From Neolewinella lacunae (GTDB lineage: Bacteria > Bacteroidota > Bacteroidia > Chitinophagales > Saprospiraceae): DNA of 64,000 nt. Shown here piece by piece: positions 1 to 64,000 of the stretch. The number at the start of each line of letters is the position of its first letter. Position 1 is the first letter of the stretch. The translations under genes and the position numbers were made by a program. The DNA lies in assembly GCF_014349155.1 (NCBI RefSeq), contig NZ_JACSIT010000100.1, positions 124,001-188,000 of the forward strand. Direction: 5' to 3'. The notes below the pieces were generated by a model. That model made no database searches. It saw only the letters and a list, made by a program, of their open reading frames with translations, and was not told where the DNA came from.

Positions 1-413
1 AACAGCTCGTACGCCTGAACCGTATGAACCTGAGTGATGTCAACAAATTGATCGGCCAGTTGATCTGGGGCCTGCTGGTGATGGTTCCCATTTCAGCCTT
101 GCTCCTCAAAGTGGTGTACATCCGCCGGAAAAAGAAGTACGTTGCCCACTTCGTATTTTCACTGCACACGCACTCGTTTTTATTCCTCACCCATTTTCTG
201 GGAGCTTGTGAACTGGCCATCTTCGGTACGCCCTACCTCATCATCTTCGGCACCCTGGCCAGCATCGTCTATTTCGTCCTGTCCCTGAAAAAGGTATACC
301 AGCAGGGTTGGTGGCGAACGCTGATCAAAGCATTCCTCCTGATGTGGGCCTACCTCTTCCTTTTGCAGCTGGTGGCCTTCGTGACTTTGCTGACCTGGAT
401 GGTATTATTTTAA
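1..413 (+). CDS. C-terminal part of a DUF3667-like membrane protein (partial)
   Basis: The frame is open to the left edge (first full codon at base 3), so the gene starts outside the window; the ATG at 24 is internal or an artefact. About 130 residues are visible, with three or four hydrophobic segments and a short motif, YVAHFVFSLHTHSF, that resembles the membrane part of Bacteroidota DUF3667 proteins. Those proteins carry an N-terminal zinc ribbon, which would lie upstream. Function is unknown. The family call rests on recalled motif similarity, so it is moderate. The gene converges on the GntP permease, leaving about 105 bases between the two stops. Confidence 0.6.
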   Translation, partial: QLVRLNRMNLSDVNKLIGQLIWGLLVMVPISALLLKVVYIRRKKKYVAHFVFSLHTHSFLFLTHFLGACELAIFGTPYLIIFGTLASIVYFVLSLKKVYQQGWWRTLIKAFLLMWAYLFLLQLVAFVTLLTWMVLF

Positions 414-518
414 GTCCCCCTCCCGATCCGGTCCGGCTGGGTTTCATTTTAGCCCATGGAGTTACCTGGAGTTGTTCGGAACCGGATCCAGGCCTCTGCT
501 ACGTAGTCAACACTCGCC

Positions 519-1838
519 TCAAACCACCAGGGAGAGCCCCAGGCAACCCACCAGGCCAATGAGGCTCACCACCGTTTCCATCACCGTCCAGCTGCGGAGG
601 GTCTGGGGCACGGTCAGGCCGAAGTATTCCTTGAAAAGCCAGAAGCCGGTGTCGTTGACGTGGCTCAGGGTGAGGCTGCCCGCGCCGGTGGCCAAGACGA
701 GCAGCTCCGGGCTGGCGTTGCCGCCCTGGGCCAGGGGCAGCGCAATGCCGGCCGCAGTGATCGCCGCCACCGTCGCCGAACCCAGGGTTACCCGCAGGGC
801 TGCGGCAATGAGCCAGGCAATGAGGATGGGGTGGGTATTGAAGCCTTGCAGGGTATCGACGATGTACCTGCTCGTGCCGCTATCGACCAACACCTGCTTG
901 AAGGCTCCGCCCGCCGCAATGATGAGCAATACGGCAGCCATGGGAGCCAGTTGTTTGCCCACCCGGCCCATGAGTTGCTGGATGGACATCCCCGTTTGCC
1001 CGCCCAAAACCAGCATGGCAATCACCACTCCCAGTAAAAGCGCCACCGTAGCGTTGGTAAAGAGTCCGAGCAGGCCGGAACTTACGACCCAGCTTTGCTC
1101 GTCCACCGTTCCCTGCACCAGCGTCCCCGCCGCCAAAAGTAAAACGGGCAGCAACGCACACAACATACTCGCCCCGAAGGAGGGCAACCGCACGGGCAAT
1201 TCAATGGCCTCAAAGGTCAGCGCACCTTTGGTCTGGGGCATATTGCGCAGCGTACGCGCCAGCACCGGACCCGCCAAAATGACCGAGGGAATGCCCAGCA
1301 AAATGCCGTAGAGCAAGACCTTGCCCATGTCCGCACCGAAGGTGTTGGAAATAAGCACCGGCGCCGGGTGCGGCGGCAAAAAACCGTGCGTGACCGAGAG
1401 GGAGACCACCGTAGCCACCGCCACCATGGCCAGCGGAAGCCCTGTCTTTTCCGCCGCACTGATGATGATCGGCGCCATCATCACAAAGGCTACCGTGTAA
1501 AACAAGGGGATGCCAATCAAAAAACCGACCAAACACAGCCCCCAGAGCACCGAAGTTCCGGTCCGTTGCCCCACCAGGCGGTCGGTAATCACTTTTGCCG
1601 CTCCCGTTTCGGCCACCACACCGCCTAAAATAGCGCCTAAGCCGAGGATGATGGCCAGGTCGCTCAGCGTACCCCCCACGCCGTTCGTAATGGCGTCCAT
1701 CGTTCCCTTCGGGCCCATTCCCAGGCCCAAACCAGCCCCGATCGCCACCAACACCAGCGCAATAAAGGGGTGCCACTTCAGGATGACAATGAGCAGCAAA
1801 AGGGCGGCAACCGCCAGAAGCGTAATAACAATAGGCAT
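519..1838 (-). CDS. GntP-family gluconate:H+ symporter
   Basis: A 439-residue polytopic inner-membrane protein, the usual GntP length, with about 12 hydrophobic segments. Signatures include the N-terminal WHPFIALVLVAIGAG stretch, a GIPLFYTVAF segment near residue 110 and THGFLPPHPAP near residue 150, all typical of gluconate/ketogluconate permeases. It likely imports gluconate or a related sugar acid with protons. No gluconate kinase or other sugar-acid gene lies next to it, so the substrate is not fixed by context. The TACTTTGG sequence just upstream on the minus strand (about 1868-1875) resembles a Bacteroidota -7 box. Confidence 0.9.
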   Translation of the reverse strand: MPIVITLLAVAALLLLIVILKWHPFIALVLVAIGAGLGLGMGPKGTMDAITNGVGGTLSDLAIILGLGAILGGVVAETGAAKVITDRLVGQRTGTSVLWGLCLVGFLIGIPLFYTVAFVMMAPIIISAAEKTGLPLAMVAVATVVSLSVTHGFLPPHPAPVLISNTFGADMGKVLLYGILLGIPSVILAGPVLARTLRNMPQTKGALTFEAIELPVRLPSFGASMLCALLPVLLLAAGTLVQGTVDEQSWVVSSGLLGLFTNATVALLLGVVIAMLVLGGQTGMSIQQLMGRVGKQLAPMAAVLLIIAAGGAFKQVLVDSGTSRYIVDTLQGFNTHPILIAWLIAAALRVTLGSATVAAITAAGIALPLAQGGNASPELLVLATGAGSLTLSHVNDTGFWLFKEYFGLTVPQTLRSWTVMETVVSLIGLVGCLGLSLVV

Positions 1839-1990
1839 GATCTCGGAGCGTAGCAGTGTTTAGACAGTGCGCCAAAGTACAACCCAAATCTTGTTCACGG
1901 CAGGTTGGAAGCAGGCAACCGGTCTATTCGCTGCTGTTCAGGTCCCTGGATCGCAATGGGCTTTTCGGTCGGTAGCAGGGCTAGTCCATC

Positions 1991-2036
1991 CACTACCAAA
2001 CTACCGAACTACCGAACTACCGAACTACAGAACTTC
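1991..2036. repeat. Heptamer-type tandem repeat (ACTACCGA units)
   Basis: Several near-perfect copies of an ACTACCGA / ACTACAGA unit lie between the GntP gene and the DUF4286 gene. The same ACTAC / TAGTTC vocabulary recurs at 5599-5695, 23695-23770, 40896-40960 and 53015-53115. Confidence 0.8.
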
Positions 2037-2080
2037 CTTCAAAAACCACAACCAGTTCACCGTCAGAAAAGCATCTTCCC

Positions 2081-2401
2081 TCACTGCCCTTCCGCTACCA
2101 CTTCCAGCAGCGAAGGAAAGCTGTACAGTTTGCCTTTCCATTCCCGGTCGATCATCCGCTGGTGATCGAGGGCAAATTTTTCCTGGTAAATGTCGAAGGC
2201 CGGGCGGGAGGCGAAGGTGAGCAGCAGGGCGTAGGTCACCCCGTCGGATTCATCCACCCCCAGCAGGCGGGCCAGGCGAAAGTCTTCTACCGTACCCGAG
2301 TCCATGACGTGCGGCAGGTAGGCCTGTTCCATCCACTGCAGCCATTGATCGTGGGAGTGGTGTTCGACTTTAGAGGTAACGTTGTAAATCATCATTGGCA
2401 A
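2081..2401 (-). CDS. DUF4286 family protein
   Basis: A 106-residue cytosolic protein beginning MPMMIYNVTSKV, with a QWLQWMEQAYLPHVM segment typical of the DUF4286 family common in Bacteroidota. Function is unknown; the size suggests a small ferredoxin-like alpha/beta fold (inference). It lies just downstream of murA on the same strand with 31 bases between them, so it is probably co-transcribed with murA. An alternative start is the second Met of MPMM. Confidence 0.85.
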   Translation of the reverse strand: MPMMIYNVTSKVEHHSHDQWLQWMEQAYLPHVMDSGTVEDFRLARLLGVDESDGVTYALLLTFASRPAFDIYQEKFALDHQRMIDREWKGKLYSFPSLLEVVAEGQ

Positions 2402-2432
2402 GAGAATGCTTCAAGGGAGGGCAGGGTTGCGC

Positions 2433-3746
2433 CTACTCCCTGGTAATCCGCGCGCCCAGGGCCCGCAGGCGTCCATCGATGTCCTGGTAGCCACGGTCAA
2501 TCTGTTGAATGTTGTCGATCCGGCTGGTGCCCTCGGCCGAAAGCGCCGCAATGAGCAGCGAGACGCCGGCGCGGATGTCGGGCGAAGTCATCGCAATGCC
2601 CCGCAGTGGCGTCCGTTTGTCCAGGCCAATGACCGTAGCGCGGTGGGGGTCACAAAGGATGATCTGCGCACCCATATCGATGAGCTTATCGACGAAGAAA
2701 AGGCGGCTTTCGAACATCTTCTGGTGGATCAGCACACTGCCCCGGGCCTGGATGGCCACCACCAGGGCAATGCTCATCAAATCGGGCGTGAAGCCGGGCC
2801 AGGGTGCATCGTAAATCGTCAGGATGCCGCCGTCGATGAAGGTCTGGATCTCGTAGTGGTCCTGGGCCGGAATGTGGATGTCGTCGCCCACGTAGTTCAT
2901 CTTCACCCCCAGGCGCTCGAAGGTGCGCGGGATGAGGCCGAGCTGGTCCAGGCACACGTCTTTGATGGTGATGTCGCTGCCCGTCATCGCGGCCAGGCCA
3001 ATGAAACTGCCGATCTCGATCATGTCGGGCAACATCCGGTGCTCGGTACCGCTAAGGCGTTCCACGCCCTGGATTTTGAGGAGGTTGGAGCCAATACCTT
3101 CGATTTTGGCACCCATGCGGACCAACATCTTGCAAAGTTGCTGCAGGTAGGGCTCGCAGGCGGCGTTGTAGATCGTCGTTTCCCCCTTGGCCAACACGGC
3201 GGCCATCACCACGTTGGCGGTGCCCGTCACGCTGATCTCGTCCATGTGCAGGAAGGTGCCCTGCAATCCCTCCGTACGGAAGGCGTAGATGTGGCGGTCG
3301 GCATCGTAGTGGAAATCGGCTCCCAGGGCTTGTAGCCCCAGCAAGTGGGTATCGAGGCGGCGGCGACCAATCTTATCCCCGCCTGGCTTGGGCAAACTGG
3401 CCTTGCCAAAGCGGCCCAGCAAAGGCGCAATGACCATCACCGAGCCCCGGATGCGCTGCGCGTCGCGCACGTAGGCCTCGCTGAGGATGTAGTCCACATC
3501 AATATCCCGGGCCGTAATCCGCACGGTGTGGCGGTCAATGCGCTCAACTTTCGCGCCGAGGCCCGCCACGAGGTCGATGAGCTTGTTGACGTCAAGAATG
3601 TCGGGCAAGTTCTCCACCAGCACCGGCTCGGCCGTGAGCAGGGTGGCGCTGATGATCTGCAGTGCCTCGTTTTTGGCCCCCTGGGGGGTGATGTTGCCGG
3701 AGAGCTTGTGCCCTCCTTCTACGATGAAGGTTCCGTTGTCGGTCAT
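2433..3746 (-). CDS. murA: UDP-N-acetylglucosamine 1-carboxyvinyltransferase MurA
   Basis: A 437-residue cytosolic enzyme that transfers enolpyruvate from PEP to UDP-GlcNAc, the first committed step of peptidoglycan synthesis. The family pattern is complete: N-terminal GNITPQGAKNEALQ with the substrate-binding Lys-Asn pair near residue 25, and the RFG...PGG..IG loop near residue 120. In that loop the residue that is Cys115 in E. coli is Asp (D124, codon at 3375-3377). The Cys-to-Asp form is the one known from Mycobacterium and Chlamydia to be active and insensitive to fosfomycin. A NotI-containing repeat lies 20 bases upstream of the start. Confidence 0.96.
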   Translation of the reverse strand: MTDNGTFIVEGGHKLSGNITPQGAKNEALQIISATLLTAEPVLVENLPDILDVNKLIDLVAGLGAKVERIDRHTVRITARDIDVDYILSEAYVRDAQRIRGSVMVIAPLLGRFGKASLPKPGGDKIGRRRLDTHLLGLQALGADFHYDADRHIYAFRTEGLQGTFLHMDEISVTGTANVVMAAVLAKGETTIYNAACEPYLQQLCKMLVRMGAKIEGIGSNLLKIQGVERLSGTEHRMLPDMIEIGSFIGLAAMTGSDITIKDVCLDQLGLIPRTFERLGVKMNYVGDDIHIPAQDHYEIQTFIDGGILTIYDAPWPGFTPDLMSIALVVAIQARGSVLIHQKMFESRLFFVDKLIDMGAQIILCDPHRATVIGLDKRTPLRGIAMTSPDIRAGVSLLIAALSAEGTSRIDNIQQIDRGYQDIDGRLRALGARITRE

Positions 3747-3766
3747 GGCGCGAAGGTAAGTAGTTT

Positions 3767-3783
3767 GGCGCGGCCGCAGGTGC
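3767..3783 (-). repeat. Dispersed NotI-motif repeat, copy 1
   Basis: Reads GGCGCGGCCGCAGGTGC, missing only the first G of the 18-base consensus GGGCGCGGCCGCAGGTGC. It sits just upstream of murA, between it and rfbD. Confidence 0.85.
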
Positions 3784-3784
3784 T

Positions 3785-3883
3785 TTGGAAAGGATAAAGG
3801 AGCAAAGGGGGAAAGGAGGAAGGGTGTCCCCCCTTTAACCCTTTCCCCCTTTCCCCCTTTAATCCTTTCCCCCTTTAATCCTT
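3785..3883. repeat. Polypurine then polypyrimidine repeat tract
   Basis: A purine-rich run of AAAGGA-type units (3785-3825) is followed by a pyrimidine-rich run of CCCCTTT / AATCCTTT units (3828-3883). The two halves are complementary, so the tract could fold into a long hairpin. It covers the rfbD-murA gap and the last codons of rfbD. Confidence 0.7.
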
Positions 3884-4750
3884 GCCTGTACGCTGCAATT
3901 TACCCAAACAGTCTTTGAGTGCCTCACGCCAGTGGCGGGGCTGCCCGGTCCATTCGGCAATCTTGCGGGTGTCGAGCACGCTGTAGGCCGGTCTTTTGGC
4001 GGGGGTGGGGTACTGCTCGGTCCGGATGGGGTGCAGCTGACAACCCAGGCCCGAGAGTTCAAAGATGGCGTGGGCGAAGTCGTACCACGAGGCCGCGCCG
4101 CTGTTGGAAAAGTTGTAGATGCCGCTGGGGGCTTCGTTCAGTACGAGCTGCATGGCCGCTGCGGCCAGGTCGGCAGCGTAAGTGGGCGAGCCCACCTGAT
4201 CGGCCACAATGCCGAGGCTCTCCCGCTCACGACCCAGACGGAGCATGGTGCGCAGAAAGTTTTCACCGTACTCGGCGTAGACCCAGCTGGTGCGCAGGAT
4301 GTAGGCCGCCGGGTGGTTTTGCTGCACGATGGCCTCCCCCTCGAGTTTCGTCTTGGCGTAAACGCTGGTACCGAGTGTGCGGTCAGTTTCCAGCAAGGGC
4401 CGGTTGTAATCGCCCGCGTAGACGTAGTCGGTGGAGAAGTGGACAAACTTAATGCCCGCCGCAGCGCAGGCACTGGCCAGACTGCCGGCCGCTTCCACGT
4501 TGACCTGGCGGGCTTTGGCGGGCTCCGATTCTGCGCGGTCGACGGCCGTATAGGCTGCAGCGTTGAAGACTACATCGGGCTGTGCTTCGGCAAAGGTGAG
4601 CTGTAACTCCTTGGGGTTGGTGATGTCGAAATCCGATCGGTTGTACGCAAAAATGCGCGGCGGTACGGGCAATGCCCTGGCCGCTCCAATCAGCTTCTGG
4701 CCCAGCTGCCCACCAGCACCGCAGATCATGATTCTTTTCATTGGCCGCAA
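3875..4750 (-). CDS. rfbD: dTDP-4-dehydrorhamnose reductase
   Basis: A 291-residue short-chain-dehydrogenase-type enzyme that reduces dTDP-4-dehydro-L-rhamnose with NAD(P)H, the last step of dTDP-rhamnose synthesis for surface polysaccharide. Visible are the Rossmann motif GAGGQLGQKL at the N-terminus, the STDYVYAG strand near residue 107 and the catalytic YAKTK motif near residue 131. Met4 (MKRIMICG) is an equally plausible start. No other rml gene is adjacent; the sugar nucleotidyltransferase at 46702 is far away. TACCTTTG on the minus strand at about 4750-4757 fits a Bacteroidota -7 box and almost abuts the start. Confidence 0.93.
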   Translation of the reverse strand: MRPMKRIMICGAGGQLGQKLIGAARALPVPPRIFAYNRSDFDITNPKELQLTFAEAQPDVVFNAAAYTAVDRAESEPAKARQVNVEAAGSLASACAAAGIKFVHFSTDYVYAGDYNRPLLETDRTLGTSVYAKTKLEGEAIVQQNHPAAYILRTSWVYAEYGENFLRTMLRLGRERESLGIVADQVGSPTYAADLAAAAMQLVLNEAPSGIYNFSNSGAASWYDFAHAIFELSGLGCQLHPIRTEQYPTPAKRPAYSVLDTRKIAEWTGQPRHWREALKDCLGKLQRTGKD

Positions 4751-5223
4751 AGGTAGCCCCTGGCTGCCGATCCCGCTCTACCCGATGACCGCAAAAGATT
4801 TACCGCCTCAGAAGGCCGTCTCTCAAGCAGTTCCTCCCCGGTGTTGTCGCGGCTTCAGCCCACCCCCGGTATTGTCGCAGCTTCAGCCCGACCCCTTCCT
4901 TCCGGGCTTCAGCCCACCCCCGGTATTGTCGCAGCTTCAGCCCGACCCCTTCCTTCAGGGCTTCAGCCCGCCCCCGGTATTGTCGCGGCTTCAGCCCGAC
5001 CCCAGGTATTGTCGCAGCTTCAGCCCACCCCCTTCCTTCAGGGCTTCAGCCCGCCCACGGTATTGTCGCGGCTTTAGCCCGACCCACTCCTGCCGCAAGT
5101 CCTTTTCCCTCCCAAATCCTTTAGCGACTCTTCCCATTAATCGGATTTTTCCTGGGGTTCGTCCAGCGGATTTGGCCGGATTGCCCTCCCCGTTTAGCTT
5201 CGTCGCCGTAAAAACATCGGACT
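4751..5223. other. 473-base intergenic region with GGGCTTCAGCCC-type repeats
   Basis: The gap lies between the divergent rfbD and a hypothetical gene. Its middle (4840-5090) is filled with tandem units of the form GGTATTGTCGCGGCTTCAGC and GGGCTTCAGCCC. Open frames here follow the repeat and show no recognisable protein. The last 130 bases look unique and would hold the promoter of the 5224 gene. Confidence 0.8.
4840..5090. repeat. Tandem GTCGCGGCTTCAGCCC / GGGCTTCAGCCC repeats
   Basis: About nine units alternate between GTATTGTCGC(G/A)GCTTCAGCCC and CCTTCC(A/G)GGCTTCAGCCC, a composite period of roughly 60-75 bases. GGGCTTCAGCCC can form a short hairpin. The same units form a second intergenic cluster at 42410-42570. 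Confidence 0.85.
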
Positions 5224-5598
5224 ATGAAACTCATCGCATTAAACGTTGGCCAAGACCTGATTGAGGTATACAATAATATGTGGACGGGCGTGGAAACCAT
5301 CCGCTTCAACGGACACACGGTCAGTGAGCAGTTCAATTGGTTCCGGGGCGATCACAGCTTCGCCGTTGCTTCCGACGATGGAAATGGCACCGACCATTAC
5401 CGGGTAGTCATCCAGTTCGGTATGTCCGGAATCACCGTAGACGTGTACCGCAACGAAGAATGTCTCCTGGCCCAAAGCTGCGAAGGCAAACGCCACACCA
5501 AGCGCCAGAAAAGGGGCCTCCACCGCGCAGTGCCCCAACCCAGACCCACCCGCGTAACTGAGCCCGAACGCCTGTACCGGGAAGAGGATTTGGTGTAG
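5224..5598 (+). CDS. Hypothetical protein with a basic C-terminal tail
   Basis: A 124-residue protein I do not recognise. Residues 1 to about 85 look like a compact beta-rich domain (regular alternation, for example HYRVVIQFGMSGITVDVY). The last 40 residues are basic and proline-rich (KRHTKRQKRG, then RPTRVTEPERL) and probably disordered. There is no signal peptide or membrane segment. It stands alone between a repeat-filled gap and a heptamer repeat that precedes aroC. GC content and codon use match its neighbours, so it is likely a real native gene. Confidence 0.65.
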   Translation: MKLIALNVGQDLIEVYNNMWTGVETIRFNGHTVSEQFNWFRGDHSFAVASDDGNGTDHYRVVIQFGMSGITVDVYRNEECLLAQSCEGKRHTKRQKRGLHRAVPQPRPTRVTEPERLYREEDLV

Positions 5599-5695
5599 TT
5601 CAGTAGTTCAGTAGCTCTGTAGTTTAGCAGACCCTGCTAACTATGAACTATGAACTATGAACTATGAACTATGAACTATGAACTATGAACTACCT
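5599..5695. repeat. Heptamer tandem repeat (CTATGAA)n
   Basis: TTCAGTAG-type units are followed by seven perfect or near-perfect CTATGAA copies (5641-5692). The repeat fills the gap before aroC. Confidence 0.9.
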
Positions 5696-5725
5696 TAGCC
5701 CCTCCCAACAAACCACCCCTTGCCC

Positions 5726-6808
5726 ATGGCTGGCAGCAACTACGGCACCGCTTTTCGCATCAGCACTTTCGGAGAAAGCCACGGACCTGGCCTCGGCGTA
5801 GTCATCGACGGGTGCCCGGCCGGGATTGATTTTGACGAAGACTTCATTCAGGCGGAGCTGGCCCGCCGCAAGCCTGGCCAGAGCCGCCTGGTCACCCAGC
5901 GCAAAGAGAACGACGGCGTGCAGATTCTCTCCGGCGTCTTTGAAGGCAAAACTACTGGTACGCCCATCGGTATGGTCATCTACAACGAAGACCAACGCAG
6001 TAAGGACTACGGACACATCTTCGATAAGTTCCGGCCCAGCCACGCCGATTATACTTTTCAGGCGAAGTACGGCATCCGCGATTACCGGGGCGGAGGACGC
6101 TCCAGCGCCCGCGAAACCGCCGCCCGTGTTGCCGCCGGGGCCGTTGCCCAACTCCTGCTGCGGAAGGTGGGGGTGGAAATCAAAAGCTACGTCAGCCAGG
6201 TAGGGAACATTACCCTGCCCCAGGACTACGCCGACCTTGACCTGGACCTGATCGAAAGCAACGACGTCCGCTGCCCCGATCCCGCCACCGCCGCGCTGAT
6301 GGAAGAAGAAATCCTCGCCGTGCGCAAAGACGGCGATACCATCGGCGGGGTGGTCACCGGCCTCATCCGCGGCGTGCCCCCCGGCTGGGGTGAACCCGTC
6401 TTCGACAAACTCCACGCTGAATTAGGCAAAGCCATGCTGAGCATCAACGCCTGCAAGGGATTCGAATACGGCAGTGGTTTTGCTGGCGTAACCCTGCGCG
6501 GCAGCCAGCACAACGATGGCTTTTACCAGGATGAAGAAGGCCGCGTCCGTACCCACACCAACCGCAGCGGCGGCATCCAGGGCGGCATCTCCAACGGCGA
6601 AGACATCTACTTTCGGGTGGCTTTCAAGCCCGTAGCCACCATCATCCAAGACCAAACGAGCATCAACGAGGATGGTGAGACCGTCATCGTGAGTGGCAAA
6701 GGCCGCCACGACCCCTGCGTCTTGCCCCGCGCCGTGCCTATTGTGGACAATATGGCGGCTTTGGTGTTGGCCGATTTTTGCCTGCGCGCCAGAAGCGGGC
6801 AGTGGTAA
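5726..6808 (+). CDS. aroC: Chorismate synthase
   Basis: A 360-residue cytosolic enzyme converting EPSP to chorismate, the last step of the shikimate pathway, using reduced FMN. Signatures are GESHG (about residue 15), [12 protein letters not shown] near residue 128 and the FKP...I..PQ-equivalent region near residue 300. I chose the ATG at 5726 (MAGSNYGT); an upstream in-frame TTG at 5720 adds only two residues. TACCTTAG at 5692-5699 could be the -7 box. No other aro gene is adjacent. Confidence 0.96.
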
Positions 6809-6844
6809 TGAACCGACCTCCTTATATGCAAATGTTCATCGAGG

Positions 6845-7795
6845 ATGAAGAAAGAATGGAGGTTTTTTAACATGCTTTTGGTAATATTAATCACTGGTCT
6901 GGCCGCCTGCACACCTTTGCGGATGAACATCAACTTGACGGATAAAATTACGCTTCCCGGGTTTCCCAGTGGTTCTGGCATTGTTCACGTGGGCGACCAT
7001 TATTACGCTATTGGCGACGATGCACCTTACCTGTTTAAGCTGGACGCTGCCTTTGCGGTGGTCGAGAAAATACCTTTGCTGGAGGTGGATACTTTCTCCG
7101 GAACGAGAATCAGCAAACCCGATAAGCCAGATTTTGAGACGCTGGAAAAAATAGGTGATACGGAGCTGGTTGTTTTCGGCTCCGGCTCAAAATCTCCGCA
7201 GCGGGATGTATTTGTGCGAATACTGCTAGAAGATTCTATCACCGTTGAAAAGTACGTCACTACGGCATTTTACACGGCCTTGAAATCTTTGCCCATATTT
7301 GCAGGCTCCGAGCTTAATCTGGAAGCCGTCGCCTACCGTAATGGCCAAATCTTCCTTTTCAACCGAAAAAAGAACCTGGTTTTGCAATTTCCTTACGTTG
7401 AGGTGCTAGCGTATTTGCAGGGAGTGGGGGATTTTCCTATCCCTATGGCGACCGAGTTTACCCTGCCCGCCATCAACGGAGTGGAAGCTGGCTTTTCGGG
7501 TGCTACAGCACTGGAAGGACAAGCAAAAATCATCTTCACCGCTTCCGTGGAAGACACGGACAATGCCTACGACGACGGCGAAATTCTGGGGAGTTTCCTG
7601 GGCACGATCGATCTGTTTGACGATGCATTGGGGGGCGAGCTCCACTACATCCAATTACCCGGTTCTGCGGGCGTAGTGAAGGTGGAATCCATCACCGTGA
7701 CCGCAGAAACGAGCCCATCCTCCGCCGCCGTGGTGCTGATTACCGACAACGACCGGGGGGATTCTGACCTTTTTCGTGGGGTGCTGTCCTGGTAA
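6845..7795 (+). CDS. Predicted lipoprotein with a beta-propeller-like domain (DUF6929-like)
   Basis: A 316-residue protein with an N-terminal hydrophobic segment ending in the lipobox LAAC (Cys about residue 22), so it is probably a lipoprotein. The rest is beta-rich with repeated GD..Y/F..D blade-like segments and phrases such as LEAVAYRNGQIFLF and ALEGQAKIIFTA. This resembles an uncharacterised Bacteroidota family (DUF6929), a match made from memory and only moderately certain. It starts 36 bases after aroC on the same strand, so it may be co-transcribed. It converges on the ELW-repeat gene with 6 bases between the stops. Confidence 0.7.
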   Translation: MKKEWRFFNMLLVILITGLAACTPLRMNINLTDKITLPGFPSGSGIVHVGDHYYAIGDDAPYLFKLDAAFAVVEKIPLLEVDTFSGTRISKPDKPDFETLEKIGDTELVVFGSGSKSPQRDVFVRILLEDSITVEKYVTTAFYTALKSLPIFAGSELNLEAVAYRNGQIFLFNRKKNLVLQFPYVEVLAYLQGVGDFPIPMATEFTLPAINGVEAGFSGATALEGQAKIIFTASVEDTDNAYDDGEILGSFLGTIDLFDDALGGELHYIQLPGSAGVVKVESITVTAETSPSSAAVVLITDNDRGDSDLFRGVLSW

Positions 7796-7801
7796 GAGGA
7801 A

Positions 7802-10048
7802 TTACCTTCGCACCACGATTCGTTCAACAATCCGGGTGGATAAATCGGCTCCACGAAGTTCGAGGAGATAGGTCCCGCTGGCCAGGTGATTCACTTCAAT
7901 TAAGGAACTGTTTTTTCCACTGAAAAGAAGTTGTCCTTGCAAACTATACAGCCTTGCCTCGAAATCCAGGTTCCCTTCCACCACAATGTGTAGCTCCGCT
8001 GCCACAGGGTTGGGGAAAATGCTGATAACAGCATTCTCGACCTCATAAGTAGAGGTACTGAGACTGTCTAATCCATTACAATCTTCGTCAATCCCATTGT
8101 CCGGTATGTCTACGGCCGCTGGATTAATGTTTGGGTTGATCTCATCGCAGTCTTCTACCAGGACGAAGCCATCTTGATCCAGGTCGTCGTCAAAAGTCGT
8201 CGCGTCACAGTCGTCATCCAATCCGTTGTAGGCCGTCTCCGTTTGGCCGGGATTTACGGCGGGGTTGATGTCGTCGCAGTCTTCGGCCAAGACGAAGCCG
8301 TCCTGGTCCAGGTCGTCATCAAAGGTCATCGCGTCACAGTCGTCATCCAAGCCATTGTATGGGATCTCCATTTGGCCGGGATTTACGGCGGGGTTGATGT
8401 CGTCGCAGTCTTCGGCCAAGACGAAGCCGTCCTGGTCCAGGTCGTCATCAAAGGTCATCGCGTCACAGTCGTCATCCAAGCCATTGTATGGGATCTCCAT
8501 TTGGCCGGGATTTACGGCGGGGTTGATGTCGTCGCAGTCTTCGGCCAAGACGAAGCCATCCTGGTCCAGGTCGTCATCGAGCGTCATCGGATCGCAGTCG
8601 TCATCCAGTCCATTGTAGGGGATCTCCATTTGACCGGGATTGATAGCGGGGTTGAGGTCGTCGCAGTCCACATCGGCGGTAAACCCATCATTGTCCTCAT
8701 CGATGGGTTGGCTGATCAAATCTATGATGTAGGGTTCATATCCAGTTGCATCGGTCTGGGCAAAGCAAAATAATTTGCCGTCGAAGAGGTAAAGAGAGGT
8801 AGGTCTTGATTGGCCTTCTGGGTTAATGTTAATTTCAAAAGTATTGGCGGCAGTTCCATCGGAAACCCAGATCTCCTGAGCGAAGGATCTGCCCGCATTC
8901 AGGTAAATGAAATTGGTGTCCGCCACAATTTCGCTGGGCAAGGCAAAGCCCGAGCCATTGCTGTTGAAATCCCGAAAAAGAAGGGTGCCAGCTTCGGTCC
9001 CGTCCGAAACGAACAATTCAATATCTGAACTGCCATTATTGCCTTTGTAGTACAGTTTATCTTTAAACACCACCGCATTTTGGGGAGCGTAACCATTTGC
9101 GCCCGGCCAAACATCCTTTACCAGGGTGGTGCCCTGGGCGGTGCCATCGGTCCGCCAGAGTTCATCTCCACTTACTCCGTCGTTGGCGGCAAATAGGATG
9201 GTTCCGTTGACGCGTTCAAAGCGGGGCCCTATCCAATTGAAGGATATTGACTGAAAATCACGTATCTTGAAGGTGCCCGCTCTCGTTCCATTGCTGACCC
9301 AGAGATCCTGATTTTGAATCATCAACATAAAGTTTTCCGTAGAAAACAGTTGACTGGGCTCAAAGCCAAAGAAATCTTCGGGGTCATCGTTCCTCACCAA
9401 TACAGTGCCGGCAGTTGTTCCGTTCGTTCTCCAAAGGCCTTCCCGGCACGAAAAGTAAACTTGATTATTAAAAACTGTGTAAGAATTAGGCAAACTCGAA
9501 CCATTCAGGGAGATGTTTCTCACCAAAACCGTTCCGTTCGGTGTGCCGTCGGTCTTCCACAGTTCGTAGTCGTCGCCGCTGATCCCTGTGAAATAGAGGG
9601 TATTATTAAATACAATGAAGCCCTCCGCAGTGTAGCCATGGTCAACCCAAACACCGTGCGAACTGCCGGGATTAATATCCTTCAATAGGGTGGTTCCCTC
9701 ACTCGTTCCATCGGTCGTCCACCACTCCCGTCCGTGACTGGCGGTCCGGGCCACGAAAACGAGCCTGCCATTGACGATATGCATATGTTGAATCTCTGAG
9801 CCTCCAGAACCTGCGTTGATGTCCCTGACCAGCCGTAATTCGGAGTTTTCATAGACCCAAAGCTCGTCCCCATTGATGCCGTCGTTGGCGGAGAAGAACA
9901 ACTTGTCCTGAAAATAAATAGAGACATTGTCCTTGAAGGTGGCCGAATTTCCGGTCCCTTGGTTAATGTCGGCGATTAGGGTAAAGTCTTGGGCGGGCAG
10001 GTGGCTAACCAGGGTTGCTAAAAGGAGCGCAAAGTAAAATTTTCTCAT
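7802..10048 (-). CDS. Secreted ELWxxDGTxxGT/MopE-repeat protein with T9SS sorting domain
   Basis: A 748-residue protein. The start at 10048 (MRKFYFALLLATL) gives a clear signal peptide cut near SHLPAQ; the frame is open further upstream but lacks a signal. Residues 20-480 contain at least eight ELWxxDGTxxGT-type repeats (such as YELWKTDGTPNGT). Residues 490-670 carry five calcium-binding-like repeats of the MopE type (DxDGF, DCDD, NPGQ, YNGLDDDCD), three nearly identical at DNA level. Residues 675-748 form a type A T9SS C-terminal domain (ISIFPNPV). It is probably exported across the outer membrane and anchored or released there. Confidence 0.9.
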   Translation of the reverse strand: MRKFYFALLLATLVSHLPAQDFTLIADINQGTGNSATFKDNVSIYFQDKLFFSANDGINGDELWVYENSELRLVRDINAGSGGSEIQHMHIVNGRLVFVARTASHGREWWTTDGTSEGTTLLKDINPGSSHGVWVDHGYTAEGFIVFNNTLYFTGISGDDYELWKTDGTPNGTVLVRNISLNGSSLPNSYTVFNNQVYFSCREGLWRTNGTTAGTVLVRNDDPEDFFGFEPSQLFSTENFMLMIQNQDLWVSNGTRAGTFKIRDFQSISFNWIGPRFERVNGTILFAANDGVSGDELWRTDGTAQGTTLVKDVWPGANGYAPQNAVVFKDKLYYKGNNGSSDIELFVSDGTEAGTLLFRDFNSNGSGFALPSEIVADTNFIYLNAGRSFAQEIWVSDGTAANTFEININPEGQSRPTSLYLFDGKLFCFAQTDATGYEPYIIDLISQPIDEDNDGFTADVDCDDLNPAINPGQMEIPYNGLDDDCDPMTLDDDLDQDGFVLAEDCDDINPAVNPGQMEIPYNGLDDDCDAMTFDDDLDQDGFVLAEDCDDINPAVNPGQMEIPYNGLDDDCDAMTFDDDLDQDGFVLAEDCDDINPAVNPGQTETAYNGLDDDCDATTFDDDLDQDGFVLVEDCDEINPNINPAAVDIPDNGIDEDCNGLDSLSTSTYEVENAVISIFPNPVAAELHIVVEGNLDFEARLYSLQGQLLFSGKNSSLIEVNHLASGTYLLELRGADLSTRIVERIVVRR
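8152..8660. repeat. 129-bp intragenic tandem repeat encoding MopE-type units
   Basis: The same CTTCGGCCAAG landmark recurs at 8281, 8410 and 8539, an exact 129-base (43-residue) period. Flanking units are more diverged. Each unit encodes one DQDGF..DCDD..NPGQ..DDDCD metal-binding-like repeat. Confidence 0.92.
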
Positions 10049-10221
10049 GTTTATTCCTTGAGAGCTGGATAAGGTTGGTGCAAGATGAAAGGCTGAAGTA
10101 AGCCATTCTTCGCGGTAAAGATAGTTTGCTTTGGCAATTGTGCAAATGCAGCGGGAGGGAAGTTGGTACAGGTAAAAATCACCTTTCCCCGCGTATCCCC
10201 AACACGACCACGCCTCCCCAG

Positions 10222-10252
10222 CTCCTCCCCCTTTGGGGGTTGGGGGGCGTCC
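10222..10252. repeat. Solo GC-rich hairpin next to NotI motif
   Basis: A CCCCCTTTGGGGG core is followed by TTGGGGGGC, the same architecture as the ends of the DUF559 element in metH. It lies 8 bases before a NotI-motif copy. Confidence 0.6.
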
Positions 10253-10259
10253 CTGCATT

Positions 10260-10277
10260 GCACCTGCGGCCGCGCCC
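10260..10277 (+). repeat. Dispersed NotI-motif repeat, copy 2
   Basis: GCACCTGCGGCCGCGCCC, a perfect copy in reverse orientation to copy 1, located between the ELW-repeat gene and the hydrolase stop. Confidence 0.9.
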
Positions 10278-10292
10278 AAATTAAAAATCCGC

Positions 10293-11201
10293 CTACTCCG
10301 CTATTCCATTCGTCGCCACCATCCGCTTTAAAAAGCCGAACCAGGCGTCGCGGTAAGGTTCGCCGCCTTTGTCCCAGAGGTCGGCGTGGTCCCCATTTTG
10401 GACGGTATAGAGTTCTTTATCGGCGGAAGCCAAAGCCGCGAAAAGGGCGTGGGCGTTTTCAATGCCAATATTGCGATCGGTATCGCCGTGAATGAGCAAA
10501 ACGGGCTGGGTGATGGCACGGGCGCTCAGCAGGGGCTGGATGCTGCGGGGCGGAAAATCGGCGATTTTTCCCGCTTGGTCGAGCACGTAATTGGTCAGCC
10601 AGCGGGGGAGGGGCAGGCCGCTCATGCGCCGCCCGTAGGCGTGGGTGACCGTCTGGAGGTCCTGAAAAGTACTCTCGATGAGGCCAAAGCGGAGCCGCCC
10701 GTCGTGGGCCAGGCTTTGCAAAGCCACCGCCCCACCCATGGAGTTGCCGTAGATGCCCGTCGGCAAACCCGGGCTTTTCGCTTCCAGCCAATCGATGGCC
10801 AGGCTCACGTCCTCTTTCTCCCGGTAGCCGTAACTCAGGTATTGCCCCCCGCTCTTGCCGTGGGCGCGTTGGTCCCAGAGCAAGACATTGTAGCCCAGTG
10901 CCGTCAGCTCCGCCACCGTACCCAGGTAAACTTCCTTGCAACTGCCCACCCCGTGCAACATGATGAGGTTGCTGCGCGCCGGAACGGTGGCCGGAATGTA
11001 AAATGCATCCAGGGCCGTACCATCGGCAGTAGTGAGGCGGGTAGGCTCGTAGGCCAGTCCATACGTCGCGGGCGTCTCCTGACGCACTTTTCTTGGGGGC
11101 TGGATGATGGCGTAGGGCGCAACGTAAGTCGCCAGGTAAAAACCTGCGGCCAGGCCGAGAAGAAACAGAATCAGCAGAACCATCAACGTGGTTTTCAACA
11201 T
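10293..11201 (-). CDS. Alpha/beta hydrolase, membrane-anchored
   Basis: A 302-residue protein. The ATG at 11201 gives an N-terminal membrane segment (LMVLLILFLLGLAAGFYLA); homology begins there although the frame is open further up. The alpha/beta-hydrolase fold is clear: oxyanion strand LIMLHGVGSCKE near residue 98, nucleophile elbow GNSMGG near residue 155, the acid in HGDTD and the catalytic His in NGDHADLW near the C-terminus. It resembles the YfhR/Bem46-like serine hydrolases. The substrate is unknown. A minus-strand intrinsic terminator lies in its leader region (11311-11354). Confidence 0.88.
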   Translation of the reverse strand: MLKTTLMVLLILFLLGLAAGFYLATYVAPYAIIQPPRKVRQETPATYGLAYEPTRLTTADGTALDAFYIPATVPARSNLIMLHGVGSCKEVYLGTVAELTALGYNVLLWDQRAHGKSGGQYLSYGYREKEDVSLAIDWLEAKSPGLPTGIYGNSMGGAVALQSLAHDGRLRFGLIESTFQDLQTVTHAYGRRMSGLPLPRWLTNYVLDQAGKIADFPPRSIQPLLSARAITQPVLLIHGDTDRNIGIENAHALFAALASADKELYTVQNGDHADLWDKGGEPYRDAWFGFLKRMVATNGIAE

Positions 11202-11310
11202 GGTTTTGGGAGAGGGGGCAGGCCCGCCGCTGCTCCAAAGGTATTGAAAAGCCGCACAACGCCACCAATTGTGGAAAGTTCCTTGGCGGAACGTCCTAAG
11301 GTTGCCCGCT

Positions 11311-11354
11311 AAAAAAAAACGAACCCGGAACGAGCTTGCAGCTTGCCCCGGGTC
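11311..11354 (-). terminator. Intrinsic terminator on the minus strand, upstream of the hydrolase gene
   Basis: On the minus strand ACCCGG ... CCGGGT pairs around a loop that itself contains complementary AAGCTGC/GCAAGCT, followed closely by nine T residues. It lies about 110 bases upstream of the hydrolase start and downstream of no minus-strand gene, so it is either a leader attenuator or the end of a short non-coding transcript from the divergent region. Confidence 0.6.
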
Positions 11355-11500
11355 AGTGAAAAGTAGGTTGAATCTGTTGTTCGGACGTAAGTCCCGCCAA
11401 AGGGTCACTTCGGAAGCTGGCAGCCTTCGCCCGTCGGCAGATAGCGGCACCCCGTCGATTCCACTTTAGCCTCTCCGTCTTTTGTCCGAAATTTCCAGCT

Positions 11501-13210
11501 ATGAAACAACCCATACTATTCCTGTTCCTGCTTTCCTTCCTGCTCAGCACCCTGGTACCGCTGAAGGCCCAGCAAGAGTCTATCCAAAATTTTGTGGCCA
11601 ACCTGGTCGTCTCCCCCGATGGATCGGTGGAAGTGACCGAAGAGATCACCGTGGTGGCTACAGGAGACCAGATCAAACGCGGCATCACCCGCGCGCTGCA
11701 CCGTAAACCGATTGGCGACGATGTTCGGGATATGGACCGCTTCACTTACGAGGTGCTTTCCGTGAGCCGCAACGGACAATCGATCGACCACACCGCCAAA
11801 AACGAGGGCGGCAACCGCGTCCATTACCTCGGCGACAAAGACACCAAAATCCCGCCGGGAACCTACACTTTTCGCTTCCGCTACCGCAGTCCCCACCAGA
11901 TCTATTTTACGGATATGGTCGATGAAATTCGCTGGCCGTTGATTGGCATCGATAACCAGTTGCCCGTGGCCCAGGCTTCCATCACCGTACAGTTCCCCGG
12001 CGGTACCCAACTGCTGAACAGCGCCTGTTACACCGGCCCCGAAGGCTCGCGGGCGTCCGACTGCCGGGTGGAGCAGGGCGGCAACGCCACTACCTTCACC
12101 CTCGGCCGCCCCCTGACACCGAAGGAAGGTATGACCGTTTCCGTGGGGGTGCCCCGCGGCACTTTTGTGCGCCCCACGCCACCGCCGCCGCCCACGCCCC
12201 TACAACGCAATGGCACGCTTTGGGCCTGTATCTTCGGCCTGTTGGCGGGCTTGTACTACGGTTACGACAGCTGGAAAAAGCATGGCGTTGACCCCATTGG
12301 TCCGCCGGTCGCACCCCGCTTTACGCCGCCCGCCGACTTGTCTCCCGCCGCCGTCAGTTTCGTCAGCCTCGGCATCCCCCACCAGCCGCAGGTGACGGCT
12401 TCGCTAACGGACCTGGCGATCAAGGGCTACATCGTCATTAAAGAGGTCGAAAAGCCTGGCTTTCTCGGCATTGGCACCAAGGAAATGTTCGTCATTCACC
12501 GCGGCGACCGTCCCGCCCGGCAGGCGGAAATGCACCCCGAGCAATTTGTCCTCTACGGGAAACTCTTCTCCCAAGGCGACACCGTTGAACTGGACGGCAC
12601 CTACAACAAGGAACTCAACGCCGCTACCGAAGCCCACGGTAAAACCCTGAAAAACCGCCACGGAGATTTCGTCAAGGACGGTGCCAATGGCAAGTACACG
12701 CTCCCGCTGCTGGGCATCTTTGCCCTCACCCTCCTCGGGGCCATTCCTTTCCTCAGCAAAGCCAGCGGAGCGGGCATTGCAGTTTTCGTAACCACGGTAG
12801 TGCTGTTCATCGCCGGCATGATCTTTCACCTCTGGCTCATCCGCAAGCCCAGCCTGGCCAAAGTCATTACCCTGGGCGAGATCAAGGGAATGCGCCAGTA
12901 TTTCAAACTGAAGGAAAAGGAACGCCGCAGTTTGCCCGGTGCGCCGCCCATGACAGAGGCCCATTTCCAGGAGCTGCTGCCCTACGCCATCGCCCTGGGC
13001 GAAAACAACAATTGGGCGGCGGATTTGGCGACCGACTGGGCCAACTCCAGCACCCGCTCCCAGCACCATTACCCATATTACCTCCCCAATTTCTCGCAGC
13101 GGCTGGGCAATTCCTACCAGTCAACGGCCTACCAGGCTTCCTCGGGCGGTGGCGGCTACTCCGGCGGCGGCGGCTCGGTGGGCGGCGGCGGCGGAACGGG
13201 CGGCTTTTAG
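11501..13210 (+). CDS. DUF2207 domain membrane protein
   Basis: A 569-residue protein with an N-terminal signal peptide ending near KAQQES, a beta-rich DUF2207 domain (residues 25-235, with [14 protein letters not shown] and [18 protein letters not shown]), one membrane segment near 245, a cytoplasmic mid-domain ([16 protein letters not shown]), two more membrane segments near 410-450, and a Gly-rich tail ([10 protein letters not shown]). Members of this family, such as YciQ-like proteins, are integral membrane proteins of unknown role. Its TAG stop overlaps the convergent metH stop by three or four bases. Confidence 0.9.
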
Positions 13211-16200
13211 CGGATGGGCCCCAGCCACTGTTCGGCGGTTGCTTCGTCCCAACCCTTGCGGGCGGCGTATTCGGCGGCCTGGTCGTCCTGGATGCCGCGC
13301 ACGGTAAAGTACTTGGCCGCAGGATGGCTGTAGTACCAGCCGCTCACGCTCGACGCGGGGTGCATGGCCATGCTTTCCGTCAGTTCCATGCCGGTGTTTC
13401 TTTCCACGTCCAGGAGTTCCCAAAGCTTGCTTTTTTCGGTGTGCTCGGGGCAGGCGGGGTAGCCCGGTGCGGGGCGGATGCCCTGGTATTCTTCGGCGAT
13501 GAGTTGCTCGTTAGAGATGGCCTCGTCGGGCGCGTAGCCCCAGAATTCGCGGCGCACCCGCTGGTGCATCCGTTCGGCAAAGGCTTCGGCCAGTCGGTCG
13601 GCCAGGGCCTTGAGCATGATGGCGCTGTAGTCGTCGCCGTCCGCTTCAAAGCGCGCCACGTGGGCCTCGATCCCGAAGCCGGTGGAGACGGCAAAAGCCC
13701 CGAGGTAGTCCTGGCGGGCGGTACCGTTGGGCGCGGCCGCAGGTGCAATGAAGTCGGTTAAAGCAAGGTTCGGCTGGCCAGCGGCTTTCTTGCTCTGCTG
13801 CCGAAGTTGCAGCAAGGGGTAAGTCTTCCCTTCCGGCGTCTGTACGTGGATGGTATCGGTGTGGACGTCGCTCTCCGCCGGGAAAAAGCCGATGACGGCC
13901 TTGGCACCCAGCCATTTTTCGGCGACAACCTTCTCCAGCATTTCCCTTGCCTCGGCGTAGAGGTTGCTGGCTTCGACGCCGACCACTTCGTCCGTCAGGA
14001 TGTCCGGGAATTTCCCCGCCAGTCCCCAGCTGCTGAAGAAGGGCGTCCAGTCGATGTAGTCCACCAGTTCTCCCAGGTCGTAGTTGGCAAACACGCGCGT
14101 ACCCGTGAAGGTGGGCACCGGCGGCGTGTAATTGTCCCAGTCGAGCACCAGGTGATTTTCCCGCGCCTGGCTGATGCTGAGGTTTTGTTTTCCGGATTGT
14201 TGCCGGGCGCGGTGAACGCGTACGCGGTCGTATTCGGCGGTGATGCTTTGGCGGTAGGCCTCCCGGTCTGCGGCCTCGCCATCCAGCAGTTTTCCGGCTA
14301 CGGTCACCGCACGGCTGGCGTCGAGGACGTGGACGGTGGGGCCACCCCGGTAGGCAGGCTCCACTTTCAAAGCCGTATGGGTTTTGCTGGTGGTGGCCCC
14401 GCCAATGAGCAGGGGAGTAGTCATGCCCCGGCGCTCCATCTCGGCGGCGACGTTGACCATCTCGTCCAGCGAAGGCGTAATGAGCCCACTCAGGCCAATG
14501 ATGTCGACCTTGTGCTTTTGCGCTTCATCCAGAATCTTGTTGGCCGGTACCATTACGCCCAGGTCAATGATGCGGTAATTGTTGCAGGCCAGGACCACCC
14601 CTACGATGTTTTTGCCGATGTCGTGGACGTCGCCTTTGACGGTGGCCAGGAGGATGGTGCCTTTGTACTGGCGGGCGAGAATGTCCTTCTCGGCCACCTC
14701 AGCAACGGGTGTTAAGAGTGTTGTATCAGGTAATTTTATACCTTGATTAGAAGGACGATCCGCTAGAGCCATTTCCCTCTCCCCCGGCCCCTCTCCAAAG
14801 GAGAGGGGTGACCCATCGAGTAAACTTCTATCTTGATTTGAAGGATAATACACCTCCGTAGGGTAAGGATACTCCCGGTCTTTGCGGGCATCAAGAGTAG
14901 ATTTGATTTTTGCCGATACTGTAAAAGGGTCGTTCAGAATCGCTTCATTGGTAAATCGCAAAACTTCATAACCAACTGACCGGAATTTAGCGCTTCGTAC
15001 TTCATCACTCCAAATCATTTCGGGAGTGTTGTGATATCCACCATCCACTTCAATGATCACTTTCTTTTGGATACATACGAAGTCTGGGACACTATAGCCC
15101 ATTGGTTTTTGTCGGACAATTTTATGCCCGGTCTTTTGAGACTGAAGATGTTGCCAAAGCATCTTCTCCGCAGTGGTCTGGTTACGCCGCAGTTTTTTCG
15201 CGTACCCTAATATGGCTTGGAAATGTTTATCAGGAATGTCCCAATAGTTTTCACTGACGACAGGAATGCTCTCCTCGTCGCTAGAATGCACTGAAGTCAG
15301 GTCACCCCTCTCCTTTGGAGAGGGGCCGGGGGAGAGGGATTCATCCGTCGCTGGAACGCTTTCCTGATTATTCGAAAGTAGTCTCGGTTGATCTCCTTTT
15401 TCTGGAGAACTGCGTTGGGAAATGGCCGCCAAAACATCCGCCTTCTCCTGCTCAATAAACGGCTGCAGGTAAGCCACGGCCTGCTTCATTACCCGGGCCG
15501 ACTTCACCACCTGGGGCAAAAACATTTTGCCGGATCCGAAGAGATCGCCCACTACGTTCATGCCGTCCATCAGCGGGCCTTCAATGACGTGCAGGGGGCG
15601 GGGGTACTTCAGGCGGGCTTCTTCAGTGTCTTCAACGATGAACTCGGTAATCCCCCGCACCAGGCTGTGGCGCAGCCTTTCTTCTACGGTGGATTCCCGC
15701 CAGGCCAGGTCTTTGACGACCGAGCGCCCGCCGACGTTTTTGAGGCTTTCGGCCAGTTCCGTGAGGCGCTCGGTGGCGTCAGGACGACGGTTGAGGATGA
15801 CGTCTTCTACGTGGGTGAGGAGTTGAGAGGGGATGTCTTGATAGACCTCGATCATGCCAGCGTTGACGATGCCCATGTCCATCCCCGCCCGGATGGCGTG
15901 GTAGAGGAAAGCAGAGTGCATTGCTTCGCGTACCACGTCATTCCCCCGGAAGCTGAAGCTCACGTTGGAGACCCCGCCACTGATTTTTACGCCCGGGCAG
16001 AGGGTCTTGATGCGTTGGGTCGCTTCGATGAAGTCTACTCCGTAGTTGTTGTGCTCCTCGATGCCGGTGGCGACGGCAAAGATGTTGGGGTCGAAGATGA
16101 TGTCTTGGGGCGGGAAGCCAATTTCCTCCGTCAGCAGGCGGTAAGCCCGGTGGCAGATTTCGACTTTCCGGTCGGCAGTATCGGCCTGTCCTTCTTCGTC

Positions 16201-17649
16201 GAAGGCCATCACGACGGCTGCTGCGCCGTAGGCTTTAACCAGGCGGGCCTGGCGGAGAAATTCTGCTTCGCCCTCCTTCATGGAGATGGAATTGACGATG
16301 CACTTGCCCTGGACGCACTGCAGGCCGGCCTCAATCACGTCCCACTTCGAGGAGTCGATCATGACGGGCAGCCTGGCAATGTCGGGCTCGGCCATCATCA
16401 GGTTGAGGAAGGTGACCATGGCCTCTTTGGAGTTGAGGAGGCCTTCGTCCATATTGACATCAATGACCTGAGCTCCGCCTTCCACCTGGTCACGGGCCAC
16501 GTCGAGGGCTTCGCTGTATTTGCCGTCCATGATCAGGCGGCTGAATTTCCGGGAGCCCGTGACGTTGGTGCGTTCGCCGACGTTGATGAAGTTGGTTTCC
16601 GGCCGGACGATCAGGGGTTCGAGGCCGCTGTACTGGGCGTAGGGGGGCAGGGTAGGGATTTGCCGGGGGGGGAGGCCCGCTACGGCCAGCGCCATTTGCC
16701 GGATGTGCTCGGGCGTTGTCCCGCAGCAACCGCCGATGAGGTTGACGAATCCGCTGGCGGCGAAGTCGCGGATGTAGCCCTGCATTTCCTCTGCGCCTTG
16801 GTCGTAAGCTCCCAGTTCATTGGGGAGGCCGGCGTTGGGGTAGGCGTGGACGTTGCACTCGGCGATTTTGCTGAGGGCGGCCAGGTGGGTGCGCATCTCC
16901 TGGGCTCCGAGGGCGCAGTTGAGCCCGACGCAGAGGGGCTTGGCGTGGGCCACGGAGATGTAGAAGGCTTCGACGGTCTGGCCGGAAAGCGTCCGCCCGC
17001 TGGCGTCGGTGATGGTGCCGGAAATCATCACGGGCAAGGCACGGCCCAAAGCCTGCCGCACCCGCTCGAGGGCGAAGAGGGCCGCCTTGGCGTTGAGGGT
17101 ATCGAAGATGGTTTCGATGAGAATGAGGTCCGCACCGCCGTCGGCCAGGCCGCGGATCTGCGTCGCATAGGCATCGGCCAGCTGGGGGAAGGTGATGGCG
17201 CGGTAGCCCGGGTCGTTGACGTCGGGGCTGATGCTCAGCGTCCGGTTGGTGGGCCCCACGGCACCGGCCACGAAGCGGGGCTTGGTGGGGTTGCGGGCGG
17301 TGAATTTATCAGCGGCCTCCCGGGCGACGCGGGCGGCGGCAACGTTGAGCTCGTAGACGATGTGCTCGGTGCCGTAATCTTCCTGGGCGATGCTGGTGCC
17401 GCTGAAGGTGTTGGTTTCGATGACGTCGGCCCCGGCTTCCAGGTAAGCCTCGTGAATTTCGCGGATGACGTCGGGGCGGGTGAGCACGAGCAAGTCGTGG
17501 TTGCCTTTCAGGTCCTTGGGATGGTCTTCGAAGTAGCCGTGGCGGTAGTCGGCCTCGGTTAAGCCGTACCCCTGGATGAGGCTACCCATTGCGCCGTCGA
17601 GGACCAGGATGCGTTCACGGAAAAGCTGATCAAGGGGCGTAGTAGACAT
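13207..17649 (-). CDS. metH: Cobalamin-dependent methionine synthase MetH with an inserted DUF559 domain
   Basis: A 1480-residue protein, about 250 longer than the usual 1230. It transfers methyl from methyl-tetrahydrofolate to homocysteine through cobalamin. Domains in order: homocysteine-binding (residues 5-330; zinc ligands C245, C308, C309), pterin-binding (350-640), cobalamin cap (650-735), the insertion (about 740-990), cobalamin Rossmann domain (995-1130; D1007-x-H1009-xx-G1012) and activation domain (about 1150-1470; [12 protein letters not shown] motif). All catalytic motifs are present and the frame is open throughout, so the enzyme is probably functional. The activation domain also holds a NotI-motif copy encoding APAAAPN (13729-13746). 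TATCTTTG at about 17672-17679 is a good -7 box. Confidence 0.95.
13729..13746 (-). repeat. Dispersed NotI-motif repeat, copy 3 (inside metH)
   Basis: A perfect GGGCGCGGCCGCAGGTGC inside the metH activation domain, read in frame as AGAAAPN on the coding strand (APAAAPN with flanks). Confidence 0.85.
14775..14812. repeat. Inverted repeat arm A of the DUF559 element
   Basis: Thirty-eight bases, starting CCCTCTCCCCCGG and ending GAGAGGGGTGAC; the exact reverse complement of 15301-15338. Confidence 0.95.
15301..15338. repeat. Inverted repeat arm B of the DUF559 element
   Basis: Exact reverse complement of 14775-14812. Translated in the metH frame it gives [14 protein letters not shown]. Confidence 0.95.
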
Positions 17650-17787
17650 GCAATCTCTTTTGAAGGGCGCGCAAAGATAAGCGCTTTACGCCTCCGGGGA
17701 AGGTTTTGCGGGGGCGTTGGACAAAAAGATGACGGGTAAGGGGAGGGGCCGGGCGGGGTCCTCCCTTGCTCCTTTCCGACGAGGCTG

Positions 17788-17805
17788 GCACCTGCGGCCG
17801 CGCCC
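17788..17805 (+). repeat. Dispersed NotI-motif repeat, copy 4
   Basis: A perfect GCACCTGCGGCCGCGCCC between SulP and metH, preceded 14 bases upstream by the left arm CCTTGCTCCTT (17764-17774). Confidence 0.9.
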
Positions 17806-17864
17806 AATGGCTGCTGATGTTCCAGGGCCCGGAAACGCTCCGTAGGCGTATTTTCAAGGCCGTT

Positions 17865-19475
17865 TTAGTGTAGCGGAACGGCGCGCGGGTAGTCGAAAAT
17901 TTCCATGTAACTCTCCGGATTTTCAATGGTTTTGTCTGCCATGACGAGATGGGTCTCGATTTTTCGTTCCTTGGCCTGGGTGATGAAATTTTCGAGGATT
18001 TCGATCACGTCATAGTCGACAAACTTCGTCTTGGTAATATCTAGTTCCAGTAAGGACCCGCGGGGAAGGCGATCAAGTTCCCGCAAGATAGCCCCTTTAT
18101 TGAGGAAGGTTACTTCTTCGGCCAGGGCCATCTGGGTTTTTACCTGGTCGCTACCGACCTCCTTGATGTGGAGGAAGTGCGAGTTTTGGTAGCTTTTGTA
18201 GAGGATGACGAAGATGCCAACCAACAATCCCAGGCAGATGCCGATAAGCAGGTCAGTAAAAATCAGTCCAACGACCGTGACGATGAAGGGCACAAACTGC
18301 TTCCAGCCCGTGCGGTAAATCGAAATGAACGTGGAAGGTTTGGCCAGCTTGTAGCCCACCACAATCAGGATGGCGGCGAGGACGGAAAGGGGAATTTTAT
18401 TGAGCAGTCCCGGAATAGTGACTACGGAAATCAGCAGAAGGAAACCGTGGACGATGGCAGAAACCTTGGTTTTACCACCAGATTGGATATTGGCCGAACT
18501 GCGAACGATAACCTGCGTGATGGGCAAACCGCCGATCAGGCCGGAGAATATATTCCCTGTGCCCTGGGCGAAGAGTTCCCGGTTCGTTGGCGTGACCCTT
18601 TGTTCGGGGTCCAGCTTGTCCGTAGCCTCCACGCAAAGCAGGGTTTCGAGGCTGGCCACCAGGGCGATGGTGAAACCGGTCACCCAGACGTTGACGTCCG
18701 TTACGGCACCGAAATTGGGGAAACTGAACTGACCGAGGAAGGAAGCTAAATCCGTTGGGATGGGTACGGTTACGAGGTGCTCCGCTGAAATGCCCCAAGC
18801 CTCATTTTCGCGCAGGACCACGAAATAGATGATGCCTAAAACGACGGCGACGAGTGGCCCCTGGATGAGGGTAAAGATTTTGCCTTTTTTGCTGAGCACC
18901 TGGTCCCACAAAATCAAAATGGCCAGGCTGATGAAGGCGATTAGGGTGGCGCCTGGGCTGATGTTATCGAGCATCAACTGGATTTCCGAGAAGGTGGTTT
19001 GCCCATCGGGTTGTACGAAGGAGAAGTCGCCCTCGGGGTCTTTATCCCAGCCAAAAAAGTGGGGAATTTGCTTGAGGATGATGATGATACCGATGCCCGT
19101 CAGCATTCCTTTGATGACCGAGGAAGGGAAATAGTAGCCAATGACCCCTGCTTTGAGGGCTCCGAAAACGATTTGAAGGGCACCGCCAATCACTACGGCC
19201 AGCAGGAAGTTTTCGTAGCTTCCGAGGTTGGTGATGGCCACCAGAACGATGGCTGCAAGGCCCGCCGCCGGACCACTCACGCCCAGTTGCGATCCACTGA
19301 TGGCTCCCACCACCACGCCACCGATAATGCCAGCAATGAGCCCTGAGAACAGGGGCGCGCCACTGGCCAACGCAATGCCCAGGCAGAGCGGTAGCGCAAC
19401 GAAAAAAACTACGATGCTGGCGGGGAGGTCGTTTTTCCAGCTGCCGAGCATGGAAGGATTAGAATTGGTGGTCAT
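17865..19475 (-). CDS. SulP-family anion transporter with STAS domain
   Basis: A 536-residue inner-membrane protein. Residues 15-420 hold the SLC26/SulP membrane domain (N-terminal DLPASIVVFFVALPLCLGIA and a SGPAAGLAA motif near residue 70). Residues 445-536 form a cytoplasmic STAS domain (LLELDITKTKFVDYD). Members carry sulfate, bicarbonate or other anions. Neighbours do not settle the substrate. A TetR regulator lies 119 bases upstream on the same strand and may control it. Confidence 0.92.
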   Translation of the reverse strand: MTTNSNPSMLGSWKNDLPASIVVFFVALPLCLGIALASGAPLFSGLIAGIIGGVVVGAISGSQLGVSGPAAGLAAIVLVAITNLGSYENFLLAVVIGGALQIVFGALKAGVIGYYFPSSVIKGMLTGIGIIIILKQIPHFFGWDKDPEGDFSFVQPDGQTTFSEIQLMLDNISPGATLIAFISLAILILWDQVLSKKGKIFTLIQGPLVAVVLGIIYFVVLRENEAWGISAEHLVTVPIPTDLASFLGQFSFPNFGAVTDVNVWVTGFTIALVASLETLLCVEATDKLDPEQRVTPTNRELFAQGTGNIFSGLIGGLPITQVIVRSSANIQSGGKTKVSAIVHGFLLLISVVTIPGLLNKIPLSVLAAILIVVGYKLAKPSTFISIYRTGWKQFVPFIVTVVGLIFTDLLIGICLGLLVGIFVILYKSYQNSHFLHIKEVGSDQVKTQMALAEEVTFLNKGAILRELDRLPRGSLLELDITKTKFVDYDVIEILENFITQAKERKIETHLVMADKTIENPESYMEIFDYPRAVPLH

Positions 19476-19594
19476 TCGTCGGAAATTAAAAAGAAAATTT
19501 TCCCCCAGTGTATGATGGGGATACTATATGCTACTGCCAGTAATGCTAGCGCAAATGTTCAGACAACTTGAGGGCTGGCTTAGTTGCGTAGATG

Positions 19595-20299
19595 CTAATC
19601 TATTTGCGGAGCGGGCTGTGAATGGGTATTTAAAAGGTTGGTGACCCAAAACCAGAGCATCGTGCGGAGCTCTTCACTCAGCTCGGAGGTGCGGCCGATA
19701 TCGGTCAGACGCGGCAAGTGCTCGGCGAAGTAGGGATGGTTGTGGGCCATCTCAAAAAGGGAAGTAGCCAGGGCGCGGGGGTAGGGGAAGGTGGGGGCAA
19801 TTTCCAAAATAATTGCACAAATTTCCTCACAGAGGCTTTTGTAGCCCAGAAAGAGGCCTTTGCGGTTCTCCTGGTCAACGTCCTTGGTATGGTATGCCTT
19901 AGAGCCTTCGTTGATGACGATGCGGTGGAGCAGCCGCTCGTCAATGTAGGGAACTGCGGGGTTGGCCACGAAGGGTTGGGTAAGGGAAGTAATGGCCGCC
20001 TGGAGCCGGTCTTCGGGAGAGGATTTGCCTACGGCCGATTGTTTGACGAGGTAGTGCACCCAATCCCAGTACCAACTTACCAGGTAGAGCAACAACTGGT
20101 GCTTGCTGTTGAAGTAACGATAGATGCTGGCCTCGGCCGAGCCCAACTCCACCGCCAGCTTTTTAAAGGTGAAAGCCTCCAGCCCCAGTTCATCGAGCAA
20201 GATAATGGAATGGGTGAGGATACGTCGACCCAGTTCGGTATCCTGAGGATCACGCAGGGACAACTGGGGGGCGGGAATGATGCGGACTTGAATGGCCAT
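19595..20299 (-). CDS. TetR/AcrR-family transcriptional regulator
   Basis: A 234-residue protein. Residues 25-75 form a TetR helix-turn-helix (ILTHSIILLDELG, then SAEASIYRYFNSKHQLL). The rest is a helical ligand-binding domain without a recognisable ligand class. It is followed by the SulP gene on the same strand and is divergent from the sensor kinase; the 88-base divergent gap carries TATCTTTG on the minus strand at about 20305-20312. It could repress itself, SulP or the kinase gene (inference). Confidence 0.88.
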   Translation of the reverse strand: MAIQVRIIPAPQLSLRDPQDTELGRRILTHSIILLDELGLEAFTFKKLAVELGSAEASIYRYFNSKHQLLLYLVSWYWDWVHYLVKQSAVGKSSPEDRLQAAITSLTQPFVANPAVPYIDERLLHRIVINEGSKAYHTKDVDQENRKGLFLGYKSLCEEICAIILEIAPTFPYPRALATSLFEMAHNHPYFAEHLPRLTDIGRTSELSEELRTMLWFWVTNLLNTHSQPAPQID

Positions 20300-20387
20300 A
20301 ACGGCAAAGATAGCACTGATTTACAACTTGATAGTAATGCTGCCTTTTTAGTGGGCCTGGACTTTTATTTTGGGTAGGTAGTACTCG

Positions 20388-23300
20388 GTGAGTCCTTGCA
20401 ACACCCGGACGGGAACGGCGTTATTAGGCTGGCCACTGTATCTTTCGCCAGTTCTTTTTCCCTTGTCCTTGCGTCCTACCCATTTATGCCTTTTGCTGGT
20501 GTTGCTGGGGCTGCCCGTACTCCGGTCGCAGCCACTGCGGATGGAGTACTTTACGGTCAATGATGGCTTGAGCGCCCGCGACATCAACCACTTGCACGTT
20601 GGTAAGGACGGCTTCCTATGGGTATCCACTATGGACGGGCTTAACCGCTTTGACGGCCAGGCCTTCCGGCGTTTCGGGCAGGGCGGTCCGGCGGAGGGAG
20701 GCCTGAGCCGGGGACCCATTGCGGGTGTTGCGGACGATAATGAGGGCAACTTCGTGGTGACCTTTCAAGACTTCTACGGCTATTTTGACCGCTTCAACCC
20801 CCGCAGTTACCAGGTGGAGCAGGTCCGGCTGGTGCCGAGTACGGGAGTACTGGGGTATCCGCGGGCGATCAAGACCGATGCTTTGGGGCGAACTTTCGTC
20901 GTCACGATTGGCTCGGAGGGCACCTTTTTGTACGAGTATACGCCCCTCGGGCAGGAAAAGGGAAAGCTCTTTACCCCCATTTACCACCAACCGACGGATG
21001 CCTGGACGACCTTTGCGCCCCGCATTGAGTTGTTGGTGTTGAGTAACGGGCAATTTTTGCTCTACGACGAAGAGCACGCCTTTCGGCTCATCAGCGCAAC
21101 GGGGGAGCTCCTGGCAGAACCCTTTGCGGCCGATGCCCGGCTGCGGCGCTTTTACACTTTTGCCGAGGGGGCGGATGGTAATGTCTACTTCAGCTTTCGG
21201 GCGGGTTCCCCGCTTTACCGTTGGAATCCCGATGACCTGATGCCACCCAGTGCGGTAGAAAACCTGGACTACGGGATGGTGTACCCCCGCATGTGCCGCG
21301 ATGAAAAGGGGCAATTGCTGTTGCTGGCTACGGAAGACATCCTGGGCAAGCAACTTCCACAGGAGTATTATCTGATCGACACGGCGGGCCAGGTGGCCTA
21401 CTTCGAGCCTTCGCTGCCCACGGAGCGGCCCGTCTCCGCGATGGCGGCCCTGGACTGGCGGGAAACGGTGTACCTCGGTCTGCGGGAAGGACTGGGCGTA
21501 GTGGAGCGCTACAACAATGCCGTGCAAACTTACCTGACGGTAGAGGATGGCAATACCCTTTTCAAAAACAGCATCCGGGGCATTTGCGAAGACCCCAGCG
21601 GCCGGGTGTACTTTCTGGAAGAAGAAGGGGTGGTGTACTTTCTCGATCCCAACATGGCCCGGCCCGATACGCTGCGCCTGACGGATGCGCGGGATTCCAC
21701 CAAGGTCATTGCCTTCCGGGCGGGGATGGGCCTTCAGCTGGATCCCAGCGGCGTGGCCCTGTGGGGGGCTGCCCAGCCCACCGATCTGGAAAAAGGGGGT
21801 CTGCTTTTTCGCTACGACCTTCGTCAGCAGACCACTGAGGCCTTTCGCTCGCCCTATCCGCTGACGGCCATAAGTTTTGGCCACGACGGCACGCTTTACC
21901 TGGCGGGCTCTGACCCCCGGGAAGTAGGCATCCTCCTGCGCTTCGATCCACAGACTAAGGAATTTTCCCCGGCCCTGGGCGGAGAGACCAATGGCGAACC
22001 CATCACCGGACAAAGGATCAATTGCCTGCTGACCACCCGGGCGGGGAAACTTTTGCTTGGCACCAACGCCAAAGGATTACTGGTGTACGACCCCGCTACT
22101 AAAACTTTACAATCCAGCCTCCTGGGGCAGTTAGCGGGGGAGGAGGGCACTGGCGAAATCCGCTCCGTATTCGTTATCCACGAAGACGAGCAGGGCGACT
22201 GGTGGCTGGGCACCGACGCGGGTTTATTCCACTACCGGGTAGAAGAACGCCAGGTGCACCGCTACGGCCGCCAGGATGGCCTGAGCAGCAATTTCGTCTA
22301 TGGCATCCTCCCCGATGGCAGGGGCGGCCTGTGGCTCTCCACCGGCAACGGTTTGGTGAAGGTGCCCCCCGACCGCGAAACCGGCTCCTTCCGGCGCTAC
22401 TACCGGGAGGATGGGTTAAGCAACGACGAATTTAACCCCTATTCCGCGCACCGGGACCGGCGGGGCTACTATTACTTCGGCGGCGTCAATGGCCTGACGG
22501 TATTCCGGGAAGAAGACCTCTCCAGCAATGCTGCTGGGGCCGACGTAATGTTGACCGAAGTGACCATCTTCAGCCGTGACCAGGAGCGGACCATTGCCAA
22601 CGACCTGGAGGCCCTCAAACAAGTCACCGTCTTCGCCCACGAAAAGAGTGTGGCCATTTCCTTTACCCTTCCCGTGGGCCAGCGCCCCAGCAGCAGCCAG
22701 TTCCGCTACCGCCTGGAGGGCTTCAACGAAGGGTGGGTAAACCTGACCAACGAACGCACCGTCCGCTTCAATAACCTGCCCTCGGGCAAGTACATCCTCC
22801 GCGTACAGGGAGCCGGGGCCAACGGCAATTTCGGGGAGCGGGAGCGCCAGTTGGTCATCAACGTCCGGCAGTACGTCCTGGAAAAATTGTGGTTTCAGAT
22901 CGTCCTGGTACTCGCTTTCGTGGGGCTCATCTACTGGATCCTGCAGTCCAAACTCCGCGAGCGCCTCCGCAACGAACAGCTGCGCACCCAGCTGAGCAGC
23001 GATATTCACGACGAAGTTTCCGGCCTTCTGGCGGGGATTACCTTGCAAGCGGAATTGCTGAAAAACCGGACCACCGACGAAAAACTCCAGTCCCGCCTCC
23101 ACAGTGTAGGCGAGGCCGGCCGCAGCGCCATGTCGAAAATGAGCGACGTCATCTGGAGCATCGACTCGCGGCGGGACACCATCGGTAACCTGCTGCAACG
23201 AATGCAGGAACACGCCGATGAGGTGCTGCTGCCCTTAGACATCCGCTACGATTTCCGGGCCAGCGGCTTTGACGAAAAACGGGAATTGCCGGGGAACCTT

Positions 23301-23615
23301 CGCCAGGACATTTACTTCATCTACAAAGAGGCCATCAACAACATTGCCCGCCACAGTAATGCCACGCGCGTGGACATTGAACTGGAGCAGTTTGCCCAGA
23401 ACTTTGAGCTCTTCATCCGCGACAATGGCCAGGGCAGCGCGAAGCCCGACGGCGGAGCATCCGGGCCGGAGACGACCCCCGCACGGGCCCCGAAGACCGG
23501 TCAGGGCCAGGACAATATGCGGATGCGGGCCAAGCGCCTGGGGGCAACGCTGACCATTGACGAGCGGGCGGGCTACACCCTCATCCTGCGCATGCGGCTG
23601 AGGAAGTTGGGCTAG
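20388..23615 (+). CDS. Periplasmic-propeller sensor histidine kinase (HisKA_3 type)
   Basis: About 1075 residues. A GTG at 20388 is the most upstream start; the true start may be a few codons later, before the signal-like stretch LCLLLVLLGLPVL. Next come two beta-propellers built of Reg_prop repeats (GFLWVSTMDGLNRFDG near 75, GLWLSTGNGLVKV near 650), a Y_Y_Y domain (FRYRLEGFNEGW near 770), one membrane segment (LWFQIVLVLAFVGLIYWIL, about 833-852), a dimerisation/phosphoacceptor domain with the likely phosphorylated H874 (DIHDEVSGLLAG) and a HATPase domain (975-1075). A proline/glycine-rich stretch interrupts the HATPase between DNGQG and NMRMRAKRLGA. No response regulator is adjacent. Confidence 0.9.
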   Translation: MSPCNTRTGTALLGWPLYLSPVLFPLSLRPTHLCLLLVLLGLPVLRSQPLRMEYFTVNDGLSARDINHLHVGKDGFLWVSTMDGLNRFDGQAFRRFGQGGPAEGGLSRGPIAGVADDNEGNFVVTFQDFYGYFDRFNPRSYQVEQVRLVPSTGVLGYPRAIKTDALGRTFVVTIGSEGTFLYEYTPLGQEKGKLFTPIYHQPTDAWTTFAPRIELLVLSNGQFLLYDEEHAFRLISATGELLAEPFAADARLRRFYTFAEGADGNVYFSFRAGSPLYRWNPDDLMPPSAVENLDYGMVYPRMCRDEKGQLLLLATEDILGKQLPQEYYLIDTAGQVAYFEPSLPTERPVSAMAALDWRETVYLGLREGLGVVERYNNAVQTYLTVEDGNTLFKNSIRGICEDPSGRVYFLEEEGVVYFLDPNMARPDTLRLTDARDSTKVIAFRAGMGLQLDPSGVALWGAAQPTDLEKGGLLFRYDLRQQTTEAFRSPYPLTAISFGHDGTLYLAGSDPREVGILLRFDPQTKEFSPALGGETNGEPITGQRINCLLTTRAGKLLLGTNAKGLLVYDPATKTLQSSLLGQLAGEEGTGEIRSVFVIHEDEQGDWWLGTDAGLFHYRVEERQVHRYGRQDGLSSNFVYGILPDGRGGLWLSTGNGLVKVPPDRETGSFRRYYREDGLSNDEFNPYSAHRDRRGYYYFGGVNGLTVFREEDLSSNAAGADVMLTEVTIFSRDQERTIANDLEALKQVTVFAHEKSVAISFTLPVGQRPSSSQFRYRLEGFNEGWVNLTNERTVRFNNLPSGKYILRVQGAGANGNFGERERQLVINVRQYVLEKLWFQIVLVLAFVGLIYWILQSKLRERLRNEQLRTQLSSDIHDEVSGLLAGITLQAELLKNRTTDEKLQSRLHSVGEAGRSAMSKMSDVIWSIDSRRDTIGNLLQRMQEHADEVLLPLDIRYDFRASGFDEKRELPGNLRQDIYFIYKEAINNIARHSNATRVDIELEQFAQNFELFIRDNGQGSAKPDGGASGPETTPARAPKTGQGQDNMRMRAKRLGATLTIDERAGYTLILRMRLRKLG

Positions 23616-23694
23616 CCCATACTAACGTCAGGTTGGGGATATGCAACGTAGATATTCGCTGTCTTTCAAATGGTTAGACCGCAATGATTTCTTA

Positions 23695-23770
23695 GTTCGG
23701 TAGTTTTGTAGTTCGGTAGTGGGGTATTGTCCACTACCAAACTACAGAACTACAGAACTACAGTACTGCC
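23695..23770. repeat. Heptamer-type repeat (GTTCGGTAGT / ACTACAGA)
   Basis: AGTTCGGTAGTTTTGTAGTT on one side and ACTACCAAACTACAGAACTA on the other form inverted halves of a roughly 70-base repeat between the convergent kinase and carboxyltransferase genes. Confidence 0.8.
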
Positions 23771-23833
23771 TACTAAAGGCCGTTGGAAGACCAGTTATTA
23801 GTGATTATTGCCAGGGCTCAACCTCCCGTTATA

Positions 23834-25372
23834 CTACAATGGGATATTGCCGTGCTTGCGCTTTGGCGTGGCTACAGCCTTATTTTCCAGGGCGGCAAAG
23901 CCCCGGATGAGCTTGCGGCGGGTGTCGCGGGGGGCGATTACCTCATCGATGAAGCCCCGTTGGGCGGCGCGGTAGGGGTTGGCAAATTCGGCGGCGTATT
24001 CGGCTTCCTTTTCGGCCAGTTTGGCGGCGGAGTCGGTTGCGGCCTCAATCTCCCGTTTGAAGATGATTTCGCTGGCTCCTTTGGCGCCCATTACCGCGAT
24101 TTCGGCGGTGGGCCAGGCGTAGTTCAGGTCGGCACCGATGTGTTTGGAGTTCATCACGTCGTAGGCCCCGCCGTAGGCCTTGCGGGTGATGACGGTGATG
24201 CGCGGCACGGTGGCTTCGCTGAGGGCGTAGAGCAGTTTGGCTCCGTTGGTGATGATGCCGCTCCATTCCTGATCGGTGCCGGGCAGAAAGCCGGGGACGT
24301 CCACCAATACCAGCAGGGGCACGTTGAAGCAGTCGCAGGTCCGGGTAAAGCGGGCGGCTTTTTTGCTGGACTCGACGTCGAGCACGCCCGCCAGGCTCAT
24401 GGGTTGGTTGGCAACGATGCCAATGCTGCGGCCAGCCAGGCGCGCGAAGCCAACGACGATGTTCTCGGCGTAGTTTTCGTGGATCTCGAAGAAGGTTCCG
24501 GGGTCAATGATGCCCTCGATAACGGCGCGCATATCGTAGGGCTGGTTGGCGCTGGCCGGGACGATGCCTTCGAGGGCTTCGCGGCTTTCCTCGCCGAGGG
24601 TGTAGGGCAGGGCGGCGGGCTTTTCCTCGCAGTTCTGGGGCAGGTAGCTCAGGAGGGTTTTTACCTTGGCCAGGCAGACGAGGTCATTGGCGGCCGTCAG
24701 GTGGGTGACCCCTGACTTGGTAGAGTGGGTGCTGGCGCCGCCGAGTTGTTCGCTGGTGACTTCCTCGTTGGTGACGGTTTTAACCACGTTGGGGCCCGTA
24801 ACGAACATGTAGCTGGTGTTTTCCACCATGATGGTGAAGTCGGTCATGGCCGGGCTGTAGACCGCGCCACCCGCGCAGGGGCCCATGATGGCGGAGAGCT
24901 GGGGAATGACGCCGCTGGCCTGGACGTTGCGGTAAAAAATATCCGCGTAGCCGCCCAAAGACCGGACGCCTTCCTGGATGCGCGCGCCGCCACTGTCGTT
25001 GAGGCCAATGAAGGGCGCGCCCGTTTTGAGGGCCATATCCATCACCTTGCAAATTTTCTCGGCGTGGGTTTCGGAGAGGGAGCCGCCGAAGACGGTGAAA
25101 TCCTGGGCGAAGAGGTAGACCAGGCGGCCATCGATGGTGCCGTAGCCCGTCACCACGCCATCGCCGTAGAAAAGTTGGTCGCCCATCCCGAAGTCGGTAG
25201 TGCGGTGGGTGACCAGCGTGCCCACTTCTTCGAAGCTGCCGGGGTCGAGCAGGAGGTGGATGCGTTCGCGGGCGGTGAGTTTACCCTTGCCGTGCTGGCT
25301 GGCGATGCGGGCTTCGCCGCCACCGAGGTAGGCGAGGGCTAATTTTTCCTGAAGGGCGCTGTGGTTCTGCAT
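23834..25372 (-). CDS. Acyl-CoA (propionyl-CoA) carboxylase, carboxyltransferase subunit
   Basis: A 512-residue two-domain carboxyltransferase of the PccB/MmdA type. Crotonase-like signatures are [14 protein letters not shown] near 70, GGARIQEGV near 128, [13 protein letters not shown] near 165, and C-terminal [10 protein letters not shown] and [12 protein letters not shown]. It carboxylates an acyl-CoA, probably propionyl-CoA, from carboxybiotin on the BCCP encoded upstream at 29955. It is the last gene of a five-gene operon ending in methylmalonyl-CoA chemistry, which supports propionyl-CoA as substrate. Confidence 0.93.
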
Positions 25373-25422
25373 GGCTGGGGTAGGGGTAAAAGCTAAGAAA
25401 AAGGTAAGTGAATGGGTATGGG

Positions 25423-27561
25423 TTACTGGGTTTCCCCGGGTAAAAACAGGGACAGGATGGCGATGGCCGCCCGGGCGATGACCGTCCCCGGACCAAAGAT
25501 CGCCGCCACGCCGTGATCGTAGAGGAACTGGTAATCTTGTTCTGGGATGACGCCGCCGGCCACCACCAGAATGTCTTCGGCACCGTATTCGCGCAAGGCG
25601 GCGATGGCCTGGGGGACGAGCGTCTTGTGGCCGGCCGCCAGCGAGGAGATGCCGAGGATGTGGACGTCGTTTTCCACCGCGTGCCGCGCCGCTTCCTCCG
25701 GGGTTTGGAAGAGCGGGCCTACGTCGACGTCAAAGCCGATGTCGGCAAAGCTGGAGGCAATCACCTTGGCGCCGCGGTCGTGGCCATCCTGGCCGAGTTT
25801 GGCGACCAAAATCCGGGGCCGGCGTCCGTAGACGGTGGCGAAGCGATCAGACATTTCCCGCGCCCGGTGAAAATCGGTGTTCTGTTGCATTTCGTTGCGG
25901 TAGGTTCCGGAGAGCAGGCGGTTGGTGGCGCGGTAACGGCCAAAGACGTCTTCGAGGGCGGAGGAGATTTCCCCCAGCGTGGCCCGGACCCGGGCGGCGG
26001 CGACGGATTTTTCGAGGAGATTGCCTTCGCCGGTAGCCGCGCATTGCCTCAAGGCTTCCAGGGCACCTGCGACCGCGCCCGCGTCCCGCTCCGCTTTTAC
26101 GCGTTGGATGCGGGCAATCTGGGCTTCGCGCACGGCCTGGTTATCGACCTCGAGCACCTCAATTTTTTCTTCGCCGTCGGGGTTGGGGAAGAGGTTGACG
26201 CCGATGATTTTTTCCTGGCCGCCGTCGATGCGGGCCTGCTTGCGGGCGGCGGCTTCTTCGATGCGGAGCTTGGGCAGGCCCTGCTCGATGGCCTTGGCCA
26301 TGCCACCCAGCGCCTCCACTTCCTCCAGCAAAGACCAGGCGCGCTCGGCCAGCTCGGCCGTCAGTTTTTCGACGTAGTAGGAGCCGCCCCAGGGGTCAAC
26401 GACGCGGGGAATGCCCGTTTCCCGCTGCAAATACTTCTGGGTATCGCGGGCAATTTTGGCCGAGAAATCCGTCGGCAAGGCAATGGCTTCGTCCAGGGAG
26501 TTGGTGTGCAGACTCTGCGTGCCTCCGAAGACGGCCGACAGCGCCTCCAGGGCGGTGCGGGCCACGTTGTTGAAGGGATCCTGGGCCGTCAGGCTCCACC
26601 CTGAAGTCTGGCAGTGGGTCCGCAGAGCCAGAGATTTAGGGTTCCTGGGTCCAAAACTTTGGACGATGCGCGACCACAACAGGCGGGCGGCGCGCAGCTT
26701 GGCAATCTCCATAAACTGGTTCATGCCGATGCCCCAGAAAAAGGAAAGTCGGGGCGCAAAATCGTCGACGTCCAAGCCCGCTGCAATGCCCGTGCGCAGG
26801 TATTCCAGGCCATCGGCCAGGGTGTAGGCTAACTCGATATCCGCCGAAGCTCCCGCTTCGTGCATGTGGTAGCCACTGATGCTGATGCTGTTGAACTTGG
26901 GCATGTGCGCGGCCGTGAAACCAAAAATATCCCCCACGATGCGCATCGAAGCGGCGGGCGGATAGATGTAGGTATTGCGCACCATGAACTCCTTGAGGAT
27001 GTCGTTCTGGATGGTTCCGGCCAGGGCCTCGGGCAACACGCCCTGCTCCTCGGCGGCCACGATGTAGAAGGCCATGATGGGCAGCACCGCGCCGTTCATC
27101 GTCATGGATACCGACATTTCGCCCAGCGGAATCTGGTCGAACAAAATCTTCATGTCTTCCACCGTATCGATGGCCACGCCGGCCATCCCGACGTCTCCCG
27201 GCACGCGGGGATGGTCGGAGTCGTAGCCCCGGTGGGTGGCCAGGTCGAAGGCCACCGAAAGTCCTTTTTGGCCCTGCGCCAGGTTGCGGCGGTAGAAGGC
27301 ATTGGACGCCTCGGCGGTGGAAAATCCGGCGTACTGCCGGATGGTCCAGGGCCGCACGGCGTACATCGAAGAGTAGGGGCCCCGGACGTAGGGCGGCAGG
27401 CCAGCGACGGACCCGAGGTGCGCCACTCCCTGCAAATCTGCGGGGCCGTAGACGGGTTTAAGCACGATGCCTTCCGGCGTCGGCAGCCCGGCGGCGTCTT
27501 CGGCCGGGGCGGGGCTGGGCACGCGGCGGAAGGGGATGTTGCGTAGTTTTTCCAGGCTCAT
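25423..27561 (-). CDS. scpA: Methylmalonyl-CoA mutase, catalytic subunit
   Basis: A 712-residue adenosylcobalamin-dependent enzyme that interconverts (R)-methylmalonyl-CoA and succinyl-CoA. The TIM-barrel holds [18 protein letters not shown] near 68, and [13 protein letters not shown]. The C-terminal cobalamin domain holds [11 protein letters not shown] (DxHxxG, about residue 600). The length is the usual one. Its ATG shares one base with the TGA of the biotin carboxylase gene (TGATG), so translation is probably coupled. A degenerate NotI-like motif at 26063-26080 lies where the family has natural linker sequence. Confidence 0.96.
26063..26080 (+). repeat. Degenerate NotI-motif copy in the mutase gene (doubtful)
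   Basis: GCACCTGCGACCGCGCCC differs at one base from the consensus. The encoded AGAVAGA fits the normal alpha-helical linker of the family, so this may be chance. Confidence 0.4.
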
Positions 27562-29039
27562 CAGCAGCGTTTGTTTTGCCAGGCGGCGCTCGCGGTGGCG
27601 GGGATGCGCAGTTGCCGCAGCTCTTGTTCAAACAGGGCGGCGGCGGCCAGGGCACCGACGTGGTCGACCTCCTCCCGCTCCGCCAAAATGGCCGCCGGGG
27701 AGTAGTGCTCTTTGACGAAATTGGTGTCGAAATGTCCACTGATGAAGGCCGGGTGGTCCATCACGTAGCGCCCGAAAGGCAGCGTCGTCTCGATGCCATT
27801 AATGCGGTAGGCGTCGATGGCATCGCGCATGCGCTGGATGGCCTCCTCGCGCGTGGCGCCGAAGGTGATCAGCTTGGCGATCATCGGGTCGTAGTAAATC
27901 GGCACGTCCATGCCTTCCTCGAAGCCGTCGTCGACGCGGATGCCCGGGCCAGAGGGCTTCTCGTAGGTCGTCAGCGTCCCAATGCTGGGCAGAAAATTGT
28001 TGAGCGGGTCTTCGGCGTAGACGCGCAGCTCAATGGCGTGGCCCTGGATCTTGAGGTCGGCTTGGGTGAAGGCCAGCGCCTCGCCCCGCGCCACCCGGAT
28101 TTGCTGTTCGACCAGGTCGACGCCCGCAATGATTTCGCTCACCGGGTGTTCGACTTGCAGGCGGGTATTCATCTCCAGGAAGTAAAAATTGTTCTGCCCA
28201 TCGATCAGGAATTCGACGGTCCCGGCCCCGAGGTAATCGCAGGCCCGGGCGCATTTTACGGCCGCTTCTCCCATTTGGGCGCGGAGCGCAGGTGCAAGGT
28301 TCAGTGGGACGGCAGGGGCTTCCTCTACCACCTTTTGGTGTCTCCGCTGAATGGAGCACTCCCGTTCAAAGAGGTAGACGATGTTGCCGTGGGCATCGGC
28401 CAGAACCTGGATTTCGATGTGGCGGGGGTTGGTGACGTACTTTTCGATGAACACCGCGCCGTCGCCAAAAGCGGAGGTGGCTTCGCTGATGGCCCGTTCC
28501 ATGCCTTCGCGCAGTCCTTCGCGGTTTTCGACGATGCGCATGCCTTTGCCGCCACCGCCGGCCGCTGCCTTAATGAGGATGGGGTAACCCACCTGATCGC
28601 CGATGCGGGCGGCCAGGTCGAGGTCGGTAATCGCCTCCTCGATGCCGGGGACCATGGGGATGTCGTAGGCCGCAACGGCTTCTTTGGCGGAGAGCTTATT
28701 GCCCATCACCTCGATGGCGTGGGGACGTGGGCCGATGAAGACGATGCCGGCCGCCTCGACCCGCCGGGCGAACTCCGCGTTTTCACTGAGGAAGCCGTAG
28801 CCAGGGTGGATGCCCTCCGCCCCCGTATCCAGGGCGGCCTGGATGACTTTGTCCATAACCAGGTAAGACTGGTTGGAAGGGGCCGGACCGAGCAGAATGG
28901 CCTCGTCGGCAAAACGCACGTGGGGCGCGTTGCGATCGACCTCTGAATACACGGCAACGGTTTTGATGCCCATGCGGCGGGCGGTTCGCATGATCCGCAG
29001 GGCGATTTCCCCGCGGTTGGCAACTAAGATTTTTTGCAT
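27561..29039 (-). CDS. accC: Biotin carboxylase subunit of acyl-CoA carboxylase
   Basis: A 492-residue ATP-grasp enzyme that carboxylates the biotin of BCCP using bicarbonate and ATP. It shows the N-terminal [14 protein letters not shown] motif, the glycine-rich ATP loop [11 protein letters not shown] near residue 160, and [14 protein letters not shown] near residue 290. There is no attached BCCP domain; that is encoded separately at 29955. Within the propionate operon it probably serves propionyl-CoA carboxylase. A degenerate NotI-like motif (28277-28295) lies in the codons for LAPALRAQ. Confidence 0.94.
28277..28295 (-). repeat. Degenerate NotI-motif copy in accC
   Basis: GGGCGCGGAGCGCAGGTGC resembles the consensus with AG in place of C, inside codons for a variable loop of biotin carboxylase. 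It may be an old copy or chance. Confidence 0.45.
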
Positions 29040-29065
29040 GGTTTTTTGCTTTGGTTGGGCGGCTT

Positions 29066-29923
29066 TTAGCGGGCTAGGGTGGCTTGAAAATCCGCCCAGA
29101 TGGCGGTGGCGATGGCGTCGGTGAGGGCCTCCAGGTAGTAGCTGCCCGCGGCGGGGTCGGCTACGGCAGCCAGGCGGGCCTCTTCGCTCAGCAGGTGGTG
29201 GATGTTGCGGGCGATGCGCCGCTCGAAGGGGCTGCCCTCGGGGCCATCGGCGGGTTCAATTAAGAGGACGTCGGCCCCGCCGCAGACGGCCGCGAGGGCC
29301 AGGACGGGGTTGCGGATTTTGGCGGTGTGGACGTCCAGTTCGGCGGGGCTGATGACCACGCCCAGTTCCAGGCTCGGGTCCAGTTCCAGGCTGGCGTAGA
29401 TGAGGTTGGCGCAGAGGCGGACGGCCCGCAGGGTGGCGATGGTTTCCAGAAAGTCTTCGCTGGGGCGGAGCCAGAAGGCGGCGTCCTGGGGCTGTTCGGC
29501 CAGGGCCAGGAGGGCTTCGGCTACGTCAGCGCGGGTGTAGACGCGGAAGGCTTGCTGAGTGGTATCGTGAAAGCGGAGGTCGATGATGTCCGTCAAGACT
29601 TCCTCCAGTACGCGGGTGCGGTCGGCCGGTGCCAGCGGTCCGGCGTGGCAGAAGTAGAGGTAGTTGGCTCCTCCGCGGAGGGCGGCGAGGGCCTGGGCAT
29701 TGGCGGTGGCCGGATCGGTGATGGTGATCTTTTCGCCTACTTTCCACCCCCGGCCGGGGTAGACGGGAGCGGGGGGATTAGGCAGGTCTTCGGGATGCCA
29801 GAAGGGCGACTGGACGGTGCCCGCAACGCTGAAGTTGAGGTCTTCCAGCGGCTGTCCTTTCAGGTCTTTGCGGACCTGGGCCAACCACGCTGCCTTCGTT
29901 ACACTGGGAAATTCCATGGGCAT
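29066..29923 (-). CDS. Short methylmalonyl-CoA mutase small-subunit-like protein
   Basis: A 285-residue protein starting MPMEFPSVTKAAW (a second Met start at 29917 is also possible). The N-terminus (AAWLAQVRKDLKG) and the C-terminal ADPAAGSYYLEALTDAIA match the substrate-barrel part of the MutA/MCM family, but it is less than half the usual length and lacks the cobalamin domain and much of the barrel. It sits between accC and the BCCP gene in the same operon, so it probably supports mutase function or is a non-catalytic subunit (inference). Confidence 0.75.
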   Translation of the reverse strand: MPMEFPSVTKAAWLAQVRKDLKGQPLEDLNFSVAGTVQSPFWHPEDLPNPPAPVYPGRGWKVGEKITITDPATANAQALAALRGGANYLYFCHAGPLAPADRTRVLEEVLTDIIDLRFHDTTQQAFRVYTRADVAEALLALAEQPQDAAFWLRPSEDFLETIATLRAVRLCANLIYASLELDPSLELGVVISPAELDVHTAKIRNPVLALAAVCGGADVLLIEPADGPEGSPFERRIARNIHHLLSEEARLAAVADPAAGSYYLEALTDAIATAIWADFQATLAR

Positions 29924-29954
29924 TGCTCGGTTTGGTGGGTTAGGGCGGCGGGGG

Positions 29955-30446
29955 TTAGGCGGGGGTGATTTCGATGAGCAGTTGCCGCTTTTCGACGGCT
30001 TCGCCTTTGGCAATTTTTACGGCCGTGACCGTCCCTTCGCCTTCGGCTTTGAGGACGTTTTCCATCTTCATGGCTTCGAGGATGACGAGGGTGGTGCCGG
30101 GGGAGACGGTGTCGCCCGGGGCCACCAGGACGTCGAGGACGAGTCCGGGCATGGGGGCGAAGACGTCGCTGCCCTTCTGGCTTTCTACGGCGGAGAAGCC
30201 CAGTTGGCGCACCAACTGATCGGTGGCATCGGCCAGGTGGTGGTTTTGCTCGCGGCCGTTGACGCGCAGGGTGATGGTTTTGCGGCTGAGGTCGGAGCGG
30301 ACCACTTCGATGCGGAAAGACTTGCCGGCGCGGAGGAGGTGGTAGGTGCCGTCGGCGGCCGGCACGAGGTCCAGGCCGGCCAGGTCGGCGTCGGTAATGG
30401 CGAAGTCGCGGTCGTTTACGGAGACCTGGTAGCGGGGGGTGTGCAT
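29955..30446 (-). CDS. Biotin carboxyl carrier protein
   Basis: A 163-residue protein starting at 30446 (MHTPRYQVSVNDRDF). Residues 90-163 form a biotinyl domain with the EAMKMEN lysine attachment motif and the APMPGLVLDVLVAPGD hairpin. It carries carboxybiotin between the biotin carboxylase (27561) and the carboxyltransferase (23834). It is the first gene of the propionate operon and divergent from the flavoprotein gene; the 129-base divergent gap must hold both promoters. Confidence 0.92.
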   Translation of the reverse strand: MHTPRYQVSVNDRDFAITDADLAGLDLVPAADGTYHLLRAGKSFRIEVVRSDLSRKTITLRVNGREQNHHLADATDQLVRQLGFSAVESQKGSDVFAPMPGLVLDVLVAPGDTVSPGTTLVILEAMKMENVLKAEGEGTVTAVKIAKGEAVEKRQLLIEITPA

Positions 30447-30575
30447 GGTGGCTTTGGTTGTGGGCGCTGCCAAGGTAAGGGTTTGCCGGGAAATGGGCGG
30501 GCCCGGGCGGTGCGATCTGCACTTTCGTGGCGGGGCGTGGGGAGGAAGCTGATCTTGCTGGCGTACCTTCGCCGC

Positions 30576-31844
30576 ATGACTTCCCAGACCCTCATCATTG
30601 GTGGTGGTGCCGCCGGTTTTTTTGCCGCCATTCGCCGGGCGGAGTGTTTCCCGACGGAGCAGATTACGATCCTGGAGCGGGGCAAGAGTGTGTTGGAGAA
30701 AGTCCGCATCTCGGGGGGCGGCCGTTGCAACGTCACCCACGGCTGCTGGGAGCCCAAGGAATTGGTAAAATACTATCCGCGGGGGGGACGGGAGTTGCTG
30801 GGGCCCTTCCACCAGTTTGCCTGCGGGGATACGATGGGCTGGTTTAGCGATCGGGGGGTGGAATTAAAAATTGAAGAAGACGGACGGGTTTTTCCGGTCA
30901 GCGACTCCTCTCAGTCTATCATCGACGTCCTTTGGGAGACGGCGAAGCGACGGGGCGTGCGGGTGATGACTAAGGCCAGGGTTACGCAGATCCTTGCTCC
31001 TTCACCGGACCTTGCATCCCGAAATCCTCCGGGACTATCGCCCGCGACCGCGCCCGAAAATAAGCCTTCGGGCCGCTGGACGATCCGGACCGACGCCGAG
31101 GTATTTTACGCCGACCGCCTGGTGGTGACGACGGGCAGCAACCCGGCCGTGTGGCAAATGCTGGAAGATTTGGGCCACCGGGTGGTGCCGCCGGTGCCCT
31201 CGCTGTTTGCTTTTGATACGAAGGATACGCGGCTGCGCGATCTTTCCGGGGTATCGCTGCCGTGGGCCCAGGTGGGCATTGCCGGGCAGGCCCTGCGCGC
31301 CGAGGGGCCGCTGTTGATCACGCACCGGGGCTTGAGTGGTCCGGCCATTTTGCGCCTTTCCGCCTGGGGTGCGCGGGAGCTGGCGCCGCTGAACCACCAG
31401 TTTGCGCTCGACGTCAACTGGCTGGCCCGCCGGCCTTCGGACGTGGAAACCCAGCTCGACGCCTGGCGGCTGGAGGAAGCCAAGCGGCAGATCAACGCCC
31501 GCGCCTATTTTGAGCTGCCGCTGCGCCTGTGGAAATCCCTCGTGGCCGCCGCCGGAATTCCCGAAGAACAGCAGTGGGCACAACTGAATAAAGGACAACG
31601 CACGGCATTGACCGAGCAACTTACCGCCGCGCAGTTTCGGATTACCGGAAAATCCATGAATAAAGACGAATTTACCACCGCCGGCGGCGTAGACCTGCGC
31701 GAAATAGACTTCAAAAGCTTCCGCTCCAAAATCCATCCTACGCTCTTTCTGGCCGGGGAGGTGCTGGATATTGACGCGATTACGGGCGGTTTTAATTTTC
31801 AGGCGGCCTGGACTGGGGGGTGGTTGATTGGGGGAGGGGGGTGA
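30576..31844 (+). CDS. BaiN/HI0933-family NAD(P)/FAD-dependent oxidoreductase
   Basis: A 422-residue flavoprotein. The ATG at 30576 (MTSQTLIIGGGAAGFFAA) opens the FAD-binding Rossmann motif; KVRISGGGRCNVTH near 45 and the C-terminal TTAGGVDLREID and GEVLDIDAITGGFNFQ are HI0933/YhiN hallmarks. The specific substrate is unknown. Near residues 150-165 a poorly conserved insertion (NPPGLSPATAPENKPS) coincides with a partial copy of the dispersed NotI element and its left arm (CCTTGCTCCTT at about 31001). TACCTTCG at 30564-30571 sits where a -7 box would be. Confidence 0.9.
   Translation: MTSQTLIIGGGAAGFFAAIRRAECFPTEQITILERGKSVLEKVRISGGGRCNVTHGCWEPKELVKYYPRGGRELLGPFHQFACGDTMGWFSDRGVELKIEEDGRVFPVSDSSQSIIDVLWETAKRRGVRVMTKARVTQILAPSPDLASRNPPGLSPATAPENKPSGRWTIRTDAEVFYADRLVVTTGSNPAVWQMLEDLGHRVVPPVPSLFAFDTKDTRLRDLSGVSLPWAQVGIAGQALRAEGPLLITHRGLSGPAILRLSAWGARELAPLNHQFALDVNWLARRPSDVETQLDAWRLEEAKRQINARAYFELPLRLWKSLVAAAGIPEEQQWAQLNKGQRTALTEQLTAAQFRITGKSMNKDEFTTAGGVDLREIDFKSFRSKIHPTLFLAGEVLDIDAITGGFNFQAAWTGGWLIGGGG
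31040..31055 (+). repeat. Partial NotI-motif copy inside the BaiN-like gene
   Basis: GCCCGCGACCGCGCCC, preceded by a left arm CCTTGCTCCTT about 40 bases before. It encodes LSPATAPEN in frame. Confidence 0.6.
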
Positions 31845-31860
31845 GTGAGTGGGTGAATGC

Positions 31861-31888
31861 GTGACCGCCGATAGGCAGCAGCGTAGCT
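31861..31888. repeat. Left arm of 28-bp inverted repeat flanking the AT-rich island
   Basis: GTGACCGCCGATAGGCAGCA then GCGTAGCT; the exact reverse complement lies at 33385-33412. Confidence 0.92.
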
Positions 31889-32198
31889 CATGAGTGAATT
31901 ACCGCAGCGCCACCATTTTGTCTGAATTAGGATCTTAAAGATTTTAGGATTGGGAGGATGAGCCTGTGGTTCATATTTACACTTTTACTTGTGCCCAAGT
32001 CTCCCGCTATCCTTGGTGCGGAGGGGAAAAGCTACTCTCCCAGAACATCTGGTAAGTGTTCAAATACACTAAACCGTGTGGTTTGCTCCATAAATCTCCG
32101 TATTATTGCTGCACATCATCCAGCAAATCCGTTTCTGCGGCAAGTCGCTGTGGGAGAAGTGCTGAGTATAAAGCGCATCGGAAGAACTTCAACGCATC

Positions 32199-32366
32199 AT
32201 GACCTACAACGCGTTTAACCTCCCGGGCCGCATCGCCAATGACACCACATCCCAGGCGATGAGCTACCTGGCAGTCTGGGAAGATGACAAAGGAAATATT
32301 AAGTCTGGCTGGGTTAAATGGAAACGCAATGAAATTTTATTGATCGGATTTTACTATTTTGCATGA
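32199..32366 (+). CDS. Possible 55-residue orphan or gene remnant
   Basis: The frame starts MTYNAFNLPGRIAND and ends LLIGFYYFA. It has no clear ribosome-binding site and no recognised family. It could be a short orphan or the 5' remnant of a larger gene lost within the island. Codon use is closer to the host than that of the 32469 gene. Confidence 0.3.
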   Translation: MTYNAFNLPGRIANDTTSQAMSYLAVWEDDKGNIKSGWVKWKRNEILLIGFYYFA

Positions 32367-32468
32367 TTGAATTTCGGCCAAACCGAAGTGCTTGTCCGTC
32401 CAACCCCATCTTGCCCGCTCACCTATCCTGCCCTAGCTTTGCCGTAAACAATATAAATGCCATAAATA

Positions 32469-33059
32469 ATGGAAACAACAGAAATATTTTTTTGGATTAG
32501 AGAATTTTTTTCTAAAAATGTAACAGCGTTTCGGCTTAATAAGCTACATTTTTATCTGACAGATGAAGAAAAAGTGTCGTTTTTGTTGATAGATAGAAAC
32601 ATTTCTGAGGTTAAGTCTCTCCCAATTGATAGGTTTTACTTAGAGGCATATATCGACGAAATAGGGAGGCTGAATCCTGTTGATTTCATCGTGTTTAACT
32701 TCAAATGGTTTGCTGAAAGCTACGTTCATCGATTAATGGTTTGCCTGCCTGAATTATTTTCGAAACTCAAGTATGAGGATATAGTAGAGGTGTTTTCTAA
32801 ATCTCGGGATCCGGAAACGATTAAGTCTCTGGTTAAATTTATTGATAAGTACTGTCCTGGTATCAATCCTCTTGACTTGCTAAATAGGGCGAGTTTAAGT
32901 AAGTTTACTATCACTAGTGTTGAGCAATATTTTCGTTCTGAAAATATTTTGCAAGGCCCCATAACTAAATCAACCGTTATTACGAAAAAGAACATTGGTA
33001 TGGATATAGAAGATTTTCAGAGATCTCTAAGGAGGATTCAAATGTCTGCACGAAACTAA
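32469..33059 (+). CDS. AT-rich orphan gene, unknown function
   Basis: A 196-residue soluble protein without signal peptide, membrane segment or recognised motif; it begins METTEIFFWIREFF and is rich in Phe, Ile, Lys and Ser. Base composition is strikingly AT-rich compared with the neighbouring genes, and codon use differs accordingly. It lies inside a region bracketed by a 28-base inverted repeat. These facts suggest recent transfer. It could be an immunity or defence-type cargo gene, but nothing in the sequence shows this. Confidence 0.7.
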   Translation: METTEIFFWIREFFSKNVTAFRLNKLHFYLTDEEKVSFLLIDRNISEVKSLPIDRFYLEAYIDEIGRLNPVDFIVFNFKWFAESYVHRLMVCLPELFSKLKYEDIVEVFSKSRDPETIKSLVKFIDKYCPGINPLDLLNRASLSKFTITSVEQYFRSENILQGPITKSTVITKKNIGMDIEDFQRSLRRIQMSARN

Positions 33060-33451
33060 TTAGAGTTGTTTGACCTTGTTAAAGGGGATGAGAATTAGCT
33101 TGCTTAAAGTTCATGTCCTCTCCCCAATGAGTAGCTATCCGTAGTGTCCGCCTTCGCAGTAGTATTTTCGGGCAGCGGCAAGTGGGGGGCTTCAAATCAA
33201 CCTCAAGTCTCTACAATTTTACGGTGTTGCTAGGAAACGCAGGCCTGGCTCTTGCACAGCTTATCCATGGAGTTCGTAACCAGCAGCAACTCCAGCCCCC
33301 ATCCCTATCCCCTTCGGCAGCCCATCCCCATAGGCAGTGAATTAGCGACACTGCAGACGATCGGAGGTCACTGACTCACTCATTAGCTACGCTGCTGCCT
33401 ATCGGCGGTCACTGATTCGCTCATTCACGCATTCACGCATTCGCTCATTCA
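33060..33451. other. 392-base gap, right part of the AT-rich island
   Basis: Contains the right inverted-repeat arm (33385-33412) and an imperfect second copy of the same kind of sequence at about 33330-33370. It ends in octamer CATTCACG/CATTCGCT repeats up to the namZ stop. No gene is visible. Confidence 0.75.
33385..33412. repeat. Right arm of 28-bp inverted repeat flanking the AT-rich island
   Basis: Exact reverse complement of 31861-31888. Confidence 0.92.
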
Positions 33452-33452
33452 C
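33413..33452. repeat. CATTCACG octamer repeat
   Basis: About five CATTCACG / CATTCGCT units. Matching GTGAATGC-type units occur next to the left arm at 31840-31860. Confidence 0.8.
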
Positions 33453-34717
33453 TAATAAAGCAAATACCGCTCCCGCAACACCCGGTACTCCGCCAGGCCC
33501 GGCTGCCAGCTGGCGCGGATTTCAGCGGCGCTCTGGCCCGCCAGGATCTGGAGGCGCAGCTGATCGGTACCCGCCAGAAGATCGAAGAAATCGGGACGGG
33601 AGAAGAAGGTTACCCCGGCACTCTCCAAAGCCCGGTAGGTGTTGATGAGGCGATCCAGGTCGAGCTGGCCGGTGCCGCGGGCCTGGGCTAGGGAGAGATG
33701 GGTGAGGTCTTCGCCGCGGCAGCGTTCGCCATTGAGGGGAGGATCCTGGCTGCCCGGACCCGGGGTGGGGGTGAAATAGTAGTCGCCAAAGGGTAGGGCG
33801 GGGTGGCCGTAGACCTGGAACTGTTTGCTGGTGCCCCGGCCGACGGATACTGGCGTCCCCTCAAAAAAGCAGAGGCTGGGGTAAAGGTAAATGCTGCGCT
33901 GGTTGGGCAGGTTGGGAGAGGGTGGAATGGGCAGTTCGTAGATGCGGTCGTGGGCGTAATCGGGCATCTTCACCACGGAAAGCTTCACCCGCAAGCCTTC
34001 GGGCAACCAGCCTTCTCCGTTGACCAGTTGCGCGAATTCACCCACCGTCAGGCCGTGGGCGACGGGAATAGGGACGATCCCCACGAAACTCTGAAAGGCG
34101 GTATCCAGCACGGGACCGTCGATCAGGTGGCCATTGGGATTGGGGCGGTCTAAGACCACGACCGTTTTGCCGTAGCGGGCGGCCGCCTCCATGACGTAAT
34201 AAAGGGTCGAGATGTAGGTGTAAAAGCGGGCCCCGACGTCCTGGATGTCAAATACGATCACGTCGATGTCGGCCAGGTCGGCAGCGGAAGGTTTTTTCGT
34301 TTTGCCGTAGAGGGATTTGATGGGCAGGCCGGAGCGGCTGTCGCGGCCATCGCTGATCTGGGCCCCGGCGTCGGCACTGCCCCGGAAGCCGTGCTCGGGG
34401 GCGAAGATGCGGCGAACGTCCTGGTCCATCGCCAGCAAGGTATCCACCAGGTGGCTATTTGCGACGGTGGAGGTTTGGTTTACGACCAAGGCGAGGCGTT
34501 GGCCAGTCAGGAGGGGAAGGTAGCTTTCGGGGAAATAAGCGGCGGGCAGCGGAGCGACGGTGTCCGACATCCCCTGCTCCTCTGTCCATACTCCCCCCTT
34601 TGGGGGGTCGGGGGGGAGCACCTGCGGCCGCGCCCCAGCACCCGCAGAATTGTCGGAATTACCACAATTTGCGGCAATTGCCACCAAAAAACTAAAAAAA
34701 AGGACTACCTTGGCCAT
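33452..34717 (-). CDS. namZ: Exo-beta-N-acetylmuramidase NamZ (DUF1343)
   Basis: A 421-residue exported protein with a signal peptide (MAKVVLFFSFLVAIAANCGN; the Cys may be lipidated). The DUF1343 core follows: ALVVNQTSTV near 77, FAPEHGFRG near 105, DIQDVGARFYTY near 158 and LDRPNPNG near 190. NamZ of Tannerella forsythia removes N-acetylmuramic acid from peptidoglycan fragments, so a role in cell-wall recycling is likely. Residues 26-45 (AGAGARPQVL, then PPDPPKGG) are encoded by a NotI motif plus a CCCCTTTGGGG hairpin and sit just after the signal. Confidence 0.9.
   Translation of the reverse strand: MAKVVLFFSFLVAIAANCGNSDNSAGAGARPQVLPPDPPKGGVWTEEQGMSDTVAPLPAAYFPESYLPLLTGQRLALVVNQTSTVANSHLVDTLLAMDQDVRRIFAPEHGFRGSADAGAQISDGRDSRSGLPIKSLYGKTKKPSAADLADIDVIVFDIQDVGARFYTYISTLYYVMEAAARYGKTVVVLDRPNPNGHLIDGPVLDTAFQSFVGIVPIPVAHGLTVGEFAQLVNGEGWLPEGLRVKLSVVKMPDYAHDRIYELPIPPSPNLPNQRSIYLYPSLCFFEGTPVSVGRGTSKQFQVYGHPALPFGDYYFTPTPGPGSQDPPLNGERCRGEDLTHLSLAQARGTGQLDLDRLINTYRALESAGVTFFSRPDFFDLLAGTDQLRLQILAGQSAAEIRASWQPGLAEYRVLRERYLLY
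34589..34617. repeat. Solo GC-rich hairpin inside namZ
   Basis: CTCCCCCCTTTGGGGGGTCG followed by a G-run, the same architecture as the DUF559 element ends, directly abutting a NotI motif. Confidence 0.65.
34618..34635 (+). repeat. Dispersed NotI-motif repeat inside namZ
   Basis: A perfect GCACCTGCGGCCGCGCCC. On the coding strand it reads GAAAGA-like residues just after the signal peptide (AGAGARPQV). Confidence 0.85.
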
Positions 34718-34761
34718 TTCGGGAGCATAAATGACGCCCGCCTCACGCGCAGCAGGATCAG

Positions 34762-36177
34762 ATGAAGGAAAAAATGTACGCGATCATTGACGTGGAAACG
34801 ACCGGCGGCCGGGCCGACCGCGACCGCCTGACGGAAATCGGGATCGTGATTTTTGACGGCGAAAAGGTAGTGGAAACTTACCAAACGCTCATCAACCCCG
34901 AGTGCCGCATTCCCGCCGGGATTACCGAGCTGACCGGCATCACGATGGAAATGGTGGCCGAGGCACCAAAGTTTCACGAGATCGCCCGCCGGGTGGTGGA
35001 ACTGACCCAGGATCGCATTTTTGTGGCCCACAACAGCCGCTTCGACTACGATTTTATCCGGGAAGAATTTCGCCGCCTGGGCTATACCTACCAGCGCAAG
35101 CAACTCTGTACCGTACGCCTGACCCGGCGCATTTACCCCGGCCTGCGCTCCTACAGTCTGGGCAACCTCACCCGGCATTTTGGCATCGAACTGACCAATG
35201 CCCACCGAGCCCTGGCCGACGCTACGGCCACCACCGAACTCCTCAAACTTTGTCTGCTCGGCCCCAGTGCGGAAGGCGAAGTGCAGGCGCTGGTCAACCA
35301 GGGCATCATCGCCACAAAATTGCCCGAAAACCTGCACTTGAGCCAGATTGAAGACCTGCCCGAAGCCTGTGGCGTCTACTATTTTTACGATACCCTGGGC
35401 GGGGTCATTTACGTGGGCAAGAGCAAGAACATCCGTTCCCGGGTGGCCCAGCATTTTAATGACCGGACGAGCAAGGGCAAACGGATCGCTCAACAGGTGG
35501 CCGGTATTTCATACGAACTGACGGGCTCGGAACTCGTTGCCCTCCTCCACGAAAGCGAGGAGATCAAGCGCCTGCAACCTGCCATCAACCGCGCCCAACG
35601 CCACACCCACTTTTCTTACGCCATCATCACCCGGCTCAACGCCCAGGGCTACCGCTGTTTCGATATTGTGGCCAACACCGCGCAGGTCCGCAAGGAAGAA
35701 GACGTGATCAGTGAATACCCCACGCTCAGCCGCGCCAAGGGCCGCCTGAATTTCGTCCGCAACCACCTCGAACTCTGCGGCATCCACACCAAACTATCCA
35801 CCGGCACTTCCGCCTGCTTTTACTTTCACCTCAAGCAGTGCCACGGGGCCTGCATCGGCCACGAAGCGCCCGAAGACTATAACCTCCGCGCCGAAGAGGC
35901 CCGCCTGCGCCTGCGCAATGTGTTTGACTACGATTTTTTGCTCTTCGACCGCGGCCGCACCCACGATGAGGAGGCGGCTATACTGGTCCGCGACGGCAAA
36001 TACCGCGGCTTCGCCTTCATCAGTAAGGAAGATGCCCACGACCTGGAGTCGATCGTAGACAGCGTAAAGTGCATCGAGGGGCATCCCGATACGGCACAGA
36101 TCATCCAGCGCTACGTCTCGGAAAAAGGGGGCCGCCTGGTGGATTTGGCCAGTGGGAAGCGGCGGAGTTTGGTGTGA
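34762..36177 (+). CDS. DEDDh exonuclease fused to a GIY-YIG nuclease domain
   Basis: A 471-residue protein. Residues 5-165 form a DnaQ-like 3'-5' exonuclease (DVETTG with D10 and E12, VAHNSRFDYDF, AHRALADA). Residues 198-280 form a GIY-YIG domain as in UvrC/Cho (ACGVYYFYDTLGGVIYVGKS). The C-terminal part resembles other Cho-type proteins. This fusion, known from several phyla, probably acts in DNA repair. An intrinsic terminator follows at 36253. It is divergent from namZ with a 44-base gap. Confidence 0.9.
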   Translation: MKEKMYAIIDVETTGGRADRDRLTEIGIVIFDGEKVVETYQTLINPECRIPAGITELTGITMEMVAEAPKFHEIARRVVELTQDRIFVAHNSRFDYDFIREEFRRLGYTYQRKQLCTVRLTRRIYPGLRSYSLGNLTRHFGIELTNAHRALADATATTELLKLCLLGPSAEGEVQALVNQGIIATKLPENLHLSQIEDLPEACGVYYFYDTLGGVIYVGKSKNIRSRVAQHFNDRTSKGKRIAQQVAGISYELTGSELVALLHESEEIKRLQPAINRAQRHTHFSYAIITRLNAQGYRCFDIVANTAQVRKEEDVISEYPTLSRAKGRLNFVRNHLELCGIHTKLSTGTSACFYFHLKQCHGACIGHEAPEDYNLRAEEARLRLRNVFDYDFLLFDRGRTHDEEAAILVRDGKYRGFAFISKEDAHDLESIVDSVKCIEGHPDTAQIIQRYVSEKGGRLVDLASGKRRSLV

Positions 36178-36252
36178 GGGGGAGAGACTTCTCATCTAAG
36201 TGTGTCGCCAGAAGGAAGCTCCCTACCGGCCCTGGAGGGGCCGCTTGTGTAG

Positions 36253-36275
36253 CGTCGGGTAGAACCCGACGTTTT
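36253..36275 (+). terminator. Intrinsic terminator after the exonuclease/GIY-YIG gene
   Basis: CGTCGGGT / ACCCGACG stem with an AGA loop, followed by TTTT. Confidence 0.75.
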
Positions 36276-36297
36276 CGTTCGGGAAGGTTGGTACGCC

Positions 36298-38181
36298 CTA
36301 CCGCACCGTCCGAATCGTCGATTTCCCGCGCTGCGTCATGTCGGTATCCAGCATCTTTTGCTCCAGCCACTTGCGGTTGGGGGCGATCTGTTTGTTGATG
36401 TAACGCTCAATCATCAGGCTGGCGATGGGCGCTGCAATGGTACCGCCGAAACCGCCGTTTTCGATGTAGACCAGAATGGCGATCTGGGGATTATCCCGGG
36501 GGGCAAAAGCGGTGAAGGCGGAGTGGTCCCCAAAACTGTTCTGGATGGTACCGGTTTTGCCGCAGATCTCGATATCGGGCACGTTCGCCACGCGGGCGGT
36601 GCCTTCGGTAACGGTGCGGCGCATGCCGGCAACTACGGTTTCGAAGTGCTCGCGCTTGATGTCGATGTCGTGGCGCTCAATTTTGAGGTCGCGCTGGACG
36701 ACCTGGTTGCCTTCCTGCACCTGCTTGATCAGGTGGGGCGTGTACCAGTGGCCCCGGTTGGCGATGGACGCAACGAAGTTGGCGATTTGGAGGCTCGTCA
36801 GTTCAAATTCCCCTTGTCCGATGGCGAGGCTGATCAACCAAATGGCCCGCCAGTACTGCTCATCGGCAAATTTCTTTTCAAAGTAATCGCCACTCGGTAC
36901 GAAGCCCGCAATTTCTCCCGGGAAGTCGATGCCCAGTTTTTGCCCCAGCCCGAATTGCTTGAGGTAGTGGTTGAACTCATCGACCCCCTCTTTAGGGGAA
37001 AGCACGCCGTGGCGGTTGACGTTTTCCAGCCAGGTCGTTACGAAGTAATTGTTGCAACTCTGGGCAATGGCTTCCTGGACGTTGTTGATGTAGCCATGGT
37101 TGTGGCAGCGGAGTAAAACCCTGCCTCCACTGGTAAATCCACCGGGGCAGCCCATGCCCCGGTCGGGGTCGAGTGTCCCCATTTCCATGGCAATCAGGGC
37201 CACCAGCGTCTTGAACGGAGAGCCCGGCGCGTATTTGCCGTTGATGGCGCGGTTGAGGAGGGGTTGCAGGGTGTCGCGCTGCATGGCCGTGTAGAAGGCC
37301 CCGCGCTCCCGCCCGATGCGCAGCGTACGCGGGTCGTAGGTGGGGGCGGAGATCATCGTCAGGATTTCCCCAGTAGCGGGTTCAATGGCAATGATGGCCC
37401 CGATTTTATTGACCATCAGGCTTTCGCCGTAGCGTTGTAAGTCTAGATCGAGGGTGGTGATCAGGTTGGTGCCCACTTCCGCTTCTACTTCCGGACGGGC
37501 GTTGCCGACGTCGCGGCCCAGGCGGTCGATGTAGCGCCAGCGTTCTCCTTTTTTGCCCCGCAGCATGTCTTCGTAGGCGTATTCCAGGCCGGAAATACCG
37601 TGGTAGTCTCCCCGGTCGTACTGCCCCTGGCCGGCGTCAATAGCGGCTTGGTTGACTTCCCCCATGTACCCCAGTACGTGGGCCGCGACGGGGTAGGGGT
37701 AGTAGCGGGAACTGCGCAGGCTGGCCGAGAAGCCGGGAAAGCGGAACATGTTTTCCTGAAAAGTGGCGTACTGGATGGGCGAGACGTTGGGCAGGAAAAT
37801 GAAGGGTTTGCTCTTACTGAACTTGGGGGCCCACTGCGTGGGGATGGCGTTGACGAAGTACTCCGGCGTGATGTTCAGCAGGCGGCAAAATTCGAGGGTA
37901 TCGAACTGGGCGTTGTTTTTCTCGAACTCTTTGTAGGTAAGTTCGATCTGGTAGATGGGCTCGTTGATGGTCAGGCGATTGCCGTGGCGGTCCATCATCA
38001 GCCCCCGGGCGGGGTAGAGCTTTTCTTTGTCGTAGCCCACGCGGCTGGCCCGCTCGATCCACTCTTTATTGAGGATTTGCAGGTTGAAGGCCTTGGCCAC
38101 CAGGGCAACGGCAACGACGACGAACATGATGCGAATGATCGTTGCCCGAGTGTCTATCCTTTTATTGGTAAGCGTACTCAT
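36298..38181 (-). CDS. mrdA: Penicillin-binding protein 2 (elongation transpeptidase)
   Basis: A 627-residue class B PBP that cross-links peptidoglycan during elongation with MreBCD. It has one N-terminal membrane anchor (about 17-33), a dimerisation domain, and a transpeptidase domain with active-site motifs SPFK (S321, K324), SCN (S375-N377) and KTG (K542-G544). It follows mreD with two bases between (38181/38184), so it is in the mre operon. The expected rodA is not downstream; the neighbour is the convergent exonuclease gene. Confidence 0.95.
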   Translation of the reverse strand: MSTLTNKRIDTRATIIRIMFVVVAVALVAKAFNLQILNKEWIERASRVGYDKEKLYPARGLMMDRHGNRLTINEPIYQIELTYKEFEKNNAQFDTLEFCRLLNITPEYFVNAIPTQWAPKFSKSKPFIFLPNVSPIQYATFQENMFRFPGFSASLRSSRYYPYPVAAHVLGYMGEVNQAAIDAGQGQYDRGDYHGISGLEYAYEDMLRGKKGERWRYIDRLGRDVGNARPEVEAEVGTNLITTLDLDLQRYGESLMVNKIGAIIAIEPATGEILTMISAPTYDPRTLRIGRERGAFYTAMQRDTLQPLLNRAINGKYAPGSPFKTLVALIAMEMGTLDPDRGMGCPGGFTSGGRVLLRCHNHGYINNVQEAIAQSCNNYFVTTWLENVNRHGVLSPKEGVDEFNHYLKQFGLGQKLGIDFPGEIAGFVPSGDYFEKKFADEQYWRAIWLISLAIGQGEFELTSLQIANFVASIANRGHWYTPHLIKQVQEGNQVVQRDLKIERHDIDIKREHFETVVAGMRRTVTEGTARVANVPDIEICGKTGTIQNSFGDHSAFTAFAPRDNPQIAILVYIENGGFGGTIAAPIASLMIERYINKQIAPNRKWLEQKMLDTDMTQRGKSTIRTVR

Positions 38182-38183
38182 GC

Positions 38184-38708
38184 CTAAATGCGTGGCCTTA
38201 AGAAAGTGACCAAGATAATGCAGAACAACCAGGAAACGGGAATGGTAAACAAAGATTTGACCACAATGTCACGCCAGTATACCGGAGAAAACGCTTCCAT
38301 ACTGAAAAAGAATACACAGTAGCCCCCTACCATCAGCAGTAAGTACTGCATCCACCAGCGGTTGCCGAGGTCTTTGCCCTCCGGACTGGATTTGGCCTTG
38401 TAACCGTCGCGGGGCTCCAGCAGTCCCAGGGCAAACTGCCGGGCGTAGCCTACAAAGGTAGCTGCCGCCGCGTGGACACCCAGCGTCTCATAAAACAAGT
38501 CCACCGAAATACCCAGCAGGAAGGAAAAAAGCACCACCAGGGGCCGCGGCGTCCGCAGCGGTAACAAGGCCGTGAAGACGGGGACGAGGTAGATGAACAG
38601 GTACTCTTTGCCCCCCAGGCCGAGGCTGACCTGCCGGAACAGGAACACCTGCAGGAAAAGAATGAGCAAGAAGCGCAGGGCATTGCTGATGGCGTCGTTT
38701 CCCCTCAT
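38184..38708 (-). CDS. mreD: Rod shape-determining protein MreD
   Basis: A 174-residue integral membrane protein with five or six hydrophobic segments, in the conserved mreB-mreC-mreD-mrdA order. Sequence conservation in MreD is low, so order and topology are the main evidence. It is one base from the mreC stop (38710). Confidence 0.9.
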   Translation of the reverse strand: MRGNDAISNALRFLLILFLQVFLFRQVSLGLGGKEYLFIYLVPVFTALLPLRTPRPLVVLFSFLLGISVDLFYETLGVHAAAATFVGYARQFALGLLEPRDGYKAKSSPEGKDLGNRWWMQYLLLMVGGYCVFFFSMEAFSPVYWRDIVVKSLFTIPVSWLFCIILVTFLRPRI

Positions 38709-38709
38709 G

Positions 38710-39525
38710 CTAGTTCTCGTTTAAGCTGCCGAGTTCCTCCTTGAAAAGGTCTTGCACCACGTAGCCGTGGGTGGCCCGCAGCGGGTCGTTGCTCAGCAGC
38801 ACCGTCAGGTTGAGGCTGCCCGCACCGGGTTGCCGCTCGGTTTTTTCTACCGTACCAATGACTTGCCCGGTCGGGAAGATGTTGGAAAAGCCCGTGGTGT
38901 ACACCGTGTCTCCCTCCGCTACCGGAACGTAGTCCGGCAAATCGATGAGCGTCATCCGCCGCGGGTCGAGGCCATTCCAGCGCAGGGTGCCGTAGCCCCG
39001 GTTGGCCAGCCCGGCGCTGATCCTGGTACTCTGGTGGAGGATGGAAAGTACGCGTGCGTGGCGGTCAGTCGTTCGGTCCACGATGCCAATCAAGCCACTT
39101 TCGTTCATCACTCCCTGGCCGGGCTGGACGCTAAAGCGCGCGCCCCGGTCAATCACCAGCGTATTGTTGGGGTTGTAAGGCGAGCGGTTGACGATGCGCG
39201 TAGTCAGGAAGTTGAAGCGCTGCAGCAAGGAGTCATCCTGGATACTGTCAATTTCCGTAGTGATGTTGTAACCCGATTCGGGCAACAGGCTCCTTAGCCG
39301 GGCAATCTCCCGGCGGTGGATCTCATTTTGCTCCCGCAGATCCAGGTAGCCATTGACGGTGGTGAGGGCACTCTTGAATTTGCCGGAGCGGATAGACCAG
39401 GTCTCGGCCGCAATGGCCGCCTGGTTGCTGTTGTAATTTATGATCAGGTAGAGACACAAGAGTTGCAGGCCAACGAAGGTGAAAAAGCTCCCGTTATTGA
39501 AAAATATCCGGAGAATACGCTCCAT
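38710..39525 (-). CDS. mreC: Rod shape-determining protein MreC
   Basis: A 271-residue protein with one N-terminal membrane segment (residues 12-31), a coiled-coil stretch (REQNEIHRREIARLRSLL, about 63-80) and a beta-rich periplasmic domain with GLIGIVDRTTDRHARV and YTTGFSNIFPTGQVIG. It scaffolds the elongasome in the periplasm. It is in the mre operon between mreB and mreD. Confidence 0.94.
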   Translation of the reverse strand: MERILRIFFNNGSFFTFVGLQLLCLYLIINYNSNQAAIAAETWSIRSGKFKSALTTVNGYLDLREQNEIHRREIARLRSLLPESGYNITTEIDSIQDDSLLQRFNFLTTRIVNRSPYNPNNTLVIDRGARFSVQPGQGVMNESGLIGIVDRTTDRHARVLSILHQSTRISAGLANRGYGTLRWNGLDPRRMTLIDLPDYVPVAEGDTVYTTGFSNIFPTGQVIGTVEKTERQPGAGSLNLTVLLSNDPLRATHGYVVQDLFKEELGSLNEN

Positions 39526-39589
39526 TACTGCTTAGCCTGGTGGTTGGTGTCATTGTCGTGCCGTAGTTCTGCTCAGCTGCCCGCCTGGT

Positions 39590-40627
39590 TTAGCTGACGC
39601 TGCTGCTGGGAACCAGAATGGCCCGGTACCGGTAGGTATCGGAAAGGGCTTTGCTCGTGCCCCGCACTACGGCCGTCAGGGGGTCTTCGGCAACGTGCAC
39701 GGGCAGCTGGGTCTTCATGCTCAGGCGCTTATCCAGGCCCCGCAGCATCGCTCCTCCGCCCGTCAGGTAGAGGCCCGTACTGTAAATGTCACTGGCCAAT
39801 TCCGGTGGCGTGGTTTCGAGGGCACGGATGATGGCCTCTTCAATGGCCACGATGCTCTCGTCGAGGGCCGTAGCAATTTCCTGGTAGGTGACCGTGATCT
39901 GCCGGGGAATGCCGTTGAGCAAGTCGCGGCCGTTGACCGCATAATCGGCCGGTGGGTCGTCCAACTGCCCCAGGGCAGAACCCACGTTGATTTTGATTTG
40001 CTCGGCAGTGCGCTCCCCAATGAGGATGTTGTGCGTCCGCTTCATGTAGTTGACGATGTTCTCCGTGAACTCGTCGCCCGCCGTACGGATGCTCTGGTCA
40101 CACACGATTCCCGAAAGGGCAATGACGGCAATCTCGGTGGTCCCGCCCCCGATGTCGACAATCATGTTGCCAATCGGTTCCTCCACGTCGAGGCCGATGC
40201 CCAGGGCCGCAGCCATCGGCTCGTAAATCAGGTAGGTCTCCTTGGAGTCCACCCGCGCCGCACTCTCAAATACGGCCCGCTTTTCGACCTCGGTGATGCC
40301 CGAAGGGATACAAATGACCATCTTCAGGTGAGTGAAGAACGACCGGCGGTTGCCAATCATCTCAATCATTCCTTTGATCATCTGCTCGGCGGCCCGGAAG
40401 TCGGCAATCACGCCGTCCCGCAGCGGCCGCACCGTGTGGATGTTGTCGTGCGTCTTCTCGTGCATCTGCATCGCCCGGTATCCCACGGCAATGGTCTCCT
40501 CCGTCTTGCGGTTGATGGCCACAATCGAAGGCTCGTCGACGACTACTTTGCCGTTCTGGATGATCAGGGTGTTGGCCGTACCCAGGTCAATGGCTAAATT
40601 TTGCTGAAACAGGTTGAAAAACCTCAT
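39590..40627 (-). CDS. mreB: Rod shape-determining protein MreB
   Basis: A 345-residue actin-like ATPase of the usual length. It has IDLGTANTLI near residue 13, the phosphate-binding IVDIGGGTTEIAVIA near residue 160, and TGGGAMLRGLD near residue 290. It polymerises under the membrane and positions the cell-wall elongation machinery encoded downstream. The gap to mreC is 64 bases. Upstream lies a repeat-bearing gap, and the -7 box is not obvious. Confidence 0.97.
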   Translation of the reverse strand: MRFFNLFQQNLAIDLGTANTLIIQNGKVVVDEPSIVAINRKTEETIAVGYRAMQMHEKTHDNIHTVRPLRDGVIADFRAAEQMIKGMIEMIGNRRSFFTHLKMVICIPSGITEVEKRAVFESAARVDSKETYLIYEPMAAALGIGLDVEEPIGNMIVDIGGGTTEIAVIALSGIVCDQSIRTAGDEFTENIVNYMKRTHNILIGERTAEQIKINVGSALGQLDDPPADYAVNGRDLLNGIPRQITVTYQEIATALDESIVAIEEAIIRALETTPPELASDIYSTGLYLTGGGAMLRGLDKRLSMKTQLPVHVAEDPLTAVVRGTSKALSDTYRYRAILVPSSSVS

Positions 40628-41024
40628 CTATTATGTTCTAAAGCGACTCCCGCTGTTCTTTCCGCAAAAGTCGTAAAAAAGCACGGTAAACCCGCCATTG
40701 TAGCCACTTATTGTTTTTGACAAGAAAATTTTGTCTTTCCTCCCGCTCTTCTCCCTCCTTTTCCGGCCGCCCCAGGCCATTTGCCACCGTTTCTCGCTCC
40801 ATCTTATTGGATGTTGGGCGCGGCCGCAGGTGCCCGGTCCGTCCCTCCGAACAGCAAGGAAGGTCAAAAGCCCGTGCTTTATCCAAAAGCTAGGGAGAGT
40901 TCAGTAGTTCACTAGTTCATAGTTCACTAGACACAAGCTGAACAGTCTCAAACATCACAAACCCGGCATCCGACATCGTACATCCGACCTCTTACATCAC
41001 ACATCTGACATCACACATCTGACA
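40628..41024. other. 397-base gap with NotI motif and short tandem repeats
   Basis: Holds the mreB promoter region, a NotI-motif copy (40816-40833), heptamer-like TTCACTAG units (40896-40935) and 10-to-12-base ACATC(A/C)GACAT units (40955-41036) leading into the M16-like gene's stop. No gene is visible. Confidence 0.8.
40816..40833 (-). repeat. Dispersed NotI-motif repeat upstream of mreB
   Basis: A perfect GGGCGCGGCCGCAGGTGC. Downstream on this strand it is followed by a left-arm-like AACAGCAAGGAAGG at about 40851-40864. Confidence 0.9.
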
Positions 41025-41036
41025 TCAAACATCCAA
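40896..41036. repeat. Tandem short repeats (TAGTTCA and CATCNGACAT families)
   Basis: TTCAGTAGTTCACTAGTTCA is followed by a run of ACATC(A/C)GACAT-type units, with three close ACATCTGACATCACACATCT copies. Confidence 0.85.
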
Positions 41037-42302
41037 AGGCCGTTCCACATCCAGCACCATCTCCACTCCGTCTACCGGTGGAGCACCGCCCACAATGACT
41101 TCGCTGTCCTGCCCGGGGCAGAGGTAGCGTTGCGCGAGGTCCTGAAGCTCGGCGGGGGTGATGTGCAGGACCGTATCTTCCAGCCGCTGGAGGTAATCGT
41201 TGGCATCGTAGTCCTTGATCAGGGCGGCGCGGTAGCGGTAGGCGTGGCCCAAGACGCCGTCCAGGCCCATCGCAATGTTGCCGCTCAGGTAGGCCCGGAC
41301 CATATCGAGCTCGGGAGCGGGAACGGGGTCCTGTAGTAATTTCTCCACTTCCAGATCGATTTCCCGCCGGACTTCCACCAGGCTCTCATTCGCGACGTCG
41401 GCCGATACGCCAAAGGTGCCATCAAAGCGGTACACTTCCAGGTCGCTTTCGATACCGTAGGTGAAGCCTTTTTCTTCGCGGATGTTGCGCATCAGGCGGC
41501 TGCCGAAGTAGCCCCCGAATACGGTGTCGAGCACCACTAGTCCGGGATAATCGGGATTAGTGATCTGGATGCCACTCCGGCCCCGGCGGATCATCGACTG
41601 CTGCGCGCGCGGCCGGCTCAGTTGCAAAAGCCGCGGCTGGGTGGGTTTGGCCAGCAGGGTAGGGGCCGGGACGCTCCCGCCGGAAGGCATTTGGCCGAAG
41701 GTCTCGTCGAGCAACTTTTCAATGGCTGGCGTGACGTTGCCCGCCACGAACAGCGTAGCATTGCCGGCGTGGTAGGTTTGGCGGTGAAATGCCACCAGGT
41801 CTTCCGGTCCGATGCCCTCGAAACTATCGAGGTAAGAATTGTAACCGTAAGGGTGGTGAGAACCAAAAATAGCCTCCGTAATGAGGCGGTAAGCCAGCGT
41901 GTCGTTATCCGCCAGGTTTTCCCGCAGGTTTTGTTTGCGCCGCCGCAGCATCCGCTCAAATCCTTCCACGCTGAAGCTGGGCGAAATGGCCACTTCAGCC
42001 ATCACCGGCAAGACCTCCGCCGCCCGCCGGTGAATGGTGGAAAGGGAGAGGTTGTTGGTGTCCATCAGGTCAGGCTGCCGCAGCGAAGTACCGAAATGCT
42101 CGAAAAAAGCCTCTACCTCGGCGGCCGAACGGTGCCTGGTGCCCTCCGTAAGCAGATCGTCGGTCAGGGCCGAAATGAGCTTGCGCGGCTCAAAGGGACG
42201 GCCTGCATCCACTATCAGTTCTACCTTCAGCACGGGCTGTTCCACGCCCGTAACGGCCACTACCGGCAAGCCGTTGCTGAGCTGCCAACGCCGTGCGGGC
42301 AA
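41025..42302 (-). CDS. M16-family peptidase-like protein lacking the HxxEH site
   Basis: A 425-residue pitrilysin/insulinase-fold protein (DNG-like LSNGLPVVAV at the start, then C-terminal EEKGFTYGIESDLEVY and RYLCPG). The catalytic HxxEH motif is missing: the matching region reads TDDLLTEGT...FFEHFG, so it is probably a non-catalytic partner, as in other M16 pairs. No catalytic partner gene is adjacent. Only a TTG start is available at 42302; the frame is open for about 55 bases further upstream (PPIHQVTIPALL), so the true start is uncertain. Confidence 0.8.
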   Translation of the reverse strand: MPARRWQLSNGLPVVAVTGVEQPVLKVELIVDAGRPFEPRKLISALTDDLLTEGTRHRSAAEVEAFFEHFGTSLRQPDLMDTNNLSLSTIHRRAAEVLPVMAEVAISPSFSVEGFERMLRRRKQNLRENLADNDTLAYRLITEAIFGSHHPYGYNSYLDSFEGIGPEDLVAFHRQTYHAGNATLFVAGNVTPAIEKLLDETFGQMPSGGSVPAPTLLAKPTQPRLLQLSRPRAQQSMIRRGRSGIQITNPDYPGLVVLDTVFGGYFGSRLMRNIREEKGFTYGIESDLEVYRFDGTFGVSADVANESLVEVRREIDLEVEKLLQDPVPAPELDMVRAYLSGNIAMGLDGVLGHAYRYRAALIKDYDANDYLQRLEDTVLHITPAELQDLAQRYLCPGQDSEVIVGGAPPVDGVEMVLDVERPLDV

Positions 42303-42409
42303 GAGAGCAGGAATGGTAACTTGATGGATCGGGGGACGCTGGCGGCTGATGGGTGACCTTATTATGTACAGGGGATGCTAACGCCAAAGGAGGCGATAAG
42401 TTGCAAAAG

Positions 42410-42570
42410 GTACTGTCGCGGCTTTAGCCCCAGGTATTGTCGCGGCTTTAGCCCGACCCAGGCACTTCGGGCTTCAGCCCCAGGTATTGTCGCGGCTTTA
42501 GCCTGACCCAGGCACTTCGGGCTTCAGCCCAACCCAAACAGTCAGGCTGAAGCCGCGAAAATACCTTGCT
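42410..42570. repeat. Second cluster of GTCGCGGCTTTAGCCC repeats
   Basis: Units GTATTGTCGCGGCTTTAGCC and CACTTCGGGCTTCAGCCC alternate, ending with an inverted copy (GGCTGAAGCCGCGAAAATAC). Same family as 4840-5090. Confidence 0.88.
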
Positions 42571-42574
42571 CCCC

Positions 42575-43135
42575 CTACAACGGCAGATCGCAATACCGCT
42601 GCAATCGATTGCGCAAAAAGATCAAATTTCTGCGCATATGGGTCTCCACGGTTTTCGGGCTCAGGCCGTGCGTATCGGCAATTTGCTGGTAGGTAAGTCC
42701 GCTGAAGCGATTGAGGCGAAAGATCTGTTGTCCGCGGGTGGGCAGTTCCTGGATGGCCGCCTCGATGAGGTGTTGGAGCTGTTTGGTAGCCGCCTGTTCT
42801 TCGGGGGAGGGCGCGGAGCAGGGGCGGTGAATGGGCAGGTCGGCCGTGATGTTGCGGTGGCGGTTGCGCCGGCGCAGGTAGTCGATCGAGCGGTTGCGGA
42901 CGGCAGAGGCCAGGTAGCCCGGTACGTTGCCGTGGACGACGAGTTCCTCCCGCTGGTGCCACACCTTGGTGAAAACGTCTAAGACCACTTCTTCGGCCTC
43001 GTGGGGGCAGTGGACGATCCTTTCGGCGAGGTGCAGCAGGCCGGCGAAGTAACGATCAAAAAGGGTCCGGAAGCGCTGTTCTTCAGACGCATCCGGCAGG
43101 GCCGCAAGCAGCGGATGATCGGGCAGGAAACTCAT
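42575..43135 (-). CDS. ECF-type RNA polymerase sigma factor
   Basis: A 186-residue sigma-70 family protein with region 2 (residues 24-90: FDRYFAGLLHLAERIV and DVFTKVWHQREEL) and region 4 (125-180: LPTRGQQIFRLNRFSGLTYQQIA and PKTVETHMRR). It starts 9 bases after the LacI gene stop, so the two are probably co-transcribed. No anti-sigma FecR or SusC gene follows, unlike most Bacteroidota ECF factors; downstream is a repeat cluster. Confidence 0.92.
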   Translation of the reverse strand: MSFLPDHPLLAALPDASEEQRFRTLFDRYFAGLLHLAERIVHCPHEAEEVVLDVFTKVWHQREELVVHGNVPGYLASAVRNRSIDYLRRRNRHRNITADLPIHRPCSAPSPEEQAATKQLQHLIEAAIQELPTRGQQIFRLNRFSGLTYQQIADTHGLSPKTVETHMRRNLIFLRNRLQRYCDLPL

Positions 43136-43144
43136 GGCAAAAAC

Positions 43145-44185
43145 TTATTTGGCGTTCCGCAAAGACGAAGCGCGGAGAATGATTTTGGGGGAGAGCACCA
43201 GGCGCTCGTGGGAGACGTCCAGGGCATTGCGCTGTTTGATGGTATCGATCGCCCGTCGTGCGGCGCGTTGCCCCATAGTGAGGGTCTGCTGGTCGACACT
43301 GGAGAGCGAAGGCGTGATCAATTCCGTAAAGGGCTCGTTGGAAAACCCGATGAAGGCCAGGTCTTCCGGCACCCTCACGCCGAGTGATTGTGCGGCCTTG
43401 ATGCCACCTGCCGCGCTGAAATCGCTGGCGCTGAAGATGGCGTCGGGCCGGGGATGCAGGCTCCAGAGGCGGGCAAAAGACTCCTTGCCACTGTCGAAGT
43501 GCGATACGATGTCGACGATGTATTCCGGGGGCGTTGGCCGGCCCGCATCCCGCAGCGCATCGAGGTAGCCCCGGAAGCGGTCGCGGTAAATGTGCTGGTG
43601 CTGCGGGCCCCGGAGGTGGGCAATCCGCTGGTAGCCCTGCTCGATCAGGTGGGCCGTTGCCGCGTAGGCTCCCTGCTGGTCGTTGATGACGACGCTGGGG
43701 ACGTCCAGTTCCTGCGGTACGTTGTCGAAAAACTGGATGGGCTGGCCCGAGGCGATGATGCGGCGGTAAAACTCCAGGTCGTTCTTGCCATCCTTGGCCG
43801 AGCTGATCAGGATGCCATCCACCTGCAGGCGCTGGAGGGTTTCGACCATGGTCCGCTCCCGCTCCGAAGAGTCGTAGCTCTGGCAGACGATAACCCGGAA
43901 TCCCTCCCGGTCCGCCTCTTCCTCAATGCCGCGGATGACGCTGGCAAAGAAGGCCCGGTCCACCGCCGGAACAATTACCCCCAGAATGTCGCTCCGCCCC
44001 TTGCGCAGGGCGGCCGCAATGTGGTTGGCCTGGTAGTCCATCTCCCGGGCTTTGCCCTGGATGAGCTCCCTGGTCTGCCGGCTCACGGCCGGGTGGTCAT
44101 TGAGCGCCCGGCTGACCGTCGAGGCGTTCAGCCCCAACGCACCTGCAATGTCGTGAATCGTTGTTCTGCTTGATCGCTTTGCCAT
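43145..44185 (-). CDS. LacI-family transcriptional regulator
   Basis: A 346-residue repressor with an N-terminal helix-turn-helix (TTIHDIAGALGLNASTVSRALND) and a periplasmic-binding-protein-like sensor domain (GVIVPAVDRAFFASVIRGIE; DFSAAGGIKAAQSLGVRVPEDL). The ligand is unknown. A perfect CAATCGATTG palindrome lies 11 bases upstream of its start, which suggests autoregulation. It precedes the ECF sigma gene, which it may therefore control. Confidence 0.93.
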   Translation of the reverse strand: MAKRSSRTTIHDIAGALGLNASTVSRALNDHPAVSRQTRELIQGKAREMDYQANHIAAALRKGRSDILGVIVPAVDRAFFASVIRGIEEEADREGFRVIVCQSYDSSERERTMVETLQRLQVDGILISSAKDGKNDLEFYRRIIASGQPIQFFDNVPQELDVPSVVINDQQGAYAATAHLIEQGYQRIAHLRGPQHQHIYRDRFRGYLDALRDAGRPTPPEYIVDIVSHFDSGKESFARLWSLHPRPDAIFSASDFSAAGGIKAAQSLGVRVPEDLAFIGFSNEPFTELITPSLSSVDQQTLTMGQRAARRAIDTIKQRNALDVSHERLVLSPKIILRASSLRNAK

Positions 44186-44195
44186 ATTATTCTAA

Positions 44196-44205
44196 CAATC
44201 GATTG
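44196..44205. promoter_or_regulatory. Putative LacI-type operator
   Basis: CAATCGATTG, a perfect palindrome with the central CG usual for LacI-family operators, just upstream of the regulator's start. Confidence 0.5.
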
Positions 44206-44365
44206 CATAGATAGGGCCTTTTTTTGACTCCGCAAAACTTTTTGCGCAAAATGGAAAAAGGGTTGCGTGTGCGGAGCAGGAAGGGTAAGGTACGGGTAAG
44301 GTGCAGGCCTGATTTGGGAAATACCTCCCTCCTTCTGAAAGGCCGGTTGAGGGTGTCCCTACCCC

Positions 44366-44384
44366 AACTTCCACCGTGGAAGTT
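44366..44384. promoter_or_regulatory. 19-base perfect palindrome
   Basis: AACTTCCAC-C-GTGGAAGTT. Possible regulator-binding site upstream of atpD; no regulator is assigned. Confidence 0.35.
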
Positions 44385-44391
44385 CGGGTGA

Positions 44392-46137
<1,746 letters not shown>

Positions 46138-46206
46138 ATGAGCCGCGCCGCCGGGCAGACTGCTACGCCTAACGTAGTAGCCACTGCCCTGCGGCGTAGC
46201 AAGTGA
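46138..46206 (+). CDS. 22-residue leader-like frame between atpD and atpC
   Basis: The ATG abuts the atpD TAA (TAAATG). The frame runs MSRAAGQTATPNVVATALRR then SK and ends in a TGA that overlaps the GTG at 46203 (GTGA). The DNA forms a hairpin (GCCGCCGGGCAG with CTGCCCTGCGGC). It may couple translation of atpD to atpC, or the hairpin alone may be the functional part. Confidence 0.35.
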   Translation: MSRAAGQTATPNVVATALRRSK

Positions 46207-46217
46207 AACTCCCCCCC

Positions 46218-46532
46218 ATGCAGATTTCCGTTCTTACCCCAGACCGTACCATTTTTACGGGCACCATCACCAAGGTGAGCCTGCCCGGCGTGGAAGGGTC
46301 TTTCCAGCTGCTCGATAACCACGCTCCCCTGGTGTCCGCACTTTCCGCCGGGAAGGTGACCCTGCAAACCGCCGCTACGGGAACTTTCCGCTTTTACGAC
46401 GAAGAGCAGGAAGCCATGGCCGAAAGCAGCGACGCCAATCGCAAAATGACCTTCACCATTGATCGTGGCTTCGTGGAAGTCCTCAACAACGAAGTGAACC
46501 TCCTCGTACAGGGCGCGCGCAACCTGCGTTAA
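46218..46532 (+). CDS. atpC: F1F0 ATP synthase subunit epsilon
   Basis: A 104-residue protein starting MQISVLTPDRTIF at 46218; a GTG at 46203 would add five residues (MKLPP). It has the N-terminal beta-sandwich (GSFQLLDNHAPLVSAL, then FTIDRGFVEVLNNEVNLLV) that joins the rotor, but ends directly after it. The C-terminal two-helix inhibitory domain of E. coli epsilon is missing, as in other short Bacteroidota forms. Confidence 0.93.
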   Translation: MQISVLTPDRTIFTGTITKVSLPGVEGSFQLLDNHAPLVSALSAGKVTLQTAATGTFRFYDEEQEAMAESSDANRKMTFTIDRGFVEVLNNEVNLLVQGARNLR

Positions 46533-46569
46533 GCGCGGGCGGGCGACGGTCCATTCCAGAAAACAGCTG

Positions 46570-46614
46570 ATCCCCGGGTCTTCTGCGCTACCGCGCTGGC
46601 CCGGGGATTTTTTT
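46570..46614 (+). terminator. Intrinsic terminator of the atpDC operon
   Basis: ATCCCCGGG (46570-46578) pairs with CCCGGGGAT (46600-46608), followed by TTTTTTT. Confidence 0.85.
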
Positions 46615-46701
46615 GTCCGCCCCATCTGTTTTGTCCGCTGGCGGGGCAAAGCTTTCCATCTTTGCTGCGGTAGCTACGCGTGGTCAGCTTATCTTGTGGC
46701 C

Positions 46702-47700
46702 ATGAAAGCCATCATTCCCGTGGCCGGTAAAGGCCTTCGCCTGCGCCCCCTCACGTATACCCAACCCAAACCCCTGATTCCCGTTGCCGGTAAGCCCATC
46801 ATCAGTTTTATGGTGGAGCAGCTCATCGACCTGGGCGTGGAAGAGTTTATCTTCATCATCGGGTACCTGGGCGAAAAAATCCGGGAATACGTTGAGCGCA
46901 CCTACCCCTACCTCAACACCGTTTTCGTACAGCAGGAGGAGCGGATGGGCTCTGCGCACGCCATCTGGCTGGCCCGCGACCACTACGCCGACGCCGATGA
47001 GGTCATGATTTTCTTTGGCGACGCCATCCTGGACGCCGATTTGCACGCCTTTCGCGATAGCGAGGTGAGTTGCATCGGGGTGAAAAACGTCGATGACCCC
47101 CGCAAATTCGGGGTAGTGGAAAAAGACGTAGAGGGTAACATCCGGGCGCTGGTAGAAAAACCGACCATTCCCAAGTCCAACCTAGCCATGGTAGGCTGCT
47201 ACAAGATTCGCGAGGTAGAACAATTCATCGAAGCCTGTTCCTACAACCTCAAAAACAACATCCGCAGCATCGGCGAATACACCCTGACCGACGCCCTGAG
47301 CCGCATGCACGAGTGGGGAACGGAGCTGCGCACGATCGCCGTAGACAATTGGTTCGACTGTGGCCGCTACGACGTGCTGCTGGAAACCAACGCCATTTTC
47401 CTGGACCGCGAAGGCTTCGCTACCGACGATCCGCCGCCTTTTGACAACAGCATCATCATCCATCCGGTCCACATCGGCCCCGACTGCGTGATTTCCAACT
47501 CAATCGTCGGCCCTTACGTCACCCTGGGAGCCAACACCAAGCTGGAGCACGCCATTGTTTCCGACTCCATCATTGGCGATTACGCTACGATTCACGACAT
47601 CGTGTTGCGGCAGTCGGTGGTGGGCAACGACGCCAGTATCGGTGGATTGCGGCAGTCGCTTAACATTGGCGACAACGCCGAGATTGATTTTGGGGGATGA
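46702..47700 (+). CDS. Sugar-phosphate nucleotidyltransferase (RmlA-like)
   Basis: A 332-residue protein starting at 46702 (MKAIIPVAGKGLRLRPLTYTQ); a GTG six bases earlier is less likely. Residues 1-240 are a Rossmann-like nucleotidyltransferase (GxGxRLRPLT and KPLIPVAGKPI motifs). Residues 255-330 form left-handed beta-helix repeats (IGPDCVISNSIVGPYVTLG). It probably makes a dNDP- or NDP-sugar such as dTDP-glucose for surface polysaccharide. It stands alone, far from rfbD. Confidence 0.9.
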   Translation: MKAIIPVAGKGLRLRPLTYTQPKPLIPVAGKPIISFMVEQLIDLGVEEFIFIIGYLGEKIREYVERTYPYLNTVFVQQEERMGSAHAIWLARDHYADADEVMIFFGDAILDADLHAFRDSEVSCIGVKNVDDPRKFGVVEKDVEGNIRALVEKPTIPKSNLAMVGCYKIREVEQFIEACSYNLKNNIRSIGEYTLTDALSRMHEWGTELRTIAVDNWFDCGRYDVLLETNAIFLDREGFATDDPPPFDNSIIIHPVHIGPDCVISNSIVGPYVTLGANTKLEHAIVSDSIIGDYATIHDIVLRQSVVGNDASIGGLRQSLNIGDNAEIDFGG

Positions 47701-48072
47701 GGTGAAGATTTTTCACGTCGGCGTACAACGGCTCCACCATTTTTGAACCACTAAGATCACGAAGAGGGACTAAGAATAAGCAGTCGCCGTGAAACCCCTC
47801 CACCTCACCCAACTCCAAGCAACTCCATGGGGTAAGAAAATAACCGAACCAGCGGTTCGGATTCGTCCCAACTCCAAGCAACTCCATGCCTAACTCCATG
47901 CAACTCCATGGGCCAAGAAAATAACTCGGACCAGCGGTTTGGATTGATCCCAACTCCAAGCAACTCCATGCCCAACTCCATGCAACTCCATGGGCCAAGA
48001 AAATAACCCGGACCACCGGTCCAGATCAACCGAAAAAGCCCGATCTTTCGCCTCATACCACCTCGTATCCGC
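47701..48072. other. 372-base gap with structured tandem repeats
   Basis: Between the nucleotidyltransferase and creD. The repeats at 47811-48040 fill most of it; the rest has no recognisable feature. The creD promoter would lie in the last 40 bases. Confidence 0.8.
47811..48040. repeat. Three hairpin-bearing repeats with AACTCCAAGCAACTCCATG units
   Basis: AACTCCAAGC recurs at 47811, 47870 and 47952. Each copy ends in AAGAAAATAAC and a hairpin: GAACCAGCGGTTC, GGACCAGCGGTTT and GGACCACCGGTCC. The stem bases change in pairs between the first and third copies. Confidence 0.85.
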
Positions 48073-49458
48073 ATGTCAACCTTAGAACGACTCAATGAAT
48101 GGGCCCGCCGCTCCGTCACCCTGAAACTATTGGTGATCGGGGTGATGATTCTCTTCCTGCTAATTCCTACGAGTATGCTCGACGGGCTCATCCGCGACCG
48201 GCAGAGCCTGCGCGACAGTGCGCAAACGGAGGTGGCATCCAAATGGGGCCTCCAACAAACGGTGGGCGGACCGGTAATTTCCGTTCCTTACCGCTACCAG
48301 GTACTCGACGCGGAAGGAAAAACGCTGACCACTTCCGGTTACGCCCACTTCCTGCCCGATGAAATCAACATTGAAGGCACCCTCAACCCCGAAGAGCGCT
48401 ACCGGGGCATTTTTGTGGTGGTGCTGTACAACACCCGCCTGCAGGTTACGGGCCACTTTGGGGCTTACGACGCTGCTGCGCTCAACATCCCCGAGACGGC
48501 CCTCCAGTGGGAAGACGCCATTTTCTCCATTGGCCTCAGCGACATGACCGGCGTGCAGGCCGCCATCGACCTGCGCTTCGGAGACACCACCCGCAGCCTG
48601 GGGCCGGGCACCATTACCAACGATCTCTTCGACAGCGGCGCCAGTACGGCCGTGACCGTAACGGGGGCGGAGCAGCGAACCGACTTCAGCTTTTCGCTCG
48701 ATCTCAACGGCAGCTCAGCCCTGTATTTCCGGCCCTTCGGTAAGCGCACCACGGTGCAACTCAGCGGCGGCTGGGGCAACCCCAGTTTCGACGGCAGCTT
48801 TTTGCCACAGGAGCGGGAGGTGAGTCCCGCTGGTTTTACCGCCACGTGGGAAGTTCTGCAGCTGAACCGGAATTACCCCCAGCAAGGTACCGGCGCCTAC
48901 ATCGGCAAATCCTCCCGTGGCTACGTGGATGGCGGCTACGTGGAAGGTGGCTACTATCCCGACGGAGCGGTAAGCGAAAACGACGTCCTGGGCCTCCGCC
49001 TGCTCCTGCCCGTGGACGAATACCAGAAAACCTACCGGAGCACGAGCTTTGCCGTACTGTTTATCTTCATCACCTTCCTGACCTTCTTTTTCATCGAAGT
49101 GCTCAACAAACGGAAGGTCCACCCCGTCCAGTACCTGCTCATCGGTGCGGCCATTATTCTCTTCTACGTGCTGCTGCTTTCCATCAGCGAGCACCTGCTT
49201 TTTGCTTCGGCTTACTGGCTGAGTTGCGCGGCCGTGGTCACGCTGATCACGGGATACAGTTGGTTCATCCTGCGCAACCTAAAGCTCACCCTCCTGGTCG
49301 CGGGCATCCTGGTGATTCTCTACGTGTTCTTCTACAGCTTGCTGCAACTCCAGGATTACGCCCTCCTTGTGGGCTCCCTGGGCCTGCTGCTCATCCTGGC
49401 CACTATCATGTGGCTGACCCGCAACATCGATTGGTACCAACTCAATCGGGAGGAATAG
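48073..49458 (+). CDS. creD: CreD-family inner-membrane protein
   Basis: A 461-residue protein with one N-terminal membrane segment (about 17-37), a large periplasmic beta-rich domain (60-320, with QTVGGPVISVPYRY) and five or six membrane segments in the C-terminal third. It matches CreD, whose E. coli member belongs to the CreBC regulon and affects envelope integrity. No creBC genes are adjacent. Confidence 0.92.
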   Translation: MSTLERLNEWARRSVTLKLLVIGVMILFLLIPTSMLDGLIRDRQSLRDSAQTEVASKWGLQQTVGGPVISVPYRYQVLDAEGKTLTTSGYAHFLPDEINIEGTLNPEERYRGIFVVVLYNTRLQVTGHFGAYDAAALNIPETALQWEDAIFSIGLSDMTGVQAAIDLRFGDTTRSLGPGTITNDLFDSGASTAVTVTGAEQRTDFSFSLDLNGSSALYFRPFGKRTTVQLSGGWGNPSFDGSFLPQEREVSPAGFTATWEVLQLNRNYPQQGTGAYIGKSSRGYVDGGYVEGGYYPDGAVSENDVLGLRLLLPVDEYQKTYRSTSFAVLFIFITFLTFFFIEVLNKRKVHPVQYLLIGAAIILFYVLLLSISEHLLFASAYWLSCAAVVTLITGYSWFILRNLKLTLLVAGILVILYVFFYSLLQLQDYALLVGSLGLLLILATIMWLTRNIDWYQLNREE

Positions 49459-49934
49459 GGCAGGGCTGGGCTGTTTAAGCGTAGGCTGTCCAATTAGCTA
49501 GTCCAAAGCCGTAGCGGGTTTTCGCCCACGAGATCTTCAGCCGGGAGAGGCTCAACTTGGACAAACCCTTAGTGCTAGGCTGTCTAATCTAATGGGTTTA
49601 ACCCGTGCGCGCTTTAGGGGCCTGGACCGCCTAGGTTGAGACCCTCTGGGTCGATCCAGCTAATCACGGTGCCCCCCTGGGTTGAGACCCTCTGTGGGTC
49701 GATCCAGCTAAGTACATTGGCGTATTCTCCTACGACCCAGAGGGTCTCGACCTATTAAGCGCTTGAGCCTCCCCGGTTGGCCAAAGTGAGTACGGCTCCG
49801 GCCTGGCTAATTAGACGGCCTACCCTTAGTGCAACTCAGTGCCTTAATGCCTTAGTGGTGAAAAACCCGCAGAGCGGAAAAGCACAGTCCCCTTGAGGAG
49901 TACCGGATAACCCCATTAAATAGACCGCCTAGGC
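49459..49934. other. 476-base gap with GACCCTCTGGGTCGATCCAG repeats
   Basis: Between convergent creD and hemJ. Two direct copies of GTTGAGACCCTCTG..GGTCGATCCAGCTAA (about 49635 and 49683) and one inverted copy (GACCCAGAGGGTCTCGAC, about 49736) occur, plus an AGGCTGTC(C/T)AAT(T/C) unit at 49484 and 49572. No gene is visible. Confidence 0.75.
49635..49754. repeat. Direct and inverted GAGACCCTCTGGGTCGATCC repeats
   Basis: Two direct copies and one inverted copy within 120 bases; each contains the palindrome GACCCTCTGGGTC-like core. Confidence 0.75.
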
Positions 49935-50528
49935 TTAGGTGCCCTTACGCGCCACCCGGTAGGCCCGCGCCGCCCGGTAAATCAGGAGGCTGAACGCGGC
50001 AACGCCGAGCGCCAGGTAGAGATAGTTCAACTCCCCCGCCAGGCCGAACACGGCAATGAAGGGGACGCTCACCAGAAAGAAGGTCGGCACCTCATTCCAG
50101 AGCCTCAGTTGCCAGGCACTGAAAGGGCGCTTGTTCTGTTGCATTGGCACCACCAGCCTGCGTTTGGTGTACCCCTGGTAGACCACCAGTAAAACGACCA
50201 ACAGCAGCTTGAGGTGCAGCCAACCCGGGGTGCCGGATTGCAGGTAACCAGGGTTCCAAACCAGCATCACCAGGCCCGCCACCCAGGTAATCATCATGGC
50301 CGGATTGACGATGATGCGGTAGACCCGGTCTTCCGTAGCGGAGTATTCCTCGTGCAAAATCTCCCGCTTCAGGCGGTTGCGCACGGCGTCCGGGGTATCT
50401 CCTTCCAGGGGCACCAGGTTGTCACTCTCGGCGTGGTTCACCAACACACGGCCCAGGTAAAACAGGCCCGCAAACCAGGAAACGAAGCCCACCACGTGCA
50501 GGGCCTTGGCAATCAGGATAACGTTCAT
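49935..50528 (-). CDS. hemJ: Protoporphyrinogen oxidase HemJ
   Basis: A 197-residue integral membrane protein with five predicted segments, of the HemJ (UPF0093) family, which oxidises protoporphyrinogen IX to protoporphyrin IX in haem synthesis. The first helix carries the conserved His (KALHVVGFVSWFAGLFYLGR region). WVAGLVMLVWNP, GWLHLKLLLVVLLVVYQGY and RLWNEVPTFFLV are family hallmarks. It is convergent with creD across a repeat-rich gap. Confidence 0.93.
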   Translation of the reverse strand: MNVILIAKALHVVGFVSWFAGLFYLGRVLVNHAESDNLVPLEGDTPDAVRNRLKREILHEEYSATEDRVYRIIVNPAMMITWVAGLVMLVWNPGYLQSGTPGWLHLKLLLVVLLVVYQGYTKRRLVVPMQQNKRPFSAWQLRLWNEVPTFFLVSVPFIAVFGLAGELNYLYLALGVAAFSLLIYRAARAYRVARKGT

Positions 50529-50625
50529 TTGGTAAAAGTAAGCTACTCCCTCACGGCCACAAGGGGCACTACGGAAATTTGACCCAGCCGTGGCCCCGCC
50601 AGACCCCGTAGGGGTCCAACCTTAA

Positions 50626-50760
50626 TAACCCCGGATGGAGGATGCACCGCATCCGGAATCCGGGGTTACTCACCCCCACCGCATCCGGAATCCGGGGGTA
50701 CTCACCCACACCGCATCCGGAATCCGGGGCTATTCCACCCTCTGCACCGCATCCAGAGCG
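50626..50760. repeat. 32-base tandem repeat (ACCGCATCCGGAATCCGGGG)
   Basis: The 20-base unit occurs at 50646, 50678 and 50710 (32-base period), with a fourth partial copy at 50747. The first lies in an inverted repeat TAACCCCGGAT (50626) / ATCCGGGGTTA (50658). Confidence 0.88.
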
Positions 50761-50770
50761 AGGGGCTTAC

Positions 50771-52120
50771 TCATACCTCGCCCAACCACTGTCCCAGCCG
50801 CTGCATGGCCACCTTAAGGTCGGCCAGCGGTACGCAGGAATACACCATCCGGTACCAGCCCCGGCTCGGATTGCCCATGCCCACCGGTGAAGTAAGTAGG
50901 ATGCCCGTCTGGTCGTACACTTCTTGCCAAAGCGCGAGTTCAGCGGCGTCACTGTCTTCTTCCAGGCGGCTGGAGAGGTCGAGCCAAACGAAAAGACTGC
51001 CCACGGCCGGCGCGTAGGGAATGCCGTGGGCGCGCAGCGTAGTCACCACCGCCGCGTAGCTTTCGGTGAGTCGGGTGGCGTTGCGCGTCACAAACGCCGT
51101 CACCCATTCGGTGTCGTCCAGCAGCTCGCTGAGCAACCACTGTGGGTAGTTAGAGCTCACGCTGGGCGCACCAAAATTGGCCCACGACTTCAGGAGGACC
51201 GCATTGTGGGTGTACAGCAGGCCCATCCGCAGCCCGGAAATGCCAAAGTCTTTCGAGAAGGAATACCACCAATGCAGGTAGGGGCTCTTGCGGCTTTCCA
51301 GCGTCGAGAGGAAGGAGGTGAAGGGTACTGCTGCGCCACCAAAATCGGCGGCCAGCGCCGGGTGATCCTGGTTGAAACGGGAAAGGGCGTAGATCTCGTT
51401 GACGACCAGATGGATCCGCCGGGCCGTGCACCAGTCTGTGAAGTCGCGCAGCTGTTCTGCACTGAAAACCTGGCCAGTAGGGTTGTTGGGTTGCGTCAAG
51501 ACCAGCATCCGGAAGCGGTCGCCGAGGGTGGCGTAGGCGCGGTCCAGATCGTCCGTAGTCAGTTCGTAAACGGGTTGAATCGGGGCGGGGGGATCTTGGG
51601 CGCGGCCGCGGGTGCCGGGAACGGATGAAGGAGCAAGGTGGTGGAGGTTGTAGCGCTGCAGCCCGGCCTTGTTGGCCACATCGGGGGTGTAGGCCATGTA
51701 GGCCGGGCCGGGGATGACGACCACGTCATCCGGATCCCCCAGCAAGAGGGCCGTCATCTCGATGGTGGCCGTAGCGCCGGCACTGACGGCCAGGCACTCC
51801 GGGTTCAGTTCTGTGTCCGCAATCATCCGCCCCAGGAAGCGGGTCGCCGCCGCCCGGAAGTCGGGGGCGCCGAGGATGGAGGTATAGCTGGCCACCCAAT
51901 CCGGCGTCTGCCGGGTACTGGCGATGGATTGCAACTTCGCACGCATCTCCTCCCAGTTCAGCAGGTTCTCGGCGATGCAGAGGGTGAAGACTCCTGCGGG
52001 GTTGTCCTGGGGATGGTAGAGGTTTTCGAGCGCGGTGCGGAACAGATCGAAATCGGCCCGAATCGGCTGGGTGGCCGCCCGTTGGCCCCGGGCGGAAAGG
52101 GAGGCAAGTTGTTCAGACAT
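50771..52120 (-). CDS. PLP-dependent class I/II aminotransferase
   Basis: A 449-residue fold-type I PLP enzyme starting at 52120 (MSEQLASLSARGQRAA). Signatures are the SAGATATIEM helix near 105, the QPNNPTGQV substrate site near 220, and the PLP lysine in SFSKDFGISGLRMG near 290. Similarity to ACC-synthase-like aminotransferases is seen, but the substrate is unclear. An insertion-like stretch near residues 170-190 (APSSVPGTRGRAQDPPAP) coincides with a NotI element and its left arm CCTTGCTCCTT, in a loop where the family normally has shorter sequence. Confidence 0.9.
   Translation of the reverse strand: MSEQLASLSARGQRAATQPIRADFDLFRTALENLYHPQDNPAGVFTLCIAENLLNWEEMRAKLQSIASTRQTPDWVASYTSILGAPDFRAAATRFLGRMIADTELNPECLAVSAGATATIEMTALLLGDPDDVVVIPGPAYMAYTPDVANKAGLQRYNLHHLAPSSVPGTRGRAQDPPAPIQPVYELTTDDLDRAYATLGDRFRMLVLTQPNNPTGQVFSAEQLRDFTDWCTARRIHLVVNEIYALSRFNQDHPALAADFGGAAVPFTSFLSTLESRKSPYLHWWYSFSKDFGISGLRMGLLYTHNAVLLKSWANFGAPSVSSNYPQWLLSELLDDTEWVTAFVTRNATRLTESYAAVVTTLRAHGIPYAPAVGSLFVWLDLSSRLEEDSDAAELALWQEVYDQTGILLTSPVGMGNPSRGWYRMVYSCVPLADLKVAMQRLGQWLGEV
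51598..51615 (-). repeat. NotI-motif repeat inside the aminotransferase gene
   Basis: GGGCGCGGCCGCGGGTGC, one mismatch, with the left arm at about 51630-51640. In frame it gives TRGRAQ. Confidence 0.8.
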
Positions 52121-52212
52121 GGCCCAAAGATGGGGCAGTGGCGGGGGCTTTCCAACGCCCGGCCGCAATTCTCCGCCGGCAAGACTTCCCCCGCTCTGGA
52201 AAGACCTTCACA

Positions 52213-52230
52213 GCACCTGCGACCGCGCCC
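52213..52230 (+). repeat. NotI-motif repeat at the rsmA stop
   Basis: GCACCTGCGACCGCGCCC, one mismatch. Its last base is the first base of the TAG stop triplet (52230-52232), so the repeat lies directly behind rsmA. Confidence 0.8.
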
Positions 52231-53003
52231 TAACTTAGTTCGGCCCGCATCGCCAGGTCTACGAAATCGTTGATGCTGACCTGCTCGGGCCGCCGCTCGA
52301 AAAAGTCCTCGGCCAGGACCTCGGCCGGGAAGCAACTCTTCAGGCTGTTGCGCAGCATCTTGCGCCGCATCCCGAAGGCGGATTTGACGATGTGCTTGGC
52401 CAGGCCCCAGCGTTCGTCGGGCACCAACGGTTCCTCGCGGCGGACGAGGCGGATGACCGCACTTTCCACCCGCGGCGGCGGATTGAAGTTGCCCCGGCCC
52501 ACGTTGAGCACCAGCGAGCAGGTGTAACGGATCTGGACCAGTACCCCCACGATGCCGTAGGTTTTGGAGCCGTGGGGGGCCAGTACGCGGTCGGCCACCT
52601 CCTTCTGGAACATGCCCGACATTTCGGGAATGAGCGCGTAGTTGTCCAGCATCTTAAAGAGGATCTGGCTGCTGATGTTGTAGGGGTAATTGCCGATGAG
52701 GCCAAATGGCTGCCCGTCGAAACACCGGCGCAGGTCGAGTTGCAAAAAGTCTCCCGGCACGATCCGATCCGAAATTTCCGGGTAGTGCTCTTCGAGGTAA
52801 GCCACCATGTCTTGGTCGGCCTCCGAAACGGTGAGCGTGAAGTCTTCGCTGCGCTCCAGGAGGTGCTTGGTAAGCATCCCCTGGCCTGGCCCCACCTCAA
52901 GCACGTAGTCGTAAGCCTCCGTAAGCTGTAGGGAATGGGCGATTTGCCGGGCGTAGTGTTCGTTCGTCAGGAAATGCTGACCGTATGATTTTTTAGCGCG
53001 CAT
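52230..53003 (-). CDS. rsmA: 16S rRNA dimethyladenosine transferase RsmA/KsgA
   Basis: A 257-residue enzyme that dimethylates two adenosines near the 3' end of 16S rRNA. The SAM motif EVGPGQGMLTKHL near 37, the catalytic GNYPYNISS near 105 and the C-terminal FGMRRKMLRNSLK match the family. TACCTTTG on the minus strand (about 53008-53015) is a probable -7 box. Confidence 0.96.
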   Translation of the reverse strand: MRAKKSYGQHFLTNEHYARQIAHSLQLTEAYDYVLEVGPGQGMLTKHLLERSEDFTLTVSEADQDMVAYLEEHYPEISDRIVPGDFLQLDLRRCFDGQPFGLIGNYPYNISSQILFKMLDNYALIPEMSGMFQKEVADRVLAPHGSKTYGIVGVLVQIRYTCSLVLNVGRGNFNPPPRVESAVIRLVRREEPLVPDERWGLAKHIVKSAFGMRRKMLRNSLKSCFPAEVLAEDFFERRPEQVSINDFVDLAMRAELS

Positions 53004-53014
53004 GCTGCAAAGGT

Positions 53015-53115
53015 AGTTTAGTAGTCTAGTAGTCTAGTAGTTCATAGTCTAGTAGTTCAAAGTTCAGTAGGGCACTTGAACTATCGACTATGAACTAGTG
53101 AACTATCGACTATGA
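53015..53115. repeat. Heptamer-type tandem repeat (TAGTCTAGTAGTT)
   Basis: AGTAGTCTAGTAGTCTAGTA followed by inverted AACTATCGACTATGAACTA. Same family as the other heptamer repeats; it fills the gap between the M20 gene and rsmA. Confidence 0.85.
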
Positions 53116-54308
53116 ACCAAACTCCGCAGTGCCAGCCAGGCCATCAGCCCGGTGCCAGTTTCCAGGCAGCTTTCGTCCACGTCGAAAGTATCGGTATGCA
53201 CCGGACTATTGATGCCGCGGCCGGCATTGCCCACGCCAAGGCGGTAAAAGCAGGCGGGCAGGTGGTGGGTGTAGAAGGCGAAGTCTTCTCCCGTCATCCG
53301 GATGGGCAACTCCACGGCGCGGTCTTCGCCCAGGTAGCGCCGGGCTTCGTCCCAGGCCCAGTTCGTCAGGCCAGGGTCGTTGCGCAGGAAGGGGTAACCG
53401 TCGGCAATACGGAGTTCGGCCTGCCCCCCCATGGCGATAGCCAGGCTGCTGACGAGTTGGCGCAGGCGGAGCTTGAGCTCGGCGCGCCAGGCTTCGTCGA
53501 GGGTCCGCAGCGTGCCCTGGAGGTGGACGGCATTGGGGATGATGTTGGTCGCTCCCCCCTCGCTTTCGATGCGGCCAAAGGTGAGCACGGCGGGGAGCGT
53601 GGGGTCGGTTTGCCGGCTGATGAGTTGTTGTACGGCGGTGATGATGTAGGCACTGATCACCACCGGGTCTACCGCCTGGTGAGGCATTGCTCCGTGGCCT
53701 CCGCGACCACGTACGGTGAGGTAGAGCTCATCGGTGCTGGCCATGTAAATGCCTGGCCGGAAGCCCACCGTCCCCGCCGGCAAGGGCGGGTGGACGTGCT
53801 GGCCAAAAATGGCGGCCGGACGGGGATTTTCCAGCGCCCCGTCGCGGATCATCAGCGTCGCTCCGCCGGGCAGCAGTTCTTCGCCGGGTTGGAAGAGGAA
53901 CCGTACGGTACCAGCAAAGTGCTGGCGCAGGCCTTGCACAATCCGGGCGGTTCCCAGTAAGCTGGCGGTGTGTACATCGTGGCCACAGGCGTGCATCACC
54001 CCCGGGTTCTGGGAGCGGTATTCGACTTCGTTGGCTTCCTGAATGGGCAGGGCGTCGGTGTCGGCACGCAGGGCAATGGTGGGGCCACTGCCCTGTTCGC
54101 CCTGGATTTCGGCAATCAGGCCCGTCCCGCCGGCGCTGCGGTGGGCAATGCCCAGGTCCGTCAGGCGGCTGGCCAGATAGCGCTGGGTGCTGACCTCCTG
54201 GAAGCTCAGCTCCGGGTGGGCGTGGAGGTGCCGACGGTCGGCGACCACCGCCGCTTGGTGCGCGGTGGCTGCATCGGCAATGCGTTGTTGGAGGTCGGGG
54301 TGGGGCAC
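53103..54308 (-). CDS. M20-family amidohydrolase
   Basis: A 401-residue metallopeptidase-fold hydrolase of the HipO/AbgB type that cleaves N-acyl amino acids. Metal ligands are visible: ACGHDVHTA near 105 (Cys, His, Asp), PGEELLPGG near 142 and QHVHPPLP near 170. A small dimerisation domain (RGRGGHGAMPHQAVDP near 195) follows. Substrate unknown. It overlaps a heptamer repeat at its 3' end. Confidence 0.93.
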   Translation of the reverse strand: MPHPDLQQRIADAATAHQAAVVADRRHLHAHPELSFQEVSTQRYLASRLTDLGIAHRSAGGTGLIAEIQGEQGSGPTIALRADTDALPIQEANEVEYRSQNPGVMHACGHDVHTASLLGTARIVQGLRQHFAGTVRFLFQPGEELLPGGATLMIRDGALENPRPAAIFGQHVHPPLPAGTVGFRPGIYMASTDELYLTVRGRGGHGAMPHQAVDPVVISAYIITAVQQLISRQTDPTLPAVLTFGRIESEGGATNIIPNAVHLQGTLRTLDEAWRAELKLRLRQLVSSLAIAMGGQAELRIADGYPFLRNDPGLTNWAWDEARRYLGEDRAVELPIRMTGEDFAFYTHHLPACFYRLGVGNAGRGINSPVHTDTFDVDESCLETGTGLMAWLALRSLVHSR

Positions 54309-54344
54309 GGCAAAAAAGCTTTGGTGAAAAAGAATAGCGGCGTC

Positions 54345-56375
54345 TTAGCGCAGCTGGATGCTTTCGATCTTCGCCCCCTGGGTGAGGGCATCCACCACCG
54401 CCTGGCCTTCGATGACTTCCCCGAAGCTGGTGTAATTGTCGTTGAGGTGGGGCGTGGGGCGGTGGGTGAAGAAAAACTGGACGCCCTCGGTGTCCTTTCC
54501 GGCGCTGGCCATGCCGATGAGGCCGGGCCGGTCCCAACGCACGCCGGGCACCTCCGTGCGGAGGCTGAAGGCTTCCGAGCCGAAGCCGTCGCCGATGGGG
54601 CCACCGCCCTGGGCTACGAAATTGGGCACCACCCGGTGGAAAATTTTGCCGTCGTAGTAGCCGGCCTTCACCAGCTCGAGGAAACTGGAAACCGTGGCTG
54701 GCGCAACGTCGGGCCACAGCTTGATCACGATGCGGCCGGCACTGGTACGGAAGACGACCTCCCGGCCCGCATCGGCCCCCAGCAGCCCCCAGTCGATGGC
54801 CTTGGCCGGTGCCCCGGCAGTGTAGGGTTCCGGTGCGGGCTCACCGGCGAGAGCCGCGCGGGCGGCATCGACGGCCCGGTAAGTTTCGATGTCCCGTGGA
54901 AGTTCAAAAGCGTCCAGGCTGGCCCGCAACCAGTCGAGCTCGAGGTAGAGTGGCCGGTAAATGGCTCCTTGTTCTTCCAGGGCCTCGGCGGCGTAGAAGG
55001 CGGGCCCAACGGCGCGGCTCTGGATCATTTCCCGGAAGTAAACGGAGAGATCGAGGCGCACCCGCCGGGCACTGCCGCGGAAAAATTCGTCGAAATCTTT
55101 GCGGGAACTGATTCCCCGCAACGCCAGGGCAGCGGCGGTGCGCACGGGCGCCTGGTTGGTTTGCTGGTAAAGCTCGTAAATGGTGCGGTAGTTCCAGGGG
55201 AATTCGCCGAGGGCGCGCAGGATGTCGGCCCGCTGCACCACATCGTTGGTATTGGCATAGGCCCGTTGGAGATCGTAGTTGATCCGGCCCCGGTAGTCGG
55301 TCAGGTAGAGGGCCAGGTGGCGGTTGGCGGCAGCGGAAAGGACATGACTGATGTCGGCCTGGCTGGAATCCCGCGCCAGCTGGTGGTAGAAAGTGGCGTC
55401 GGCTTCGGTACCGTTGGCCAGCAAAAATTCCGCTGCGGTGCGTCGGACGAGCGGGTGGGCATCGCGAAGGGTTTCCACGACGGGTTCACGGATGGAGGCG
55501 TAGTCAAACCCCGCCAGGGAAAGGATGATCTCGTTGCGCACCCGCCAGTCGGCAGCCGAACGTAAGGTCCGCAGCAGCGCGACCCGGGCGGCAGGTACTT
55601 TGCTGCGGCCGAGGGTGCGGACAATGGCCATGAGCACGTTGGGGTCCGTTTCCGTACGCAGGGCTTCGCGCAGCTCATTTTCCCAGCGGGCGGCGTTGGG
55701 GATGGCGAAGCGGTGCAGGTAAAAGGCGGCGGGCTGGCGCACGCGCGGGGGCGTCTGCGGATTGAGCAGCCACTTTACCAGAAGGGAGTCGCCCGCCGGC
55801 GTTTGCAAACCCCGCCGGGCGAAGTAGAACAGGCTCCAGGCCTGGCCCGCGTTGAGCGCCGTATCGCGGGCGGTGTAAGTCTTGATGTTCGCTACCTGCA
55901 GCAGTACGCTGGAATCCCCCGTCTTGCCAACGGCGGCCAACAGGGCAGCGTTGTAATCCCGCAGCATCCCACTGGTGTCGAAAGCGGCGGCGAGTTGGGT
56001 GGCTATCTCCGGTCCGCCCCCCTGGCCCAGGGCGTAGGCGGCGGCGCTGCGGACCAGCTCGTTGCGGTCGCCCAGAAGGGTCTGCAGGCTATCGATGGCC
56101 AGCGGCGCGACCTCCGGGAATGAGCCAAATGCCCGGGCTGCCAGGTAGCGGTAGCTCGGGTTGCCGGCGCTCAGGTAATACAAAAGGCTATCGCTTTGCC
56201 GCGCATTCTGGTGGTCGTAGATGCGTCGGCTGGTGGCATCGTTGAGGTCCACCACCACGCCAGCGTAGACTTCTTCTCCCGGAGGAACACAGGCGTAGGT
56301 GGCCAGCCAAAGGCCCAGGAGTGCAAGCAACCGAACCAAAAAAACAGAAGGGGAATTGCCCGAAAGCAGGTACAT
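54345..56375 (-). CDS. HEAT-repeat protein with C-terminal cyclophilin PPIase domain
   Basis: A 676-residue exported protein. The start at 56375 (MYLLSGNSPSVFLVRLLALL) gives a signal peptide, possibly a lipoprotein (ATYAC); the frame is open upstream, but homology is not. Residues 50-480 are helical HEAT-like repeats (YRYLAARAFGSFPEVAPLA and others). Residues 525-676 are a cyclophilin-type peptidyl-prolyl isomerase (GYYDGKIFHRVVPNFVAQGG, then QFFFTHRPTPHLNDNYTSFG). It probably assists folding at or outside the inner membrane. It follows the M20 gene's start by 36 bases. Confidence 0.9.
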   Translation of the reverse strand: MYLLSGNSPSVFLVRLLALLGLWLATYACVPPGEEVYAGVVVDLNDATSRRIYDHQNARQSDSLLYYLSAGNPSYRYLAARAFGSFPEVAPLAIDSLQTLLGDRNELVRSAAAYALGQGGGPEIATQLAAAFDTSGMLRDYNAALLAAVGKTGDSSVLLQVANIKTYTARDTALNAGQAWSLFYFARRGLQTPAGDSLLVKWLLNPQTPPRVRQPAAFYLHRFAIPNAARWENELREALRTETDPNVLMAIVRTLGRSKVPAARVALLRTLRSAADWRVRNEIILSLAGFDYASIREPVVETLRDAHPLVRRTAAEFLLANGTEADATFYHQLARDSSQADISHVLSAAANRHLALYLTDYRGRINYDLQRAYANTNDVVQRADILRALGEFPWNYRTIYELYQQTNQAPVRTAAALALRGISSRKDFDEFFRGSARRVRLDLSVYFREMIQSRAVGPAFYAAEALEEQGAIYRPLYLELDWLRASLDAFELPRDIETYRAVDAARAALAGEPAPEPYTAGAPAKAIDWGLLGADAGREVVFRTSAGRIVIKLWPDVAPATVSSFLELVKAGYYDGKIFHRVVPNFVAQGGGPIGDGFGSEAFSLRTEVPGVRWDRPGLIGMASAGKDTEGVQFFFTHRPTPHLNDNYTSFGEVIEGQAVVDALTQGAKIESIQLR

Positions 56376-56588
56376 GCGAAATCTTTTAGGGATCGTGGGG
56401 GCTAAGGTAAGGATAAGTGGCTCGCCCATTCTCCCTTTCAGCGGGGGTGCGGCACCCGGCCCGGGTCTACCCCCCAACCCCCGGCCACTGCAAGACCAAA
56501 TTGGCCAGCCATTGAGCCAAAACCGGCCTTCGTGCGTTTTCTACCCGTACCTGCTTCCTACCCTAACCTGCTTTAAGCTCCGCCAGGC

Positions 56589-56972
56589 ATGAAAAAAATA
56601 GATCGCTACCGTCGTGTGTTCAGTGAATCCCGCTTCTGGGCCAAGCTGAAGCATTTCGCTACGGCCGCCGGGCTCAAGACGGTGTATACGGCACTGTTAC
56701 TCTACTACGCCTACCGCCGCAAAGAAACGCCCGCCTGGGCCAAACGGCTCGTGTTGGGTGTGCTGGGGTACTTCATCATGCCCATTGATATGATACCCGA
56801 CCTGGGTTTTTTGATTGGCTATACCGATGACCTGGGGGTGCTGAGCTTTGCCCTGGTTACGATTGCAGGCTTCGTCAACGCTGACGTCCGGGCCAACGCC
56901 CGCGAACGCCTGACCACCTGGTTTCCTGCGGCCGATGAGACGATTCTCAGCGAAGTTGACAAGAAACTCTAG
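56589..56972 (+). CDS. DUF1232 (YkvA-like) membrane protein
   Basis: A 127-residue protein with two hydrophobic segments and the DUF1232 core WAKRLVLGVLGYFIMPIDMI followed by PDLGFLIGYTDD. Function unknown. It starts 213 bases from the divergent PPIase gene and is 36 bases upstream of the HD-PycTM gene, so the two are likely an operon. Confidence 0.9.
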   Translation: MKKIDRYRRVFSESRFWAKLKHFATAAGLKTVYTALLLYYAYRRKETPAWAKRLVLGVLGYFIMPIDMIPDLGFLIGYTDDLGVLSFALVTIAGFVNADVRANARERLTTWFPAADETILSEVDKKL

Positions 56973-57008
56973 CAATCCTGGGCTGGCGGGCAGTACCTTG
57001 TGGGGGCT

Positions 57009-58325
57009 ATGAGTCAAATTGCCGAAACGACTACCCTGCTGCACTCCGTAGAAGCTTACGTCGAGCAGTTCATCAAGGAAAACGTCGACCCCAACTTCGT
57101 GTACCACAATTTTCAGCACACCTGCGCGGTAGTAGCAACGGCTACCGAATTGGCGGAGTACTACGACGTTAGCGCCCAAGACCGGCTGGCCATCATCCTC
57201 GCGGCCTGGTTTCACGATACCGGATACGCCGGGGGGTGGGAAAAGCACGAGGAACGCAGCGTACAGGTGGCCCTGGATTGGCTCGCCAGCCAGGGAGTAA
57301 GCGACCAGGAACTGCTCAACAACGTCAGTGGCTGCATCATGGCCACGCGCATGCCCCAGCAACCCCGCAATTTCCTCGAAGAAATTGTGGCCGATGCCGA
57401 CCTGAGCCATCTCGGCGACGTCAGTTACTGGGACCGCTGCGGGCGCGTCCGCCAGGAATTCAACCTCACGCGCAACCACGTAATGTCGGACCAGGAGTGG
57501 ATCGATTTCGAGCTGGACTTTATGGTCCACCACGAGTACCACACCGAGGCCGCCCGCGAACTTTTCGGCGACCGCAAAAGCAAGCACCTCCAGCAACTCT
57601 ACAAACGCAAAAAAGCCCTGTTCCCAGACCAGACCCCCACGAACCTACAGGAACTGGAGTTCTCCAAAAAGAACCGCAAACAACTCAAGAAACTCAAAAA
57701 GGCCGTAGCCAAAGCCCGCCGCGACGAAGACCCCGACTTCAAACCCGGCCGCGGCGTGGAAACCATGTACCGCGCCACCTACCGCACCCACGTCAACCTC
57801 AGCAGCATCGCCGATAACAAGGCCAACATCATGCTCTCGGTCAATGCCATCATCCTCAGCATCGTGGCGGCCAACCTCTTCCCTAAACTCGACGCCAATC
57901 CCCACCTGACGGTACCTACCGTGGTCCTGGTGGGCGTTTGCCTCGCTTCCCTGTTTTACGCCATCCAGGCCACCCGCCCCAAGGTAACCGAAGGCAAAAG
58001 CAGCCTCGAAGACATCAAAGCCCGCCGCAGCAACCTGCTCTTCTTCGGGAACTTCTACAGCATGCCCATTGACGACTTTCACTACGGCATGATGGAAATG
58101 ATCCGCGACGAAGACTTCCTTTACTCCTCCATGACCCGCGATTTATACTACCTGGGCGTCGTGCTGGCCAAAAAGTACACTTTCCTGCGCATCTGCTACA
58201 ACATCTTCCTCTTCGGCATCATCGTCGCCGTGGGCGCTTTCGTCATTGCCGTAGTCATCGATAATGCCGCTAATGCCCAGGCCGACCTTCCCCTGGAACT
58301 TCTCGCCCCGGAGTTGCTGGAGTAG
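57009..58325 (+). CDS. HD-domain phosphohydrolase fused to a PycTM-type membrane effector domain
   Basis: A 438-residue protein; the ATG at 57009 (MSQIAETTTLLHSVE) is preferred over a GTG three codons earlier. Residues 30-135 form an HD domain (FVYHNFQHTCAVV, AAWFHDTGY, ADADLSHLG). Residues about 250-438 resemble the membrane effector of Pycsar anti-phage systems (PycTM: YRTHVNLSSIADNKANIMLS, then two membrane segments, SMTRDLYYLGVVLAKKY, and another). In Pycsar a cyclase makes cCMP or cUMP that opens the effector; here no cyclase gene is adjacent. The fusion may degrade or sense a nucleotide. Confidence 0.85.
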   Translation: MSQIAETTTLLHSVEAYVEQFIKENVDPNFVYHNFQHTCAVVATATELAEYYDVSAQDRLAIILAAWFHDTGYAGGWEKHEERSVQVALDWLASQGVSDQELLNNVSGCIMATRMPQQPRNFLEEIVADADLSHLGDVSYWDRCGRVRQEFNLTRNHVMSDQEWIDFELDFMVHHEYHTEAARELFGDRKSKHLQQLYKRKKALFPDQTPTNLQELEFSKKNRKQLKKLKKAVAKARRDEDPDFKPGRGVETMYRATYRTHVNLSSIADNKANIMLSVNAIILSIVAANLFPKLDANPHLTVPTVVLVGVCLASLFYAIQATRPKVTEGKSSLEDIKARRSNLLFFGNFYSMPIDDFHYGMMEMIRDEDFLYSSMTRDLYYLGVVLAKKYTFLRICYNIFLFGIIVAVGAFVIAVVIDNAANAQADLPLELLAPELLE

Positions 58326-58328
58326 CCA

Positions 58329-58346
58329 GGGCGCGGCCGCAGGTGC
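58329..58346 (-). repeat. NotI-motif repeat after the HD-PycTM gene
   Basis: A perfect GGGCGCGGCCGCAGGTGC, four bases after the stop, followed by AGCAAAGGAGAGG (an inverted left-arm-like sequence) at about 58364. Confidence 0.9.
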
Positions 58347-58406
58347 CAGGGAAGTCGTTCGGTAGCAAAGGAGAGGCCATGTTTTGTCGCTGGCGGGGGC
58401 AGCGCT

Positions 58407-61349
58407 TCAGGTCAGCAAAAATTCCAGTTCCCCCCGGTCAAAATCCAGGCCGCCTTCGGTGCCGATGATGTCGTCGGCCAGTTGCTTTTTGCGTTGTTGC
58501 AGGCGGTTGATCTTTTCCTCGATGCTGTCTTTGGTCAGGAACTTGCGGGCGAAGACGTTGCCCTGGCGGCCAATGCGGTGGGCACGGGCGATGGCCTGGT
58601 CTTCGATGCTGGGGTTCCACCAGGGGTCGAGGATGAAGACGTAGTCGGCCGCCGTCAGGTTTAGTCCCGTACCTCCGGCTTTGATGGAGATGAAAAAGGT
58701 CTGCACGGTAGGGTCCTCCTGGAATCGCCTGACTTCCCGCGCCCGCGTTTTGGCATCTACCTGGCCGGTGATCCAGGCGAAGGGCTCATTGTTGGCCCGC
58801 AGTTCTTCGCGGAACAGCTCCAGGTGCCGCACCATGCTGGAAAAGATGAGCACCTTGTGACCCGCCCGGCGTACGGTGTTCCACTGCCCGAGGACTTCGT
58901 CGAATTTTCCGGAAGACTTATCGTAGTCCTCCTCCAGCAGCACGGGGTGGTTGGCCAGTTGGCGCAGGCGGGTGAGCGTCTGGACCACCCGCAGCTGGTA
59001 CTGTCCGTCGTTGGGGGCGAAGTTGCCGAGCAGGGCGTTGCGGGCGGCGGATTTTTCGCTCTCGTAGGCTTTGCGCTGCGCACCGCTCATTTCGCAGTAG
59101 TAGAGCTGGACGTCGAGCTCCGGCAAATCCGGAGCCACTTCTTCCTTGGTGCGGCGCAGGAGGTGGGGCCCGACGAGCTGCCGCAGCTGGCTTTTGCGGG
59201 CCTCGTCGTTGTGCACTTCGATGGGGGTGATGAACTCCTGCTTGAAAAATGCGTAGTGCCGCAGCAGGCCGGGGTTGATGAATTGCATCTGCGACCATAA
59301 GTCGGAAAGCGAATTCTCAATGGGGGTGCCGGAGAGGCTGATCCGGTGGGGGGCGTGGAGTTCGTTGAGGGCCTTGAAGACTTTGCTCTGGCGGTTCTTG
59401 ATCTGCTGGCTTTCGTCCAGGATGATGTACGTAAAGTCGATTTCCCGCAGCACACTGACGTCCCGCAGCGCCGTCTGGTAAGTCGTCAGGAGCACATCGA
59501 AGCGCCGCAGTACGCGGGCGTCGCGGGTGCGGTGCTGGCCGGTGTGGGTTTCCACCGTGAGGCTGGGGGCGAAGCGGGCCAGCTCGTTGCGCCAGTTAAA
59601 GACCAGGGAGGCGGGCAGGACGACGAGGGCGCGTAGGGGTTGGAGGAACTGCTCATCGGCGGCGGGGGCGGCGAAGAGGTCGAGTTGGCTGGCGGGACCT
59701 CCCTTGCTCTTGGGGGCTTCCGTGGCACCTGCGTCCGCGCCCACTCTTTCTTTGGCGTAGAGGAGTGCGGCGATGGTCTGGAGGGTTTTGCCCAGGCCCA
59801 TATCGTCGGCCAGGCAGGCTCCCAGTTGCTCGTGGTAGTGCCGCACCAGCCAGCGGGCCCCCTCGAGTTGGTAAGGCCGGAGCGTGGCATGGAGGCGGGC
59901 GCTCGGTGCGAAAGCCTCCGCCAGGCGCTGGGCCTGCTCCGTATCCGCGCCACCTAGGCCGAGGGGCGCCAGCAGCGGAGCCTGGCTGCGGGCCAGCCGC
60001 ACCTTTTTTCCCTCCACCCGCGCAAACTGGAGGCTGGGCCGGTAGCGCGCAAACCATTCGTCGGGGATGAGAAAGAGGTCGCCGTCGGGCAGCGGAAAGC
60101 GCCGCTCCTCGCGCTGGATGTAGCGGACAAACTTATGGAAAGGGATCTCGTGGGGACCAATCACCACGGTGCCGTGCAGGTCCAGCCAGTCGTTTTCGGC
60201 TTCCATTTCCAGGCTGATCGTCCCCTGGTACGCACTGATGCGCTGTCCGTTTTCTTCCGGCGGTACCACTTCAATGCCGAGGGCCCGGAGTTCCACTTCG
60301 TTTTCCAGCAGCCAGCGGGGCGCGGCAAAGGCATCGTCTTCCGGCGTCCGGAAGGCGTTGCCGACGGGCAGGGCACTGACGCCCAGCGCCAGCAGAGGCT
60401 GCAACAGGGCCTCTTCGGCGGCGGGGTTGCGGACGATGCGCGCCAGGCGGTAGGGCGGCTTGAGGTTGTGCACCACCGCCGTAGCTTCTGCGGCCCCCAC
60501 GGCAAAAAACTTGCCACCGTAGCCAAACTCGGGGTAGAGGTAAAAACGGCCCTCGAAAGGGTGGGGGCGGGCCGCCAGGCGCAGCACCTCCGGCTCCGCA
60601 AAGACGGCATACTGGAAACCGTGGGCCACGATGGGGTTGTGCTCGGCCACCCGTACGATGTAGTCGCGCCAGAATTTTCCCACTTCCGCGCCTTCCAGGT
60701 GCACCAGGTCTTTGCTCAAAAAGGGCTTCAGGTGGCTGCCATTGAGCTGCCCTAACTGCGTGAGTTGCTTATCCAGCACCAGCCAGCCCGGCGTAGGGTG
60801 GTTGGTCAGGATTTTAATGTCGTGGTGGCGGACGGGGCTGCGTTGCCCGTCGTGCGCCTCCAGCTCCAGCCGAAAGTCGAGGCCCGCATCACTAAGGTGG
60901 AAGGTGAGCCGCGGCTGGTAGGGCACCGGGGCGAAGGGCGTCACGAAAGGTTCGGGCTCTTTGCGGGGGTCAAGCCCCACGGAAACGGCCCAGCCGTGCT
61001 GCTGGCACAGGCTGAGCACCTCGGCGGAGCGGTGGTGGATGTAGCGGATGACGTTGCTGCGTTCCTTGCTTTTGTCAGAGAGCAAACCCGCCAGGGTAGG
61101 CATGATTTTGGCGCCCTTGCGGTGGGCTTCGGCAACGTTCTGGTGGCGCAGGCCTTCCACCAGCGCGAGGGCCCGTTCCAGGGGCGGCGTCAGGGTAATG
61201 TCGTACACGCCGAGCTCGCGCGCGTTGGCGGTGTGGTGCACGTGCGCCAGGCGGCCCACCTCGTTGCGGCCCACCACGTAAGCCTTGGGCAGGTAGATGC
61301 CGGTGCGGTACTCGAAAAAGTCGAAGAGGATTTCCGGGGTCAAAGACAC
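58407..61349 (-). CDS. SNF2-family DEAD/DEAH helicase
   Basis: A 980-residue protein with a GTG start at 61349 (VSLTPEILFDFFEY) chosen because homology begins there. The N-terminal half (1-510) is unassigned. The SNF2 ATPase follows: motif I DDMGLGKTLQT near 545, DExx as ILDESQQIKN, motif III LSGTPIEN, and a helicase C lobe with FISIKAGGTGLNLT and ARAHRIGRQ. It probably remodels DNA-bound proteins or RNA polymerase. An in-frame NotI element lies near residues 560-585 (GADAGATEAPKSKGG). Confidence 0.93.
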   Translation of the reverse strand: MSLTPEILFDFFEYRTGIYLPKAYVVGRNEVGRLAHVHHTANARELGVYDITLTPPLERALALVEGLRHQNVAEAHRKGAKIMPTLAGLLSDKSKERSNVIRYIHHRSAEVLSLCQQHGWAVSVGLDPRKEPEPFVTPFAPVPYQPRLTFHLSDAGLDFRLELEAHDGQRSPVRHHDIKILTNHPTPGWLVLDKQLTQLGQLNGSHLKPFLSKDLVHLEGAEVGKFWRDYIVRVAEHNPIVAHGFQYAVFAEPEVLRLAARPHPFEGRFYLYPEFGYGGKFFAVGAAEATAVVHNLKPPYRLARIVRNPAAEEALLQPLLALGVSALPVGNAFRTPEDDAFAAPRWLLENEVELRALGIEVVPPEENGQRISAYQGTISLEMEAENDWLDLHGTVVIGPHEIPFHKFVRYIQREERRFPLPDGDLFLIPDEWFARYRPSLQFARVEGKKVRLARSQAPLLAPLGLGGADTEQAQRLAEAFAPSARLHATLRPYQLEGARWLVRHYHEQLGACLADDMGLGKTLQTIAALLYAKERVGADAGATEAPKSKGGPASQLDLFAAPAADEQFLQPLRALVVLPASLVFNWRNELARFAPSLTVETHTGQHRTRDARVLRRFDVLLTTYQTALRDVSVLREIDFTYIILDESQQIKNRQSKVFKALNELHAPHRISLSGTPIENSLSDLWSQMQFINPGLLRHYAFFKQEFITPIEVHNDEARKSQLRQLVGPHLLRRTKEEVAPDLPELDVQLYYCEMSGAQRKAYESEKSAARNALLGNFAPNDGQYQLRVVQTLTRLRQLANHPVLLEEDYDKSSGKFDEVLGQWNTVRRAGHKVLIFSSMVRHLELFREELRANNEPFAWITGQVDAKTRAREVRRFQEDPTVQTFFISIKAGGTGLNLTAADYVFILDPWWNPSIEDQAIARAHRIGRQGNVFARKFLTKDSIEEKINRLQQRKKQLADDIIGTEGGLDFDRGELEFLLT
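59725..59742 (+). repeat. NotI-motif repeat inside the SNF2 gene
   Basis: GCACCTGCGTCCGCGCCC, one mismatch, with a left arm CCTTGCTCTT at 59702-59711. In frame it encodes GADAGATEAPKSKGG. Confidence 0.8.
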
Positions 61350-61518
61350 GGCGGGGTTTTTTCTTGGGGCGTTGCGAAAGCCGGCAAAGGTAGCGCAGCC
61401 CTGCAATGGCGGAGGTCAATCCCGGGTTTTCTTTTTGGTGCTTTTGCGTTACTTTTTTGCTGGCGGACGGCGGGGCCTTTCACGGGTTTTTTGGGGCGGA
61501 TGGGGCGTATGCTGCGCT

Positions 61519-62361
61519 TTGTTGCTACAATTGCTCCGGCAAGGCCACGAACTTTTGCCCGCCGACGTTAATTGTTCAGGTCGCGCCGCCCGCGGCGCTT
61601 GCTTTTCCGTACGTAACTCCATTAAAACCACGGCCATTTCGTTCGCGCTTCACCTGTTGTTTTTCTTGCTCGGCATCGTCTTGCCCGGCGTCCTCTTTCT
61701 GGCCAGCTACCGCCGCCGGGCGGGCGGGCGTACGCTGCACTGGACGCAGCGCATGAAAACCCACCTATATTATGGTAATGGCCTCCTGCTCTGGGGGCTG
61801 GCCGGACTGGTCATCGGTGTGTGGTGGCTCTCGGGGAGACCGCTTACCGACATCGGGCTGGGCTGGGGTGCGGCTCCCTACGATCTGGCGGCAGTGCTGG
61901 TGCTGGCCGGTTTCGTGCTTGTGTACCTGTTCGACATCCTGCGCGAGGCGGGCAGCGCGGAACAGCGGGAGGCTACCCGGCAGGAGTTCGCCCGCCTGGG
62001 CTTCATGCCGGCTACGGCCACGCAGTTTCTCAATTTCACCTTCCTGGCCGTGGCGGCCGGGGTGGGGGAGGAGATCGTCTACCGGGGTTTTATGGTGACG
62101 TATTTGCGGGAGGTGCTGGGCACCTCTCCGGCGGCGGTGGTGGCCTCTTTGGTCTTGCCTGCGCTGGCCTTCGGCCTTGGCCACTTCTACCAGGGCGGGC
62201 GGGCCGTGCTGAAGATCGTGGTGATGGCCATCCTTTTTGGCTTCTTTTTCCTGCGCACACAAACGCTCTGGCCCCTCATGCTCTTGCACACGGCCATCGA
62301 TGTCTTCGGCGGCCTCACGAGCTGGTACCTCCAGGCCGGGGAAGATCAGCGTGCAGTTTAG
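61519..62361 (+). CDS. CPBP-family intramembrane glutamic endopeptidase
   Basis: About 280 residues. The frame is open from an ATG at 61297, but that would overlap the SNF2 start; TTG at 61519 or 61522 is a compromise, and the true start is uncertain. Seven or so membrane segments are followed by the CPBP motifs GEEIVYRG (motif 1), FGLGHFYQG (motif 2) and HTAIDVFGG (motif 3). Family members are membrane proteases (Rce1/MroQ-like). Divergent from the SNF2 gene. Confidence 0.85.
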   Translation: MLLQLLRQGHELLPADVNCSGRAARGACFSVRNSIKTTAISFALHLLFFLLGIVLPGVLFLASYRRRAGGRTLHWTQRMKTHLYYGNGLLLWGLAGLVIGVWWLSGRPLTDIGLGWGAAPYDLAAVLVLAGFVLVYLFDILREAGSAEQREATRQEFARLGFMPATATQFLNFTFLAVAAGVGEEIVYRGFMVTYLREVLGTSPAAVVASLVLPALAFGLGHFYQGGRAVLKIVVMAILFGFFFLRTQTLWPLMLLHTAIDVFGGLTSWYLQAGEDQRAV

Positions 62362-62368
62362 GCCACAG

Positions 62369-62387
62369 GGGCGCGGCCGCAGGATGC
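62369..62387 (-). repeat. NotI-motif repeat after the CPBP gene
   Basis: GGGCGCGGCCGCAGGATGC, one inserted base, followed by AACAGCGAGGAAAGG (inverted left arm) at about 62404. Confidence 0.85.
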
Positions 62388-62455
62388 CAGGCCCGTCGCG
62401 CTGAACAGCGAGGAAAGGCGAAAACAAAAAAGCAACTAAAATTTTTCCTGGTGTG

Positions 62456-62487
62456 TTTGTGTAATTCAGGCGGGGGAATTACCTTTG
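62456..62487 (+). promoter_or_regulatory. Bacteroidota-type promoter of the tRNA-Arg/rpmB unit
   Basis: TTTG (62456-62459), a 20-base spacer, then TACCTTTG (62480-62487), 23 bases before the tRNA. Confidence 0.75.
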
Positions 62488-62509
62488 CACCCGCTTCGAG
62501 AGAAGAGAT

Positions 62510-62586
62510 GGCTGTGTAGCTCAACTGGATAGAGCATTTGACTACGAATCAAAAGGTTTCAGGTTCGAATCCTGACACGGTCACCA
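62510..62586 (+). tRNA. tRNA-Arg (anticodon ACG)
   Basis: Acceptor GGCTGTG pairs with CACGGTC (including two G-U pairs), a D-arm, the anticodon stem around loop CTACGAA (anticodon ACG), T-arm CAGGTTCGAATCCTG, and an encoded CCA end. Confidence 0.93.
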
Positions 62587-62627
62587 AGGTACACGTTTAA
62601 GTTTTTCACTTTTGTTGTACGCTTTTT

Positions 62628-62651
62628 AAGCAGGCCAAGGTCTGCTTTTTT
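62628..62651 (+). terminator. Intrinsic terminator after tRNA-Arg
   Basis: AAGCAG / CTGCTT stem around GCCAAGGT followed by a T-run, before rpmB. Confidence 0.65.
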
Positions 62652-62686
62652 ATTCTGGGCCATTGGCCGCATAAACGCAAGCAGCG

Positions 62687-62935
62687 ATGTCTAAAGTTTG
62701 TAATTTCACGGGCAAGAAGCCAATCAGCGGCAACAATGTTTCGCACTCCAACCGGAAAACGAAGCGTCGCTTTGTGCCCAATATCCAAAAGAAGAAGTTT
62801 TTCGTTCCTGAAACGGGCGAATTCGTAACCCTCCGTATTTCTACCTCCGCCATGCGGACCATCAACAAACTGGGCGTTTTCGCTTACGTGAAGAAGTTGG
62901 AATCCAAGGGCATCGAAACCGGCGTTAAGCTCTAA
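62687..62935 (+). CDS. rpmB: 50S ribosomal protein L28
   Basis: An 82-residue L28 ([20 protein letters not shown]). Only one Cys is present where zinc-binding forms have CxxC, so it is a zinc-free form. Followed after 14 bases by rpmG. Confidence 0.97.
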
Positions 62936-62949
62936 ACTACCCCCCAACC

Positions 62950-63138
62950 ATGGCTAAGAAAAGCAAAGGCAACCGCAACCTGATCGTTCTGGAGTGCACC
63001 GAGCACAAGACCAGCGGCCAGCCCGGCACCAGCCGCTACGTTACCCAGAAGAACCGGAAGAACAGCCCCGACCGTCTGGAACTGAAAAAATACAATCCGA
63101 TCCTTCGGAAGATGACCGTTCACCGGGAAATCAAGTAA
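62950..63138 (+). CDS. rpmG: 50S ribosomal protein L33
   Basis: A 62-residue L33 ([20 protein letters not shown]) with a single Cys, so it is of the zinc-free type. In the rpmB-rpmG-DUF4295 unit typical of Bacteroidota. Confidence 0.96.
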
Positions 63139-63195
63139 TTCGCTCAACTATCCCGCGCGGCGTTTGTCGTTAAAGGGTACCAAACCACTTTTACC

Positions 63196-63369
63196 ATGGC
63201 TAAAGTATCGAAAAACTCACGGGTAGGTCAGCGTGCCGCCAACGCCGGCTCCGGCCGTGACTTCATCAAGGTTGTCCAGTCCGTCAAAGACCCCGTTACG
63301 GGAAAGTACTCCTACAAGGAGGTGATGATCCACAAAGACAAGCTGGAAGAGTTCATGAAAGACAAGTAA
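63196..63369 (+). CDS. DUF4295 family protein
   Basis: A 57-residue basic protein, MAKVSKNSRVGQRAANAGSG, ending LEEFMKDK. It is a short conserved Bacteroidota protein normally found right after rpmG, probably ribosome-associated (inference from context). The start is clear: ATG at 63196. Confidence 0.9.
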   Translation: MAKVSKNSRVGQRAANAGSGRDFIKVVQSVKDPVTGKYSYKEVMIHKDKLEEFMKDK

Positions 63370-63411
63370 ACCGTCTTTCCTCCTTCCAGTAACTTCGGTT
63401 ATCCCCCCCCG

Positions 63412-63444
63412 AAAGGCCCGCAACGCAACCGTTGCGGGCCTTTT
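63412..63444 (+). terminator. Intrinsic terminator after rpmB-rpmG-DUF4295
   Basis: GGCCCGCAACG (63415-63425) pairs with CGTTGCGGGCC (63430-63440), followed by TTTT. Confidence 0.88.
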
Positions 63445-63580
63445 GCGTTGGAATTCGGACAAGTCTCAGGCAACGGATTATTGCGCCTTAACCCGCTTTT
63501 CCGCTGCCTGCCCCCTCTTACCTATCTTCGCGTTCTTCCCTCCTTTGTAGGGGGAGCCACCTCGCCTCCTTTCGCCTACC

Positions 63581-64000
63581 ATGACCAACGAACAATTAAA
63601 GGCCCTCAAAGACCGTCTGGCCCTCCTCAAAGGCTACCTGAACGTGGAGCAGCGCAGCTTCCAGCTCGAAGACCTCACCCAGCAGAGCCTCAACCCCAAT
63701 TTCTGGGACGACAGCAAGGCCGCCGAAGTCATCATGAAGCAGGTCCAGAGCCACAAGAGCTGGATCGGCCAGTACCAGAAAGTCGCCGAGCGCGTCGATG
63801 AGCTGGAAATCCTCCAGGAGTTCCTCCGCGAAGGCGAAGGCACCGAAGAAGAGCTCGACGCCCGCTACGCCGAAACCGTCGATATCCTCGACGACGCCGA
63901 ATTCCGCGCCACCCTCAACCGACCGGAAGACGAACTGGGCTGCATCCTCCAGATCAACGCCGGGGCCGGGGGGACGGAGGCCAACGACTGGGCGGAGATG
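63581..64000 (+). CDS. prfB: Peptide chain release factor 2 (partial, 5' end)
   Basis: The first 140 codons of RF2, which recognises UGA and UAA stops. It starts MTNEQLKALKDRLALLKGYL and reaches the conserved NAGAGGTEANDWAEM (GGQ domain follows outside the window). At the place where many prfB genes have the programmed +1 frameshift (after RGYL), the frame here continues without a stop (GYLNVEQR). TATCTTCG at about 63521-63528 could be the -7 box. Confidence 0.95.
   Translation, partial: MTNEQLKALKDRLALLKGYLNVEQRSFQLEDLTQQSLNPNFWDDSKAAEVIMKQVQSHKSWIGQYQKVAERVDELEILQEFLREGEGTEEELDARYAETVDILDDAEFRATLNRPEDELGCILQINAGAGGTEANDWAEM

Follow-up and report, generated by a model that had tools for sequence, protein, structure and literature searches.

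The metH gene for cobalamin-dependent methionine synthase of Neolewinella lacunae carries, within its own reading frame, a DUF559 nuclease gene enclosed by two perfect inverted repeats, and the metH genes of its genus acquired such elements repeatedly and independently. We consider it probable that the element is an inverted-repeat-bounded nuclease of the EDxHD type, carried unspliced as an extra domain of essential enzymes. With somewhat less assurance, we propose that such elements form a class of mobile protein domains that are not spliced out, i.e., inverted-repeat-bounded EDxHD nucleases which in this genus lie only inside host genes, mostly those of essential enzymes, would be expressed in the host frame, and would recurrently invade the same tolerant loops across Bacteroidota (equivalent loops in the editing domains of LeuRS, ValRS, and IleRS, the MetH linker, and RecG).

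In the window, the whole 64,000-nucleotide stretch of DNA that was analyzed, metH occupies 13207-17649 on the minus strand and encodes 1480 aa in a single open frame spanning the insert. The Pfam domain order of the product is B12-binding_2 (residues 655-728), DUF559 (PF04480, residues 815-919), and B12-binding (998-1092), with DUF559 matched at 93.8 bits versus a curated cut-off of 20.6, which bears out the sequence-only reading of metH as interrupted in frame by a DUF559 element. The extra residues, delimited by linker comparison and lower GC content, lie where the cobalamin cap gives way to the Rossmann domain (14680..15432, minus strand). From LFGSGK to DIGKN the linker measures 312 residues versus 66-90 in 13 DUF559-free MetH proteins of the same genus, and therefore about 220-245 residues are extra; the earlier reading had named the linker site and put the excess at about 250 residues. 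Relative to empty linkers, some extra residues also lie beyond the arms. The GC content is 43-46% in segments of 14700-15299 versus about 58-68% elsewhere in metH, in agreement with the claim of an AT-richer insert.

The arms of the element form a 40-nt inverted repeat with 100% complementarity, which extends the perfect 38-bp repeat first described by a single base on either side. In metH orientation, the 5' arm (15300..15339, minus strand) encodes 13 residues and is a REP-like unit with an inner palindrome at 15305-15325, and the 3' arm, its exact reverse complement (14774..14813, plus strand), contributes 12 residues in the metH frame and has its inner palindrome at 14788-14808. With up to three mismatches allowed, the 22 outermost bases of the arm were found at just two sites in the window, namely the two arms themselves (mean of 100 shuffles, 0.00). 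Between the 5' arm and the nuclease lies a linker (15208..15299, minus strand) with the motif YW of the genus family (ENYWDIP), which contains no ATG upstream of the nuclease domain and one GTG/TTG codon; between the nuclease and the 3' arm, a second linker (14814..14892, minus strand) contains the motif R-P-x-x-Y/F-P, common to most genus copies.

The nuclease domain (14893..15207, minus strand; 99.3 bits) contains D856, E867, D869, and H873 (MetH numbering), which we take to be the catalytic residues of the DUF559 family. All four were kept in 76/76 embedded copies examined, with ten positions invariant, an invariance that is partly built in since the copies were found with a profile; the first three residues had been named in the sequence-only reading. 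An AlphaFold2 model of the window nuclease (pLDDT 83, pTM 0.80) gave as best PDB matches in Foldseek 3hrl, a DUF559-type protein, then the catalytic domain of I-Bth0305I (3r3p), an enzyme located in a group I intron, and Vsr (1vsr) with a weak E value. Sequence matches were 3hrl (E 3.8e-26) and I-Bth0305I 3r3p (E 2.4e-4). In the 10 of 20 pairs that had measurable dS, dN/dS was 0.05-0.14, the remaining pairs being saturated, which indicates that the embedded nuclease evolves in frame under purifying selection. No match was obtained in PADLOC, and a reading as a defense system was set aside.

In this genus, the nuclease is probably translated only within the host protein, because the 40 codons upstream of the domain lack an ATG in 9/13 genus copies, the window copy included, and contain one in 4, though they include a GTG or TTG in 10/13. 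In an AlphaFold2 model of a MetH fragment with the insert, the nuclease core had block means of 76-97 and both linkers fell below 50; the MetH part was modeled poorly (mean pLDDT 63, pTM 0.38), so the model says only that the nuclease would fold independently.

The intein end models TIGR01443 and TIGR01445 had no match in MetH at E ≤ 0.01, as expected from the claim that intein splice motifs are lacking, whereas a control DnaE copy matched both, the C-end with 25.6 bits (above cut-off) and the N-end with 24.0 bits versus a cut-off of 24.5. The models were also absent among the families listed for 19 other insert regions from 10 further host kinds (the best 25 families for RecG and Acs), and the DnaE insert region, run alongside as a control, matched the C-end model. 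For metH alone, self-splicing intron RNA was sought in 13200-17700, with no Rfam match up to E 1, and an intron at metH was rejected for this reason. The genome contains one MetH and no MetE match (completeness 99.36). Likewise, the interrupted LeuRS was the only LeuRS above cut-off in 8/8 genomes tested (completeness 80-100), and the interrupted IleRS the only IleRS in 2/2 (completeness 99 and 88). Because neither a spare copy nor intein end models were found, we infer that the host enzymes function with the nuclease domain in place, and splicing appears to be absent, as judged by the lack of known motifs.

To establish whether sites were filled or empty, the MetH linkers of 26 relatives and the window were compared, one of them (G023) being unmatched by the linker motifs. 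The linker was readable in 19/21 genus genomes, of which 6 contained DUF559 (235-312 residues), 12 had a short linker (66-89 residues), and one, G015, had a linker of 90 residues with a lone arm-type palindrome and without a nuclease; G003 and G018 had no MetH match across the linker region. In seven genomes outside the genus, the linker measured 58-62 residues. Empty sites, for which an alignment of close relatives had been suggested, are thus represented by the 12 short linkers, and related MetH proteins do not all share one linker devoid of repeats. The edges of the insert vary among species in length and sequence. The same metH arrangement was present in further assemblies, including those of the isolates Neolewinella maritima and Lewinella sp. 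IMCC34191.

On a 22-row host tree built from the N part of MetH, the nearest neighbor was empty for 3/6 filled species (G014/G007, G001/G006, and G008/G011), the insert label required 6 changes, and a single clade was rejected (p-AU 4e-58). The nuclease tree rejected a common clade both for the six metH copies (p-AU 0.005) and for G000, G014, and G005, three close species (p 0.008), although the majority of its inner forks are unresolved and copy-to-copy gene conversion could scramble it too. A single ancestral insertion into metH was ruled out by the two trees together. The pattern at the linker is patchy, of homing type (6/19 readable genus genomes filled), and co-converted flanks were absent at metH, the near-minus-far identity being 0.056 in filled-filled, 0.048 in filled-empty, and 0.052 in empty-empty comparisons.

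The genome of N. lacunae has two DUF559 copies, one in metH and one in a DnaE intein, the latter likewise flanked by inverted palindromes. DUF559 was matched in 27/60 relatives searched. Within the Neolewinella/Lewinella group (21 genomes), all 13 strong matches (E under 1e-25) were in frame within host genes, namely, metH (6), ileS (2), murE (2, one truncated where its contig stops), murC (1), a metallophosphoesterase-like gene assigned by eye that carries a fused peroxidase-like domain (1), and the DnaE intein (1); an additional weak match in G020 with a different architecture was excluded from the 13. Class-wide, DUF559 was present in 118/295 genomes at 1e-15, and 71 of the 150 matches listed lay in open frames no shorter than 350 aa, 60 of which were retrieved for examination and 11 stand outside the counts. 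A scan of named genomes, whose records partially overlap the class set, placed 52/80 loci (the best 80 of 521) in frames of 350 aa or more.

Against NCBIfam, 15 of 20 host proteins scored above the curated cut-off of a host family (MurC, MurE, two IleRS, LeuRS, ValRS, MetRS, RecG, RecJ, Acs, MutS, TsaD, HisF, a DEXH helicase, and the peroxidase-like part) and five below it (IcmF, CoA-transferase, PurQ-like, RluA-like, and RecB/AddA-like). Further hosts, named by eye, were a SpoIIE-type phosphatase, HsdR, HemE, and SpoIID. DUF559 was terminal rather than internal in the HisF, RluA, HemE, and PurQ-like hosts. A motif-based site table of 128 rows, which includes at least five duplicates (L226=L103, L227=L102, L228=L087, L229=L093, and L248=L154), two of them within the MetH-linker count, assigned 24 sites to the editing domain and 13 to TTMPG of LeuRS, 10 to the linker, 6 to the activation domain, and 2 to the region before the folate domain of MetH, 6 to VWFDSG and 2 to the editing domain of IleRS, 4 to the editing domain of ValRS, 8 to RecG, 4 to Acs, 2 to RecJ, 2 to singles, and 45 to "other." Positions recurred in the LeuRS editing domain before TTRPDT, in LeuRS before TTMPGWAGSSW, in RecG after DEQHRFG, and in the MetH linker. 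In LeuRS, ValRS, and IleRS, the sites within the editing domain all precede one Thr-rich motif and are presumably homologous positions; some other sites adjoin IleRS VWFDSG and RecG DEQH, which we take to be catalytic motifs.

Site labels clustered on the nuclease tree (43 changes versus 76.8 in shuffles). The metH copy of G000 was the sister of the metallophosphoesterase copy of G019 (100/89), in a tree whose label "ileS" pools IleRS and LeuRS, which the site table separates. The genus ileS elements formed a separate nuclease clade with a separate palindrome (CCCCCAAAGGGGG), and G014 has both kinds. In five multi-copy genomes, the nearest identity among 21 further copies was 47-61% save for one tandem pair at 95%, so that, beyond this pair, no recent amplification of the nuclease was seen among them. 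Two individual loci stood apart. An IleRS at L268:4215-8540 contains two DUF559 insertions, the second of which is in frame, has its active-site His replaced, and looks decayed. In a LeuRS with DUF559 (L312, genome G115), the parts lie in three frames, with frame shifts on both sides of the insert, due to either sequencing error or a broken or decaying host.

The arm is a REP-like unit with the core palindrome CCCCTCTCC-nnn-GGAGAGGGG. Palindromes of the N. lacunae genome share an asymmetric unit consisting of TCCCTCTCCC[CT]CGG, then the core palindrome, usually followed by TGACC. A genome search for arm copies with or without DUF559, as had been suggested, found 41 palindromes at up to two mismatches. 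Four of these border the two DUF559 copies, one falls by chance in a frame that resembles UvrA by eye, and 36 are without DUF559. The arms are thus paired, as the sequence-only reading had it, and at the same time not unique to the ends of the element, each being itself a repeat unit. None of the 36 DUF559-free palindromes lay more than 40 aa inside a frame of over 180 aa. Per genus genome, 0 to 97 palindromes were counted, and the reversed control gave 0 in 21/21. Strong DUF559 matches occurred in 9/15 genus genomes with four or more palindromes and in 0/6 with at most one, the elements' own arms being included in the counts; G002 (24) and G013 (31) are rich in palindromes without DUF559.

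Inverted arms with a score of at least 18 were present in 11/13 genus elements; of the other two, one has only a short pair of palindromes and one is truncated by its contig. The loop triplet varies among elements and was identical in both arms for 6/10 main-clade elements (AAA, ACA, AGG, GGA, TCG, and GGG). Arms within one element matched each other, the score reaching at least 18 in 27/74 embedded copies versus 35/584 mismatched flank pairs. Scores under 18 were obtained for 47/74 embedded copies, 20/21 copies of the five multi-copy genomes, 5/7 free copies of relatives, and 5/26 named free copies; inverted arms correspondingly flanked 21/26 named free copies, 2/7 in relatives, and 1/21 in the multi-copy genomes. 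This test excludes 2/28 non-embedded named loci (L238 and L251), three too-short loci of relatives, and L046 (hemE copy). A direct repeat of at least 5 nt, sought as a target-site duplication, was found in 1/26 strong-arm elements, compared to 7.9% of mismatched pairs, and since there is no target-site duplication, a DDE transposase mechanism is unlikely. RAYT-like Y1 transposases (L196-L225) are encoded in 20/21 genus genomes; none of the 30 retrieved RAYT loci had a palindrome within about 1.5 kb, and in the four loci examined, the inverted repeats that surround the gene or lie close to it differ in sequence from these palindromes. RAYT was consequently rejected as the mover of the palindromes.

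In the mechanism that we favor, two inverted REP-like arms enclosing an EDxHD/Vsr-type nuclease gene (DUF559) would form an element of 566 bp that inserted into the metH reading frame and would be translated as an independently folding domain on flexible linkers rich in Pro, Gly, and Ser. The host enzyme would stay functional, and the protein unspliced, because the arms encode flexible loops, and the survivors would be open, in-frame insertions at tolerant loops only. Made within the host protein, the nuclease would thereby borrow the expression of an essential gene and be hard to lose by imprecise deletion. It would drive its own spread by cutting the arms (as hairpins or cruciforms) or empty target genes, whereupon repair would copy the element in. 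Repeated in-frame acquisition and then selection on the nuclease is the step that was observed; nuclease cutting, movement of the element, and its selfish spread are suggested by the pattern, i.e., the fold, the paired arms, the lack of RAYT at the palindromes, and the coupling of palindromes with DUF559.

A possible but doubtful alternative is homing without splicing, in which the nuclease would recognize conserved coding DNA of empty alleles and spread horizontally at fixed sites, the arms being secondary. The fold of the I-Bth0305I catalytic domain, the recurrence of sites across families and their clustering on the nuclease tree (43 versus 76.8 changes), and the doubly occupied IleRS (L268), where damage to the active site of the second element recalls a homing cycle, would suit it; however, the MetH-linker copies are not one clade, hosts switch within a lineage (metH in G000 and metallophosphoesterase in G019), and metH lacks a co-conversion signal. 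A reading in which mobility belongs to the palindromes and some other enzyme moves them, with DUF559 as a passenger or repair nuclease among them, is unlikely. Something else may indeed move them, since they are numerous in DUF559-free genomes such as G002 and G013, and the 36 DUF559-free palindromes of N. lacunae and the lone palindrome in the G015 linker agree with this; but RAYT loci are free of them (0/30), inverted arms flank DUF559 in most genus copies (11/13) and named free copies (21/26), though far fewer of the other free copies (2/7 and 1/21), and strong DUF559 is missing from all six palindrome-poor genus genomes and present in 9/15 others, own arms counted. Domestication to the benefit of the host, for example as a nuclease for damaged or mismatched DNA that is anchored on abundant enzymes, is quite unlikely given the patchiness among sister species and the spread over unrelated hosts, although the strong purifying selection speaks for it, as does the link of VsrA of Caulobacter, a DUF559 protein, to the DNA-damage response in the accessible part of its description (PMC12907096).

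Of the two outcomes offered by the sequence-only reading, a selfish nuclease tolerated inside an essential enzyme is favored over removal at the RNA or protein level because of the empty sites, the purifying selection in frame, the lack of an intein end model in MetH, and the lack of an Rfam match. Removal by an unrecognized mechanism is improbable: the position of some sites next to presumed catalytic motifs (IleRS VWFDSG and RecG DEQH) and the copy inside the DnaE intein speak for it, but intein end models are absent from MetH and among the families listed for the 19 other regions, metH has no Rfam match, and insert edges differ between species. An assembly artifact or chance can be practically discounted; the window assembly consists of 154 contigs, yet independent genomes, those of the isolates N. 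maritima and Lewinella sp. IMCC34191 included, repeat the arrangement and therefore contradict it.

No description of in-frame DUF559 elements of this kind was found in the open-access literature, subscription papers being mostly outside the search. The nearest precedents are Rickettsia palindromic elements (RPEs), inteins, and the insertion in phage ShiLan. RPEs, as presented in the accessible portions of two papers, are palindromic repeats of about 150 bp that encode a conserved peptide and are translated in frame in host genes (PMC10969869, PMC3733652), as are the palindromes of the metH element. Here, in another phylum, palindromes enclose a nuclease as its two arms, whereas those portions mention no nuclease for RPEs, and solo palindromes of N. 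lacunae do not lie deep within long frames; the likeness drawn here concerns arrangement. Inteins are described, in the part of the source available, as placing a nuclease in frame inside conserved genes with a patchy distribution and recurrent sites (PMC2814812). The present elements share the homing-type nuclease (here of EDxHD fold) in the host frame, the patchiness, and the recurrent sites, and one DUF559 lies in a DnaE intein, but splicing blocks were found neither in MetH nor among the families listed for the 19 other regions, the ends are inverted-repeat arms, and several sites are variable linkers.

The ShiLan insertion in a phage DNA methylase is, according to the accessible text, open in the host frame, predicted to be unspliced, and equipped with a homing-type endonuclease of intein-like distribution (PMC11855218). 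It differs, by the same text, in having an HNH nuclease in another frame and a methylase that its authors call not essential, whereas in the present elements the nuclease shares the frame of the host, the ends are inverted repeats, and the hosts are essential bacterial enzymes. A DUF559 gene is assigned to EDxHD in the available part of one source (PMC9403480). I-Bth0305I and, weakly, Vsr are kin of the metH-insert nuclease in fold and sequence; a long multi-domain DNA-binding structure belongs to I-Bth0305I, as far as the accessible description goes (PMC3943268), and is a point of difference. The excerpt on VsrA also ties this protein to predicted mismatch repair (PMC12907096). REP/RAYT systems and TIRtrons resemble the present case in that REP-like palindromes flank a nuclease-type gene and solo copies are scattered, judging by the accessible text (PMC3733652), but here no Y1 transposase locus has these palindromes (0/30) and the four RAYT loci have other repeats.

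Several consequences would follow if this reading is true. To our knowledge, selfish nucleases have been thought to need splicing, as inteins or introns, for essential genes, or else to stay intergenic. The nucleases described here seem to live unspliced in LeuRS, IleRS, MetH, RecG, and others, selection appears to keep them intact, and the tested genomes have no spare enzyme. They would represent a further route for parasitic DNA into essential genes and a natural source of enzyme domain insertions. The loops that tolerate them would make up a catalogue of use to protein engineering, and the insertions would also give rise to odd annotations. DUF559, a large family of "unknown function," would gain a testable role.

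Further features were observed in the same genome. In the DnaE (PolIII alpha) gene on contig C121 (L003:4720-10485), the palindrome-flanked DUF559 and further palindrome repeats lie between the intein splicing blocks. Beside dnaE, a reverse transcriptase frame lies between two formylglycine-enzyme-like frames (L003:10259-13719, by eye), possibly a diversity-generating retroelement. A second palindrome family, of the CCCCCnAAGGGGG type, has 116 forward and 125 reverse copies in the genome versus 2 and 1 in the control; with more than 100 such palindromes, the genome yielded no ileS-type DUF559 in the DUF559 profile search. Two copies fall in the window, at 10227-10239 and 34594-34606, a number within chance for the window alone, and the copy at 34594 falls in the N-terminal part of the frame 33452-34717 (minus strand). 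At 7802-10279 (minus strand), the window encodes a protein in which four Asp-rich repeats (DLDQDGFVLAEDCDDINPAVNPGQ) are almost identical and the C-terminal tail looks, by eye, like a sorting signal.
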